Below are positions 1 to 64,000 of a DNA stretch of 64,000 bases, piece by piece (the stretch's first letter is position 1; each line of letters starts with the position of its first letter). The position numbers and the translations under genes are program-made. Under the pieces are notes generated by a model. It saw only the letters and a program-made list of their open reading frames with translations, searched no databases and was not told where the DNA came from. Origin of the DNA: Chlorella sorokiniana (Eukaryota; Chlorophyta; Trebouxiophyceae; Chlorellales; Chlorellaceae); contig CP084613.1 of assembly GCA_025917655.1 (NCBI GenBank), positions 2,110,001-2,174,000 on the forward strand, written 5' to 3'.

Positions 1-1149
1 ACCCTCATCGGCGACGCGTACCTGCAGCCCAACCCTGACAATCTGATCAAGCTCACCGATGTGCTCTACATGCCCGACGCCGCCGACAACCTCCTGTCCG
101 TCAACCGAGCTACCCAGAAGGGCATCAGCTTCTCCTTCGACCGCACCGGCTGCCAGATCTCCATGGGCAACCACATGATTGCCTACGGCTACACCGACGC
201 CACCAGCAACACCTACCACCTGGCCAGCCGCTGCCTCGAGCCAGGCTCCGCCGCCTACGCCCTCACCATCGCCTACGCTGCACGCGCCGACACACCCAAC
301 CTGTGGCACCGCCGCCTCGGCCACCTCGGCTACGACAACCTGGCCAAGCTCACCACCATGGCCACCGGCATCAGCATCGACCCCTCCGACTTCAAAGCCA
401 CCAGCGCAGACACCTGCGACGCCTGCACCCTGGGCAAGCAACATCGCCAACCGTTCAACGCCTCCACCTCCTTCACCCACAAGCCTCTGGAGCTGCTGCA
501 CACCGACCTCTGCGGTCCCATGCCAGTCCCCTCCCACGGTGGCAGCCTGTACTTCATGACCATCCTGGATGACTACACTGGCTACATGTCCAAGCCCACC
601 ACCTCCCACTTGACTGCAGCCAAGCATGTGCTGCGCTACCTCGCTGGTACCCCTGACTACGGCATCATCTTCAGCCCGTCCAACGCTACCCTCGACGCCT
701 ACTGCGACGCCAACCATGCTGGCGACATCGACACCCGCCGCTCCACCACCGGCTACGTCTTCACCTTCAAGAACGGCGCCATCACCTGGAGCTCACGCCT
801 GCAACCAACCGTCGCCGCATCTACTACAGAAGCTGAGTACATGGCAGCCGCCTCCGCCGTCAAGGAAGCACTGTGGCTGCGCAAGCTCTTCGCTGACCTG
901 GACCTGCACATCGCCTGCATCGACATCAAGTCAGACAGCCAATCAGCCATTCACATGCTGAAGAATCCAGTCATCTCCCTTCGCTCCAAGCACATCGACA
1001 TCATCCACCACTTTGCACGCGAGCGCGTCATCCGTGGCGAAGTCAACTTCAGCTACATCCCCACCGATGCCATGGTTGCTGACATCCTGACCAAGCCCGT
1101 GCCCACCAACAAGTTCAAGTACTGCCGCGCAGCTATGGGCATCGCCTGA
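1..1149 (+). mobile_element. Ty1/copia retrotransposon remnant (copia-2), pol region
   Basis: The plus strand encodes parts of a copia polyprotein. The integrase N-terminal HHCC zinc-binding region is visible (LWHRRLGHLGYDNL, then CDACTLGKQH), as is the start of the integrase core (LLHTDLCGPM). The C-terminal RNase H region follows (YCDANHAGDIDTRRSTTGYV). The copy is broken and incomplete, and its left part lies outside the window. The RNase H part is clearly related to that of the copia-1 element on the other strand. A purine-rich stretch ending at 1178 and an LTR-like start at 1179 follow the stop codon at 1147-1149, as expected at the 3' end of such an element. Confidence 0.92.
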
Positions 1150-1178
1150 GTGCAGCGGCTGTGCAGCCTGCGTGGGAG

Positions 1179-1532
1179 TGTTGAGATGTGGCTGAGCCAC
1201 ATGTCCAGCCTGCACACCCGCAGCACATCTCCCCAGCTGCCACGTGGCAGGCGCTGCTGACGTGGACACCCTTTCGTCATGCATGAGCCCAACTTAGCTA
1301 ATATGCTCAGACACCCTTCGATTATGCTTTCCCACTTTATTCTAAGTTGATTGACCCCAATGCCATGCATTTCTGTGCACCTGAGCCCCGCCGTCATGCC
1401 ACTACCACAAACACTACCCCGCATATGCCGGAATAATGCCAATAGTAGCATTGTGCTGCTCCAGCCTATTTAGCGCCATTCTGCGCCCTCTTTCATACTC
1501 TTGCGCTCTTTGTAACTACCTCCATCCAATAC
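1179..1532 (+). repeat. LTR of copia-2, incomplete
   Basis: The segment begins TGTTGAG directly after a polypurine-like tract and follows the pol end, so it is read as the 3' LTR. Positions about 1333-1532 match a diverged second copy at 14127-14321. It runs into an unrelated inverted LINE segment at about 1533, so its far end is missing here. Confidence 0.65.
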
Positions 1533-1780
1533 TGCAGGCGTGGAGGGGGCAAGGGACCAAGGCAGGACGCAGGGGCAATTGCAGGCACCCGAGACGCAGA
1601 AGGGCCCTCCACTGGTGCGGCCACCGGGTGGGACAGGCTGAAACGCAACCGCATAGCACCCGCCTCCACAACACAAAGCGCGCCCCTGTGGGTCCACCGC
1701 GCTTTGAACTGGCCCATACGGAGGGAGGTGTCGCGGCCACGGAACCACTCAGCATAGGTGCCATCCAGCCGGCGCATGTT
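1533..1780 (-). mobile_element. Inverted fragment of a LINE-C-type 3' region
   Basis: This 248-bp stretch is the reverse complement of about 8100-8347 in LINE-C, nearly base for base. That includes the end of the LINE-C ORF2 reading (on the minus strand here) and the start of its 3' UTR. It abuts LINE-A sequence after a few filler bases (1781-1783). It may be a separate truncated insertion or a product of rearrangement. Confidence 0.75.
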
Positions 1781-1783
1781 GTG

Positions 1784-2012
1784 ATGGGGTTGAGCTGCCC
1801 ACCCTGCGTGGTCACAGAGTCCCAGCGTTGTTGTATGCTGACGACTTGCTGCTCGTGTCCGTGACGGCAGCTGGGCTCCAAGCACAGCTGGGGGTGCTGG
1901 AGCGGTACTGTGAGCGTTGGGGCCTGACCGTTAATGTTGAGAAGACCAAGGTGGTGGTCTTCCCCGCCTCTTCTCGCATGGCGACGAGGCCAGCACCACG
2001 CCTCACGTACCG
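1784..2012 (+). mobile_element. LINE-A, left piece (reverse transcriptase fragment)
   Basis: The sequence is nearly identical to LINE-B 5724-5944. It encodes the RT catalytic motif LLYADDLLLVS and the following NVEKTKVVVF block (1828-2012). It stops exactly at the copia-1 insertion point. The element resumes at 12488, where the sequence continues as in uninterrupted LINE-B. The 5' part of the element is absent, so this is a 5'-truncated LINE. Confidence 0.9.
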
Positions 2013-2527
2013 TGTTGAGATGAAGGCGCTCAAGTAGGGCTGGAGGTTACAAGAGGAGGCTGCCCATGAGAAAAGCTGAAAGAAAAGGATGGAATGGTTC
2101 CGAATGGGGCGAGAGGCCTATTAAGTAGGCCGCCAGGTAGAAAGTCAAAGCATGCACAGCACTATTTGGTGAGCCCCTAGTGAGCCCCTACACAGGGATT
2201 AGGTAAGCCTCTGGTGAGCCCCTACACCAGGATTAGGTGAGCTTTGGAAGCTTCTGGAAGGAAGGCTGTAGAAGCTTCGAGAAGGTTCGAGAAGCTTCTA
2301 GAAGCGGATGCACAGAAGTGTGTAGAAGCTTCCGGAAGGATCTGGAAGTTTCTGGAAGCTTGTAAAGGAACGCACGGGGAAGCTTCTAGAATGTTCCAGA
2401 AGGATCGCTGGATGGAAGGCAGGCAAGTAGCGGACTAAACAATCTCTCGTAACGCCTGCCAGCTGGCGGCTTTGGCAGATGTGCGGCGGGTGTGCAGACT
2501 GGACACGTGGCACCGCCACACTTAACA
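2013..2527 (-). repeat. copia-1 LTR, 3' copy in element orientation
   Basis: This 515-bp repeat matches 11638-12117 plus 12452-12487. In plus orientation it starts TGTTGAGATG and ends CTTAACA. The element side (2528 on) begins CTCCCCACGCAGG, the complement of a polypurine tract. Reading along the minus strand, it holds a heat-shock-element array, then a short palindrome containing CTTAATAG (2116-2132) where a TATA box would be expected, then the R/U5 part. Confidence 0.93.
2247..2401. promoter_or_regulatory. Heat-shock-element array in copia-1 LTR (left copy)
   Basis: Alternating GAA and TTC half-sites are spaced exactly 5 bp apart. 2271-2303 holds seven perfect units in phase. 2379-2401 holds five perfect units. 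2247-2259, 2325-2337 and 2345-2357 hold three each. This matches the binding consensus of trimeric heat shock factor (alternating nGAAn). The array lies upstream of the presumed LTR transcription start in element orientation. Heat-induced transcription is an inference. Confidence 0.85.
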
Positions 2528-2557
2528 CTCCCCACGCAGGCTGTACAGCCGCTGCAC

Positions 2558-4371
2558 TCAGGTGATGCCCATAGCCGTGCGGCAGTACTCGAACTTGGTG
2601 CTGGGCACGGGCTTGGTCAGGATGTCAGCAATCATGGCGTCTGTGGGAATGTAGTTGAAGTTGACTTCACCACGGGTGGCGCGCTCGCGGGCAAAGTGGT
2701 GAATGACGTCGATGTGCTTGGAGCGGAGCGAGACGACTGGATTCTTCAGCATGTGGATGGCCGATTGGCTGTCTGACTTGATGTCGATGCAGGTGATGTG
2801 CAGGTCCAGATCATAGAAGAGCTTGCGTAGCCACAGTGCTTCCTTGACGGCGGAGGCGGCTGCCATGTACTCGGCTTCAGTTGTCGAGGCTGCAACTGTT
2901 GGCTGGAGTCGGCTTGACCAGCTGATAGCTCCACCGCTGAGGGTGAAAACATAGCCGGTGGTTGAGCGACGTGTGTCCAAGTCGCCTGCGTAGTCTGCAT
3001 CGCAGTATGCTTCCAGTCTGAAGTCCGACTGTCCAAAGGTGAGCGCATAGTTTGCTGTTCCTGAGATGTAGCGCAAAACTCCTTTGGCTGCTTTCCAATG
3101 CGCTGTTGTCGGATTCGCCATGTGTCTAGCCAGTGCTCCCACGGCTTGAGAGATGTCTGGTCTGGTGCAGACCGATAGATACATGAGGCTCCCAATCAGC
3201 TGACTGTAGCCGTATGTGCTGGTGTCCAATGCTTCGCCGGTCTTGGTCAGCTTGGTCGCTGTGCTGAGCGGCACAGTCTGGGTCTTGCATTCCTTCATGT
3301 TGTGCTTCTCCAGCAGATCACTGATGAGTCTGCTCTGCGCCAGACTGATGGTGCGTTTGTCTCTGTCTCTGTGAATGTCCATTCCAAGAAAACAGGTTGC
3401 CTCTCCCATGTCTCGTGCTTCAAACGCCGAGAGTATCTTGGCTTTTGCTTCGTTCACTGAGCTGAGGTCTCGTGCGATGATCAGGATGTCATCCACGTAG
3501 GTGAGCAGATAGACAGGGTCTTCTGCCTTCTTGATGAAGAGAGCTGGATCGGCCGCTGATGAGATGTAGTTTTGGGCCTCCAGTTCTTCCTTCAGCTTGG
3601 TATGCCAGGCTCTTGGAGCTTGCTTCAGTCCATAAAGTGACTTGTGTAGGTGGCATGCCGTACTGGAATCGCCGTTGCTGTAGCCGGGTGGCTGCTCGAT
3701 CCATACATCCTCATCAAGCTCTCCATTCAAGAATGCGGTCTTGATGTCGAGCTGGTGAATCTCCAGGTCTTCGGATGCTGCTAGCGCCAGTAGTGTGCGC
3801 AGGGTGGTGTACTTGCTAACAGGTGCAAAGACTTCATCGTAGTCTATGCCCTCCTTCTGGCGAAATCCCTTGGCCACTAGGCGTGCCTTGTAGCGCTCGA
3901 TGTTGCCCGATGCATCTCTCTTGAGCTTGAACACCCACTTGACCGGAATGGGTGTGATACCGGTTGGTATCTTCTCCAGAGTCCAGGTGTTGTTTGCCAG
4001 CAGAGATTCCATCTCTTCATCAGCTGCTTGCTGCCAGAGCTCTGCTTGCTCTGATTCCAGTGCTTCTTCTAGGTCGGCCGGCTCCTTGATGATGGCTGCG
4101 TGTGCTGCAGCTAGGTTTCGCTTTCGTCCGGTGATTTGGTAGCCTTCTTCCCTCCATACTGATGCTGGGACGTCTGTTCCTGACCGTTTCGGCCGCTTCC
4201 CAGGTGCTGGTGGTGTACGCCGGTTGCTGTCATCTGTCTGTGTTGGCTCGGTCTCCATGGGCTGATCGTCAGACTGATCTTCTCCCACGGAATCTTGGTT
4301 TTCTTCATCATCTGAAGTGACAGCATCTGCTTCGGGCTCGCGATTGATGGTCCTGTTGTTCTCCATGAACG
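2558..4371 (-). mobile_element. copia-1 pol: reverse transcriptase and RNase H
   Basis: On the minus strand this part of the copia polyprotein shows the copia RT entry block (YKARLVAKGF, DYDEVFAPVS), the RT motif IHQLDIKTAFLNGEL, the catalytic YVDDILI, and the RNase H region (EAYCDADYAGDLDTRR, WLRKLF, SKHID). It ends at the stop codon just inside the left LTR. The upstream part of the polyprotein is separated from it by LINE-B. Confidence 0.93.
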
Positions 4372-5132
4372 ACCCTGTGGCGCCCACTTGGGACCCCGCC
4401 AAAGCGGAGGAGTGGCAAGCCCTCCTGCAGTCTGACGCTGTTCAGGCACGCTTGGCCGAGGTCGTTAGCGCCGCGGCCACTGTGTCTGACAGCGAGGGCC
4501 TGCAAGGCGTCATTGCAAACCTGCGCTCGGTCGTGGGTCAGTCGTTGGCGGAGGTGATGCCGCAGGATGAACGCTCCACTCGGGGCCAGGGGCCGCCGCC
4601 GCGCCAGCCGTGTAGAGGTTCGCCGTCAGGTTAACAGGGCACGCCGCGAGGTGCAGCGCCAACTGCGCTCCGCGGGCCCTGAGTCTCACGCCTATCGTCA
4701 GGCAGCCAAGGAGTACCGTCGCCTTGCTGCCCGCATGAAGCGTGAGCTGCGGCGAACAAAAGGGGCTTTGGCTGTCAAGCTTGCCAATGCGGACATGGCA
4801 GCTTTCTGGCGGAAAGTTTGGAGGCCGTTGGGCCGCATGGGTCACCCGACCACACCTGCCATTACGCCTCGCCAGTGGTACGACTACTTCAAGGGGTTGT
4901 TGGCACAACCCCTTGCCCCTTTGCCTTCCCATGAGAGCTCTGGCCACACTCAACCCTTACCCGCAAACAACCCACCCACCCATTCGCAACCGAATGAGGT
5001 CAGCACTGCGCCCCAGTCCTTTGATGGGCCCTTCACCGCAGCTGAGGTGCGAGCTGCCGTTCCCCGCCTCAAACGGCGAGCCGCCGTGACAGGCTTTGAG
5101 CAGGTTGACATCCTGAAGGGGGATGTGACGCA

Positions 5133-5942
5133 TTGGCTCCAGCCATAGCAGCTGTCTTCAATGCCTGCCGTCGCCTTGGCACCATGTCGGTCCTTGCTGT
5201 GAGTGCTATCACTCCCATACTCAAGGCCGGTGATCCGTTGGAGCCTGGCAACTACAGGGGCATTGCAGTTGGCACGTTGCTGGCAAAGCTGTATGCCGTC
5301 TTGGTGAACAAGAGGGTCACGAGCTGGGCGGAGGGGGCAGGCCTGAGAGCTGCAGGCCAAGCAGGGTTCCGGAAGGACCACCGGACCGCTGACCAGATTT
5401 TCGTGTTGCGCACGCTGATTGAATCCGCTCGGGCACGGGGTGCTCCCTTGTTCACTTGCTTTGTGGATTTCAAGAAAGCGTACGACTTGGTGGATAGGAG
5501 GTTGCTCTGGGACAAGCTTGCGCGCCGTGGGATGCCCACGGCGTTGCTTGATGCGGTGAAGGCATTGTACGGGGATGTGCCCATGTGTGTCCGCACGCAC
5601 GAGGGCCTCACTCCTTTGTTCCAATCCTCCATTGGCGTCAAGCAAGGGTGCCCGCTGAGCCCCACTTTGTTTGGCTTGTTTCTAGACGACCTTGAGCAGT
5701 GGGTGGTGGGTGCAGACGGGGTTGGGCTGCCCACCCTGCGTGGTCACAGGGTCCCACCGTTGTTGTATGCTGACGACTTGCTGCTCGTGTCCGTGACGGC
5801 AGCAGGGCTCCAAGCACAGCTGGGGGTGCTGGAGCGGTACTGTGAGCGTTGGGGCCTGACCGTTAATGTTGAGAAGACCAAGGTGGTGGTCTTCCCCGCC
5901 TCTTCTCGCGTGGCGGCAAGGCCAGCACCACGCCTCACGTAC
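5133..5942 (+). pseudogene. LINE-B reverse transcriptase core
   Basis: One open frame carries all the RT blocks in order. They are NYRGIAVGTLLAKLY, QAGFRKDHRTADQIF, the motif-A block FVDFKKAYDLVDR, the motif-B block KQGCPLSPTLF, the catalytic LLYADDLLL, and motif D NVEKTKVVVF. The catalytic aspartates are present. Upstream and downstream coding lies in other frames, so the complete ORF2 product would not be made from this copy. Family placement within the L1-like or related LINE clades would need a phylogeny. Confidence 0.88.
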
Positions 5943-7419
5943 CGGGGAGCGGCTGGCCACCGCCCTCCTTTAGGTACCTTGGGGTGGAGGTACATCAGCT
6001 ACACGCGTTTGGGCCCTTTGCCTGCGCAGAGTTGGGCAGGGCGGGCCTACGGGCCTTGCACGCCATGCGGCGCAAGCTCTCACACATTGGCACGTCTGAC
6101 TTTGGGTTGCAAAGGCGGCTTTTCCAGGCTTTGGTGCTGCCTGTGGTGTCGTACGGCTGCGAGGTGTGGGCGCCGCAGTTCTTGCGAGGGGGTGGGGAGA
6201 ATGCTTCCGAGCGGCTCTTGCGCTCATTTTTGCGGCACGCGATGGGGCGCCTGCCGCAAAGCACCCCCGCTCCTGTGGTGTTGGCCGAGGCAGGGTTTTA
6301 CCCCCTTGCCACTCACTGGGGCAAGCTGGTGACCCGTTTCTGGAACAGGCTGGTGGGCCTCCCAGATACGCGCGTCACCAAGTGGGCGCTCTTTGAGCAG
6401 TGAGACCTTTTGCGGGCGCACGGTGGGGCGGGTGGGGTGGCCCGCCAGCCGTGGGGGACCCAGGTTGTAGGTTACCTTCGCAGCCTGGGGTTGGGTCCCC
6501 TTGATGGTGGGGAGCCCTGCCAGGTCGATGTTGGCGAGGCGTGCAGCCTCGCTGACGAGGCCTACGTCGAGGGCGTCCTGCAGGGAGCACCATCCCAGCC
6601 CAAAGTGCAGTTTTACTGCGCTAGTGTGAGGGGGGCTCACGCGTGATACCTACTGCCGTCGCCCGCAACCGTACCTGACCGAGGTTGACAGCCGTGTGCG
6701 CATGGCCAGCCTGGCCAGGCTCCGCACGGGCTGTCATTGGTTGCGGGTGGAGACTGGGCGGCGTGAGGGGTTGGACAGGCCCAGCCGGATTTGCCCCCAC
6801 TGCTCGATGGGTGTTGTGGAGGACGAGCATCACATGGTGTTTGACTGCTCGAAGTATGCCCGCCTGCGAGCCGATTACAGCGAGTCCCTTTTTGGGGTCG
6901 GTCAGGGTCCGCCCAGCGGTCCGTTGGCGGGGCAGGGAACCTTGGCACAGTTCCTTGCGCAGGATCCGGTGGCGGTGGCTAGCTTTGTGCACCGCTGCTA
7001 CCGTCTGTCGTTAGCTGGAGACGGCACCCACAGCAACGATTCTGCCCCAGCCCCACCGCGAGGCGGCCCCGGCTTGAGTGGGCCCACGTCGCCGTTCTCG
7101 CGGCCCCTACCAGCCCGTGCCCGGCTTGCGTTGGATTCTTCCTTGCCTTTTCTGACTCTTTCACAGTTTTTCCTTGCTCTGCATCCTTGTCATCATGCTT
7201 TGCGTGCATGCTTGCTTGCCATCCCGTGTGCTTGCTGCGTCTTGCATCTTCACCTCGGCGCGATGGGGGTGCGCGGGCCCGGGCTTTGACTCCCGTGCGC
7301 TGCTGGCCTGATGAGTTCCCGGTTTCGAGGGCCAGCCCGTTCCTGTCTGCTGCCTTCGGCTGCAGCAGGGGTGGGCCCATTTGCGTCTGAGTTGCATGGG
7401 CCCTATGCCCCGTCCGCGA

Positions 7420-7436
7420 GGGACAGTGATTGTCCC
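7420..7436 (+). other. Stem-loop near the LINE-B 3' end
   Basis: GGGACA-GTGAT-TGTCCC forms a perfect 6-bp stem with a 5-nt loop, about 40 nt before the end of the element. The same hairpin recurs in the other 3' ends of this family (LINE-E, LINE-D, the 14031 unit; one base differs in the LINE-A tail). In several LINE families a 3' stem-loop followed by short repeats is what the element's RT recognises. That role is inferred here. Confidence 0.6.
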
Positions 7437-7478
7437 GAAGGCAGACGTTAAACACGTGTAACATAACATAACATAACG

Positions 7479-7629
7479 TCACATCACGACTGATGATGAT
7501 GCGCCCGTCGTCCAGGAGAATCTTGTAGCCTTTGGTGCCAGGTGGATAGCCGATGAATCTGCCAGGCTCGCTTGTGCGGTCCAGCTTGTTCGAAGCTGCT
7601 TTGGAGTGACGGCATAGGCCCGTGCTCCA
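7479..7629 (-). mobile_element. copia-1 pol segment between LINE-B and LINE-C
   Basis: The minus strand reads the conserved copia block downstream of integrase (SEPGRFIGYPPGTKGYKI, then DDGRIIISRDV). It fits between the integrase part (from 9569 on) and the RT part (up to 4371), which confirms that LINE-B and LINE-C are two separate insertions in one copia element. Positions 7608-7629 are one copy of the LINE-C target duplication. Confidence 0.9.
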
Positions 7630-9512
7630 CTGCTGCCGCACGGTGATTGTGCGGCAGCAGCGGATCCGCCCCTTGATGGGCTGACCCATGCATTCTTGCT
7701 CTGCCCCGCCGTGGCCGCTGCTGCCGAGTGGGTCTGTCGTGTCTTTGCGGCTGTCTCGGGTGTGCGCCCTCCTCCCCTCTGTCCCCGTGTCTTTCTTGCA
7801 GATGAGCATGCCACTTGGGCCCCACCCGCCCGTCTTCGCCACGTATGGGCACACCTGCGTTTGCGTTTGCGTCTGAGTTGCATGGGCCCTATGCCCCGTC
7901 CGCGAGGGACAGTGATTGTCCCGAAGGCAGACGTTAAACACGTGTAACATAACCTGCGCACCGCTTACCTCTACGCTGTGTGGCAGATGCGCGGCCGGCG
8001 AACTCTTGCGGGCCAGCCCATCTCGCCGGCCAGCGTGTGCGGTGCCACGGTAGCAGCGGTGCTGGCTGCCATCAAGCGGGACTGGGCGCGGGCCACGCAC
8101 AACATGCGCCGGCTGGATGGGACCTATGCTGAGTGGTTCCGTGGCCGCGACACCTCCCTCCGTATGGGCCAGTTCAAAGCGCGGTGGACCCACAGGGGCG
8201 CGCTTTGTGTTGTGGAGGCGGGTGCTATGCGGTTGCGCTTCAGCCTGTCCCACCCGGTGGCCGCACCAGTGGAGGGCCCTTCTGCGTCTCGGGTGCCTGC
8301 AATTGCCCCTGCGTCCTGCCTTGGTCCCTTGCCCCCTCCACGCCTGCAGCTCTCCCTTGCCTCCGCTCGCCCTGGTGGAGCCTCACCTGCGGCTCTCCCT
8401 CCTGCGGGGCCGCTGCTGAGTATGGAGCGTGAAGGCGGGGCAGCCCCTTCAAGCGGCGGGGCAGCAATGGCACGGGCTGCACCACGCGCGGGCGTCGGTT
8501 AACTCTCCGCCCTGCCCTTTTCTGGCTGGGGCCCTCCTCTTCTTTGCGGGGCGCTTTCCCACGGCCTCAGCGGCCTTCTTGTTATTTTTATACTCGACCG
8601 TGCTGCTTCCACTCCCTTTTGGGCCATGCGATACAGCCTGACTTCTGTTCATCTTTACATGCGCGCTGCTGGGGCTCCTTCCATTCTTGCAGGCGGCGGC
8701 AGTTGGGCGGCCGGCAGCGGCAGCGGCGATGGCGGCAAGTGCGTGTGTAGTGGCGCGGCGGGTGATGGGCGTTCGCCACCGTGTGTGGCAACGTGCCGGC
8801 GGGGGTCCGCCGCCCCCCGCCCGGCTTGCCTTGCGGCACCCGCGCCGCCCGGTCCTAGCGGGCCGGCAGGCACACCTGCGGAGCGCGTACATGCCCTTGC
8901 TGTCGGTAGTCGTGTGCCCGCCAGCCCTCGGCTTGCCCCGTCCTTGCTCTTTGCATCCATTGGCTGTCGGTTCCCCAGCGCTCGGCTCCTGCGTTGGCTT
9001 GTCCCTGTTCCCATGGCTCCCTCCAGCACGCTTCCACACTCGATTTCCTCGCCCCTTTCTGAGTGGCTTGCACCTTCCCTTTCCATGGCTCCCCTCCTTT
9101 TCTTAGCCTGCCCCCTCCTGGACGCCCCCTTCTCCCTGTCCCAGTGCGCCCCCTTTTTTTTTTGTCTTGGCCTGGTTGCCTTTGCGTCTCTTCCGTGGTG
9201 GGTTGCTCCATCCTCGCCTCGGGTCTTTCAGTTCTTTGCCTTGCCCTGTTGTGCCGCTGCCTGCCCCAGTCTGGCGGTTGCCGGGATCTCGCGTTTCATC
9301 TGCTTTCACAGCGACATACCGAACACACATACACACACAAAACAAAAGAAAAAAAAAAAATCTGCGTACCACCCCCCGTGACTGCATGCCCCATCTTGCT
9401 GTCACATGCGCGTTCGCGCTGCTGTTTGGCTGCCTCATCGGTCATGATGCTTCGTGGCTTCGGCCTACCTACGCTTCTTGAGATCCCCCACGTCTCAAGT
9501 GTAAGAGCACCC

Positions 9513-9546
<34 letters not shown>
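7630..9546 (+). mobile_element. LINE-C, poly(A)-tailed Zepp-like LINE, 5'-truncated
   Basis: The element ends in an A-run at 9514-9546 and is bounded by a perfect 22-bp target duplication (7608-7629 and 9547-9568). The start encodes the C-terminal part of an L1-like ORF2: HAFLLCPAVAAAAEWV (about 7690), then after a small insertion LRTAYLYAVWQMRGRR (from 7956) and the end of the frame near 8500. The remaining kilobase is 3' UTR with A-rich stretches. Poly(A) tail and long target duplication are typical of L1/Zepp-type elements. The first 31 bases fold into a hairpin. Zepp kinship is inferred from these features. Confidence 0.85.
7860..7951 (+). mobile_element. LINE-E: 92-bp LINE-B-family 3' end inserted in LINE-C
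   Basis: The segment is the 3'-terminal unit of the ACATA-tailed family (compare 7380-7474), inserted into the LINE-C ORF2 region. The host sequence ACCTGCG is present on both sides (7853-7859 and 7952-7958), a 7-bp target duplication. A second TTTGCG hexamer sits at its 5' end. The related uninterrupted sequence at 15541 confirms the empty site. Confidence 0.85.
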
Positions 9547-9548
<2 letters not shown>

Positions 9549-9568
9549 CGGCATAGGCCCGTGCTCCA

Positions 9569-10530
9569 AAGGTGCGTAAATGAGCGACGTTTGGTTTCGT
9601 GCCAAAGAGAAGCTCGTAAGGTGTCTTGCTGCGATCGCTGACTGGTGATCTGTTCCGCACGTAGTTGGCCGTCGCCAAAGCCTCTGCCCACAGGTACTTG
9701 GGCATTGCTGTCGCTGCCAGCATGGGTCGCACTTTGTCCATCAGGGTGCGATTTAGCCGTTCTGCTGCGCCGTTCTGCTCCGGTGTGTATCGCACAGTGG
9801 TCTCCATCTTGATACCTCTGTCGCTGCAGAAGTCCTGCAGGTCTTGATTGATGAACTCTGACCCGTTGTCGCTGCGTAGACGCTGGACTGTCTGTCCGGT
9901 CTGATTCTCAAGGAGGTTGATGACGTCCTTGACTGCCCTAGTCGTATCCTTCTTGTGTGGGATGGGCTGCACCACCGAGAACTTGGAGTAGTCGTCCAGA
10001 ATGGTGAGGAAGTAGTTGTTGCCGCCGATGGAGGTGATCGGTAGTGGTCCACACAGGTCCGTGTGTAGAAGAGCCAGTGGTCGCGTTGCTGCGCCAGTTG
10101 ATCTCTTGAAGGATGTCCGGTGCTGCTTTCCCAGCACGCAGGGCTCACAGATGTCTGCCCCTGCTGCTTTGAACTCATCCGGGCTGATGTTCATGCCCCT
10201 GACCAGACTTGGTAGCTGCGCCAGTCTGTCATAGCCCAGGTGTCCGAAGCGCTCATGCCAGAGCTGAGCTGTCTCCCGTTGTCGAGCAATCATCGCCGGC
10301 TGTGTTGTGTGGCTCTCGTGCATGCAGTGCCCGTTCAGGTAGTAGATGGCGTCTCCGGTTGATGGAGCGACTGCCAGTGTGTTGCCGTTGTGGCTGATCT
10401 CGCATCGGTCGTTGCTGAACGTGAAGTCCACTCCTCGCTTGGTAGCGTGTCGCACAGAGATGAGGTGCTCCGACGCCTCAGGAATCAGAAGTACGTCGCT
10501 GAGATGGACCGTAGAGTCGCTGGTCTGCAT
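9569..10530 (-). mobile_element. copia-1 integrase region
   Basis: The minus strand encodes the integrase HHCC region (LWHERFGHLGYDRL, CEPCVLGKQHRTSF), the DDE core (LLHTDLCGPL, SDNGSEFIN, and TPEQNGAAERLNRT with the third acidic residue) and the GKR-like region (YELLFGTKPNVAHLRTF). 9547-9568 is the right copy of the LINE-C target duplication. Confidence 0.92.
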
Positions 10531-10548
10531 TAAGACCTCTCCTTCGGC

Positions 10549-11520
10549 TCAAGCCTTGCCGGTGCTGCCGTTTCCGAAGGTGATGACGATTTCTTCGTGC
10601 AGTGGTCGCTGGTTGACCAGAATGTCCGGGTCGTAGGTCATGTGCCGGGATGCGCCGGTGTCCAGGACCCATCGCATGGGCTCCTTGTTGTAGACAGCTG
10701 AGCGGGCGGTCAGAGCGATCCCGCCAAACTGGTTTGGCTGCTGTGCTCCGGGCCGGAAGCCGTTGTGTTGCCGCCCTACCTGCTCGTCGTGCTGTCGCTT
10801 GCGGCATTCTCGCTTGTAATGCCCTTTCTTGCCGCAGTAGAAGCATGTCCGCTCTTCTTGCTGCTGCGGTCTGCCGTGATTGGTGTTGCGGTCCCTGTTG
10901 CCGCTGCTGAAGCTGTGCTTCCTGTTGAACCTGCCGTTCTTCTTGGCAAATAGCGCTGCTGCGCTGCTGCGCTCCGGCTGTGTGGTCTGCTGCTCCACTG
11001 TCAGAAGCTTAGGCAGCATATCGTCGATGCTGAGATCCCGGTCGCTGCTTGTAAGCACCGTGCTGATCATGCCATAAGCCGGTGGAAGACCCGCCAGAAA
11101 CTGTAAAGCGACTTCCAAGTCCTTTACTTCATCGCCAGCTGCTCGTAGCTGGGTCTGGATCTCCTTGGCCCGTGCTGCATAGACTGTTAGCGGCTCTGTC
11201 GGGCTGAGCTTGAGCTGAGTGAGCTCCCGTCGCAAGATGAGCTTGCGAGCGTTGGTCTTGGCCTCATACGTGGTCTTCAGTGTCTCCCACGCACTCTTGG
11301 CTGTTGCGCACTGTCCCACCGTTGTCAGGTGATGATCCTTCACGTGCAAGATGATCTGCGCCAGTGCCCTCTGGTCCCGATCTGAGGAGACGGTGTCCTC
11401 CGAGATCGCACTCCAAAGTCCCTTGGAGATGAGCAGCGCACGCATGCGAATGCTCCATGTGGCGTAGTTGTCCACGTCCAGGCGTTCGACGGTGAGCTTG
11501 TCCTCCGCTGCCGTCGCCAT
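10549..11520 (-). mobile_element. copia-1 gag and protease region
   Basis: The minus strand encodes a gag polyprotein of the UBN2/copia type (starting MATAAEDKLTVERL), a CCHC zinc knuckle (CFYCGKKGHYKREC) and the aspartic protease active site (WVLDTGASRHM). It begins about 120 bp inside the right LTR, the usual arrangement. The stretch 11521-11637 between LTR and gag is the leader. A primer-binding-like TGGTTATGGGCCCC lies on the minus strand next to the LTR, but I cannot match it to a tRNA with confidence. Confidence 0.92.
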
Positions 11521-11872
11521 GATGTACCGCCTGCTTCAGAGGGATGACGAGATGTCCAAAGCGTGTGTGTAGGTGCGCCAAGCAGAGGTGAAGGATGTGA
11601 GCGCCTTAATTCAAGCGTAGTTGGGGCCCATAACCAATGTTGAGATGAAGGCGCTCAAGTAGGGCTGGAGGTTACAAGAGGAGGCTGCCCATGAGAAAAG
11701 CTGAAAGAAAAGGATGGAATGGTTCCGAATGGGGGCGAGAGGCCTATTAAGTAGGCCGCCAGGTAGAAAGTCAAAGCATGCACAGCACTATTTGGTGAGC
11801 CCCTAGTGAGCCCCTACACAGGGATTAGGTAAGCCTCTGGTGAGCCCCTACACCAGGATTAGGTGAGCTTTG

Positions 11873-12027
11873 GAAGCTTCTGGAAGGAAGGCTGTAGAAG
11901 CTTCGAGAAGGTTCGAGAAGCTTCTAGAAGCGGATGCACAGAAGTGTGTAGAAGCTTCCGGAAGGATCTGGAAGTTTCTGGAAGCTTGTAAAGGAACGCA
12001 CGGGGAAGCTTCTAGAATGTTCCAGAA
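11873..12027. promoter_or_regulatory. Heat-shock-element array in copia-1 LTR (promoter copy)
   Basis: This is the same array as in the left LTR, here in the LTR that would drive the element. Seven in-phase GAA/TTC units lie at 11897-11929 and five at 12005-12027. The array sits upstream of the presumed start of transcription on the minus strand. Confidence 0.85.
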
Positions 12028-12117
12028 GGATCGCTGGATGGAAGGCAGGCAAGTAGCGGACTAAACAATCTCTCGTAACGCCTGCCAGCTGGCGGCTTTG
12101 GCAGATGTGCGGCGGGT

Positions 12118-12444
12118 TATGTTATGTTATGTTACACGTGTTTAACGTCTGCCTTCGGGACAATCACTGTCCCTCGCGGACGGGGCATAGGGCCCATGCA
12201 ACTCAGACGCAAATGGGCCCACCCCTGCTGCAGCCGAAGGCAGCAGACAGGAACGGGCTGGCCCTCGAAACCGGGAACTCATCAGGCCAGCAGCGCACGG
12301 GAGTCAAAGCCCGGGCCCGCGCACCCCATCGCGCCGAGGTGAAGATGCAAGACGCAGCAAGCACACGGGATGGCAAGCAAGCATGCACGCAAAGCATGAT
12401 GACAAGGATGCAGAGCAAGGAAAAACTGTGAAAGAGTCAGAAAA
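12118..12444 (-). mobile_element. LINE-D: 327-bp antisense LINE-B-family 3' fragment in the LTR
   Basis: It is the reverse complement of about 7148-7474 of LINE-B and begins with TATGTTATG, the complement of the ACATA tail. The LTR sequence GGCGGGT is duplicated at both edges (12111-12117 and 12445-12451), a 7-bp target duplication. The uninterrupted site is visible in the left LTR at about 2485. Confidence 0.92.
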
Positions 12445-12487
12445 GGCGGGTGTGCAGACTGGACACGTGGCACCGCCACACTTAACA

Positions 12488-14030
12488 TACCGGGGGAGCG
12501 GCTGGCCACCGCCCCCTCCTTTAGGTACCTTGGGGTGGGGGTACATCAGCTACACGCGTTTGGGCCCTTTGCCTGCGCAGAGTTGGGCAGGGCTGGCCTT
12601 CGGGCCTTGCACGCCATGCGGCGCAAGCTCTCACACATTGGCACGTCTGACTTTGGGTTGCAAAGGCGGCTTTTCCAGGCTTTGGTGCTGCCTGTGGTGT
12701 CGTACGGCTGCGAGGTGTGGGCGCCGCAGTCCTTGCGAGGGGGTGGGGAGAATGCTTCCGAGCGGCTCTTGCGCTCGTTCTTGCGGCACGCGATGGGGCG
12801 CCTGCTGCAAAGCACCCCCGCTCCTGTGGTGTTGGCCGAGGCAGGGTTTTACCCCTTGCCACTCACTGGGGCAAGCTGGTGACCCGTTTCTGGAACAGGC
12901 TGGTGGGCCTCCCAGATACGCGCGTCACCAAGTGGGCGCTCTTTGAGCAGTGAGACCTTTTGCGGGCGCACGGTGGGGCGGGTGGGGTGGCCCGCCAGCC
13001 GTGGGGGACCCAGGTTGTAGGATACCTTCGCAGCCTGGGGTTGGGCCCCCTTGATGGTGGGGAGCCCTGCCAGGTCGATGTTGGCGAGGCTCGCAGCCTC
13101 GCTGACGAGGCCTACGTCGAGGGCGTCCTGCAGGGAGCACCATCCCAGCCCAAAGTGCAGTATTACTGCGCTAGTGTGAGGGGGGCTCACGCGTGATACG
13201 TACCGCCGTCGCCCGCAACCGTACCTGACCGAGGTTGACAGCCGAGTGCGCATGGCCAGCCTGGCCAGGTTCCGCACGGGCTGTCATTGGTTGCGGGTGG
13301 AGACTGGGCGGCGTGAGGGGTTGGACAGGCCCAGCCGGATTCGCCCCCACTGCTCGTTGGGTGCTGTGGAGGACGAGCATCACATGGTGTTTGACTGCCC
13401 AAAGTATGCCCGCCTGCGGGCCGATTACGGTGAGTCCCTTTTGGGGTCGGTCAGGGTCCGCCCAACGGATCCGTTGGCGGGGCAGGGAACCTTGGCACAG
13501 TTCCTTGCGCAGGATCCGGTGGCGGTGGCTAGCTTTGTGCACCGCTGCTACCGTCTGTCGTTGGCTGGAGACGACACCCACAGCAGCAATTCTGAGCCCC
13601 AGCCCCACCGCGAGGCGACCCCGGCTTGAGTGGGCCTGCGTCGCCGTTCTCGCGGCCCCTGCCAGCCCGTGCCCGGCTTGCGTTGGATTCTTCCTTGCCT
13701 TTTCTGACTCTTTCACAGTTTTGCCTTGCTCTGCATCCTTGTCATCATGCTTTGCGTGCATGCTTGCTTGCCATCCCGTGTGCTTGCTGCATCTTGCATC
13801 TTCACCTCGGCGCGATGGGGGCGCGCGGGCCCGGGCTTTGACTCCCGTGCGCTGCTGGCCTGATGAGTTCCCGGTTTCGAGGGCAAGCCCGTTCCTGTCT
13901 GCTGCCTCCGGCTGCAGCAGGGGTGGGCCCATTTGCGTCTGAGTTGCATGGGCCCTATGCCCCGTCTGCGAGGAACAGTGATTGTCCCGAAGGCAGACGT
14001 TAAACACGTGTAACATAACATAACATAACA
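12488..14030 (+). mobile_element. LINE-A, right piece
   Basis: It resumes the LINE sequence cut at 2012 and is nearly identical to LINE-B from 5938 on. It encodes the RT thumb region (RRLFQALVLPVVSYGCEVW) and the C-terminal zinc-knuckle part (13246-13629, EDEHHMVFDCPKYARL). The first residue of the knuckle reads R-P-H-C rather than C-P-H-C. The coding frame changes, so this copy is broken. A 3' UTR and an ACATA tail follow to 14030. Confidence 0.92.
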
Positions 14031-14126
14031 TTTGCGTCTGAGTTGCATGGGCCCTATGCCCCGTCTGCGAGGGACAGTGATTGTCCCGAAGGCAGACGTT
14101 AAACCGGTGTAACATAACATAACATA
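14031..14126 (+). mobile_element. Tandem extra copy of the LINE-B-family 3'-terminal unit
   Basis: A second, 96-bp copy of the family 3' end (TTTGCGTCTGAG… to the ACATA tail) sits directly behind the LINE-A tail. It starts at the same base of the unit as the 92-bp insertion in LINE-C. It carries the GGGACA/TGTCCC stem-loop. Confidence 0.85.
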
Positions 14127-14321
14127 CTTAGTTGATTGATCCCTACGCCATGCTTTTCTCTGCACCCGCGCCCTCGGCGTTATTCTGGCCATGCTAATAT
14201 CCAGATCAATACCCGCATATGCCGGATTACTCCCAATAGCATCACTGTGCCCCAGCCCCATTTAGCGCCATTCTGCGCACTCTTGCATACTCTTGCACTA
14301 TTTTGTAACTGCCTCCATCCA
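14127..14321 (+). repeat. Diverged LTR copy, copia-2 family, left piece
   Basis: It matches about 1333-1532 with many substitutions, sharing blocks such as CCCGCATATGCCGGA and ATTTAGCGCCATTCTGCGC. It is interrupted by the solo LTR at 14322. The sequence after that LTR (from 14777, to perhaps 14903, which ends CCCAACA) is likely the rest of the same old LTR. Confidence 0.6.
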
Positions 14322-14487
14322 TGTTGAAGTGGGTTCCTGCGAACCCTCTGTTCAGCCTGCCGACCTGCATGTGCCCTTGTTGTCACCATCTGTCCTTGCT
14401 TGTCTGCGTCTGTCCTTGTTTGTCCCGGTCTGTCTCTAGACCTTCTAAAAGCTTCTCGACCCGACTTCTCCAGAACCTTTTAGACCA

Positions 14488-14554
14488 TTCCAGAACATTC
14501 CACAAGCTTCCGCGCGCTTTCCGCTGCATGCTTCCAGAAACTTCCAGAGACTTC
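14488..14554 (+). promoter_or_regulatory. Heat-shock elements in the solo LTR
   Basis: TTC-CA-GAA-CA-TTC lies at 14488-14500, three perfect in-phase units. 14532-14554 holds five in-phase units with one mismatch (TTC, GAA, TTC, GAG, TTC). Weaker sites continue to about 14637. They lie about 120-190 bp upstream of the TATA box. Confidence 0.8.
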
Positions 14555-14673
14555 TACACACTTCCGTGCATCCGTTTCCAGATGCTTCTCGATCCTTATG
14601 GAACTTTCAAAAGCCTTCCGTCCAGAAGCTTCCAGATTCATGCTGTGCATGCTGTGACTTTCCAGCTCGTGGC

Positions 14674-14685
14674 CTATATAAGAGG
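14674..14685 (+). promoter_or_regulatory. TATA box of the solo LTR
   Basis: CTATATAAGAGG lies in the solo LTR at the position aligned to CTTAATAG in the copia-1 LTR. Heat-shock elements upstream and this TATA box form a compact inducible-promoter layout. Confidence 0.7.
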
Positions 14686-14838
14686 CCTGTCGCCCTCGAT
14701 GGCAACTTTTCCATCCTTTTATTTTCAGCTGTCTTGCCCACCGGGCTGTTGCTCGTCGTGTAACTTCAACAATCCAACACCGGGCGTACTGAGTACGGCA
14801 AGGCAGCCCTGCGCAGCATACGCACGGCGTGTCCCACC

Positions 14839-14883
14839 GCCCGCTCGCGACAGGAGTGCTCAGGAGAGCTGTCGCGAGCGGGC
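14839..14883. repeat. Perfect 15-bp inverted repeat with 15-nt loop
   Basis: GCCCGCTCGCGACAG at 14839-14853 is exactly complementary to 14869-14883. The hairpin lies in the stretch between the solo LTR and the next LINE fragment, possibly within the end of an old LTR. Function unknown. Confidence 0.8.
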
Positions 14884-14967
14884 AATGTCGATACCACCCA
14901 ACAGAGTCACTCTTTGTACGCCTTAAAACCAACCAAGATAATAACAAAAACCACAAAAAAAACAATT

Positions 14968-15142
14968 GCCTGCATCTTGCATCTGTGGCTGCACGCCCCA
15001 TTGTGTTGTCACATGCTTGCACATTGCTGATTGGCTGCCTAATCGGTCATGATGCTTAGTGGCTTTGGCCTGCCTACGCTTCCTGGCATCCCCCATGTCT
15101 CAAGTGTAAGGACCCCCCCCCCCCCCAAAAACAAAACAAAAA
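14968..15142 (+). mobile_element. 3'-terminal LINE-C-type fragment with A-rich tail
   Basis: It aligns with 9370-9546 at the end of LINE-C; both contain GGCTGCCT(A/C)ATCGGTCATGATGCTT and CTCAAGTGTAAG. Here the tail is a C-run (15112-15126) followed by an A-rich stretch. The upstream sequence differs from LINE-C, though both copies are preceded by an A-rich stretch. Confidence 0.75.
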
Positions 15143-15419
15143 ATGTCGATGCTTAACCAACACCCCCGGGGCAAGTGCCTCTTAGCAGCGAGGATGGCCT
15201 CGCCGTTCAGACACTGAAGGCGGCCACCGCTGTGCTTTGAGGCCGTCCCACCAATGGTTCGTGTGCACCTACGCACACAATGGACCTGCGGTGTGACCTG
15301 CAGACACATGACTGTGGAGCATAAGTGCAACATCTGCTCCACAGCCGCAGGCGGACTTCAAGCATCATGTTTTCAAGCATCGCAACTCCTTGCCGGTGCC
15401 TCCTTCAGGCAACGCCGCC

Positions 15420-15610
15420 GCTTGCTAACACATGCGGCTGGCTTGGGTGCGCGCCCCTCCCCCTGTTTGTCCCAATGCCTTCCTCGCGGATAAGCTGGCC
15501 ACTTGGGCCACGCCGGCCCGGCTCTGCCACGCATGGGTGCACCTGCGCACGGCCTACCTCTATGCGGTGTCACAGGATGCGGGGCGGGCAAGCTATGGCG
15601 GGCCATACCA
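15420..15610 (+). mobile_element. Remnant of LINE-C-type ORF2 C-terminus
   Basis: The plus strand encodes FLADKLATWATPARLCHAWV and then HLRTAYLYAV, closely matching LINE-C (FLADEHATWAPPARLRHVWA, LRTAYLYAVWQ) without the LINE-E insertion. It shows the empty site for that insertion. Sequence on both sides (15143-15419, 15611-15874) may hold further decayed LINE sequence, but I see no other gene there. Confidence 0.75.
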
Positions 15611-15874
15611 TCTCGCCGACAGGCATTCTTTATGTTATGCTACAGTCGTTTTATGAAGCAATGCGGAGTTAAGTGACAGTCGAGGGGAAATCCCGTAGGG
15701 AACACAACACACGCAAACCGACAAGATCGCATTGCAAACATGCATGCATGTAACAATAATGCGCCTAGGGAATGCCATTCCCCTCAGACGAGCTCGGTGG
15801 TGCCAGCTCGAAGCATTGCTTTAGAGAGTCGACCAACTGCGATTGACTGCCATGCTCCTTGCTCTAGACTGTGT

Positions 15875-18800
15875 TCACTCCAATATCACAATGATTTGGT
15901 CAGCAGCCACCACCGAACCTGCTCGGGCTTCCACGCTCTTCACCACACCATCCACATCAGCACGCAGCACATTACGCATCTTCATTGCCTCGACCACGGC
16001 TACCTGCATATATGCCTTTGCGTCGCGTTCAATGAAAAGGAGCTACACCCAGCTGATGTTGCTGCCACTGTCAACAGGCATTGTGAACAGTGCGTTATGG
16101 TTGTCTTCCTCACCTCATCCCCAGGCGTCAAGCGCTGGCCTGGCTGCGCATCCACACTTATCAGGGTGCCAGGCATGGGCGACATAATGGTCTGCGCTTA
16201 GGATTCATGAATCGGCGGACGCTTAACATCTATTCTTTGTTTGTAAATGCTTGTATATATAGTTGCTGCAGAGCTCACTAGAGAGGAGCCCTAACCACAC
16301 CGCAACAACATCCCTTGCACATGATGCAATGCAGATTGCTGCAAGCCCAACAACACCCCACCTTGCTCAAGTCCTCCGTGCGAGGCAGCGGCATGTGGTG
16401 CCCTAGGCTGACCAACAGCGGACTCTCTACTCGTACCACTCTTTGTGCGCCACAGTGTTGCAGCTTGTACTGACGGCCAGCCACCTCTAGAACTTGCAAA
16501 CACACTTCCTGCCCATCCACCTCTGCTTGCACCAATTGCGCATCACCGTGGCCCATCTTCTGTACGTAAAGAATCCGATGTGGCAACTGCACCTCCATTG
16601 CCTGCACGCCGCCATCTCGGCAGTTTTTTTGCACCATGCTCGTCTTTGCCGGGCGAACTGTAGCCGGCACTTGCTGATTGCTCACTGACAGGACCAAGGG
16701 GGTCTCAACCTGCACAAAAGGTAAGCGTAGGGCAGACAGCAGCATCAAGCAGCATTGCAGGATGGCCAAGCAGTTGGCGAAGCAATTAGGTTGCATGATG
16801 CCCTCCTTGCCGGCTCTGACCCGAGGGTCCCTAGCAGGCGGCACCTGAAGGCCAGGACCACTGGCTAGCTGCTGTTCCTTGTCCAGCCACAGCATAGCTG
16901 CAAGGGCCAGCATTTGGTCCTCCTGCTGCTGTGTGAGGGGCAGCCGGCTCGGTGCGCTGTCCTCTCGACTGGGGTAATGCTCGGCCAGAAAGGCAGTGCT
17001 GAGGTTGCCTGCCACAAACGCCGGCACGTCCAGTACCGAGCGCAGCAGCGGAGTGTTGTGACGAACCCCACGGATGACATAGGAGTCCAGGGCACGGCGC
17101 ATGGCAGACAACGCGGTGTTGCGGTCGTGGCTGTGTGTGATCAGCTTTGATATCTGCAAGGGGGCGATATCAACAATCCGGAGGCACGCTTCACCAACAA
17201 CAAGAACAGGGGATGATAACTCGCCAGCTGCCCCCTACGGCTCACACTACCCCGACAACCGCACGGCCACCACAGCTCCACACCATGGGATCGTAGTTCA
17301 TGCTGATTTCACTGCCCTCTTGCACGCCGCTATCACAGCGCACAGCAGGGCCACGTGGGCTCGATAATGTCGAAGGCGGCCAATGGAGGGCAGGAAGCCT
17401 GCATATAAGATGGCATGCGGGCCAACCGGAAGGGTCACCATGAAACTTGCCATCTTGATCGCATCTAAGGAGCAGTTTGCAGCCTTCTCAACAGACGATT
17501 TCAAGACAGTCACGCCCGTGAGCGCACCTCTGGCTGGATCCTCTGCATACACCCGGCACTCCATGGCCCAGCCCGAGTGCAACAAGTCGTCTTGTGCTAG
17601 TGCCAACGGCTGGCCAGCTGCCACGCGCATCATTTGCTCCACCAAATCCACGCCTGTGACCGCCTCAGTGATGGGGTGCTCCACCTGGGGTTGGAGTTGG
17701 GGGTGGCAAGGGGTTTGATTTGAAAGGTCAAGGATGGGTGAAGGGGGTCCAGTTTAAATGGCGCATCCTACTGATTATGCACACATCTGGTCCAGGCAGA
17801 TGCCGGCCCGATCGCAGGGCAAGCCAGCGCGCACTGAAGCGCTATGGTGGCAAGGCAGAGCATAACCATAGCCTGCTGCAGGCCAAAGGCGGAATGAACA
17901 CCACCTCCACCTGCAAGCGAGTGTTCATCTCAAGGAAGTAGAAGGATCGCTGCCTATCAACCAGAAATTCCACCGTCCCTGCACTGTGGTATCCAACGGC
18001 CTACATGACAAAAAACAAGGACAGGGAAAGAACGCCGAATGCTGAGAGGCAGCCATGCGAGCCGGCCACATACTGGGCTTACAGCCAAGCAATACTCACG
18101 CACTCGACACAGAGCCACAGCTTGCTCGCCCATGGCCCGCCGCATCTCGGGGTGACCAGCGGTGAGGGCGCCTCTTCTATGACCTGCAGCCATTCAGATG
18201 ATGCCGAACAGATGGCGTGGCGCCAAACAGGCACTGCCAGCTGCTCCCACGCAGCCACCTTACCAGCTGACCATCATTGGCCTGCAAGCACTTCACTTCA
18301 CTTGTCACATACAAACCCCAATTGCTGCCAGCTGCCTTGATCCACCTTTTGGTTGCGGCGCTGTATGGAGCACTCGCGCTCTGGGAAGTACACTACATTC
18401 CCGTGCTTGTCACCCAGCACCTGGATTTCGATGTGCCGTGGCTGCTCGATGAACTGCACAGAAGGGTGTTTGGATGTGTGTGTGTTTGTTTACTGTGTTT
18501 GTTGAACAATGTAGGTGTGCTTGAGGGGGTGACAGCAGGCGCGTCACCCAAGGCTGGTAACACCCATATGGGGTTTTGGACTGTCCGACCACCCCGAAAC
18601 ACCTGCCCACCTTTTCAATGAGCATGCGCTGATCGCCAAATGCTGCTGCTGCCTCCTGCAGCAATGTAAGATTAAGGGGACCACACGTCAGGCATGTGCA
18701 CACGCATAAACACAACTTTGATTGCCTACTTGGCTGCAAAGTTCATAGCTCTCCCGAAGCTCTCCCTCGGTCCACGCCACACGCATGCCCTGCATCTCCA

Positions 18801-19792
18801 TGAAACGTATTGGAGAACAGCATTTCAGGGCAGTTGCAGCAGTTCAGCTCTTCTGCCTGCATCACCAAGCTTGAACAGGGAGCTACATCATTACTGCCCT
18901 GCTAGCACAGCCTTGCCAACAGCTCACTTTGCCACCGCCACCCGCAGATGCCTTGACCATCACCGGGAATCCAATCTCGCAGGCCACAGCAACTGCGTGG
19001 TCAACATTGTCCGTGACCCCTGCCCAACCCGGGATTGTGTTGACTGCTGCAGCAGCCGCAAACTTCTTGCTCTCCACCTTGTCCCCCATCTTCTCCACAG
19101 CAAAAACTGGCGGACCGATAAAGGTTGCACCCGCTTCCTCCACTGCCTTGACAAAGGCAGCATTTTCGCTCAAGAAGCCTGCAGAAGGGCCAGCACCCCT
19201 TTGTAGACTGGCATCCCTGCAGGCAGGCAAAACAGACAGCATCCCTTTCAGCCCACCATAGCCTGGGTGCACTGCATCAGCACCGGTCTTCTTGACTGCA
19301 TCCACTATCGCGATCACATTCAAGTAACTAAGGCCTGAGGCAGGTGGTCCCTGCAATGGCTCAGCTCGGTGAGATGTGGCACGGCGCAATTCAAAAACCG
19401 CAGCCCCATGATGCCATGGCTTGCCGGCGGCGATCATGCACATGGCCACTCACCACACACACAGACTCATCGGCAAAACGCGCATGTACCTGCATCACAG
19501 CAGTTTAAAGTAGTATGATTGTCTTGAAAGCTCGCCGACAGGCTTGCCCACTCCGCTGCCGCCCAAGGCGTACCGCCGCGGCATCAGCTTCGCTGAAAAT
19601 GGCAACAGTAGGTATGCCCAGCCGTTTGGCGGTCTTCATCACACGCAAGGCAATCTCGCCACGATTGGCCACCAGCAGTTTGTTGAAGAGCTTTGATTTG
19701 GCAGGAGCCCCAGTAAAGTTTCGACTGCCCCTGGCGCATCGCACAAGGGCTTTACATGTCTCTGCAAGGTGTTTCCGTCGGAGCCACTGCAT
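15875..19792 (-). CDS. PCCA: Propionyl-CoA carboxylase alpha subunit (biotin-containing), mitochondrial
   Basis: This subunit carboxylates its biotin and, with the beta subunit, turns propionyl-CoA into methylmalonyl-CoA. About 14 exons run on the minus strand. The ATG at 19792 begins a basic leader, then [20 protein letters not shown]. Biotin carboxylase blocks follow: [16 protein letters not shown], the ATP-grasp glycine loop KASAGGGGK (about 18930), [14 protein letters not shown] (about 18400), and EMNTRLQVE with [18 protein letters not shown]. The segment [19 protein letters not shown] with the following BT domain is typical of PCCA and not of methylcrotonyl-CoA carboxylase. The BCCP domain is split over the last exons ([16 protein letters not shown] at about 16180, then [15 protein letters not shown] with the biotinyl lysine at about 15990). 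Around 17370 the frame switches by one base inside a conserved stretch (GRLRHYR to [13 protein letters not shown]), probably an assembly indel. Confidence 0.93.
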
Positions 19793-20869
19793 GTCGTGAC
19801 CTTGGCAGAGGCGTCACACGGCTCGGAAGAGCTGGTTTCCGCTTTCTCGCCTTTCGAAGGCCTTAAAGTGTGCTTCGTAAAGCATACAAACTGAATGTAT
19901 CTCTAAGTGATGGATGCTGTTAGACTTCCACCACTCTCGGTGGCACGCTGGCGCACGCTGGCACCTCCCAAGCGGTGTCGATTTGCGCTTGGTACGTCGC
20001 TGCTCCCTGCATACCGGCCTTCATGATTGGCATCGCTTTCCCCTGCCTGTCCCCACGTTTGCCAAGGTTCGCCCTCGGTCTTCTTCGCTTGGCCAACAGA
20101 CCTGTGACGCTGGAATTTATGCACAGGCCTGGTGTTAATGCCGCGGGGGGACTCACGAGCCCGGTCCCTGCTGCAGCTCAGGCAGGATGCCCGTGTGCGT
20201 CATGGGTCGTCAGCGGGGAGGCCGCAAGCAAACTAGCGCTGGTAATGATCCTGGTAAGCATTTGCGCAACACAGAGAAGGGAATCATATCATTGACTGTT
20301 CAAATGTTTAAGCTTGCCTACTGTCCACGCAATGGCCACGGCAGTCTGGAGCGGCTTGGCTGGTGACAGCCCCCTGCTCATATTGCTTGTTGTGGCACTG
20401 ACAGCAAGAACGATGATGGTCGTTCAGGAGCAGCGTGACCATATTGTTGATGCTACACGCAAGATGTCGTGTTGGCAGGCTTGAATTTGCCAGGAGCGCA
20501 AAGGTGGACCAGGGATGATGCTTGTCAGAGGTGGAGGCATGCATCTCCTTCCTGGTTCCTGTCGGGTCCTTGCCCAGCTGCCTATATCCAATTCAGTTGT
20601 AGTCAATGTATGCCCAACTGTCCCTTCAACTCGCACGAGCAACCATGTCAATCTCATTTGATATGATGCACTTCACTGAGTTAGATTCTGAACCCCAAAA
20701 TGCTTGAAGCATGGCGGGGCACTGACACCACAATGCTGATCCTTCATTCTTGCCCTCCCAATTATCAACGTGTCTGCTGTTGGTTTGCTGAAATGCACAT
20801 GACAGTTTTACCAAGACAATCTTGGCGGTGACAGCAGGTGCTATGCGGGAGCGCGGCCAAACACCACGC
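19793..20869. other. Intergenic: PCCA upstream region and POLD1 3' region
   Basis: Both flanking genes run on the minus strand, so this 1.1-kb stretch holds the PCCA promoter and the POLD1 3' UTR. I see no convincing coding exon, RNA gene or repeat. Short open frames lack homologous-looking motifs. Confidence 0.6.
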
Positions 20870-23800
20870 CTACCACTCGTCAAAGCGCTCCAGGGTGGTT
20901 TGTGCCTCCCCCAGCTCCTTCTGTACCTTCATGCGCCGATAGAAGATAGGGCAATCGCGAGAGGCGCACAAGATGTCCTGATGCAGGCTGCCTTGGCAGC
21001 GCTGGCATTGCGTCCACAGCGCGCTGAACTGTGCCTCCAGGTCGTTCACCGCCAAAACTGCCCGCTGGTAGATCTCGCTCTCCTGTGGGGAGGGGTCAAA
21101 TACAGTGGATGATTGGAGGTGTCAGTGGATTTGGATAGATGGGAGTGGTGTGCGTATGTTGAGGGAGGGCACACTTGCTACCAGATCCTGGAGGAGGCTC
21201 TGTACGCAATGATCCGTCTCCACCCTGCACATGCGTGGGTGGGCTGCTGCTCCTTGCAGCGGCCCGCAACCGCCCACCTTGTCTCTGCAGTGCTTGCACA
21301 CCGTGTGCTCCTCCATGCCCAGCATTGCACGGCACCCAAGGCAGGTAAGCCGCTTCTGTGCAAACTTCATAATGCCGCCGGAGGCCGCAGAGGGCGTAGT
21401 TACCATAATAGAGCGCGTGTGCGAACCTGCAGGGCAGGTTAGTAAGTGGGTGAAAAGCTGGCACGGCGGCCAAAGCAGCCCAACCGCTGGGCATGCAGAG
21501 GCTGAGGGAGGCATGTCATGCTCTTGATGCGGCCCGGGACCTGCAACAACGCCCTAACAAACCGCCCACCCATGAGCAGCTCCTTTGGGTTTTTCATGAT
21601 GGGCTCAAAGAGCCGCATGAGCGGCTGCGCCAGGTGATGGTCCAAGTAGTGCTGGCAGTCGATGGGCAGGTTGTTTCGCAACGCGTATATTGGGTCCTCC
21701 GCCTTCTCATACGCTTTCGCCCCCTTGGCTGCCTTGATAATGACGTACGGCACGCGGTCCCCCACAGCAGGAGCAGTGGCCGGATCCCGCTTCTTCATCT
21801 TCTTGGCCAGCTCCACATGAGCCGCCTTGTTCTCGTACTCATCGGCGTCTTGGGTCAGGCCCTGCAGGGCAGGGCGGCAACAAATGGGAAAGTGTTGTGT
21901 CAGCCAGGGAAACTGCGGTCGCCAGTGCAGCCCGCAGCGGGCAAGATTCGCAGAAACTAGCGGCTTTCCAGAGGCGCCGCGGCTTTCCAGGCATTCAGCT
22001 GCCCAGCAACCCCTTCGCGTTTGCCCACCTTGCTGATGACCAGCAGGGAGAGGTCGAGCTTGTTCATGAGCAGGTCTGCAATGACGGCTTTTACATACTG
22101 GCAAGCCTCCCCTGGCGCCCGCTCCACCAGGATCTTTTCCAAGCACGTAGTCACTACATTGCGCACCTGCCCGAAGCAGTGGGACAGCCATGTGAGAGAC
22201 GTGGAACGTCCAATGCAGCACAGCGCTGACACATAGGCAGGCTGACAGCCGGTGTGGCAGCGCAGGAACAGGGAAAAGTTCACCAGCAGGCAGTTGTCTC
22301 GCCGAACGGTCTCGATGCCCTTGGTGTCGATTTTGTCCCACTTGTCTGGGTTGGTCCACAGCAGGCCCGCGTAACGCTTCTTACTGATCAGCAGGTAAGG
22401 GTTGTAGACCTGCGCACCCGGGAGGGGAGGGCGGGGGGTTGATTGAGGTGTGGGGCTGAGGGCACAGGGGTTTGGCAGCGGGCAGGCGGGGTGCAGGACG
22501 GGCAGCTGTGACAGCCTGGGGGGGGGGGGGGGCCCGCGGTGCGAGCACACTTGGAGCCGTCTTCCCAACTGCCTACCTACCTTTTCAAACTCAAGCTTGA
22601 TGGGCTTGATGAACGCCTTACTGACCTCCTCCGCCGCCTCTAGTCCTAGCTTCATGGCGGTGTCGGTGTCACTCACACCAAAGCACACCATGACCTGCGG
22701 CAGGGGGCTGGACGCTTAAGGCCTACTGGTGTGCGGGGTGCAGATGGAGTTGGTGAACAAGGCAGCAGCAACAGGGTGTTAACTCCCTACCGAGTCTGTG
22801 TCCCCATAGATGACGTCAGCATCGTGCGTGTAGCCGTTGGCACGGTTGTACCGCTCCATCACACGCCGCCTTTGTGTACATTCATGGCATTTAGAAGGGG
22901 CGAGGGTAGGGGTGGTGAAGACATGAGGGCAACTCAGCCAGCAGAGACAACTGATGGACGGTAACCATACAGACAAACACCTGCGCTAGTTCATAGAGCA
23001 AGTAGAGGCGCTGCGCAAAGTCCCAGCGCATGTGACGACCCGGCCGCCCGCGCCCCCGTCCCCACCAAAATACACACACACCTCGTCTCCATGATCATCT
23101 CGCGGCCAAAGGATGTGACTGATGAGGAAATCTCCAGGCAGGGCAGCGTGCCCACGGTAGCACCAGTAAAACCTATGGGCACGCACATGAAGGCCAGACA
23201 GTCGGCAAATCATTTGCGCCACGCAGCTTAGTGCAGATGAGTCTCAATACAGGGAGGGTAAGCAGGGCTGAGTGCTCACCATACACGCTATTGGCAGAAA
23301 CTTTAAGGGCCAGCTGGCGTCCGTTGTATACGGCCTTGAGGAAAGGGTCAGTGGCCTCACCCATGTCTCTCTTGGCACTGTAAAACAAAGAGAACTGGGG
23401 TCCGCTAGTGGGATTCGGTCGCCATGCATGCAATGGTGGGTGTGTGGGGCGGAAGGCGATCACACAGCGACAGCGGCAATCGCAAGGTCGTCAGCAGCAC
23501 AGCAAGTCGATAAACCCCACCGCTTGCGCGCCATCAGGAGCTCCTGCAAGATCTCCGGCAACACGCCAGTGGCCAGTGAAGGCTTTACAAATGTGTCGCC
23601 ATTTGGTGAGGTGGTCAGGTGCTCTGCGCGCAAGCGGAATAAGCGGCAGCGTGAGCTATTGCTGGGTAGTCAAATGGTGGCGCGCTCAGTGTGGCTTAAA
23701 GTAGGGAGCCTTGCATCCCGCCCTCACCCTTTGGAAAGGCCTGCTCCTGTCCCTTAGGCACCAGCGTGGTGTAGCAGAGGTTGTGTGCCATCATGATCGA

Positions 23801-26800
23801 TGGGTACAGCGAGGCAAAATCCAAGGTGGCCACAGGACGGTCGTAATACCCAGCCTTCGGCTCCAGCACAGTGGCGCCCTCATACGCCACGCCCTCGCCG
23901 GGGTCGCCTCCACGCTGCACGACAAGCGATGCGGGTTGCTGGGAGGCTTCTGGGATCTCGCTTGTTTAGCGTGCAGCGTGGATGTCTTTGCGTGCACCGG
24001 CATCCACAGACACACACATGCTGCCCATCCTCACCGCACCCACACACCCTCCTACTCGTCCTCCCCCACCCTGCCGGCAGCAAACCATCACACTCCTTGC
24101 CTTCATGTTTGGCACCACAAGGTTGCGGGTGCGCGACTTGCGTAGTATCTGTGAGAAGACCTTGATGGATTGGCCGCGCGAGAGAGGAGGAAGGACATGG
24201 GCACGCCTGTCACGCGCGCCATCTCGACGTAATTGTACATGTACATCAGCTTGTCCACCAAACGTTGAGGCAGGTATGCGTCCTGCACACACATGCACCT
24301 CACCCCCAGTTGTGAGGCGGATGGTGTGGAAGGGAGCGGAGGGGTGGCCCTCTCGGGGGAAGGTTGGATGCGCCCAGAGGACGGAAGTGGTGGGTAGCGG
24401 TGTGGAAATGGGGGCAGGAGGGGTGCACGAGCGCGATGGCGGGTGCAGGACAACGGGCGTGGCCGTGGGCAGGTGGACGGGCAGGGGCGGTGCACGGCAG
24501 GCGGCGGGAAGCGGCATTGAAGCCTGTGCAGAGGAGGCTCAGAGCTAAGAGCAGGAAGGCTCGGGCATGCATTTGGTTGCATGAGCCCTGAAATCACATC
24601 TTTCACTGTGAAATTTCGTAACAAAAAAACATCATTGCACGCAAAGCAATCAATCCACCACCTAATCAAACAGAACTGCGATCACCCCCACCTTGAGGCA
24701 GTAGATCGCCAGGCGCCTGCGTGTCTCCGCGTTGCCATCCTGCAGCTTACTGATGTCGCTGTGGTGCACATCCTCCTTTTGCTCCCCCAGAAAGTGAGCA
24801 GACACCGAGTTGAGGGAGTAGGAGGAGAGCTTGTGGTCGCGCTGGATGGCCTGCAGCAGGTCAAACTGCACACGACCCTCTATTGTGATTTCTTTGAAGT
24901 CGTGGGTGCCATACGCCTTGCTAGAAAAACGAGCATCCTTCATCTTGCACTTCCTGGGGAGCAGGGTGGAGGCAACCGATGTCTTGGTATCACGACCCAA
25001 ACCACACGCCACTCAAGGGTAGGGCGCAGCCAGTGACCGTCACACGCATTGGATACTACAGCACACCTGTTGCGAATGCGTCCCCACGTCCAAAATTGTG
25101 GGATGCTCAAGGTTTCTGCCCTGTTAAGCAAGTATGGCAGGTCGAAGTTGACCATGTTGTAGCCGATAATCACATCTGGGTCCGCTTCCAGCACCAGGTC
25201 ACGCCAGCGCAGCAGCAGCTCGCGCTCACCCTCAAACGACATCACCTCTGCGAGCAACATGCAGATGCGTCTGGGTGACTGATCGGCCACCTGGCGGAGA
25301 CACAATGCCTGTTGAAGCCGAGCTCAGGTAAAAATGCCTGGCGTGCCCCTAGCGCCCAGGCCCGCGCACCTGCCCCTGAGATGGGCGCGCACGACTTGAG
25401 GGTCATGATGTTGCGCACCGTGGGCTGCTTCTGACCAAACTCAGTGACAAGAGAGGCAATCTGGATGACCGGATCCTTGTCAGGCTCAGGAAAGTGGCCC
25501 TGCAAAGTCCCAAGGGGCAATCATGCCGAGGGGGAAGTGGGAGGCGAGGGGGGGAAGCATTGAGATTTGCGCACGGCATATCTGCATGTTAAGGGAAATT
25601 ACAGTGCATCAATGGTGCCATTGAAAAAGCCAAGGGCACATCTACCAACCCCAACCCTAGGCCAGCACAAGCTATTTAGTACCTGCCCACATCCCACCTT
25701 GCGTCCCTGGCATTCAATATCGACTGACAGGATGCGGAAGGGTGCCATTCGAGCCCACTCTCCCTCAGAGGGGTGGCTAACTAGCTTACTGTAGTGCAGG
25801 TGAACCTCCACCTGGCAATGGGTCTGGCAGCGCTGCAGCAAGGAAGCAGGGGCCAGGTCGAGGGCGTGGAGCGGCAGGACAGCAGGGGAGAGGCAGGTGC
25901 CAAATGGTGCCTACTGAGAGATACTTCGCCCCAAACTTCAGCCATGTGCTGGTGGTGGCAGGAAACAAGCTTGCATGCAAACCAATTCTCCTGGCGCAGG
26001 CTATCGCGTACCTGGTGCTGTGACACCGAGTATGCCCCCGCCGGCAGCTCCACCCAGTTTCCCCCAACCACCGAGCAATCGATCATAAAGCGAAGTGCAT
26101 ATGGCACATTGGACTCGTAGGTAGTGCTGCGGAAGTACTGGCCATTCAGCCACTTGAGGCTGATGCCTTGCTCAAACAAACCTGCAAGGCAAGAGATTTC
26201 AATGCCACCTCATGTAATGACGGCCAAAGCCAAGGCCTGCCTGCAGCCCCGCCTTGGTCACATCAATGGCCCTTGTTTGCATATTGAGAGCCTCATTCAT
26301 CCGCTGACAATGCAATACATACGCTCCACTCCCCCAAACACTCACTTCTGCAGGGAGCCACCAGGCTTGGGCCAGAAAGCACAATCTTGAGGAAGAGTTG
26401 CGCGGGCTGCGGCTGGTAGTACATCATTGTCTGCTTACGTACCAGCTCAACACGCAGGCACTGCCGAGGATTGCGGGTCTTATCCCGTGACGAAAGCTGA
26501 GCCTGCAAAAGGTGGCATGAAGGGTTGGGCCTGACGGTGGAGCATATGGTGCAACTGCGATATTTTCTACAGCTTGCTGAAATTGCTGTCATCTATACTG
26601 TGACTGAACGTTTATCAGTAACGCCAGCAGGGGCAGCAGCTGTTAGCTGCTGCCCGCTGTTCCGCATTACACGTGCAGTTTTTATGCAAATTTTGGGCCT
26701 TTCATGGCCCGTTTTCTGGCCTAGCTTTCCCATCTGACCCACCCTGCACTGTACTGATTCATAATGGTTGCACCCTCCTACCATGCAAGTCTACGTGGGG

Positions 26801-27735
26801 CACGACGTCGTGCCAAACCGCCCCTATCGAGCAGCAGCAGATAACAAATCACGGCACCGCCCAGCAGTCGCCCCATCCCCACATCCACAACTGCAATGCG
26901 CACATTGAGCTCCGCAGCTAGCGCCTGGCAGTCATCTGGCGAGAAAGAAGCCGAGGGCGCCTCCACGTAGAAGTAGGGCTCAAAGCCATGCACAAAGGCG
27001 GCCACCGAGTTGCCAGCCCCGTGACGCCATACATGCGTACCACGGGCACTTCTCGAAGATCGGTGGGGTAGTAGATGGGGTGGGGTGTGGATACCGTACA
27101 ATCAACTTCCAGCTGTTGAAACACTGCGTGTAGGCGTGCACAGAGGGGTGGGTTGAGGTGGGTTAGGCGGCAGCGCCACTCGCGACAGCAAGTGGACGGG
27201 TGAGAGAGCAGGGATAGAACGAGCGTGCAAAGACACCAGTTGCACGTGCAGGCTTGCCGCTGGCTGGGAGCAGCTGAAAATACGCGCTGCCGCAGTTGCC
27301 CTATCCACAGCTTAGAATCCAAGCGGCGCACCGAGGCTGTCTGTTGAAGAGTTGAGTAGAGGTGCAGGAGGGCGAGGCCAGTTCTTGCCTGCCTCGCCCA
27401 AGCTGCCCTCATCAACCTGCAAATTGTTGAAGCAAGCCTAGTGACTGACCATGACATTCGTGCTGGACCCGCTGATGGCCGGAGCCAACAAGCAACGAAC
27501 ACACACAGCGCAAGGCATCAGGCAAGATGCCGACGCGCAGGAACTAACGCATTCATTGCCTGCTGTCAAGCCCTCTCTTCACCTCCACATCTGGACTAAT
27601 ATCATCATCATCCTCAGGGGGCTCCAGATCAAAGTCCTCCTCCATGAAGTCATCATCCTCAGCCGAGGGCCGCTTGCGTGGCCAGCCACTCCCGCCGTCA
27701 GGCGCAGAGCGCTTACTGCCAGCAGCTGGATTCAT
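20870..27735 (-). CDS. POLD1: DNA polymerase delta catalytic subunit
   Basis: This is the catalytic subunit of the nuclear lagging-strand replicase (family B). Roughly 20 exons run from ATG 27735 ([15 protein letters not shown], acidic N-terminus) to the stop at 20870-20872. Proofreading exonuclease motifs are present: Exo [11 protein letters not shown] (about 25720), Exo [18 protein letters not shown] (about 25150), and Exo III split by an intron ([12 protein letters not shown]). Polymerase motif A is [14 protein letters not shown] (about 23800), motif B is [11 protein letters not shown] (about 23300) and motif C is YGDTDSV (about 22800). The C-terminus has both metal sites: CysA CLGCRAM…CKHC (about 21330) and the Fe-S CysB CQRCQGSL…CASRDC (about 20970), ending LERFDEW. 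The set is complete for a functional enzyme. Introns are roughly 70-400 bp; one holds a 15-G run. Confidence 0.96.
22518..22532 (+). repeat. 15-base G homopolymer in a POLD1 intron
   Basis: An uninterrupted run of 15 G lies in the intron between the LEFEKV and [13 protein letters not shown] exons. Such runs are prone to length errors in assemblies. It does not touch coding sequence. Confidence 0.9.
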
Positions 27736-28431
27736 GCGGCTCTGCTGCGCGTCCCTGCCTCAACGCGCGCTATGATTGAAAGGTGCGCACAGCTTGGTTT
27801 GAGCGTCTGCTGCGAGGGGTCTGATCGGCTTGTGTGGGTCTTCCCGCTATGTCACAGCCCTCGATGAATGTCAGGATTGCAAGATGGGGAAGGACTTTGC
27901 ACGCAAAACATTCGCCTTTTGAAACTTGCAATTTTGACACGTGGTGCCAGCGTCTTGCGCACCCTGGCTACGTCCGGCTTTCAGGGGTGAACTGGACACG
28001 ATCTCGGTTCTCGGGAGTCATTATGTGATTCCTTCACTGTTCTTCTTATCGCTGCGTCAGAAGAGTACAAACCGGAGTGTTTGCACTGTTGTACTGCTCA
28101 TACTCCCTGGAAACGATCTGATGGAAAGCTGGCCGAGCGGGCTTTAAACTTGCGCCCATACTGTTCAAAGAACACGACAGTTCGCAGTGAAATTGAACTT
28201 TGGTCCCTACCTTTTCCGTGGGCCTTTGACATAAGCACGGGTGTCGTCGACTCGTTTGCAACTCGTTGAGACACAGCTGCAGCGTTACCATTCGCTGAAC
28301 AGCTTTCGGGGCAGCCGAAGTCGTCAAGTCAGGGCCTTGCTCCGCCTCTGCACACCTGCGGACACCCTCATCTTCTGGATATTTCAATTAAAACCCGGTT
28401 CTGAGTGATCCTTATCACGACTTGCACCCTT
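27736..28431. promoter_or_regulatory. Divergent intergenic region between POLD1 and ETFA
   Basis: These 696 bp separate the start codons of two divergently transcribed genes and must hold both promoters. I see no clear TATA box, repeat or further gene in it. Confidence 0.55.
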
Positions 28432-30486
28432 ATGGCAGCCACTCTCGCCCGCTTGCCCGCCGCCAGAAGCCAGGCGGTTTGCTCGTTGGGCGCCCTTGTG
28501 ATTGAAGCCAGGCCACTTGGTCGGGCTGAGTCCAACATGATAAGCCTGGGACTGCGCTCGGTGCGTCTTTAGCGCAGTCTACCCATCAGGCTTTTTGCCC
28601 TGTCCGTGACTGCCTGTGCTAACGCTGCCCACCTATTTTAGCCATGCAGTTGTGCACACTGGTGCTGGCTGAACACAATGGCGGCAAACTGCAGCCCACT
28701 ACATTGCACACACTGGCTGCGGCCAGTCAGCTGGGGGCCCAATCACTGTCCTGGTGGCTGGGGACAGCGACAGCGCCACCTCAGTCGCCCAAGCCGTGTC
28801 TAGTATCGAGGGCGTGGCTGGCGTTCTTACAGCAGCACATCCCTGCCTCACACACAGCCTTGCAGAGCCCGTGGCGGGTCTGGTGCGGGCAGTTCAGCGC
28901 AAGTGAGCCTTCCCTCAACCAAGCAGCTTTAGGTCTGCCTCTGCCTCTTCTGACTCGCTTGGAAAGCCGCCTTGTGCCTCCTGCCTCTTCTCGCCTGCAG
29001 GCGGTCGTACACTCATGTTATGGCACCTTCCACAAGCTTTGGCCGTGATGTGCTGCCACGCGCTGCCGCCCTACTTGATTCGCAGGTGTGCAGATGGCCA
29101 GGGCTTGTAGTGGCCTTACAATCAGCACTGGCCTGCTCGTGAAAGCAACCAAGTATCTGTGCGATGTGTGCAGGCATTGGCTGACGTGACTGAGATCCGG
29201 GACGCTGACACCTTTGTGCGCCCCATATACGCCGGCAACGCATTGGCCACCGTGCAAGCGGCTGGGCAGGGCCCACGCATGCTGACGGTGCGCCCCACCG
29301 CCTTTCCTAAGGCCGTAGGCCAGAAGAGCAACGCTCCTGTGGAGGCTGTCAGCGAGGAGGAGCTGCAGGCAGCGCAGCAGGCTGCCGCCAAGTCGGAGTG
29401 GATTGAGGAGGATGTACGCAAGTCAGGTGCTTATGGCGGCTGCGGTGGCAGAGGGCATTCCCAACTGCTTTGTGTGGGTATTCATGATCATTGCGCAATG
29501 CCATGCATTCCGCTGCGCCTAGATTTGCGGCTCCAGCTGCTCCTTACCTTGCCTCGCCCATTTCAATCCCAGAACGTCCGGAGCTGGGCCAGGCACGTGT
29601 AGTCATCAGCGGCGGGCGTGCTCTGAAGAGCGCCGAAAACTTCAGGGCCCTCCTGGAGCCGCTTGCAGATAGGCTGGGGGCGGCGCTGGGGGCATCACGC
29701 GCTGCAGTGGACGCTGGTTACGCTCCCAATGACCTTCAGGCACGCGTTTTTTCGGCCAGGGCCGACACCCACACAGCTGCGGCATGCGCTGGTTTGCCTG
29801 CGCTTGCACCGGGACTGAAGAAAGGCGATCCGCCTGCCTGTTTTGCGTACCTTGCAGGTGGGTCAGACAGGCAAGGTAGTTGCGCCTGACCTATACATCG
29901 CAGGTGAGACGCGCAAGAGCGTGCGTGCATGCTGCAGCTGGCGTCAAAAAGGCACATGTCTCCAGTCTGCTTCCTGGTTACCCCTGCTCTGCCTTGGGCC
30001 TGCCTGCAGTCGGCATTAGCGGCGCTATCCAGCACGTGGCGGGCATGTCTTCCAGCAAGGCATGTCGGGAGGGGGATCATGCGCCGAGCGGGAGCAGGGT
30101 TGGGGGATTTCAGGCCATCTGCGGGTAAAGGGGGCGGGGTGCCAGAGCGGACGGGCCAGAAGCGGGGAGAAGAGGGGAGCAGGTAGAAACTTGAAATCCG
30201 GACACCCCAGAACCACCGCAAAACCTTCACCACAGTTCCCAAGCATCCCTCAAGCACCCTTTGCCATTCTGCAAGCCGCTATGGATCAAGCCACGTCCCT
30301 TAGTGGCGATTCGCATCAGCATCAGCATGCACATTGCGTACCCAACGCCCGCCCCACCCCCCGCCGCAGGTCATTGTGGCAATCAACTCGGACGCTGACG
30401 CCCCCATTTTTCAGATGGCCGACTACGGATTGGTGGGGGACCTGTTTGAACTGCTTCCCCAGCTGGATGCTGAGTTGGCCAAGTGA
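28432..30486 (+). CDS. ETFA: Electron transfer flavoprotein alpha subunit, mitochondrial
   Basis: ETF-alpha carries FAD electrons from mitochondrial acyl-CoA dehydrogenases, including those of branched-chain amino acid breakdown, to ETF:quinone oxidoreductase. Eight exons. Exon 1 (ATG 28432) encodes a basic, alanine-rich leader ([15 protein letters not shown]). Later blocks are [110 protein letters not shown] and [18 protein letters not shown], the last four being the FAD-binding domain. Near 28735 the frame switches by one base in a run of five G inside a conserved block (…AASQLG to [11 protein letters not shown]), probably an assembly indel. Two introns appear to use GC donors, after NDLQ and after SSSK. 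Confidence 0.95.
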
Positions 30487-30597
30487 TTAGGCAACGCTGC
30501 CAGTCCTTGTGCACGCAGCTACCCTGGCCTAGTCTTGTACCATGCAGCCCAAAAACCATGCGGCCCCTTAACACTCAGCCTATACCGGTGCACAATT

Positions 30598-30602
30598 TGT
30601 AA
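30598..30602 (+). terminator. TGTAA poly(A) signal candidate for ETFA
   Basis: TGTAA lies 111 nt after the ETFA stop codon, in the 147-bp gap to the convergent ALG6 gene. TGTAA is the usual chlorophyte poly(A) element. Confidence 0.55.
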
Positions 30603-30633
30603 GCCCTACTGCAATTTACAGTCAGGGCGAGCG

Positions 30634-32594
30634 TCACTGCTGCTTGACCTTGACCTCATTCGATCTGTACTCTTGGACCTGGAGAATGTATGTCCAAACC
30701 AAAAGTGCTACTACGTGCAGAAAGCTCCATGTGACAATGAGGGCGTCATGCAGGAAGGGCAGGTGCAAAGGGGCAGGCACGACGGCAGTGCCGGCCAGGA
30801 TGGCGGCACACCCCGCCACAGAGGCTTGATAAACACGCTTTCGCAAGGCCATGCACAGAGGCAGGCTCCTAGTGGTGGACTGTTGGGAGTTGGCAACCAG
30901 CGTCATGGTTGCTAGCTGGTTGGCGGCATGGCACACTGCAACAGCACTGATCGATGCCAGGCCAAGGCCATCTTTGATCAGGAGAGGCGCCATGCTAAAT
31001 GTGGCGATCAGGTTCACCCAGTTCAGCAGGGGCGTGTCCTCTAATCCCAACAGCATAGTCAAAGGTAGGAGAGGCAGCAAAATAGATTTCTCGTGCACCT
31101 GCAAGCAAGGAAGCGGCAGTGATGCCACAGCAGAGTGACCGCAGCAGAACCAGAATGAGCAAGCGGGTTGTAAAGACGTCCTGCTGTGCATGCACCTGCT
31201 CACCTGGTACGAGAACAGGAAGAAGGAGAATGCACAGTTGGCCAGGCACAGGAGGAGGCCACGAGGGCTGGGACGCCGCACCTGCATCGCCATTGCAGGT
31301 GCTGCTGCTGCCAGTGTTGCCATACTGCACAGGCGCACCAGCTGGCCCTGGCTGAGCAGGCGCGTCCACTTGATAGCACGGGATGAGACACACCAAAAGT
31401 TGGCCACATAATCTTCGTACAGGCCACGCTGGGTGGGGAACAGGCGATGCAATACGCCCAGCACAGCGTCCGACGATGTTAGCCATGGAGCCCACACGGC
31501 GCCGAATGTGGCCAGCACTGTGGCACCCAGCTTGGCGATGGCGCCCACCTGATGCATTGAGGGGGGGACTGGTCTTGGGTTCATTCCCACTGAAACACAG
31601 ACTTAAGCAGTAGTGTGACCGCCCACCTTGCTGGCAACGTCAGTCTGTTGCAGGCACTTGCCCAATAGATATGCAAAGAATGCTGGGGCATAATAGAGTC
31701 CCATTTGCTTGTGGTTCAGGGACAGGCTGAAAAGCATCGAGCACAGCACGTCGCGGCCGGCCACAGCGGCTGCTGCTGCGCCCGCTGCCAGGCCAAGCCC
31801 AATACAGTTGTACTGAAAGTGGCCGTGGTCAACAAGCACTGCTGCCGGGCTGAAGAGCAGGGCCACCAAGAGCCTGAGCCAGCGCTTGCTGTCAGCTCTG
31901 TTTGGTTGTCCCTGATTTTGAAACACAGTTGCCGCTGCCCAGGCACCGGGCAGCCCAAACAGCACATCCGCGGCCAGTACAGTGTTTCGCAAGAGTTGCT
32001 TGCTGGAGGGTGACTCATACCCCGCGAGGCAACAAGTTGCACTGCCTCTGGCTCAAACCGCTTCACGTACTGCCCGCACAGCCAGCTCTGCGGTTGGCAA
32101 ATGAGCCAGCCATTGCCGCGAGGTCAATGCAAGTTGGGAGCAAAGGTGAAGACGCTGGTTTTGCTGCCAGGCACCAACCTGGTAACCTGATACAGGTGGA
32201 TAATCCAGGCCCCACCATACCAGGTTATTGACTGTAGAGTTGCGGTACCTGGAAGGGGAAGTTGTTGTTCACCGAATGAGATGATTAGCTGGCTGCTTGC
32301 ACGCAATCTTACCATTCCGCTGCCGGCAAATTTACTGTGATCTCCATCCAGTGGCGCTGTGCTTCGTAATCACCAAATTGTGGCGGCATGCCCATCCCTG
32401 ATGGTGTGCGCAGCAGAGAGGGGTGGCACGCGGCGGCACACGCTTGCGGCAGGAAGGCTACCGAAGGCACGGCCACCTCACGCATGGCAGTTCTCGCGCA
32501 TGGCAGATCCACCTGAGTAACTGTGCAGCGACACAACGAACCGCAACAGCATGGCGGCCGCCAACCAGGCAACCACTGTGTGATGGTGCGCCAT
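30634..32594 (-). CDS. ALG6: ALG6: dolichyl-P-Glc:Man9GlcNAc2-PP-dolichol alpha-1,3-glucosyltransferase
   Basis: This multi-pass ER protein (GT57, GT-C fold) adds the first glucose to the lipid-linked N-glycan precursor. The ATG at 32594 starts a hydrophobic segment ([19 protein letters not shown]). The first lumenal loop has the catalytic-site signature [13 protein letters not shown] (about 32370) and [13 protein letters not shown] (about 32220). Family blocks follow: [14 protein letters not shown] (about 31820), [31 protein letters not shown] (about 31420), and across an intron [18 protein letters not shown] (about 31070). The last exon is mostly membrane segments and ends EVKVKQQ. These blocks fit ALG6 rather than ALG8. 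It converges with ETFA, and the 3' gap is short. Confidence 0.93.
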
Positions 32595-33004
32595 GTGGGT
32601 GCCTTTCGCAAGAGCGGAAGGTTGATTGTTCACGAGCGTTTAAGAAACAGCTTGAATCTGCTGTGTGCAACGGAAATACACCTCAACGGCACTACACTGG
32701 GCCCTCCGCTGTTCGACTGATGATGGGTTATAAGAAATGTTGCAACGCCCTACTTGAAGCCTGCTCAGTTGTTGTTGCTCTCAAGCTATACTGAAGAGTG
32801 GGTCAGTGCCCAAGTTGATAGGTGCTGCCAAGGGAGTGGGGGCGGTAGAAGCGCCACGTGTGGCAGAGGATGGTGGCCCACCTGCCATCGTGCTGCCTGC
32901 TTACGGAGGCTTGCTGCAATGCGCCCAGGGGGCCAGCCCCGATTCCTCGTGCCGTTGCTCGACCCAGCTGTCGCGATCAGGCTGCACCAATTCCACAAGT
33001 TCTG
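32595..33004. other. Intergenic: ALG6 upstream and ARGLU1 3' region
   Basis: These 410 bp lie between two minus-strand genes. No further gene or repeat is visible. Confidence 0.55.
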
Positions 33005-34162
33005 CTAACCCAGCTTAAAACTGAACTTGGGCCGGTCTGCTGAAGCGCGATTAGAGGCTTGCTGCCGCCGCATCCGCTCTTGCACGGCTTCAAGCCGTCG
33101 CCGCTCCTCAGCTTCCCTCATTTTTGCCTGCGCACCTCATAAGCATCGCATTAATCGCACATCGGGCTGGTTCCCAACCACTGCCCCCTGACCTTCAGCC
33201 CGGCTCACTTGCAGTTCTGCAAAGCGCCGCTGGGCCTCCCGCTCCTCCTGCTCTTGCTGCTTCCGCTGCGCTGCCTCCTCCATTTGCTGCCGTGCCTGCT
33301 CCAACTTTTGAAGCTCCAGTTTTTGCTGCTCGATGGCTGCCTTTCGACGCTGCTCTTCCTCTTCAGCTGCTCTGCGCTCGTGCTCCAGCTCTTCGTTGAC
33401 CTGTCCAAGGAGGCAAAGGGCTGCGTCCTCTGCAACAGCACCGGAGCGGTGCCCCGCAGGCGTGCTGGCTGCAAGTCGATATGAGGCACAGCCCGAAGGC
33501 TGGCCGGCCACACACCTGGGCCTCCAGTAGCTTGCGCTCCGCCTCCAGCCGCTCCTGAAGCGATTGCTGCACAACTTCGCTGACCAGTGCTTCAGAAACT
33601 CGGTTCTCTACCCAAGCCTGCACCCGTGCTGCCACTTCTGCTTCCACTAGCTGCGCTTCAAGCTCCATAAGCTTCCTACAGCACAGGCAAGCTTCTTTCA
33701 AGGACAAGTCGTTGCAGCGCGCGGGGGCGTGGAATCTGGCGACCACTGCGGCTGCTTCCAACTGGCAGCACCTGGCGAGCATGCACACGTCGGCACCCAC
33801 CTGCGCCGCTCCTCTGTTCGCAGCGCCTTGGCCTTTGCCTCCATCTCGGCTCTGGCTGTCGTCTTAGCAACGTGTGAAGGGCTGGCAGCAGGGTCGCTAC
33901 GCACTGTCTCCAGGCTGCGGCGGCTTGGCGACCTGCTGAGGGACTGCGGCCTGCTTCTGCTCCTGCTGCACCGCCTGCGGTTGCTATCCGGCGACCTGCT
34001 GCCACGCCTGTCCCTGCGCAAAGAGTGAATTGACAGCACGAACAGTCAGCAACGCACACATGCAGACGTCGCGGATAGCCATCACTCGTGCCTGGCGTCT
34101 TTAGAATCATGTCTTTCCTTGACTGCTCTCCGCTGCCGATCGCTACTGGGTGAGCGCCCCAT
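33005..34162 (-). CDS. ARGLU1: ARGLU1-like arginine/glutamate-rich splicing regulator
   Basis: ARGLU1 proteins are nuclear and act in alternative splicing and Mediator-linked transcription in animals and plants. The ATG at 34162 begins MGRSPSSDRQRRAVKERHDS. Exon 2 carries an RS-rich region (SRSPDSNRRRCSRSRSRP, SRSPSRRS) and then EMEAKAKALRTEERRR. A long charged coiled-coil follows (KLMELEAQLVEAEVAARVQ, ENRVSEALV, then ELEHERRAAEEEEQRR and KLELQKLEQARQQMEEAAQR). The extreme C-terminus RPKFSFKLG before the stop (33005-33007) matches the family's hallmark ending. It shares a 1.5-kb divergent upstream region with PIGB. Confidence 0.88.
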
Positions 34163-35689
34163 CTGTTGGCAGATGCGTTGTTGAAGCGTATAATGAATCC
34201 TTAAAAACAGGCGCAGGCGGTCAAGAAGAGCGCATTGACAAGGAGGGGCACAGGCGGGCGGCGGAAGGGAGGGAACCTGTTGTGCACAGCAGTGATCAGC
34301 AGTGCACAAGGCAGCAGCTCGATGTAAGCAGGCCCGAATCAAGGGAAGCACTAGCCATGGTGATGGTATCAGTGTGGAACCACTGCATTCTGAAATTGCA
34401 AACTGCAATTCTGGCACGTGACAACGGGGCTTGCCTCCAGTGCTGCACCTGCTTGCCACCTTGGGTGAGCCATACTACGTGCCTACCTGCTCCAACACCT
34501 TCACGCACCAAAGAAAATTGGTTCAACTCACGATGGCTGGCAACAACAGCTAGTCCGCATGGCCTTAAGTGAGCTAAGAAGAAAGCGTGAGGGGTCATGA
34601 TTGCACAGTGCAATCTCCAGCCACGCTCTCCTTGCTAGATCCATGCTCATCCAGGATCCCCAATGTTGTTTCGTGCCGGCACTGCAACACAAAGGCAGCT
34701 GTAGTTGACGGAACCCCACCTGTACCAGATGCACCAGCAACCCAAGGGAGCTCATGTGCCGACACAAACATGCAGTTCTGGAGCGCTTGCTCGCCATTCA
34801 ATGCCTTCCAAGATAAAAGATAAAAGAAAAGGTGAGATGGCACGACCTCAGCACTTCACAATGCAGGTTACTGAAAGCAACCAGGGATTGAATTAATTAA
34901 TTGAGGTAAATGGCTGAAGCAAGGCAGGTCGTCAGAGGAGCATGCATGGGGGCCCACCTGTGGTTATGAACAGAGAGAGTGAAACCTGTGCCATCACAGC
35001 AGACCTTCCTCCCCATTTGCAGCTGCATATTCCGCAAGATGAGCACAAGTTTTTAGAACTAAGAAGGAACGCCTTTTTGACCAAACGCAGTAGATAGCTT
35101 GAAAAACAGAAAACATGAGAGGGCGCTGCAAGCGCTCACTCAGTGGATGTAAGTGCGCCTGCATAAATAAGGGATGCCACTTTGCTACCTGCTCTGAGTG
35201 CACCTACACAAACGTCAGGGATGGCTTCCATGCAGGTCACAGAAAACTCTTGGAATCGGGAGTGGGGCACTGAACTGCACTAGCAGGAAACGCTCGCTGG
35301 CTCAAACTTCATTACAACTGCGAATGGGGCATGATGAGGAGCACAAGCGCCAGAAGTGTGCAGTTGAAAAGCACTGAACTTCAGCTCAACCCGTGGTCAA
35401 TTTTCCTTGTCGCCTGAAGTGCGGTTACTAACGTCGCATCTACGCCGTGTTCCTCAACTGCAGCTGGAATCTCCTCGCCAAGCTTGCGGTTGGCTGGCTT
35501 TCCCAATTGATTCTAGGCTTAACCACCATCACTAGCTTTGCTCGACTGGCACAGCGCGCGCACGCGCTTGAGAGTTACCTCCCGTGTGTGGTAATGCCCT
35601 TGCCTTGCCATCGTCACTGCCACTGCCATCATCACCGCCACCACCGTCATTTGTTTTGAAGGGCAGTGGCTTTTTGCACTGACAGACTC
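34163..35689. promoter_or_regulatory. Divergent intergenic region between ARGLU1 and PIGB
   Basis: This 1.5-kb region separates two divergent genes, the longest gap in the gene-rich part. It is less GC-rich than the genes and holds no long open frame with recognisable motifs. It may include 5' UTR introns of either gene. I found no repeat or convincing RNA gene. Confidence 0.5.
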
Positions 35690-37623
35690 ATGAAGCCGCC
35701 CAACACTACTTTGACTATTGCACTGGTCGTGCGGCTTAGTCAGGCGCTTATCGTCAGGACCGCCTTTGCTCCTGACGAGTACTGGCAGAGCATTGAAGTA
35801 GCCCACCGCCTAGTCTTTGGGTACGCCTGCCGTTCGCTGAGATGTTGGGCGCATGTCTAGGTCGCCAGGATCTCATTGCACATCCCCTGCCTGCTGCAGG
35901 TATGGCCACCTGACATGGGAGTGGGCTGCAGGAATACGCAGCTATGTACACCCACTGCTGTTTGCACTGCCATATGCCCTGCTCAAGGGGCTGCACCTCG
36001 ACAGCACCTGGGCCATTACAAGGGTGCCACTGCTGGTGCAGGCCCTGGCTGCGGCTGCCACAGATCTCTATGTTGTGCGGCTTGCCGATACAGTGCTTCT
36101 GCCACATGCAGCCAGGCAGATGCCACCAGTTGGCCAGCAGGGCAGTGCTAAGGAGGCGCAGCGAGCAGCGCTGCGCCGTTGGTGTCTGGTATGCCAACTG
36201 GCCAGCTGGTTCAATGCCTACTGCCTTGTCCGTACTTACTCAAACAGCCTGGAGGCACTCGCAGCAGCAGCTGGCGCATTTCATTGGCTCGCTGCGGGCA
36301 GCGAGCGACAGCTCAGTCATAGGACCCAAGGCCCAATCAAGCGCCAGCACCAGCGAGCATGGATAGCCTGCGCTGCGCTGAGCATAATTGTGCGGCCATC
36401 CAGCGCCTTGTTCTGGGCCCTCCCAGCAGCCGTGGAGCTTGTGGGGCAGCGCTGTGCGTCAGGCCTGCTGCTTGATGCCATCACTCTTGGTGGTGGCCTT
36501 TGGGGAATTGCTGCAGTTATTGATCGCATGGCGTATGGCCGGTAAGCTGCAGACTGCATAGCTGCTTTACAGCACTCATGTTTGCATCGACTCCGTTTGC
36601 CAGCCCTCGCCTGGCCTGGCTTGATGCATGCAGCTGGGTCTTTGTCCCTTGGGAGTTCGCCCGTTTCAACCTGCTCTCCGGCGGGTCAGCGCAGTACGGA
36701 CAACATGTGTGGCACTGGAACCTGACTCAGGGGTTGCCAGCTGTGGGAGGAACCCTTCTGCCACTGATGGCGGCTGGCCTCATTTTGGCCAGTTCAGCCA
36801 GTACTCAGCTGCAGCTGGCCGCATTGGCGGGCTGGTCCGTAGGAGTATACAGCCTGCCAGCCCACAAGGAGTTCAGATTTTTGTTGCCTGCGCTTCAGCT
36901 ATTCATGCCATACTGTGGTTTGGGGGCCGCTCATCTAATGCATAACATTGGCTCTCCCTTTGTACCAAGAACCAGGCCATATGGCAAATCACAGCAGGGC
37001 AGCACTTGCAGACCACGGCGTGTGTGGCGCAGCTTGACAACAGCGTCCATCCTGCTGCAGCTGCCCCTGGCCGCCTACTTCCTGGTGGTGCACCATGGGT
37101 GAGTGGTAGAAAGCACTCTAACTGTTTTTTCAGTGCTTTCCCTGCAGCTGCCTTTGAAAGATTTACCAAGACCAAGTTTCTTTCAGCTTTCCTTTCCGTT
37201 TGCAGGGCGCAGGTGCACGTCCTGCAGTTGATAGGCGAGGAGGCCGCCGCAGCTGGTGATGATCTAGCCAGTGTGCTGTTCTTGACGCCTTGCCATGCCA
37301 CACCATACAGCACGCATGTGCATCGACCCATACGCATGCGGTTTCTGGACTGCTCCCCACGGCAGCATGCGGCTGCCACAGCGAGGCTGAACGAGGAGGC
37401 GCAGGGGTGGCTGGCGCTGCCCATGTCGTGTCAAGGAGTTGGTGCCAATGCGGATGCATCCCAGCGTGACTGCTTCGAAAGCGGTCCTGCTGAGTATTTG
37501 AATGCTGTGCTAGGTAGCATGCCACTTGTTCAACGACCACGCATGCTGGTGGGGTTTGCCCCGCTGATGTTGCGTGTGTCCCTCTCTTGCACCACTTTGG
37601 CTACACTCTCCAAGCTCGTCTGA
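35690..37623 (+). CDS. PIGB: GPI mannosyltransferase 3 (PIG-B)
   Basis: PIG-B (GT22, multi-pass ER membrane) adds the third mannose to the GPI anchor precursor. Four exons. Exon 1 (ATG 35690) ends after the signature PDEYWQSIEVAHRLVFG, which holds the catalytic acidic residues. Exon 2 starts YGHLTWEWAAGIRSYVHPL and runs to about 36541 with several membrane segments (CQLASWFNAYCLVRTYSNSL). Exon 3 carries YGQHVWHWNLTQGLP and the GT22 motif HKEFRFLLPALQLF. Exon 4 (from 37206) has FLTPCHATPYSTHVH and RFLDCSP, conserved near the C-terminus. Splice junctions are GT-AG. The start is the first ATG before the hydrophobic N-terminus. Confidence 0.93.
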
Positions 37624-38249
37624 CCAACTGCTGGGTGCAAACCGATGAGAACAGCCCATGCGAGCTGCACTTGTGGTCTTTGTAAGTGTGCATAGCCATT
37701 CGGTCTGTCTCATCATATACTGCAACCACGCCATCTAGCTGCATGTACATGCTGCTGCTGGCTGCCTGGTCCAAACGACGGCGCCATCGACCCTTTAATC
37801 GTGTAAGGCCGCCGGCTGCCGCCCATACCACTGGCTTACGCATAATTCGCGGCTGCAGGTGTTTGCTCACGCTCTCACGCAAGGCCGCTCAATGTTTGAA
37901 CGCCGCCCGTCGGCTCGAGTACTTTTCTTCGATGATACCATTTAAACATTGTAACGACGAAATTGCAATGGCACAGGCTGTCGACCTCGTCACTTTGCTA
38001 GACAATGCGTGGTGAGTTGAGGATGCTTGGCCACAGCCCCACTGCCATTCACAAAACATGCAAAAGCTGGGCGCTAAAAGCTGCAGCGTTCCTGCTGAGG
38101 CCTGGGCTGCGCAAGAGCCGACCCCTGCCGCAAGCTCCCGCCACGCAGGTTTGGTCTGCCTTCATTCCCTTCATTACCGGCCATGCCGGAAGAAGAGACC
38201 TCCCTGCCGCGACCCCCTGCTTGGAGAGGTTCATCTGGTAGCCTGAGCG
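37624..38249. other. Intergenic: PIGB 3' region and upstream of the next plus-strand gene
   Basis: 626 bp. It holds the PIGB 3' UTR with a TGTAA at 37950-37954. Coding of the next gene may begin slightly earlier (an ATG at 38183 opens another frame). No repeat seen. Confidence 0.5.
37950..37954 (+). terminator. TGTAA poly(A) signal candidate for PIGB
   Basis: This is the first clear TGTAA downstream of the PIGB stop, 327 nt away. Confidence 0.4.
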
Positions 38250-39870
38250 ATGCTGCTGGTCATGAGCAGGTCGACTCCGCAGCCACCAATGGCGGCCAGC
38301 AGCAGCGGGGCGGGCTCAAACCTGCATGCAGCAGCAGCAGCAGCAGTCCAACCGAAGCCACAACAACGGGATGGCACAGGAGACAGATGGTGTCCTGGGT
38401 ACATGGGCAGGGCGTCAAAAGCTCTTCACGGATCACCTTCGTCAGCAGGAGGAGGAGCAGCCGCCCCACAGTCGGGCGCTGGTATTACCCAAGGGTCCAA
38501 CACTCGTGCAAGCCGGGAGTGCAGCACAGCACAGGCAGGAACACACTTGCCACCTGTTCCGCCTGTCGACGATGTACGGCTGCTACGGCCACAGCCAGGC
38601 GAGACGGTTATGGACCAGGAGATGAACGCGGCGTGGCGGTGGCGCTTCACGCGCAAGTGGCAGGTGGTGGACTGCAGGGCAGTTGTCTAGTGGGGCCCAG
38701 TTAGCGCGATTGATTTGTGCCAATTTGTCCCCCTCCACCGTTGCTGCAACTGTCAAAATCTTTAAACATGTGCAGATATGATGTCCCTGACCCCGGTGTG
38801 CAGGCGGAGCAGATGAAGCAATTTGAGCCTGCAGCGGCGCTGGGCGCGGGCGGCGAGGGCGAGGAGGAGGAGGAATGGGCTGCAGCCTTGCGCTTGATGA
38901 ATGCTGTAGACAGCGGGCTTAACTTGCAGATTGGGCGCACGCTCTCGCTTCATAACAGCAGCATGGCTGACGGCGTAAACAGCACTCCGCTGGACCACAG
39001 CCTCACATTGATGTCCCCAGGCATGGGTCAGTGTATGCTGCTGGACGGCAGCATCAAGGAGGTGGGTGTCAGATGGGGTGGTGTAAGTGATTTTTGGAGC
39101 CAGCAGTAAGCCAGCACACACCATGAACCATGCATCCTGCTCGGGCTGACTCTGCCTAGCTTTCCATGACACGCCCTCAAGGTCACCCTTGCTCTGCTTC
39201 GGTGTAGAGCCCCTTACGCGAGGAGGCTGCTGCTGCCACAAGCCAGATTGTTTCAATGGCACGCAAGGCGCAGCACCTTCGGCGTCAGCAGCAAGAGATT
39301 GAGCGGCAAGTGGATGAGAGGTGAGCTTGCGAATGAGGGGCGCTATGTTGCCTGCAGTGACACCCTTTCGCATGTTCACGGCCGTCATACCCTCCTTGGT
39401 GCAGGTGGGAGGCAGCCAGCAGCGGGAACCAGTGGGTGGCGCAACATCTACCAGCAGTGCAGATTGACAGCTGGAGCATGTTTGCCTTTGTGCTGGTGCA
39501 ACTGAGCGAGCAGCGTTCTCGGCGGCAGAAGCTGCTAGTGCGTGGGCGGAATGGCACAACTGAACAGCAAGCACTGGCTGCCGTTGAGCAGGAGGCTACA
39601 CGGGTGGCCACTGCGCATCGCCTGCCTGTGCCACGTGTCGAACTGGTGGCTGCTGGTCGGATTGAGTGGGTTGCGGCCACGCCAGCAAAGCGGCGCACCT
39701 TGCGCATCCGCGCCACGCGGCTGTTACCCCCTGCCGCCAAGGATGTCCGCCTACACAGCATTGCAGGGACTAGCGCTGCAGTGGCCGACCTTGCTCGCGC
39801 CTCCTTCCCCGCCGCTGAGTTTGACATTGAGGCGCACGGTCAGTGCTTGGCTATGCCCCATGGTGATTGA
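38250..39870 (+). CDS. Unrecognised intron-containing gene
   Basis: I do not recognise this protein. The likely exons are as follows. About 38250-38663 is low-complexity (Ala, Gln, Ser-rich, including a CAG run near 38330) and ends DQEMNAAWRWRFTRKWQ. The next exon starts near 38776 (YDVPDPGVQAEQMKQF), has an acidic run GEGEEEEEWAAAL, and ends DGSIKE near 39060. The third, about 39207-39320, is SPLREEAAAATSQIV and QQQEIERQVDER, coiled-coil-like. The fourth starts near 39405 (WEAASSGNQWVAQHLPAVQI) and ends at the stop near 39868. It has a mixed alpha/beta look (SWSMFAFVLVQLSEQRSR, VPRVELVAAGRIEW). GT-AG boundaries and a steady frame support a real gene. The start is uncertain. Confidence 0.6.
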
Positions 39871-40125
39871 CAGCACCCAATGCTTGTTGTTTTTTCCCTT
39901 GCGGCTTTGTTCTGAATCCGTCCTGCACCCTTTATTTAAACAACAATACGCAGTTTGCCCATTTCCCATCTTGTCCTTATGCGACAGTAAGATGTGCCGT
40001 GGGCCCAACCTCTTCAACCTGCCCCGACTTGCTTGGCCTGATTTTGACACATGCTCTGGGTAATGGCCATGACAATGTTGTGGGCACAGTTGTATTGCAC
40101 AACACGCAACTGTGCAGTCCGCCGC

Positions 40126-42692
40126 TTAGACTTTCTTGATGTCCACCCGGCAGCGCAAAGCCAGTTGGTGCAGCACCGGCACATTTGGTGCCCTCCCTTC
40201 CACGTCAAATGCATCCGGTAGCGGGAAAATGCGGATGTCGGCATAAGTACCACCTGAAGGGGATTGCAATGGTATGTGTGATTGGATTCAGCAGAGGAGC
40301 AAGATCCAGCAGAGAAGTGAGAATGCCAGCCAGCTGCCGCTCATTCTGCAGCCAACCCGCTGCCAAGGTCGGTAGCGCGGATGCGCTTGCATGCCAACCT
40401 GTTGCGCCCTTGGTTAGGCGTCCCGGGTTCACGCACACAACGCTGGCCTGCGCAGACTGCAATGCTGCCACAGCAGCAGCTAGTTCTGCCGGGTCACTGG
40501 GGCGTGCTGCTAACACCGCACGGGCCGCTGCTGCCGCCGCTTCGTCAAGCTGATGCAGGGGACAGAGCTTGGCAAAGGGCGCCAGGTCGGAGGGCAGCAG
40601 CAGCATGTCTGGTACGCAGGACATGCGCAGCGCTGTGGCCGCCCTGCTGCAGTCCAAAGGCGTGCCCAGGGGAGGTGGGAACATGGGGAAGAAGCTGGCC
40701 TGGGCGGGCAGGTGGGCGGCCAGCGCGGGCAGGCGTTCCTGCGGGGCTGAGGTGCGCGCTACCTCCTCCCTGTTGGCCGCCATAAGCCAGTCCTGGGCCC
40801 CAATCCCTACCACCACCTCGTTCAGACGCAGAGTGCAAGGGTTGGCGCACGCACTGGCGCTCAGCCCGCGCGTCGGCAGCGGTGGCTGCGGCAGCACTGG
40901 GTGGTGATGCAGGTCTCGGGTGGAGGGCACGAGCACCACGCGCGTGCCTGGTGCGCGCTCCTTGAACTGCTTGATCTGGCTCAGCACCTGCAAAAAAATG
41001 TGGATGTCAAACACATGTCCTTGTTCTGTGAACCCCACAGGCTGCAAAGCATCACAGGCTGCCGACCCATTGCACTCCGTCCCCAACCACCATAACCACA
41101 CCCACCCTGGATTCATACACTTCATCAAACGTTTCGTCCACGTTTCCCTCCCGCAGCAATGGGTGCTCCTCATCCACAAAAGGGCCAACCAGCAGCAGCA
41201 CATCGGGTGGCGAATGGCCCTCCCGGGCTGCACACACCGGTCGAGCAGCGCCCTAGCGGTGCATACTCGAGGTCGGCGGGTGGAGTGAAGGGGCCCGCAG
41301 CAGCCACCACTGACAGCCCAGCTCGCCCAGTGGCTTGTGCATATCCAGCCAGCCGCGCCAGGATAGTGCGGGGCAGAGGCGGTGTCGCAGCTCCTGTCAG
41401 AATCAGTGCTGCAACGATGCAGTGTCCTGAGGGGTTGGTGCCCAGCAGCGCCACCACTTGGCCAGGGAAAAGTCGGTAGTCGGTGCAGCGGCTGACATCC
41501 AGACGCACCCGGTTGCCGCGGCTGCTCTTCTGGCTGCCTTCCAACAGCAGGGAATGGGCGTTAAGACGGCCGCCCTCAGCATCGCAGCAAACGCGCCCCA
41601 CGAACAACGCCATCTGCTGGGCTGCAGTGCCGGCTGGATGCACCTCGCATCCTAGGGCCCCCTCAGCGGCTGTTTCTGCCATCAGGATGCGTTGCTCAAG
41701 GTACGACACCTGTGGCAGGGCGGTCAGGTGGGGGACGAAAGCATACATGGGGCGTCAATTGCAACTGCGCCGTGCAACAATTCAAAGCCTGCATGCACTC
41801 CTTGACACTCCTCGCTCGGCCAGCCTTTGGTCGTCCCCACCTTGTCCTCCAGCCGGTCGGCCATGTACTTGGTGTCCAGCCCCTCGGGCGTCCCCAGCAC
41901 GCCAAAGTCGCAGCGAGGCGTACCGTTCTGGTGAGCTTCGCCATCTACTTCCATACCCTCCACCTTACAGCTAGCCTCTTCCAGCTGTGCGTTGAGGCTG
42001 GCCACAACGCTGCCAATGCCCTGCCGCTCCGCAAACTTGCCGCTGGACTGTGGGTGTGCATTTTGACGGCCGAGGCGGGACTCGCAGCTATGCGGGTCAT
42101 GTAGGGCGTAATTCGCTGACCAGATCCTGACAAGGACGATGCCGAGACGCCGTTCTCACGGCCCGGGGTGGGCTCGACCTCGGCCAGCACCATGCTGCGT
42201 GGGCAGGAAGGAGCAGGGGACAAGGGTTGGTCCCTCGGCAAATCGGCGACAGCGGTTGGCAAGTTGGGGCCTTGAACAGCAATGCAGCTCACTCGTCCAG
42301 GCTGATGCGGTTGAAGAGATTGCTGCTGCGTGCCGTGCCCAGCGGTTGCGGCCTTGTGTGCGCTAGGTAAAGGGAGAAGGCAGCGACGTCGTCAGCAGAC
42401 ACACATGCGCTCTCCAGCCTGCAAACAGCGAGCTCCTAGAGATCTTCAGGCAGCTGAAATCAAGAAACCTGTCATGAAGACAACGCTTGGCGGCGCGACG
42501 GTTGGTAGACGGACGCCAGTTTGCCGCCCCTCACCTAGTCTTCACCATGAACTTGTCAAAGGCCATGGCGGCCTGTCTCGCAGCCAGTCCCTGCTGCTGC
42601 GCGATGGAAACCAGCTGGGAAAGCACAGCATCATGTATGCCCTTGTAGAGGGTGCCTTTGGAAGCGAGGGCCTTCCGCAGTTCGACCTCCAT
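40126..42692 (-). CDS. POLA2: DNA polymerase alpha subunit B (primase-polymerase accessory subunit)
   Basis: The B subunit tethers the polymerase alpha catalytic subunit in the primosome. It has an OB fold and an inactive calcineurin-like phosphoesterase domain. ATG 42692 starts the helical N-terminal domain (MEVELRKALASKGTLYKGIH). After a linker come LDTKYMADRLEDKV and the OB region (ALFVGRVCCDAEGGRLN, SLLLEG, LFPGQVVALLGTNPSG). The phosphoesterase-like part shows LLLVGPFVDEEHPLL (about 41180), VVLVPSTRDLHHHPVLPQPP (about 40910), SCVPDMLLLPSDLAPF and CVNPGRLTKG. The last exon ends LRCRVDIKKV at 40126. It diverges from RPB10 with a 276-bp gap. Confidence 0.92.
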
Positions 42693-42968
42693 CTCGCCTG
42701 CTAAAAATGCGCCAGACAGTCAAACAGCGTCGCATACACAGGCCATCGTATGAAGAAGGCGGGGGTGGCATCCAAATTTCAATCGAAACGAAGTACAAAA
42801 CTTGCAAGAGCGTACTGCCATGATCTCTCTATGAAGCGTGGGTAGGTTCGAGCGAGCAGCAAAATGTCAACAAGCCGTTTGTTGTTCTGGCACACTAGCT
42901 CGCATCCATATTTTCGCTTCGGCCTCCAAAGTTCTTAGTTCCAAGCGTCTCACTAAGCTTTGGGGAGG
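42693..42968. promoter_or_regulatory. Short divergent promoter region POLA2/RPB10
   Basis: Only 276 bp separate the two start codons, so both promoters and 5' UTRs overlap or abut. No TATA box is obvious. It is visibly less GC-rich than the genes. Confidence 0.55.
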
Positions 42969-43629
42969 ATGATTATTCCCGTTAGGTATGTGCGGTTCAA
43001 GGCACGTAGTTATGAGAGGCCGCGGGGCTCACGGGCGCAGTGTTGTGTGTTTGCTTGTAGGTGCTTCACATGCGGCAAAGTACTCGGCAACAAATGGGAG
43101 ACTTACTTGGACTTGCTGCAAGCCGAGTATTCTGAAGGGTAAGGCGGAGAACGCGTGTTGGCCTCGCATGCAGGCCTAGCACACCAGCGCTCCATAGCAA
43201 CGTGGCCCTCCTGTTCCTCGACACCTTCTTGATCTAAGTTGCCGATGTTGCTAAGCTCTGCACGATCTTCAGCGCTCAGGCTAGTGGACTTGGCGCTGCT
43301 GCGGCGGTGCCCAGCTCTATGTTAAGCTGCCTGGTTTTTCCCTTGACTGGCGTCTCTCACAAGCCCCCTTTGCAGTGACGCAATGGATGCGCTTGGGCTG
43401 AACCGCTACTGTTGTCGGCGGATGATCATGGTGAGAGCCAATGCAGCGTTTGCACCAGTGGTGAGTTTACCTTACCTACACACAGCCGGGTTTCCCTGCT
43501 CTGCAGACTCATGTAGACCTGATCGAGAAGTTGCTTAACTACAACACGCTAGAGCGCCGACCGACTGAGGGAGCTAGCCAAGCTCAGCCGCAAGGCTTGC
43601 AGCAGCAGCAGCAGCAGGCGCAGGGATAG
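42969..43629 (+). CDS. RPB10: RNA polymerases I, II and III subunit RPB10 (ABC10-beta)
   Basis: This small zinc-binding subunit is shared by all three nuclear RNA polymerases. Four exons: 42969-42985 (MIIPVR), 43061-43138 ([20 protein letters not shown]), 43376-43430 ([18 protein letters not shown]) and 43507-43629 ([13 protein letters not shown]). The four zinc cysteines (CxxC and CC) and the [12 protein letters not shown] end block are intact. The family normally stops a few residues after this block. Here about 27 more residues follow, rich in Gln ([14 protein letters not shown], then QQQQQQAQG), coded by a CAG repeat. The stop is TAG at 43627. Confidence 0.96.
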
Positions 43630-43759
43630 ATGGGCCTGCAGCTGGACACCTCACCTATCTGCACAACATTTTCTTTCCCCAACTATCTGACTGCTGCCAT
43701 TGCTCTCACGGACATACGCCCTGGCCGCATGTTTAACCAATTGTATTTCGTATGATCAT

Positions 43760-43764
43760 TGTAA
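43760..43764 (+). terminator. TGTAA poly(A) signal candidate for RPB10
   Basis: TGTAA lies 131 nt after the stop codon, in the 250-bp gap to the convergent histidinol dehydrogenase gene. Confidence 0.6.
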
Positions 43765-43879
43765 CAACAGACGCAGCTGCAGGACTGGCAAGCAAGTGAG
43801 AAAAGCCGAGATTAGATAGAGCGTGTGACGCATGGTCGCGTTGGCGGCAATGCCCAGCATCTGCATCTAACGCCAGCGC

Positions 43880-45959
43880 TTAGTCAAACTTGTCAGGACT
43901 CGACAGGCCAAGGCGCAACGTGACTGCGCGTCGGTGGGCATCCAGGCCCTCCACCGCCGCCATCTTGGCCACCGCTGGCCCCAGCGTGCGCAGCCCCTCC
44001 AGTGTTAAGCTCTGCACTGTCATCTTTTTCTGGAAAGAGTCCAGGCTAACACCGCTGTACATGCGCGCATAGCCGTAAGTCGGAAGCACATGGTTGGTGC
44101 CCGAGGCGTAGTCGCCCACCGACTCAGGCGTATAGCGGCCCAGGAATACGCTGCCTGCGTTGTCAAGCAGAGGCAGCCACGACTCTGCGTCATCCACATT
44201 CACGATCAGGTGCTCCGGGCGTAGCTGCAACACAGGGACCAGCGTAGGGGCTTTCAAATCAAGGCAGCGGGGCATCAGGCCTGCCAACATATTGTTATGT
44301 CCTCTCCCTCCTTCTGCCACATCCTCGCCCTCTTAACATCAGCCAGCATCTGGACCTGTTTGAGAACTGCGCGGCCTCCTCCTTGCTGCCCACTTGCACG
44401 ATGCAGCTGTGGGTGAGCGCACGCCGCGTTGTCTCTGCCCGTGGCAGCAGGCTGCACTGCCGCTCAACCTCCTGCTGCACTGCCTCCACGTCCACCCCCG
44501 GCAGCGCCAACAGTACAGCCTGACTGTCCGGCCCGTGCTCAGCCTGCGCAACCAAAAGGGGCACACTGTCTGTACACCAGAACAGAGGCCCAGCGCAAAC
44601 AGGAAAAGAGGGCATGGCCGCGGGTAGGCAGGCACATAGCACCTCGCAGCAGCCCAAATCACCCCCCCCCACCCCCACCCCGCGGCCCCACCATCACACA
44701 AACACATAGTCCCCTTGCCCCCGCCACCGCCCCCTCCCCCCACACATAGACCGCCAACCCCTTCCCCCTTTTTTAATCTTGACAAGCGCACCTGGGAAAG
44801 CAGGTCAATAGCAACGTGGGTGGGGTGAGCCCCTGCGTCCGCAATGACCAGCACCTCGCTGGGCCCCGCCGGCATGTCTATGGCCACCATGGCCTCGCTG
44901 TTCTGCAGCAGCATCTTGGCGGCGGTCACGTACTGGTTGCCAGGTCCCAATATCTTGTCCACCTTGGGGCAGGAGGCTGTGCCCCAGGCCATGGCAGCCA
45001 CCGCCTGTGCGCCGCCCGCCTTGAGCACATGCGTCACGCCCGCCTTGCGCGCACAGTACAGCACCTCAGGGGTAACGCTGCCGTCCGGACGGGGCGGTGT
45101 GGCCAGCACAATGGTGCGGCAGCCGGCAATCGCCGCGGGCACTGCCAGCATGAGGGCGGAGGAGGGCAGCACAGCAGTGCCCCCGGGCACGTACAGGCCC
45201 ACCGCGCCAATAGGGCGTGATTCCCGCCGGCACCGCACCCCCGCCATCGTCTCCACCTCTATCGGCGCCGTTTGCTGAGCCTTATGGAAAGCAGCAATAT
45301 TTGCATACGCGGTGTCAAAAGCGGCGGCCACATCGGCATCCAATTGTGGCTCGGGGAGGAACTGCGTGCGAAATGCACGGCCGTGGGCCGGGGGAGGGAG
45401 GAAGGGGGTTATTCAGCGGTGTGGTCTACTCAGCTTGCTGCTCTGTCCAGCTGCCAGTTATGCTCATAACTTTGGGCGATAGAACAAACAGCATCTAACA
45501 GTACAGTCCGGCCCAATCGCATGCAGCAAGCGTGGCTGCGCCCATCCGCACCTCGATGGGCACGCACACGTTGTTTAGCTCTACACAGTCAAACTTGGCA
45601 GTATAGTCCTTGACTGCCTCATCACCCCTACTCCGTACGTCCTCAACAATTGGAGCAACCTGCAGACGTTCGCTATGTGGACTTCTAATTGTGGGGCAGC
45701 AACAGCGCCGTTAACACAGCAGTTGTCTCTGGCCTACCGTGCCCAGAATGGAGCTGAAGTCGATGCGTGGGCGGGCAGTGAATTCCTCCAGCTGCTTTCC
45801 GTCCATAGAGGCCGCCTTGTAGACTTTCATGGTGCTGGACTGGGGTGCTGCCACCGCCAGCACCCGCAGCTGTGCTCCACGTCTTTGTTGGCGGGTCTGA
45901 ACACGACGATTGCTGGCAGGCAAGACAGCGTCCGCCGCTCGAGCGACTATGGCCAGCAT
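43880..45959 (-). CDS. HDH: Histidinol dehydrogenase, plastid
   Basis: It catalyses the last two steps of histidine synthesis, L-histidinol to L-histidine with NAD+, in the plastid. Exon 1 from ATG 45959 reads as a basic, serine/alanine-rich transit peptide ([20 protein letters not shown]) and then [12 protein letters not shown]. Exon 2 has [20 protein letters not shown]. The long central exon carries [50 protein letters not shown] and [20 protein letters not shown], including zinc- and substrate-site residues. Later exons have [10 protein letters not shown], a split NRYAPEHL block at the exon junction near 44220, and [17 protein letters not shown]. It ends SSPDKFD (stop at 43880-43882). One intron holds long C-rich runs near 44665-44690. 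Confidence 0.94.
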
Positions 45960-46177
45960 GTGGCCAGAGCTTTGGGGGCGGGCACGCTGTAGCACGACAA
46001 CGAAGTTTGTAGCTTTAGATCAACCAGGGCGTTTATGCAGACAATGATGCATTCTCCCTGCTGCTGCCCATGCGGCGCAGCCAGGCGCGGGGATGCCAGT
46101 TATCAAGGAAGGTAGCTCTCCAGGCATTCAGATAAGCTGCCTTTGGGCAGCCGGCAGCTGGACTGCCAGAGCCTAGC
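45960..46177. promoter_or_regulatory. Short divergent promoter region HDH/MOS1-like
   Basis: 218 bp separate the two start codons. It must serve both genes. No clear core motif seen. Confidence 0.55.
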
Positions 46178-49100
46178 ATGGCACAACCTCAAAGGGAGAG
46201 GAACGGGGCGGCCCAGCTCCAAAAGAGTGGCTTCGTGACTCTGAGTGCCCCAAAAGTGAGCCAGCACGATGCATATGCACTGGCAAGCATGCCTAGCGTG
46301 GGACAGGGGTGTGGCCGCCACCATCCTGTGCATGACGCCCTGGCCGAAGGCGTGCCCAACCGCCCTTCCCCCACTCCGGCCTTCCTTGCAGCGAACTAAA
46401 GCGGGAACCAAGCTAGCAGTACCGCGTCCCGTGAACTTGCCATCGCTCAAAAAGGCGGGTGCCTACGTTGGTCTGCGTGCCTTGCTGAAGGCTGTTCCGA
46501 CCCTGCCGCCCCGTAATTGGTTTGTCGAGACTAGCCATGCAGGAAAACGCAGGCAACGAGCCGAGCAGCAGCGCTATCGGCAGCAGCGGGTGGAGCAGCG
46601 GAGGTGGCGGCGATGGGTCGTCGTCCCGCAGCGATGCTCTCCACCACGTGGAAAGCAACGTCCCCTCCTCCTCGCTAGTTGAGAAGGCAAACTGGGCTGG
46701 CCATGCACGTCCGTCGTTGCAAGCCCCACAGGCGCCATGGGAGCAGCCGCGGGCGCTTAACTTGCGCGAGTTCCCCTCTTTGGCGGCGGCTGCTGCTGTC
46801 AGCCAAAGCTCTAGCCATTCCCACCGTGGCAGCGCTCCAGTTCCAACGGCAGAGTCAGGAGCATGGGATGAGGACGAGCGTGCCGGCCCTCACCGCACGC
46901 TGACAGGCAGCCATGGCCGGCACGCACCTGGGTATGGGCGCGAGCCCCCATGAAGACGGCTATGGATACAGCAAAGGCCCGCCACCCTACTTCCCCGGCA
47001 AAGGGCAGATTACTTGCCAGCGCAACATCGGCGGTACAGTGGTGAGGAGTCGCAGTACAGCAGGTATGGCGGCCCGCCCCGCGGCTACCACGGCGGCGGG
47101 GGCACGGGGGTGGCGAGACCGGGATGACCGGCCGCAGCACGACAGGTGCGACTGCTGTGTGTGTTGCACTGCTTCTGAGATTGCACCAGACTTGTCTCTG
47201 GCTTGCCCACAGCAGATGCAATGCACTCTGCTTTACTGCTCGGATGCATGCACGAGCTCTGGACGTTTGCTGAGCCGCAGGTTTGATGGGCTGCCGCGTT
47301 TCGCACGTCACGGGCCGCCGCCTCCACAGGAGTACGGCGGGCCCTACGACCGCCATTCCGACAAGGATGGGGCCCATGGTGATCCCAGGTGGGATGTGGG
47401 CCCACTTCTTGGGGTGGCCAGCCCTGGCATCGAGTCTGAGCCGCTCTCATGGCAAGTGCATCTTCCGGCGCCCAGAAGCCGCCTTGCAATGGGCTGACGC
47501 TGGCCCCCTCCCAGCATTTCGTGCAGGGCTCGTCACTATGAGCGGTACGAGCGAGAGTATGGGCAACATGGCGGGGAGTCACGCGACCCTTCTCTCTTCC
47601 CGCCCTCACCTGCTGGCCGCCCCACGAGCTACGACCCAGAGGTGGTGCACCTGCCGGGAAAGCAGGGCTTCCGAGAAGCAGGGGCTTGTCCTCCGATGTT
47701 GAACCTTTGCATGCATGCCAACATCTGTTACAAGGTCCTCTGACCAAGCCCTTTTATGTGGGCACCCCACCTGCAGAGCCTGCAGAGCCAAAACCAGGAC
47801 TCCCTTGAAGGCCAGGCTTACCGCAGCGACCACGGGGCTGACAGCAGGCAGGAGCAGGCAACCGAGCGGCCTGTCCACCCCCGCCACCTCCGCCTCGCAA
47901 GCAGTCGCAGCAACCACCTGTGGAGGACAGGCCAGGGAAGCCAGGAATGGGCAGCGACGATGTTGCTGAGGTCACGGCTGCTTTAGAGTTGCCATCTGCT
48001 GCTGGCAACGACGTGCAGCGGCACAAGTCTTCGCCACCAGAGCCTGTGCCCGTGGCGCTTGTCCCAAATGCTGGCATGCAGTCGGCTGGGAGAGGCCTGG
48101 CCGCGCCGATTCGCAGGGCGACAGCACCTCGTGCCGTCAGCAAGTTGGCGTCCCCGATGGCGATGTGCGGCTTGCATCAGCACCCTCGGCAGCTGGCCAG
48201 CAGGAATCTGGCAGCAAGGACATTGCGCGGCAGGACGCGCCATCCCTCCCGCCGCCGCCACCGCCACCGCCTCCAGCAGGGTCCAGGCGTGCCCTGGTGC
48301 CTCCGCTGCCCAGCAGCACGGTCAAGCCAGGTGTTTCATGGAGGTCAATGGTGGCGGGAGTGCCTGATGAGCAGCCTGCAGTGCCCACGCTGGCGCAGCT
48401 CAGTGGCGATGCTGCCGACAAGGCAGCCGGCAAGCGTGGCAGAGGGAAAAACATGATGGCAAGGCCGAGCCAGCTGACGCTGCCTCAGCTGGCACCCCCA
48501 GCCCCCAAGCCAGCCAGTGAACTCTGCAGCAGCGACGGCCCCCAACAAGCAACGCAGCAAGAGGGCAGGTCGTGGCAAGAAGGCAGCGGCTACTGAAGAC
48601 GGCGTGCAGCAAACGGTTCCCCAGGAAGGAGAGGCTGCCTCCGCCGCGTCTACTGGCAGCAAGAGCCAGCCTGGGCGCTCCCGAGGGCGTGGCCGCGGTA
48701 AGGACGCAGCAGAGCAGAAGGTGCCCCAGCCGGGCACCTCTTCAGCAGGGACAGCTGGAGAGGCTACAGCCAGCGCGACAGCGGCGGCTCGGGCAGCAGA
48801 TGTGGCACTCAAGCCTGTTGATGAGCCCACTGCAGCGTTACAGCTCCAGCCCTCTCCTGCTGGCCCCCTGCCCCATCTCCTACGGCCAGCGACACCCCCG
48901 GCTTTGCAGCCGGATTCCCCAGCACGCGATGCGCACGCATTTGCATCCGCCTCTGTGCCTTCCATACCTGCCGGCGTCCCCTCCATTATGCCTGCCGCCT
49001 TTGGCTGGAGCTCTCCCTTGCTGATGAAGTGGCCAAGCTGCAGCTGGGTGCCAGCGCTGCAGCCGAGCCCGTGGCAGGGGCGTCCCTTGGTGGGCCCCTG

Positions 49101-50538
49101 TCTGGCGACCCTCTTGTTGCGAGCCACATGGCCCTGCTCCCCACGCTTGGGCGCGATTTGCGTGAACCCAGCGTGCTATTGCAGCCCACTGCGCAGCCCA
49201 CGGCAGTGATGCCCCGGCAGGCCCGATGCCAGCCAGCGACGCCATGGCGGATGTGATCACTTCGCTCCCTGCAGACCTCACCCTGGACCTTGGGACGGCG
49301 CAGCCCCACCACCCTTCTCCACCCCCACACTCGCTGGGGTCTTGCAGGTGCAGGCGGGGCACCTGGCCCACCGCCACCACCAGCCATGCCCGTTGTCGGC
49401 CAGCCGTTTGCCTCGCCACCGCCACCGTCAGCATCGCCACCGCCCTTCCCTGGCGGCCTGTTCCCATCTGCCAGCAGCTCTTGGCAGGCGCAACCCCCAT
49501 CCAAGGTTGGCATGGCACATATGTTGGTCGTGCTGTGTGGTTGCGTGCAGATGCGTGCGGTTCATATGTGCGCATCCCCTCTGCGGCCCAACCGAACAAC
49601 GGAAGCCCTTGTTCTCTTTGCTTGTACAGGAGGCTGTTCAGCTGTTTGAGGGCGCAGCACCGGCCCCTGCTTTTGGCAGCTTTGGCAACGTTGCCAGCCA
49701 GATGCAGTTTGGGGCGGTGGCGGCCGCGTTTGGCCAGCAGCAGCATTTTGGGCACGGCGGCGGCGTGGACTGGAGCAGCCCGGCGCCCTCGCCTCCTCCC
49801 TTTGTCGGCACAGGCCTCGCTCCCAATGCCGTGTTCGGTCCCAGCTCCTTGCCGGCAGGGCCTTATGGGCAAGCGCTGCAGCTGCAGCCACCGCCCCCAG
49901 CAGTCACCGCCCCACCAAGCTGTGCAGGCCACACCCAGCCACCGCCCGGCGTGCACCGCCCCGCCAAGCAGCTCGAAGATCCGGCTGCCGCTTTGCCTGA
50001 CGATGTGTTTGATCTGCCCGTACAGCAGCAGCAGACACTGCAGTCGCACCACAGTGGGCAGACAGGGCAGGCCAACGGCCAGGGCCCCCGTCCACGCGGC
50101 TTCCAGGCCCGCAACCACCGACCACGGAGCATGCGCTTCATGCAGCCGCAGCATCAGCAACCGCAGCATGGCAGCGCTTTTGGGCACCAGCCGCAGCATG
50201 GAGTTTACCCGCCTTCTGCCGCTGGCTATCCGGCGCACATGCCGGGATGGTGGGTCGCTTTGCCGCTGAGCTTGCGTCTGTGCTGACTTGGCTCCCTTGG
50301 GGGCTGCTCTTCCCCTGCCAGTCACCCATGCTTCATCTGAACTGCACCATCTGCATTCCTGCAGGCCCTCGTCACAAGCCCCCACTTCCTTCCTCCCCAG
50401 CTGGTCGGGCCCCGCCAGCAGCAGGGCAGCAGCGGTCGTGGCCGCGGCCGCGGCCGCAATCCTGGCGGGACCAGAAGCAGCACTGGTGGCGGCCGGCAGT
50501 TGAAGCCGCCGCAGCCCCCTTATCAGCAACAGCAGTAG
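46178..50538 (+). CDS. MOS1/PRRC2-type protein with BAT2 N-terminal domain
   Basis: The N-terminus matches the BAT2_N domain of plant MOS1 and animal PRRC2 proteins, large disordered proteins linked to translation or expression control. ATG 46178 starts MAQPQRERNG. Then come the signature KLAVPRPVNLPSLKK (about 46420), NEPSSSAIGSSGWS, the block LNLREFPSLAAAAAVS (about 46760), and AWDEDERAG. After this come Gly/Pro/Arg/Tyr-rich stretches (RYGGPPRGYHGGGG near 47060, GPPPPQEYGGPYDR near 47330) as in MOS1. The rest is Pro, Gln, Ala-rich and hard to divide into exons. Near the end are QQQQTLQSHHSGQTGQ and a C-terminal RGG-like tail (SSGRGRGRGRNPGG, then PPQPPYQQQQ, stop 50536-50538). Exon limits in 47100-49400 are uncertain. 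Confidence 0.75.
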
Positions 50539-51473
50539 AGCTATGCACCTATGATGCTTGGCACAGCCCTCCTTCAGAAGCATGCCTGCCACACCCTCAG
50601 CATGCCAGCCCTTGCCGCCCTTTCAATCCTTTCACACACGCAACCTTGCGATTACCCCTGCGTTCTGTTGTCTGTATCGCCTGCAGCACAATGTAACGAC
50701 GTTCAGTGGCCATAAGCCCAACCTGTCACTGTGCATTGGGTCGTCCACTAGCAAAACTGTGTCATGTTCTGACGATGTCAGACGGGATGCTTGCAGAAGG
50801 GCATGCCGATGATGAATTTGGAGCACCCATCAGGCCAAGGACAGCCAGGATACAAATAGTTGGCCATTTCCCTGCACATATGCCAGACCTGCAGTGCTCA
50901 TACTGGTTGGTACCAAGGCAGCCATTACGCACGTGTCCCCATAGTCTGCAATGAACAAGAGTATCGGCAAGCGGAGGCCTTGCATGAAGCAGGCACAGTA
51001 AGGAGCTGCGATGCTTGACAAACCTGACCAGCTCTCTTTCTAAATCCAACAATCACTCTAAATCTAATGATCGCTTGCACAACAGGCAGCAGAGCCAGTG
51101 GCTTTGTGTCCTGCGGGCGGCTGATGCCAGGTCTTGGCCCTCCCAGGACAACAAGTTGTCTCCGACCAGCGAGCAGATGTCCCCCCAGGTTCAAGGCGCG
51201 CGGAACGCCTAACAACTCTTTCCTTTCAGGTGATGCTAATGGCATGAAGTTTCAGCACGACTATGTAGCAGCCGACGCTCAGAACGACTCGCCGAGGAGC
51301 CCAAACTGCGAGCTTAGCTTACCTTTCTCCACCCCACCCGGTTCTATCAGCAAGCAATTAGCCGTGAGTGCGGAAAGTTCTTATGACTGCTATTAACTTA
51401 TCTAGCACAGTTACTGTATGCAAAGTGCTTCTGCAGGTGTTGATAACTACACACAGTCAGTTGGCAGTACTAC
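50539..51473. other. Convergent intergenic region MOS1-like/GatB
   Basis: 935 bp of 3' flank for both genes. A TGTAA at 50692-50696 lies 154 nt after the MOS1-like stop and is its likely poly(A) signal. No gene or repeat recognised. Confidence 0.55.
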
Positions 51474-54180
51474 TCAACTGCCTGAACTCAAGCGCTCCAT
51501 CAAGATGCGGTTAAGCTGTGTGGGGTTGGCGCGACCCTTTGATTCCTTCATGGCTGCGCCCACAAAGAATCCTTGCAACTTCGTCTTGCCTGCAAGCAGG
51601 CAGGCTTTGCGGGGAGTGCGTGAGAGGGATTGTGAAAGCACAGGCAACATCCACGATCCCAAGTCACTGCTGTGCAAAGCCCACCTTCGCGAAACTGCTG
51701 CAGCTGCTTGGGGTTGGCAGCCAGCACGGCATCAACGATAGCTGCCAGGGCCGCGGGGTCGCTGATTTGCGCAAGGCCCCGTGCTTCCACAAGTGCTCGC
51801 ACGCTGCCGTTGCCGCTGCCGCCCTCGCCCTCCAGCAGTGCAGGCAGGACGTCCTTGCCAATCTTGCCGCTGATTGTGCCGTCCTCGATCAAGCTGATCA
51901 TTTCCGCCAGCGTGGCGGGAACCATGCGGCGCGCCAACTCGCCCCACCCAATGCGTGCCTCTTTGCAGTGCGCCATAACATCGCCCATGACCCAGTTGGC
52001 GGCGGGCTTGGGTGGTGCTCCCGCAGCCAGCACAGCGTCAAAGTATGCAGCCACATCGGCATCGTCGGCAAGAACCAGCACATCGTACTGGCCGAGGCCC
52101 AGGGATGAGTACCGGTCGCGCACCTGGCCCGGCAGCTCGGGCATTGAGGCCTGCAGACCCAGACAGTTGGTGAGCGGGGCTGGTGCATGGCCATAGGGGA
52201 AGCCAATACGCACCAAGGGGACTGAAATCACCCACTTTGCAACGCGTCTGACAATCACGACAAGCGTGCCGATGCCCCTGATGGCCCCCGACCCATGCGC
52301 CCCCAACCCCACCCCACACAAACACACACACAAAGCACCCCACTATCCTGCTTGCACACCTGCAACTCGTCCACATACTGCTGGGTGAGCAGCAGAGGGG
52401 GCAGGTCTGGCTCTGGGAAGTAGCGATAGTCAGCCAGCCCCTCCTTCTTTCGCATGGAGTAGGTGCACAACTGCCCCTCGTCCCATAAGCGCGTCTCCTG
52501 CACGACCTCGCCCCCGACCCTCCTCCAATATCCCCACCTGCGCAGGCGTAGAGGAACGGTAGGCGCAATATGCAACTGTGAGCGATCCCAAAGCTTGGCA
52601 GAGCCAGGTCATGGACTGCTTAGGAAGAAACCAAACCTTGCCCCCTCCCGAGCACAAGACTGCCCTCCTGCCAGTTCTCGAGGAAACTTGCGGCTGAAGA
52701 CAGGAAGATCAGCGCAACAATACCCGATAAACACTTGATTCATGTCTTCATTCGTCCTTCAGCTGGCTTTTGCCCGCCAATGGCGCTCAAGGCAGCATTC
52801 CATAAGCAGCTGCGCCGCAAATGGATGAGGCGCACCTGGCGCTCAATCTCGAACTCGATAGCCCGTTGCATGGCGCTGAATGAGTTCATGTTCTTGATCT
52901 CCACCTTGGTGCCAAAGGCGGCCTGGCCCCGTGGGCGCACGGAAATGTTGACGTCACAGCGCATGGAACCCTCCGCCATGTTGCCATCTGCGCACGTGGG
53001 TGGGGGAAATGGTGGGGGAAATGGTAATGGAAGGTTGCTCGAGTGGGGTCTCTGCTCAGGCTGCAGGGCATCCTGGGGCGATTGCAGCCAACAAGACAGC
53101 AGTACTGCAAGCTCCAAATATTGGCTGTCCCCACAACCGTGATACAAAATGACGTGCAACTGGGCGAGCAAGCTACACGCACCTGACACCCCCAGAAAAC
53201 GCATGATGCGACGCAGCTCCGCAGCATATGCTGCCGCCTCTGCCCCGGTGCGCATGTCTGGCTCCGACACAATCTCCAGCAGTGGCACCCCCGCCCGATT
53301 AAAGTCCACCAGCGAGTAGTCTGAGCCAGAGAGCGAGGCCGCGCCGCCATGAACAAGCTTGCCAGCGTCTTCCTCAATGTGGGCGCGCGTGATGCCAAAG
53401 CGGCGCACCTCGCCGCGGCCTGGGGCGTCGCCAGTAGAGGGAACCACCGCCTCCACCCACCCACCCTCACACAGAGGCAAATCATACTGCGATATTTGGT
53501 AGCCCTTGGGCAAGTCCGGATAGAAGTACTGCTTGCGATCAAACTTGGAGGCCAGGGAGATGCGGGAGTGGAGGGCAAGACCCGCCAGCACCGCGCTGCG
53601 AACCACGCCAGCGTTCAAAACTGGGAGCGTGCCCTGCGAGGCCGTCCGAGGGTGGCAGAGAGAGGTGGTTGATATGTGCTTGGTGCAGCATGCAAGCACT
53701 GACCATCAGCAGCTGCTGAATTTCACCGGATGGCCAAGGCACACGGGGCACGTGTTGGCGTTCGGCTCCGCGCCAAACTCGCTCGCACAGCTACAGAAGG
53801 CCTTGGTCTTGGTGCTAAGCTGCACATGCATCTCGATACCAATGACTGCCTCGTACTTGGCCTGGAGCAGCAGGACGGCAAGGCAGTTGGGCATGCTCGG
53901 TGACAGCCCTGAGGACCTCGGAAGATGGTGAAAGCGCGAGTTATCATGTGCATGGTGATGGCCTCACCTTCCCATCTGTTTGCTCTCCCTTCCTGCCGCT
54001 GCTGGTGGCTTCAGTGTCCACAGCAGCGGCGCCACACACCAGGCGGCTAGGCACAAGAGCCACACCACTTGCCCGTGGGTGTACTGCAAACAGCCGCAAC
54101 TGTCGTGAGATCCATAGCTGATGGCCAGGGACCTGTGAGACGGCCGTTCTGATGCTACACTGGCGCAGCACTCGCATCAT
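51474..54180 (-). CDS. GATB: Glutamyl-tRNA(Gln) amidotransferase subunit B, organellar
   Basis: GatB of the GatCAB complex converts Glu-tRNA(Gln) to Gln-tRNA(Gln) in plastid and mitochondrion. Exon 1 from ATG 54180 ([16 protein letters not shown]) is a basic organelle-targeting leader. Then come [20 protein letters not shown] (about 53850), the zinc-site block [12 protein letters not shown]…[62 protein letters not shown], and [13 protein letters not shown] with [10 protein letters not shown]. After further exons ([22 protein letters not shown]) the helical and YqeY-like tail domains follow. The last exon reads [20 protein letters not shown] and stops at 51474-51476. Confidence 0.95.
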
Positions 54181-54442
54181 AGGAGGGTTTGCCGGGCTAA
54201 GACGAGGCCATGACTGCAATGAACAGTGAAGTGGCATAAAGGAGCCCCATGAAGAGAGCATGGGAACACGCTGCAAACTGTGGCGCCTCTGTGCTGACAT
54301 GTCACAGCAAAATGTGCACAAAATATGTTTGCAAAGCTGAACTGCCGATCAAGTGTCATTGGTGCAACATGGCCGCGCCTCCTGAGTCAGAGGTTTGTTC
54401 CGATTGATCGCCTTTATTGCACCCTCAAAGCGAGCTTAAGAG
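54181..54442. promoter_or_regulatory. Short divergent promoter region GatB/TRAPPC8
   Basis: 262 bp separate the two start codons. No recognisable core element; likely shared promoter space. Confidence 0.5.
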
Positions 54443-57400
54443 ATGGAGCAGCTGCAGCAGTTTAAAGCGGAGTTGTACACTATGCATTGCCCAGTGATTA
54501 TGGTGCTGGCAGACCCTCGAGTCGAGGCAGCCTGCATTGAACGGAACGGCCTGAGCCTCGCGGAGCTGCTGCGTCCTTTTGGCACCATCAAACAGCTCAA
54601 TGGGACCGTTGGAGGTGGGTATAAGGTTGCTGGTTAGCAGCTTGCGTCCAGCGCCTGGCGTCTGCTGGCGCCACGCCCTGCGCCCTGCAGCTTCGTGGCC
54701 ATGTATTGGGGCTTGCATGGCACAGCGCATCAAACGGTTTCCTTTAGTACTTCCTTCCCCCAGTGCCTGTGCGAACGCCAGCGGAGCACCCTCTGCGCCT
54801 TCACAGCTGGCGCCTGCGCTTTTACAGCGCCTCCACCATGTTCCAGCCAGCACCAGAGCAGGCAGATGCGTACCTACGCAGCGTGCTGGCACAGGAGGCC
54901 CAGGTGTTGGCCAATGCGGGATTGCCAGACCTTCAAGACGTCCTTGGATACACGGGTGGGCCATAGATATGAGGGCTATTGTTTGAGAAGTTGAGGGGCA
55001 GCGGCGCCCGCCGCTCTTCCCTGCCCCTGTGCGATATGTGCGCTCCCATCTCCCTCCCTGTCTGCAGCGCTGCAGGACGACCCCCACTCCCTGGTTCCGG
55101 CGGTACCGCGCAGAGTTCTTGCGCCTTATGCAGTTTGGGGAGCACGAGACGGTGGACCACCCAGTGGCATGTAAGTAGTGCTGCTGGGTGTGGCAGGCAC
55201 TGCTACAACCAGATCTGTTGCCACTGCTTTCGAATCGCGCATTTGGGCTTCCCAGCCATGCTGCCGACTGTGTCTTGCAGGCATTCTTGCGCTGCCCACC
55301 ACCCAAGGCGGCGATCTGGCTGCAGCATTTGCGGCGCTGTGGCGGCAAGCAGCGCTGCCGCCGCTGATGCAGGCTGGTGTGATGGAAGCGTCGGCGGTGC
55401 TGCGCCATTATGTACTGGTTCATGACGCGGCTTCACAGGGACCTGAAGTGGCAGCAGCGGCGCAGGAACAGATGCATAACCTGGCAGGCACCATGGGAGC
55501 TGTCAATTGCCAGCTGCTCACCATCAATCGCGGTGCCCAGGATGGCTCTAATGCCAGGCCGCAACCACCTTGGGCCTCGATGCTGCACGGCTGCCTGCCA
55601 GGAGGCGGTGCGGGGAGCCCGCCCAGCGGGTGCCAGTTCCTGCAGGCGGCCTCGGTGCGTCCCTGAGCGACGGCGACGTATCTGGGCTGGAGCTGTTTGT
55701 CCGCGAGTTGGCAACACGCTGCATCCTGCCGCACGTGGAGGCCAGGCTGCGCGCCCTTAACGCGCAGGTGTGCAAATGCGGAGATTGCTTGCTTCGAAGG
55801 AGAGATGCAGCCGACCGCAGACTGCGTCGTTTCCAGGGCTGCCCCGGGCTTACTTTCACGCCTGTTCTTGCCGCGCTACCTAGGTCACAGCCAACCGTAA
55901 GGGACTCAAGAACCAGTTGAAGAGTTTGCTGTGGCGCAAGGGCAGTGCGGACAGCAGCAATGCGCCGGGCACGCTGCTGGCGAACGGGGATGGCCCTGCA
56001 GCCTCTTATGCACCCGCCAGTGTGGAGGGCCAAATGCGCCAGCTGGGCGACTTGGCGCTGATGCTGGGTGATCACCACACGGCAGCATCCACGCTGCGTC
56101 TGCTTGCAGCGGACACGCGAGCCGACCGCGCTTACAAGGCTCATGCGGGGTGCAGGAGGCTCTGGGCACAGCAGCGGTGCTGGCGGGTGCAACCCCGTCT
56201 GAAGCCGCCGCTTGCTACAAGGAGGCGCTGCGAAGGTACCTGCAGGTACGTTGGGCTGCGAGTGAGAGGAGGTGTGGTCTGAGGCAGGGAGGGAGAATCT
56301 TGTGGGTGTAAGGCTAGGTCGGGGTGGGGGTTGGGCGGGGGAAACGCGTGGGTGCTGTTTCGCTCGCATCGGCCACAAGCAGTATCCGTTGTATGGTGCG
56401 CCCCCAGCTGTCTTAGATGGGACCCTCACCTGGCATCTCCGCCCCCACGTGTGCCACCCGCAGCTGGCCCACACGAGCCCGCGCGGCAGCGAGGGCGTGC
56501 GGTATGCCACACGCGCCGCCCTCCTTCTCGAACGGTACCTGCGTGCCACAGGGCAGTATGGCGAGGCCCACGCCTCCCTTATGAAGGCACACTTTCAGGT
56601 GGGGGTGCCGCATGTAGGCATGGTCGCCCAGTGGGGTGGGGTGCGTGCGGCCCAACAAGGTAGCACATTTCCCCCACGCCACGCTCTGCCTCATGCTACA
56701 GGAGGAAGACCTGCGTGCGGGTCTGCTGCTGGAGCAGGCGGCGCACTGCCTGCTGCGCCTGGCCCCACCCCATGCCCGCAAGGCCTGCTTCACTCTGGTG
56801 CTGGCCGGTCTGCGTTACGACATGAGCGAGCAGCGACACCTCAGCAACAGAGCCTATTTGTGAGAGAGGGGGAAAGGGGGCGGGGCTCATGGGGAAGGGC
56901 TGCAGGCTCCAACGCCTCCCCAAGGCCAATGGAAGCCCAGTGCTTGCAAACCGGGAGGCTGTAGCCCTGCCACTCATTCTCGCCACCACTCGCCGTCGCA
57001 GGCTGGTTGTGAGTGCTTACTCGGGCCGCGGCTGGTCCATGGTGGAGGAGCACCTGCATGAGGTGCTGGGACGGCAGGCGCGCGAGCGCGGGAGGCGGCG
57101 GCAGCAGCACGCCACTATGCCCGCATGCTGGGCCGCCCCTCCCCCTCTCCCCATCTCCAACGCATCCACCTCTCCTGGCTGATGGAGGCACTGCAGGAAG
57201 CGCAGCAGCAAGCGGTGGGTAGGAGCGGGGCATGCGCCCACTGACAGGCACGCTCGTTCCTGAGTGGCATAGCTGCTCAGCCGATGGGCTCCAGCACCTC
57301 AGTTGCGCGCACCTGGCTTGTGCATCCACTCCTTCAGGGCTTCCCATTGGTGCTGGAGCTGCCGCTGCCAGCCGTGGACTGTGCCGCTGTGCGTATTCTG

Positions 57401-60200
57401 CATGACGGGCAGCACTCCAGCAGCGGAGCAGATGCGCGGCAGGTGCCTCATGAGCTGTGGGGCGCACTGGAGGCGGCGCTGCAGGCAGACCTAGAGCTGA
57501 ATGCAAACGCAGCATGGTCTGAAGGTGATTGCCCGGCTGCCAGGGGTCACAGAAGGGGAGGATTAGGTAAGGACAGCAGCAGCATGTTGTACCGTCTTGC
57601 CGCTCTGCCAGTGTGTAATGAGCTTCACCTGCTGCCGCTGCTCTTGCGCCTATCCCCCTGCGCCGTCCCCCGCCCCTCCATGGACCCCCAGGCGGCAGCC
57701 GCGCGCGCCTGGCTGAGGATGGGCCATCTTCCCGCTGCTGCTGTGTGGGCGAAGCCGTGGTGCTGGAGGTGGAGCTGAGTAACCCGCTGCAGCTGGATCT
57801 CAGCCTCACACGCCTGCGCCTGACGTGCACCTGGGAGCCAGCCAATGGTGGCACTGGCGATGGCGAGGGCGGTCCCAGCGCAGCAATGCCATCACCGCCT
57901 GCGGGCGGCCACGAGCAGCAGCCCCAGGGCTTCCGGGTGGGCGCCTGGTGCTGTCGGTGCTGCGACTGGTTTGAGCCCAGCTAGCAGAGTCATCTCCCAG
58001 TCTTTTAGTTTGTATGATTTCCTCCTGCTGTGTCCCCGCAGGCGGTCGAGGAGGAAGTGAAGCTGTGTGCCGGCGAGCAACGTGTGGTGCACCTGCGTGT
58101 TGTGCCCCTCAGTCCTGGCCTGCTGCACGCCCACGGGCTGACCTGGGTGCTCAACGGCGTGGCACACGGACAGACGGCCTTCTGCTTTACCCGCCCACGC
58201 AAGCTTGGCAGCAGCAACAAGTGAGGGGGGCTTTCGCTGCAATTGCTGAGAAGGCAGGAAGTTGACATGGCACAAGAACCAGCAGTGCTGCACACCCTTG
58301 TTCAATTGTTCGACCTGGCCCCTTCCACTCGCCCTCAAGACCCTCTCCACCCCTCTTGCCACCCACCCACCCCACGACCTCCACCCGACCTGCCCCCACC
58401 TCATTCTTCACCCCATCCCACATACACCACCTCAGGGCACTGCTTGGCGAGGAGGGTCCTGCATCAGGCAGCATCTCGCTGCTGGTACTGCCGCCCATGC
58501 CGCGGCTGGAGGTCAGTGTCAGCGGTCTGCCCCCCACTCTGCTAGCTGGCGAGGTGGTGCGCTGCTCTATGACCCTCAAGAACAGCGGCGCCATGACATT
58601 GCAGCACCTGGCCATGGCGGTGGGAGGCGGCGTCAGCGTCTCCCTGGGGACGAGCGTTGAAGACAGCGAGGCGGCAGCGCAGTCAGCATCACCGCCAGGA
58701 GGCCAGGTCTGGAAAGCACGGGACGCAAGCAGCACCAGCGTAGAGGGGCAGCAGTCGGGCGAAGCGGCAAATGATTCCATGCTCCCCGTGCAGCAGGGGG
58801 TGAGAGCACCGCGCCTGCCGTGCTGGTGCCACAGGCCATGTTCCGCCAAGGCGCTGCACTCTTCCACATGCCCGCTGTACAGCTTGGTGTGGGTCAGGAG
58901 CTGAGCCTGCCGCTGTGGATTAGGGTTCCGAAGACAGGACGGGCAAACCTGGCGTTGTGCTGGCGATACAAGCCGCTGTTACGCCTGGATGCGCTGGCGT
59001 ACCGCACAGCGCGCTTTTCGCAGTCTGTGCAAGCAATGCCCGCTGTGGAGCTGTCGGCGCGCCTGTTGGCTGGCGTGGGCAGCTGCGTCGTTGGTGCGTG
59101 CATGCTACAGCTGCACCTCCATAACCTGTCTACTGAGAGGATGCGAGTCATGGGCATCGCCTGCTGCAGCTGCAGCCGGCATCTGGGCCAGAGCAGCAGC
59201 CTGGCATGCAGGAGCGTCAGCGGTGGCGATAGCCTAGTGCTTGCGCCCAACGCAGCAGCCGCACTTCACAGCGCCCTGGCTCCTGCGGACGATGTAGCCG
59301 CTTCAGTAGCAGCCTGCACAGGCGCAGCGAGGGCCGCCCTGACAGAAACTGAAGCGGAGCTGTTGGAAGCCAGCAGGCATGCTGCATCAGCTGCAGCAGC
59401 GCCTCACAAGCACTTGAAGCCTACAGCCCAGCGACAGCAGCAGCAGGAGCGGTTTCAGCGGGAGGACGAGGTTGGAGCAGGAGCGGATGTTGTCGTCCTG
59501 TGGAAGGCTGCCAGCAGCATTGGAGGGACACCGCGCCAGGGATTCTGTGTGGTGCACAATCAAAGGTGGGCATGCTGGACTGTGTGTGGATGGGATGGAA
59601 GGAAGGGGGCAAGCTGGGGAACGAGTAGGGCCCCGCCAGCTTCCTACATTGCCAAACCCAAGTTTCCTTCTGGTGTGCAGGCCGCAACCAGCCCCAGCCA
59701 TTGATGCACAGTTGTATGGTCCGACCACACTGTCCCATGATTTCAGCACAGCGCCCCTGTGCCAAGTCCCCGTGACCCTCCTACTGCACAACACTGCAGC
59801 TGTCGCTGCAGTCGTGTGCGTTGAGGCCGGGCGTTTGCAGGATGGCACAGCCCTTGCCGCCTGCGTGCCCACATGGGCGCCTTCTGCAGGGCCAGTCGCC
59901 AGCCTGCACAGTAACGGTTCTTTGCTGGACAGCCTTGGTGATGGTGCTGCAGGTGGGGCGGTGTCCCCTGTTCGCCAGCACGTGTGGTGCGGTCGAACAC
60001 GTGTGACGCTGAGGAGCGTGGCGCCGGGCGAGACGGCAGAGGTGCCTCTGCTTGCAGCAGTCACCTGCCCAGGGAAGGTGGTGCTGGGAGATTGCCACGT
60101 GTCATGGCACCTGGCCAAGCAGCCACCCCAGCTGTCTGGCAGCCGCTTCGTGCCGCCCTTGTCTTTCGCAGTCCTGCAGCAAACGCCCACCCTGCTCTGA
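54443..60200 (+). CDS. TRAPPC8: TRAPPIII subunit TRAPPC8 (Trs85-like)
   Basis: TRAPPC8 is the large specific subunit of the TRAPPIII Rab-GEF complex in autophagy and secretory traffic. ATG 54443 starts MEQLQQFKAELYTMHCPVIM, then RNGLSLAELLRPFGTI. Later family blocks are TPWFRRYRAEFLRLMQFGEH (about 55100), DHPVA, VLRHYVLVHD, DVSGLELFVRELATRCILPHV (about 55690), KGLKNQLKSLLWRKG, MRQLGDLALMLGDHHTAAST, a TPR-like helical region (ERYLRATGQYGEAHASLMKA), and Ig-like C-terminal domains (GEAVVLEVELSNPLQLDL; LAGEVVRCSMTLKNSGAMTL). It ends LQQTPTLL at 60200. Frame switches by one base occur near 55570 and near 56150 within conserved reading, probably assembly indels. Some exon boundaries remain uncertain. 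Confidence 0.88.
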
Positions 60201-60472
60201 ATTGCATCGATATGCAAAGCAGCCCTTTCTTTTGCCAGTTCGTCTTGTCTTTATCGGTTGCAAGACTGGAGTACATATGCATGCTCTGCATGTCAGTTGC
60301 AGGGTAAGCTGCTGTGATGATAAGCAGCAGCCTGGCAAGATGTGCAAGCTCTGCTTCCCGCAGCCCTGTTTCTTTCAACTTACGCTGCCCCTCCCCACCC
60401 CCCACACACATTCTGGGGCTGATTGCGTGGGCCATGGGGCTGGCGGCAGCAACCGCAGAGGTTGACCCTGCA
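60201..60472. other. Convergent intergenic region TRAPPC8/CSTF2
   Basis: 272 bp of 3' flanking sequence for both genes. No TGTAA found on the plus strand here. Nothing else recognised. Confidence 0.5.
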
Positions 60473-62477
60473 TCAGCGGTGCCCCAGTTGCTGCTGCAGC
60501 GCCAGCACTTGCGCCTTCTGCTGCGGCGGCAGCAGCTCTATCTGCTGTGGGGTGAGCGACATGACCTGCTGTAGCAGGGCTGCAAGCAGAAGGGGAAAAG
60601 GTTTGTGTGCGTGAGCCTGACAGCAGGCACAGACAAGTTGGTCGTTTACCCTTATCCAGCAACCCATGAACAGTCCTCGGCCACCAGTCAGTCCCTCACC
60701 TTGCTGCTGCTCAGGTGTCAAAGCACTGCCACCTGCTGCGGGCATAGGCGCTGACGGGGGTGCGGACGGAGGCACAGACTGCTGCTGCATGGCAGGCAGG
60801 CCTTGCTGGGGGTGCGGCTGTGCCGCCAGCGACATCATGGGCCGGGCGGTGCGCCCCTGGCACCATCCTTCTGGGGTCGGCGGGCTGTGCGGGCCCCGGC
60901 CCATACCCCGCATCTGGTGGCCCCATGTAGGGCCCCTGCTGCGTCTGCTGCTGCAAGGGGGCGTGTATGCCGTCGGCGGCTGGAAGGGGGCTGCTCCAAC
61001 GGGGCAACACCATGGTAAGGCGCCTGCTGCGGCGGGTGCGTGATACCCTGCCCAGGCATGCCCATGGAAGGCAGCTGCATGTGCGGCGGGCCCTGCATGC
61101 CCAGCGGCGGCCCCTGCATCAGTCCGCCATGCATGGGCGGGCCCACAGCAACTTGAGGCGGCGGCTCCATGCCATGGGACCCCTGCGGGCCCTGTCCACG
61201 CGCCGCAGGTGCGCCCGTGCTCGCCATCTCCCCGTTCAGCGGTGGAGGGCCAGCGCCCAGAGGCGCTTGTGGCGGAACGGCCTGGCCGTGCTCGTGGCGG
61301 GGCATGAGGTTTGGGGGCCACTCCCTTGGGCGCCACGTCACCCAGAGGATTCGACACCATGCCTAAGATGACCTGCGTGGCGTCAGCCATGCAGGGCAGG
61401 CCTGACCCAACGGGCAGGTGTGCGCATGGAAGGATAGTCCAGCGGGCAGCGCCATGCCGGCACGTCGCGGCGCCCCCTCACACACAAGCACACACACACC
61501 TGCATCTGGAACAACGCTTTGGTGAGCTGCGGGTGGTCGGCCAGGATCTGGCGCGCCTGCGCCGGGTTGCGCCCCACCATCTCTTGCACCTGCGCCAGGT
61601 AATCGTAGAGCTCGGCGCGGAGCGGCGCGCCAGCAAGTGGGTGACGGCGTCCGGGGAGCACCAGGGGCCAGGGGGCACCCAGCAGCGTGGCCACGCCGTG
61701 CGCGGCGTGGTAAGCTAGGTCGCCGCCAACCACGCGGTCGCGCATTGGCCGCCTACTCTGGCCACCAGCGCCTTCAAATGGTCGTGGTGGTGGCCCCTCA
61801 AAGTCTGCAAGTCACAGGGCAGCAGTGCTGGTGGAGCCTGAGTAAAGTGTGCAGAGGGAGGTGGTGTCTGGGTCGGGGGCAGCAAGCAGCGCTGGAGCAC
61901 GGCACGCACCCCTGTGGAAGTTGCCTGGCCCTCCATCGGCATACACAATCCTGCAGGATGGGGGTGAGAGGCAGTGCTGGAGGTTGATAGCGCGCCCAAG
62001 CACTGCTGCTGTGCAGCGTGATTGGCTCTTGCAGCGCCTGTGGCTGAAGCAGAATGTCCAGTGGAATGAACCCACCGGATTGTACGGCCCTTGAACTCCC
62101 TGCCGCTCAGATTGCGAATGGCCGACTCAGCTGTAGGAATGTCAAAGAACTCAATGAAACCAAAACCCCGAGGCTTGCCGGTGTCGCGCTCCGTCACAAT
62201 GCTGCAGGGGCGGCAGGTGAGGCTGGATGTGACCCGGGTGGGCATGGTGGTCATCCTGCACTGCCATCACTTACCGCACATGCTTGACCGGCCCCACTTG
62301 GCTAAAGTGCTCGATAACATCCTGCTCAATGAGATCGTAGCTCAAATTGCCGACTGTAATGCAATGAACAGGAGCAAGAAGCACGTTTCGTGAGATGGCT
62401 GCGCCGCTTTGTTCGAGTGAGGGCGCGTCGGCGGCGGTGGCTGCTGCACGGCAGGCCGCATCTGTGGCCGGCGTCAA
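60473..62477 (-). CDS. CSTF2: Cleavage stimulation factor 64 kDa subunit (CstF64)
   Basis: CstF64 binds GU-rich RNA downstream of poly(A) sites. The RRM is split over two exons: [17 protein letters not shown] (RNP2, about 62350) and [18 protein letters not shown] (RNP1, about 62180), ending REFKGRTIR. Then [14 protein letters not shown], and the hinge domain that binds CstF77/symplekin ([32 protein letters not shown], about 61550). A Pro/Gly/Met/Gln-rich stretch follows (about 60840-61340), then the conserved C-terminal helix domain [20 protein letters not shown] and the stop at 60473. The reading frame moves more than once in the Pro/Gly-rich stretch, probably through single-base assembly errors in GC-rich repeats. 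The start codon is unresolved: no in-frame ATG precedes the RRM in its exon. Confidence 0.9.
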
Positions 62478-63057
62478 CCGTTGGTTTCAAGGCTCCCATT
62501 CATTTCAAGCAATAGAACACTTCAAAGTCCCGACAGACAGCAGTCATCAAGGGCCCCACACAGCCAACACTAGCAGCTGCGATTATGGATGTCAGAAAGC
62601 TGTAGAGACGCACCAAAGACGGTCGACGCCGGAGGTGCGTCGTCCCTGCGCCCATACGACGCCATCGGGCTCCCACGATACACGCTGCTGAAAATGCAGA
62701 TGTTAGTAACACCTTCAAGTTTACTTTCAATACAATGATTTCATCAAGAGCCGGTTTCTACGACAGGGCAGGAAAAGCCGGTCCATGCTGGCATGCAGGT
62801 GTTTTCACCGATAGTCTCCTCATTATGCTTGTCTGATCGCACATTGCGTTACCTTCCAATTGTTCGAGGAGGGGTTGTTCGGGATCTGCAGCAACTTCGC
62901 TTTGCTTTGCTTTGCAACCTGACGGCAGACCTCACCCCTTTGGCAGGTAAAAAGGTTTGGGCAGAAACTAACAACTGGACTAAAGTTTGGCGCGCCGCCC
63001 CTAGCCAGTTCCGACTCACCACCGCCAGCTTCCGACCGTCTGCCGCAGAAAGGAGGC
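62478..63057. promoter_or_regulatory. Divergent intergenic region CSTF2/ISD11
   Basis: About 580 bp. It probably includes the missing first exon of CSTF2 and both promoters. I could not identify that exon. Confidence 0.45.
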
Positions 63058-63448
63058 ATGTCGGCTGCGGAAGCACGCATGCTTTTTCGCTCCTTTCTTC
63101 GATATTCAAAGCATTTTGGCACAAGCTACAACATCAAAGAGTGAGGCCACTGGTCTTGCTTACGCACCCGCTTGACGTGCGCCTGTCCACACCGCCGAGC
63201 TGCACTCTTTGCCCACATGTTATGCAGATATGTGAAGCGACGGGCGCGCGCAGGATTCAAGGAAGCTCAGTCTGTGACGGATGATGCGGAGCTGGGGCGG
63301 CTGTGGGAGCAGGGCAGGCAACAGCTTGAGGTGGTGCGGCGGCAGTCCTTGGTTTACGACCTCTACTCGCGCAGACATAAGCATGCAATGGTGGGCTGGG
63401 GGTGGTGAGCTTGCTTGCCGCCCGCCTTTTATTTCGCAGGCTTCTTGA
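63058..63448 (+). CDS. LYRM4: ISD11/LYRM4, LYR-motif Fe-S cluster assembly protein
   Basis: ISD11 binds mitochondrial acyl-carrier protein and stabilises the cysteine desulfurase NFS1. Exons: 63058-63140 (MSAAEARMLFRSFLRYSKHF, ending YNIK), 63228-63390 (EYVKRRARAGFKEAQ, LWEQGRQQLEVVRRQ, VYDLYSRRHKHAM) and a tiny third exon 63440-63448 adding Ala-Ser and the stop. The family pattern (LYR helix, YN…RR…F, L…RQ…LY) is complete. The LYR tripeptide reads L-F-R here. If the last intron were retained, the protein would end a few residues later (VGWGW). Confidence 0.88.
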
Positions 63449-63910
63449 GCAGAGATGTAACACTGGTGCATTGCCTGCTCATCACTTTCTGCGGCCCATG
63501 CGCTGCCCCATGCTTTGGGATGCAGGAGCTCTTGAAGCATGGCCCGAAGTGATAATATGTTGCCCAATTCCTTCATGTCAAGTCTCCTGGCATGAAGCTC
63601 AGCACCCCTTCCACCATTTGCCTCAACACCCCGCAGTTTAGCTTCTCCCATAATGCTCTGGTTCTGTTTGCAACTTTGTTACACCTCTGCCATGTAAATC
63701 AATGCCAATCCAGAAGGGCGCGTCAACAGGCTGGCGTTTTCACTAGTCGTACAACACACAGGGATTGGAGGATGGAGCAGGTAAGAAACACAGCGATCGC
63801 TTGCGTTTCCACCGTGGCAAGGCGCCAGTCGCTCCAGAATTTTCATTTGGCTCTTCCAATGCGAGGACAAGGCTTGTAGAGCCAGTATGGCTACTTGCAC
63901 AGGTGGTCGA
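63449..63910. other. Convergent 3' region after ISD11
   Basis: 462 bp. TGTAA occurs at 63456-63460, just behind the ISD11 stop, and again at 63693-63697; the second is the more likely poly(A) signal. Nothing else recognised. Confidence 0.5.
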
Positions 63911-64000
63911 TCATGCATGTAATAGGTCGAGCAGGGCGCGACAAGCAGCCCGCATTGCATCGTCGCTGATTCCTACAGCCCTCCACCAGCCGTGCGGGTA
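63911..64000 (-). CDS. Possible C-terminal exon of a gene cut by the window edge
   Basis: The minus strand is open from the window edge to a TGA at 63911-63913 and reads GWWRAVGISDDAMRAACRAL, then LDLLHA. The composition looks like protein (amphipathic, no low complexity), but I do not recognise the family. No start or splice site is visible within the window. Confidence 0.35.
   Translation of the reverse strand, partial: YPHGWWRAVGISDDAMRAACRALLDLLHA

Follow-up and report, generated by a model that had tools for sequence, protein, structure and literature searches.

Heat shock element arrays in the LTRs of a Chlorella copia retrotransposon and two distant relatives: a proposed HSF-driven promoter

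The LTRs of a Ty1/copia retrotransposon of Chlorella sorokiniana, here called element B, contain 21 exact GAA/TTC units within 155 bp, arranged in five groups, as found by a scan in 5-bp steps. We propose that they form an ONSEN-like, heat-responsive promoter in the copia U3 region, controlled by heat shock factor (HSF), and we give this reading a probability of roughly 0.7. It is drawn by analogy: given the likeness to ONSEN-type systems, HSF should bind the arrays and drive U3.

In this proposal, neighbouring HSF trimers are predicted to occupy the phased nGAAn units and to recruit transcription to a core-promoter block that lies some 40-120 bp further downstream; full-length retrotransposon RNA would then be made under heat or protein-damage stress. 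The array would have grown by local tandem duplication on two scales, in 10-bp steps of GAAnnTTCnn and by a 44-bp block that carries heat shock elements (HSEs), and selection on the element would keep or recreate its responsiveness to HSF. HSF binding, heat induction, selection and a separate origin are all things that we infer. Throughout, the window is the whole 64-kb stretch of DNA that was analysed.

Structure of element B and layout of its LTRs

Element B has the domains Retrotran_gag_2, rve and RVT_2 in copia order, together with LTRs, a 5-bp TSD, a primer binding site and a polypurine tract, and is thus a Ty1/copia element. An earlier note on this DNA had already called it copia, and the domains bear this out; the note is corrected as to strand, which for this element is the minus strand. 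Its features are as follows.

2008..2012, no strand: left TSD, TACCG
2013-12487, minus strand: copia element B, with TSD TACCG on both sides
2013..2527, minus strand: 3' LTR, 515 bp, TGTT...AACA
2047..2051, minus strand: TGTAA (sense), candidate poly(A) signal near the LTR end, also present in the solo LTR
2115..2131, minus strand: core-promoter block GGCCTACTTAATAGGCC (sense), opposite the solo-LTR TATA box in the alignment
2247..2401, minus strand: HSE cluster of the 3' LTR, LTR sense positions 127-281, from the phased GAA/TTC scan
2247-2259: exact run of 3 units in the 3' LTR
2271-2303: exact run of 7 units in the 3' LTR
2325-2337: exact run of 3 units in the 3' LTR
2345-2357: exact run of 3 units in the 3' LTR
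2379-2401: exact run of 5 units in the 3' LTR
2528..2535, minus strand: GTGGGGAG (sense), the polypurine tract preceding the 3' LTR
2558..4402, minus strand: RT/RNase H ORF, RVT_2
9469..10530, minus strand: integrase ORF, gag_pre-integrs and rve
10549..11520, minus strand: gag ORF, Retrotran_gag_2 and zinc knuckle
11623..11637, minus strand: TTGGTTATGGGCCCC (sense), the primer binding site, apparently of half-tRNA-Met type, after the 5' LTR
11638..12487, minus strand: 5' LTR, with a foreign fragment at about 12118-12444
11873..12027, minus strand: HSE cluster of the 5' LTR, the identical five runs, from the phased GAA/TTC scan
12488..12492, no strand: right TSD, TACCG

Compared over 480 bp, the two LTRs differ by one 1-base indel, and they agree fully in the 43 bp left at the end, which marks the insertion as young. 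Their identity was considered as proof that the array is conserved and was rejected, because transposition makes both LTRs identical. The earlier note had pointed to the same array in the other LTR; it is indeed present at 11873-12027, but as evidence of conservation it does not serve, since sameness is expected in a young element. The foreign fragment in the 5' LTR corresponds to the 3' end of a LINE-like repeat. Its entry point, at about sense position 43, lies upstream of the HSEs (127-281), and the stretch from the HSEs to the core block is therefore intact in this LTR.

The gag and integrase genes occupy separate ORFs, and between integrase and RT there are about 5 kb of other DNA, including a LINE-type RVT_1 ORF at 5133-6332; on these grounds the present copy is non-autonomous. 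The primer binding site TTGGTTATGGGCCCC presumably fits the anticodon loop of tRNA-Met. The LINE-like repeat occurs at least twice (window 1783-2012, 5715-7477 and 12488-14029), its copies being about 97% alike; element B is inserted into one of them, with TSD TACCG, and itself contains another. An Rfam search of the window gave no match, and the nearest PDB entry to the HisD of the window is 5vlb, a chloroplast histidinol dehydrogenase. This HisD, the TGTAA motif and the probable type of the primer site are all in keeping with a green-algal host.

Scanning again for phased units recovers 3, 7, 3, 3 and 5 of them in both LTRs, at the coordinates first reported. The description of the arrays as perfectly phased holds inside each group and fails between groups. 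In the 64-kb window there are 12 runs of at least three units, ten in the two LTRs of B and two in a solo LTR; outside the LTRs of B, such runs occur only at 14488 and 14532. All 12 lie within LTRs of one family, which argues for an HSF promoter. The runs of seven and five units in B have at least four adjacent nGAAn units in an LTR, which is the definition of HRE class 4P (PMC5059998). According to the same source, 3P and 4P HREs accompany strong heat induction in Brassicaceae copia LTRs, 4P being the strongest class, with up to thousand-fold transcript accumulation. For ONSEN it is described that HSFA2 binds the HRE and that its mutant is severely reduced in activation (PMC3907296).

The position of the cluster, in U3 and upstream of the core-promoter block, is compatible with a promoter, as had been suggested. 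The block is common to B, where it reads GGCCTACTTAATAGGCC, and to the solo LTR, where it reads GGCCTATATAAGAGGCC. The TATA box of B is degenerate, and this counts against full promoter strength of the B copy. The distance from the last half-site is 43 bp to the TATA box in the solo LTR and 116 bp to the core block in B, the longer spacing being due to extra sequence that includes a 34-bp repeat. This repeat (2.3 copies, with GTGAGCCCCTA units, window 2164-2242) lies between the HSE cluster and the core block of B, opposite a gap in the solo LTR. We take the TGTAA at 2047..2051 to be a possible poly(A) signal, TGTAA being the usual poly(A) signal in chlorophytes.

The array in a diverged family member and its repeat structure

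Two further members of the family are found in the window.

61..1253, plus strand: deleted relative of B, with a gag_pre-integrase to RNase H fragment at 61-1149 and an LTR at 1179-1253
14317-14321 and 14772-14776: TSD ATCCA of the solo LTR
14322..14771, plus strand: solo LTR of the family of B, 450 bp, TGTT...AACA
14488..14632, plus strand: HSE cluster of the solo LTR, with block starts at 14488, 14532, 14576 and 14620
14675..14682, plus strand: TATATAAG of the solo LTR, with the HSE blocks upstream of it

The solo LTR is identical to the B LTR in 316 of 393 aligned columns (80%), and unlike the second LTR of B it is independent evidence for the array. Its blocks start at positions 167, 211, 255 and 299, in steps of exactly 44 bp; those of B start at 127, 171, 225 and 269, where the middle step is longer by 10 bp, or one HSE period, and the gap inside the aligned cluster totals 10 bp. 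The first two solo blocks still have exact three-unit runs, and the third and fourth have decayed. Every one of the 10 phased units in the solo LTR has an exact counterpart in B, while the 21 units of B appear in the solo LTR as 13 exact units, five with one mismatch and three in gaps.

When units are defined in B, half-sites are identical at 53/58 positions and spacers at 22/29 (P=0.095). Defining them in the solo LTR gives 30/30 and 8/12 (P=0.004), but this favours half-sites, since the units chosen are those intact in the solo LTR. If each branch is assumed to change at 10%, the probability that all 30 positions stay unchanged is 0.04, and five changes in 58 is as expected. Constraint on the active lineage, with free decay of the solo LTR, would fit these counts, if weakly.

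The solo LTR is oriented rightwards, to a minus-strand ORF at 16278-17159, and transcripts driven by the LTR could be antisense to this ORF. In the deleted relative the LTR is recognisable over its first 75 bp alone, and the frame passes from gag_pre-integrase directly into RNase H; the scan gave no HSE run of at least three units in 61..1253.

The arrays far exceed chance expectation. None of 3000 dinucleotide shuffles of the B LTR matched the observed array count. Markov models of order 2 and order 3 trained on the LTR each gave a 5-unit run in 1 of 2000 sequences and a 7-unit run in none of 2000, and with orders 2 and 5 trained on the whole window, each model produced five three-unit runs in 20 x 64 kb, three units being the longest. 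Trained on the LTR, an order-5 model, which mostly copies the repeat itself, gave at least five units in 981/2000 and seven units in 224/2000. That it regenerates the runs shows the array to be internally repetitive, and the duplicated units are not independent of one another.

It could be argued from this that the array is merely a 10-bp/44-bp minisatellite produced by slippage, HSE-like in appearance and used by no factor. TRF reports period-10 tandem repeats in the array of B, autocorrelation of the region has peaks at 10, 44 and 54, and spacer dinucleotides recur; the behaviour of the order-5 model and the weakly supported half-site constraint point the same way. We nevertheless consider this improbable, since the cluster is retained block by block in a solo LTR that has diverged, and distant copia elements add to the case against it.

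Arrays in distant copia elements

Relatives were sought by protein, blind to HSEs, using a profile made from the RT of B and the deleted relative (61-1149) against genome contigs. This two-sequence-alignment scan confirmed two of 29 pattern-matched stretches; the scan with the RT of B alone confirmed none of 23.

L001: PXDM01000133.1, 1-4526, copia, filed under a Rhodobacteraceae MAG
L002: 1-4758, copia, filed under Corallococcus sp. AS-1-6

Over about 357 columns, the RT of L001 is 61% identical to that of B, and that of L002 43%. The ends overlap by 121 bp (L001) and 77 bp (L002), so that both are circular as assembled. Each is a closed circle that has one LTR and long open frames, and may be a collapsed high-copy element or an extrachromosomal circle. 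RVT_2 is found in the assembly of L001 alone among 385 genomes of its class (assembly G001), and in that of L002 alone among 195 genomes of its phylum (G002). Its absence from the rest of these sets supports eukaryotic contamination, and with it the view that both are copia circles of other eukaryotes contaminating bacterial assemblies.

The LTR of L001 contains three GAA-TTC-GAA runs at 84, 114 and 140, with TATATA at 255 and TGTAA at 295. That of L002 contains six such runs at 16-bp spacing, at 74-166, with TATATA at 244; TGTAA is absent from this LTR. Shuffling matched the array counts in none of 3000 trials for either LTR, and at least one run appeared in 15/3000 (L001) and 33/3000 (L002).

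These arrays are built differently from those of B. Read on the sense strand, the runs of L001 and L002 start and end with GAA and those of B with TTC, and the repeat units are 10/44 bp in B, 26-30 bp in L001 and 16 bp in L002. Outside the arrays, no homology of the B LTR to the LTRs of L001 or L002 was found when local scores were set against the largest of 60 shuffles. B and L001 score 38 against a shuffle maximum of 31, in the array only; the solo LTR and L001 score 24 against 34, and B and L002 score 28 against 30. L001 and L002 score 59 against 34, and here the arrays align. The arrays of L001 and L002, or those of B and L001, may on this comparison share an origin; assembly of an array apparently occurred more than once. 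The block-by-block cluster in a diverged family member, taken with comparable arrays that two distant copia elements apparently built on their own, suggests that selection keeps or recreates HSF responsiveness.

L001 and L002 bear on the minisatellite as well. Found blind to HSEs, they share the motif grammar, made from 16-bp and 26-30-bp units just upstream of TATATA, and slippage gives no reason for nGAAn units being chosen three times. A further thought is that the GAAGCTTC/GAATATTC repeats, which are palindromic, serve another DNA-binding protein or have a structural role, for example in recombination or integration; a position in U3 by itself names no factor. This seems to us very improbable, because in four LTRs GAA and TTC alternate at strict 5-bp steps over varied spacers, a pattern that agrees with the HSF rule and with that of no other factor known to us.

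The HSE-array trait is not universal in copia. The RT of B matches four plasmid records. Among the copia records of the plasmid collection, L006, L007, L008 and L009 have no run of at least three units, their LTRs being undelimited and the L009 fragment possibly containing none. Arrays are present in 2/6 of the relatives fetched from named records, or 2/5 if L006 and L007 are counted once. Chance would give one run in about 1% of LTRs (14 to 33 of 3000), and arrays in two of four relatives in about 6 in 10,000, if L001, L002, L006/L007 and L008 are assumed to be four independent LTR-bearing relatives.

L006 (NZ_CP115454.1, Kitasatospora cathayae) and L007 (NZ_CP115302.1, Streptomyces camelliae) are filed as Streptomycetaceae plasmids, are 99.4% identical over 4649 bp and have a copia-type polyprotein (rve and RVT_2 in L006). 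They are probably eukaryotic contamination, perhaps of plant source. L008 (NC_015657.1) is the 'plasmid' pFSYMDG02 of Protofrankia datiscae, 5448 bp, circular and unannotated, with a Ty1/copia-like gag-pol that matches RVT_2 and, weakly and just below the cut-off, TYA. L009 is a fragment within an Alicyclobacillus record. The L002 polyprotein recovers the same four plasmid records as the RT of B, together with two Gordonia records that were set aside, the match being to an IS481 transposase. With the L001 polyprotein, 42 of 398 genomes of the phylum of G001 match, including G001; the other 41 matches are weak, with a best E of 7.8e-9, and almost all confined to the integrase-core region, and were set aside. 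Viral contigs yielded no relative in protein or DNA-pattern scans, and no phage record matched the RT of B or the L002 polyprotein.

Comparison with known systems

HSE clusters in LTRs are as such an established phenomenon, and those of copia elements (ONSEN and the like) are well described. Heat-driven copia retrotransposons are best described in Arabidopsis and its relatives. ONSEN/ATCOPIA78, TERESTRA, COPIA37, ROMANIAT5 and B all belong to copia and have LTRs in which nGAAn units are clustered, with growth of the array by duplication, probably so in B too, and the resemblance to ONSEN that was first pointed out is one of similar design. Element B is not ONSEN itself. It is perhaps like Osser, an element that likewise comes from a chlorophyte, Volvox. 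The 1/2tRNA-Met primer site is described for Osser, Bryco and part of Gymco-II, and most other copia groups are reported to use the 3' end of tRNA-Met (PMC6317226); the TTGGTTATGGGCCCC of B may be of the former type.

The array of ONSEN is described as having arisen by duplication of a proto-HRE and as having been lost in some lineages (PMC5059998). Membership of ONSEN/COPIA78 is defined there, by a cited criterion, as more than 80% nucleotide identity to the family. Decay of arrays in some lineages and in solo LTRs is reported for the heat-responsive copia elements of Brassicaceae (PMC5059998, PMC3907296), and the family of B is similar. Against the 21 exact units of B in five groups, ONSEN is given one cluster of four nGAAn units and TERESTRA of A. 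lyrata six (PMC5059998), and with runs of seven and five in B the word extreme, used earlier of their length, is a fair one. The LTR of B has 19 CG and 29 CHG sites on one strand, where the ONSEN LTR is described as having none (PMC3907296). This CG/CHG-rich LTR, and the differences of the relatives in unit, spacing and polarity, support the suggestion that the array originated independently of ONSEN.

The same composition gives the LTR of B many possible methylation sites, and unlike that of ONSEN it may need help against silencing. The array might serve mainly to protect the LTR from silencing at ordinary temperature, through heat-independent HSF trimers that would keep chromatin open and bring in polymerase, with heat adding little or a burst. 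Chlamydomonas provides the precedent. Its HSP70A promoter has several HSEs and a TATA box and is bound by HSF1, although this is the promoter of a host gene and not of a mobile element; HSF1 is described as forming constitutive trimers that already occupy this promoter at ambient temperature, while transgene silencing is reportedly countered by HSE1, the TATA box and HSE4 (PMC6952782). The same parts, HSEs and TATA, could oppose silencing in an LTR without heat. We regard this as rather unlikely to be the main role, in that the known HSE-bearing copia elements are described as heat-responsive (PMC3907296, PMC5059998) and Chlamydomonas-like behaviour of HSF is not established for this host. Heat-responsive control, which we prefer, and a mainly anti-silencing role do overlap.

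Outside copia, DIRS-1 of Dictyostelium reportedly provided, in 1984, a case of a heat shock promoter in the terminal repeats of a retroelement. It has a tyrosine recombinase and differs from B in its inverted terminal repeats and in not being copia. TCN3 and TCN12 of Cryptococcus have LTRs with putative HSEs and are mobile at 37 C; they are unlike B in being fungal and in having, as described, one or two putative HSEs and no dense array (PMC12810828). Helitrons of Caenorhabditis are mobile and have HSF-1 sites, but are DNA transposons (PMC6927752).

Within open-licence papers, and among the matches listed, we recognised no literature on HSE arrays in algal LTRs. Within that scope, what seems to be new is an algal case with 21 exact units, together with evidence that distant copia elements have arrays of other units. 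A wider proposal can be put forward as a tentative possibility, namely that copia elements of algae and other eukaryotes repeatedly built dense HSE arrays from different repeat units, which in algae, where HSF1 can be on DNA without heat, would be mainly portable anti-silencing modules that keep the LTR open, with heat as an extra burst. HSF capture would then be general and convergent, and not a speciality of Brassicaceae.

As to the heat-responsive promoter proposed here, a separate green-algal case with denser arrays, and distant relatives with arrays of other units, would, if true, make HSF capture a recurrent evolutionary solution, for which a green alga would offer a simple unicellular test system. 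Since HSF1 of Chlamydomonas is reported to act against silencing, such a case would also make it possible to test directly if HSEs help mobile elements to evade silencing, beyond the response to heat.
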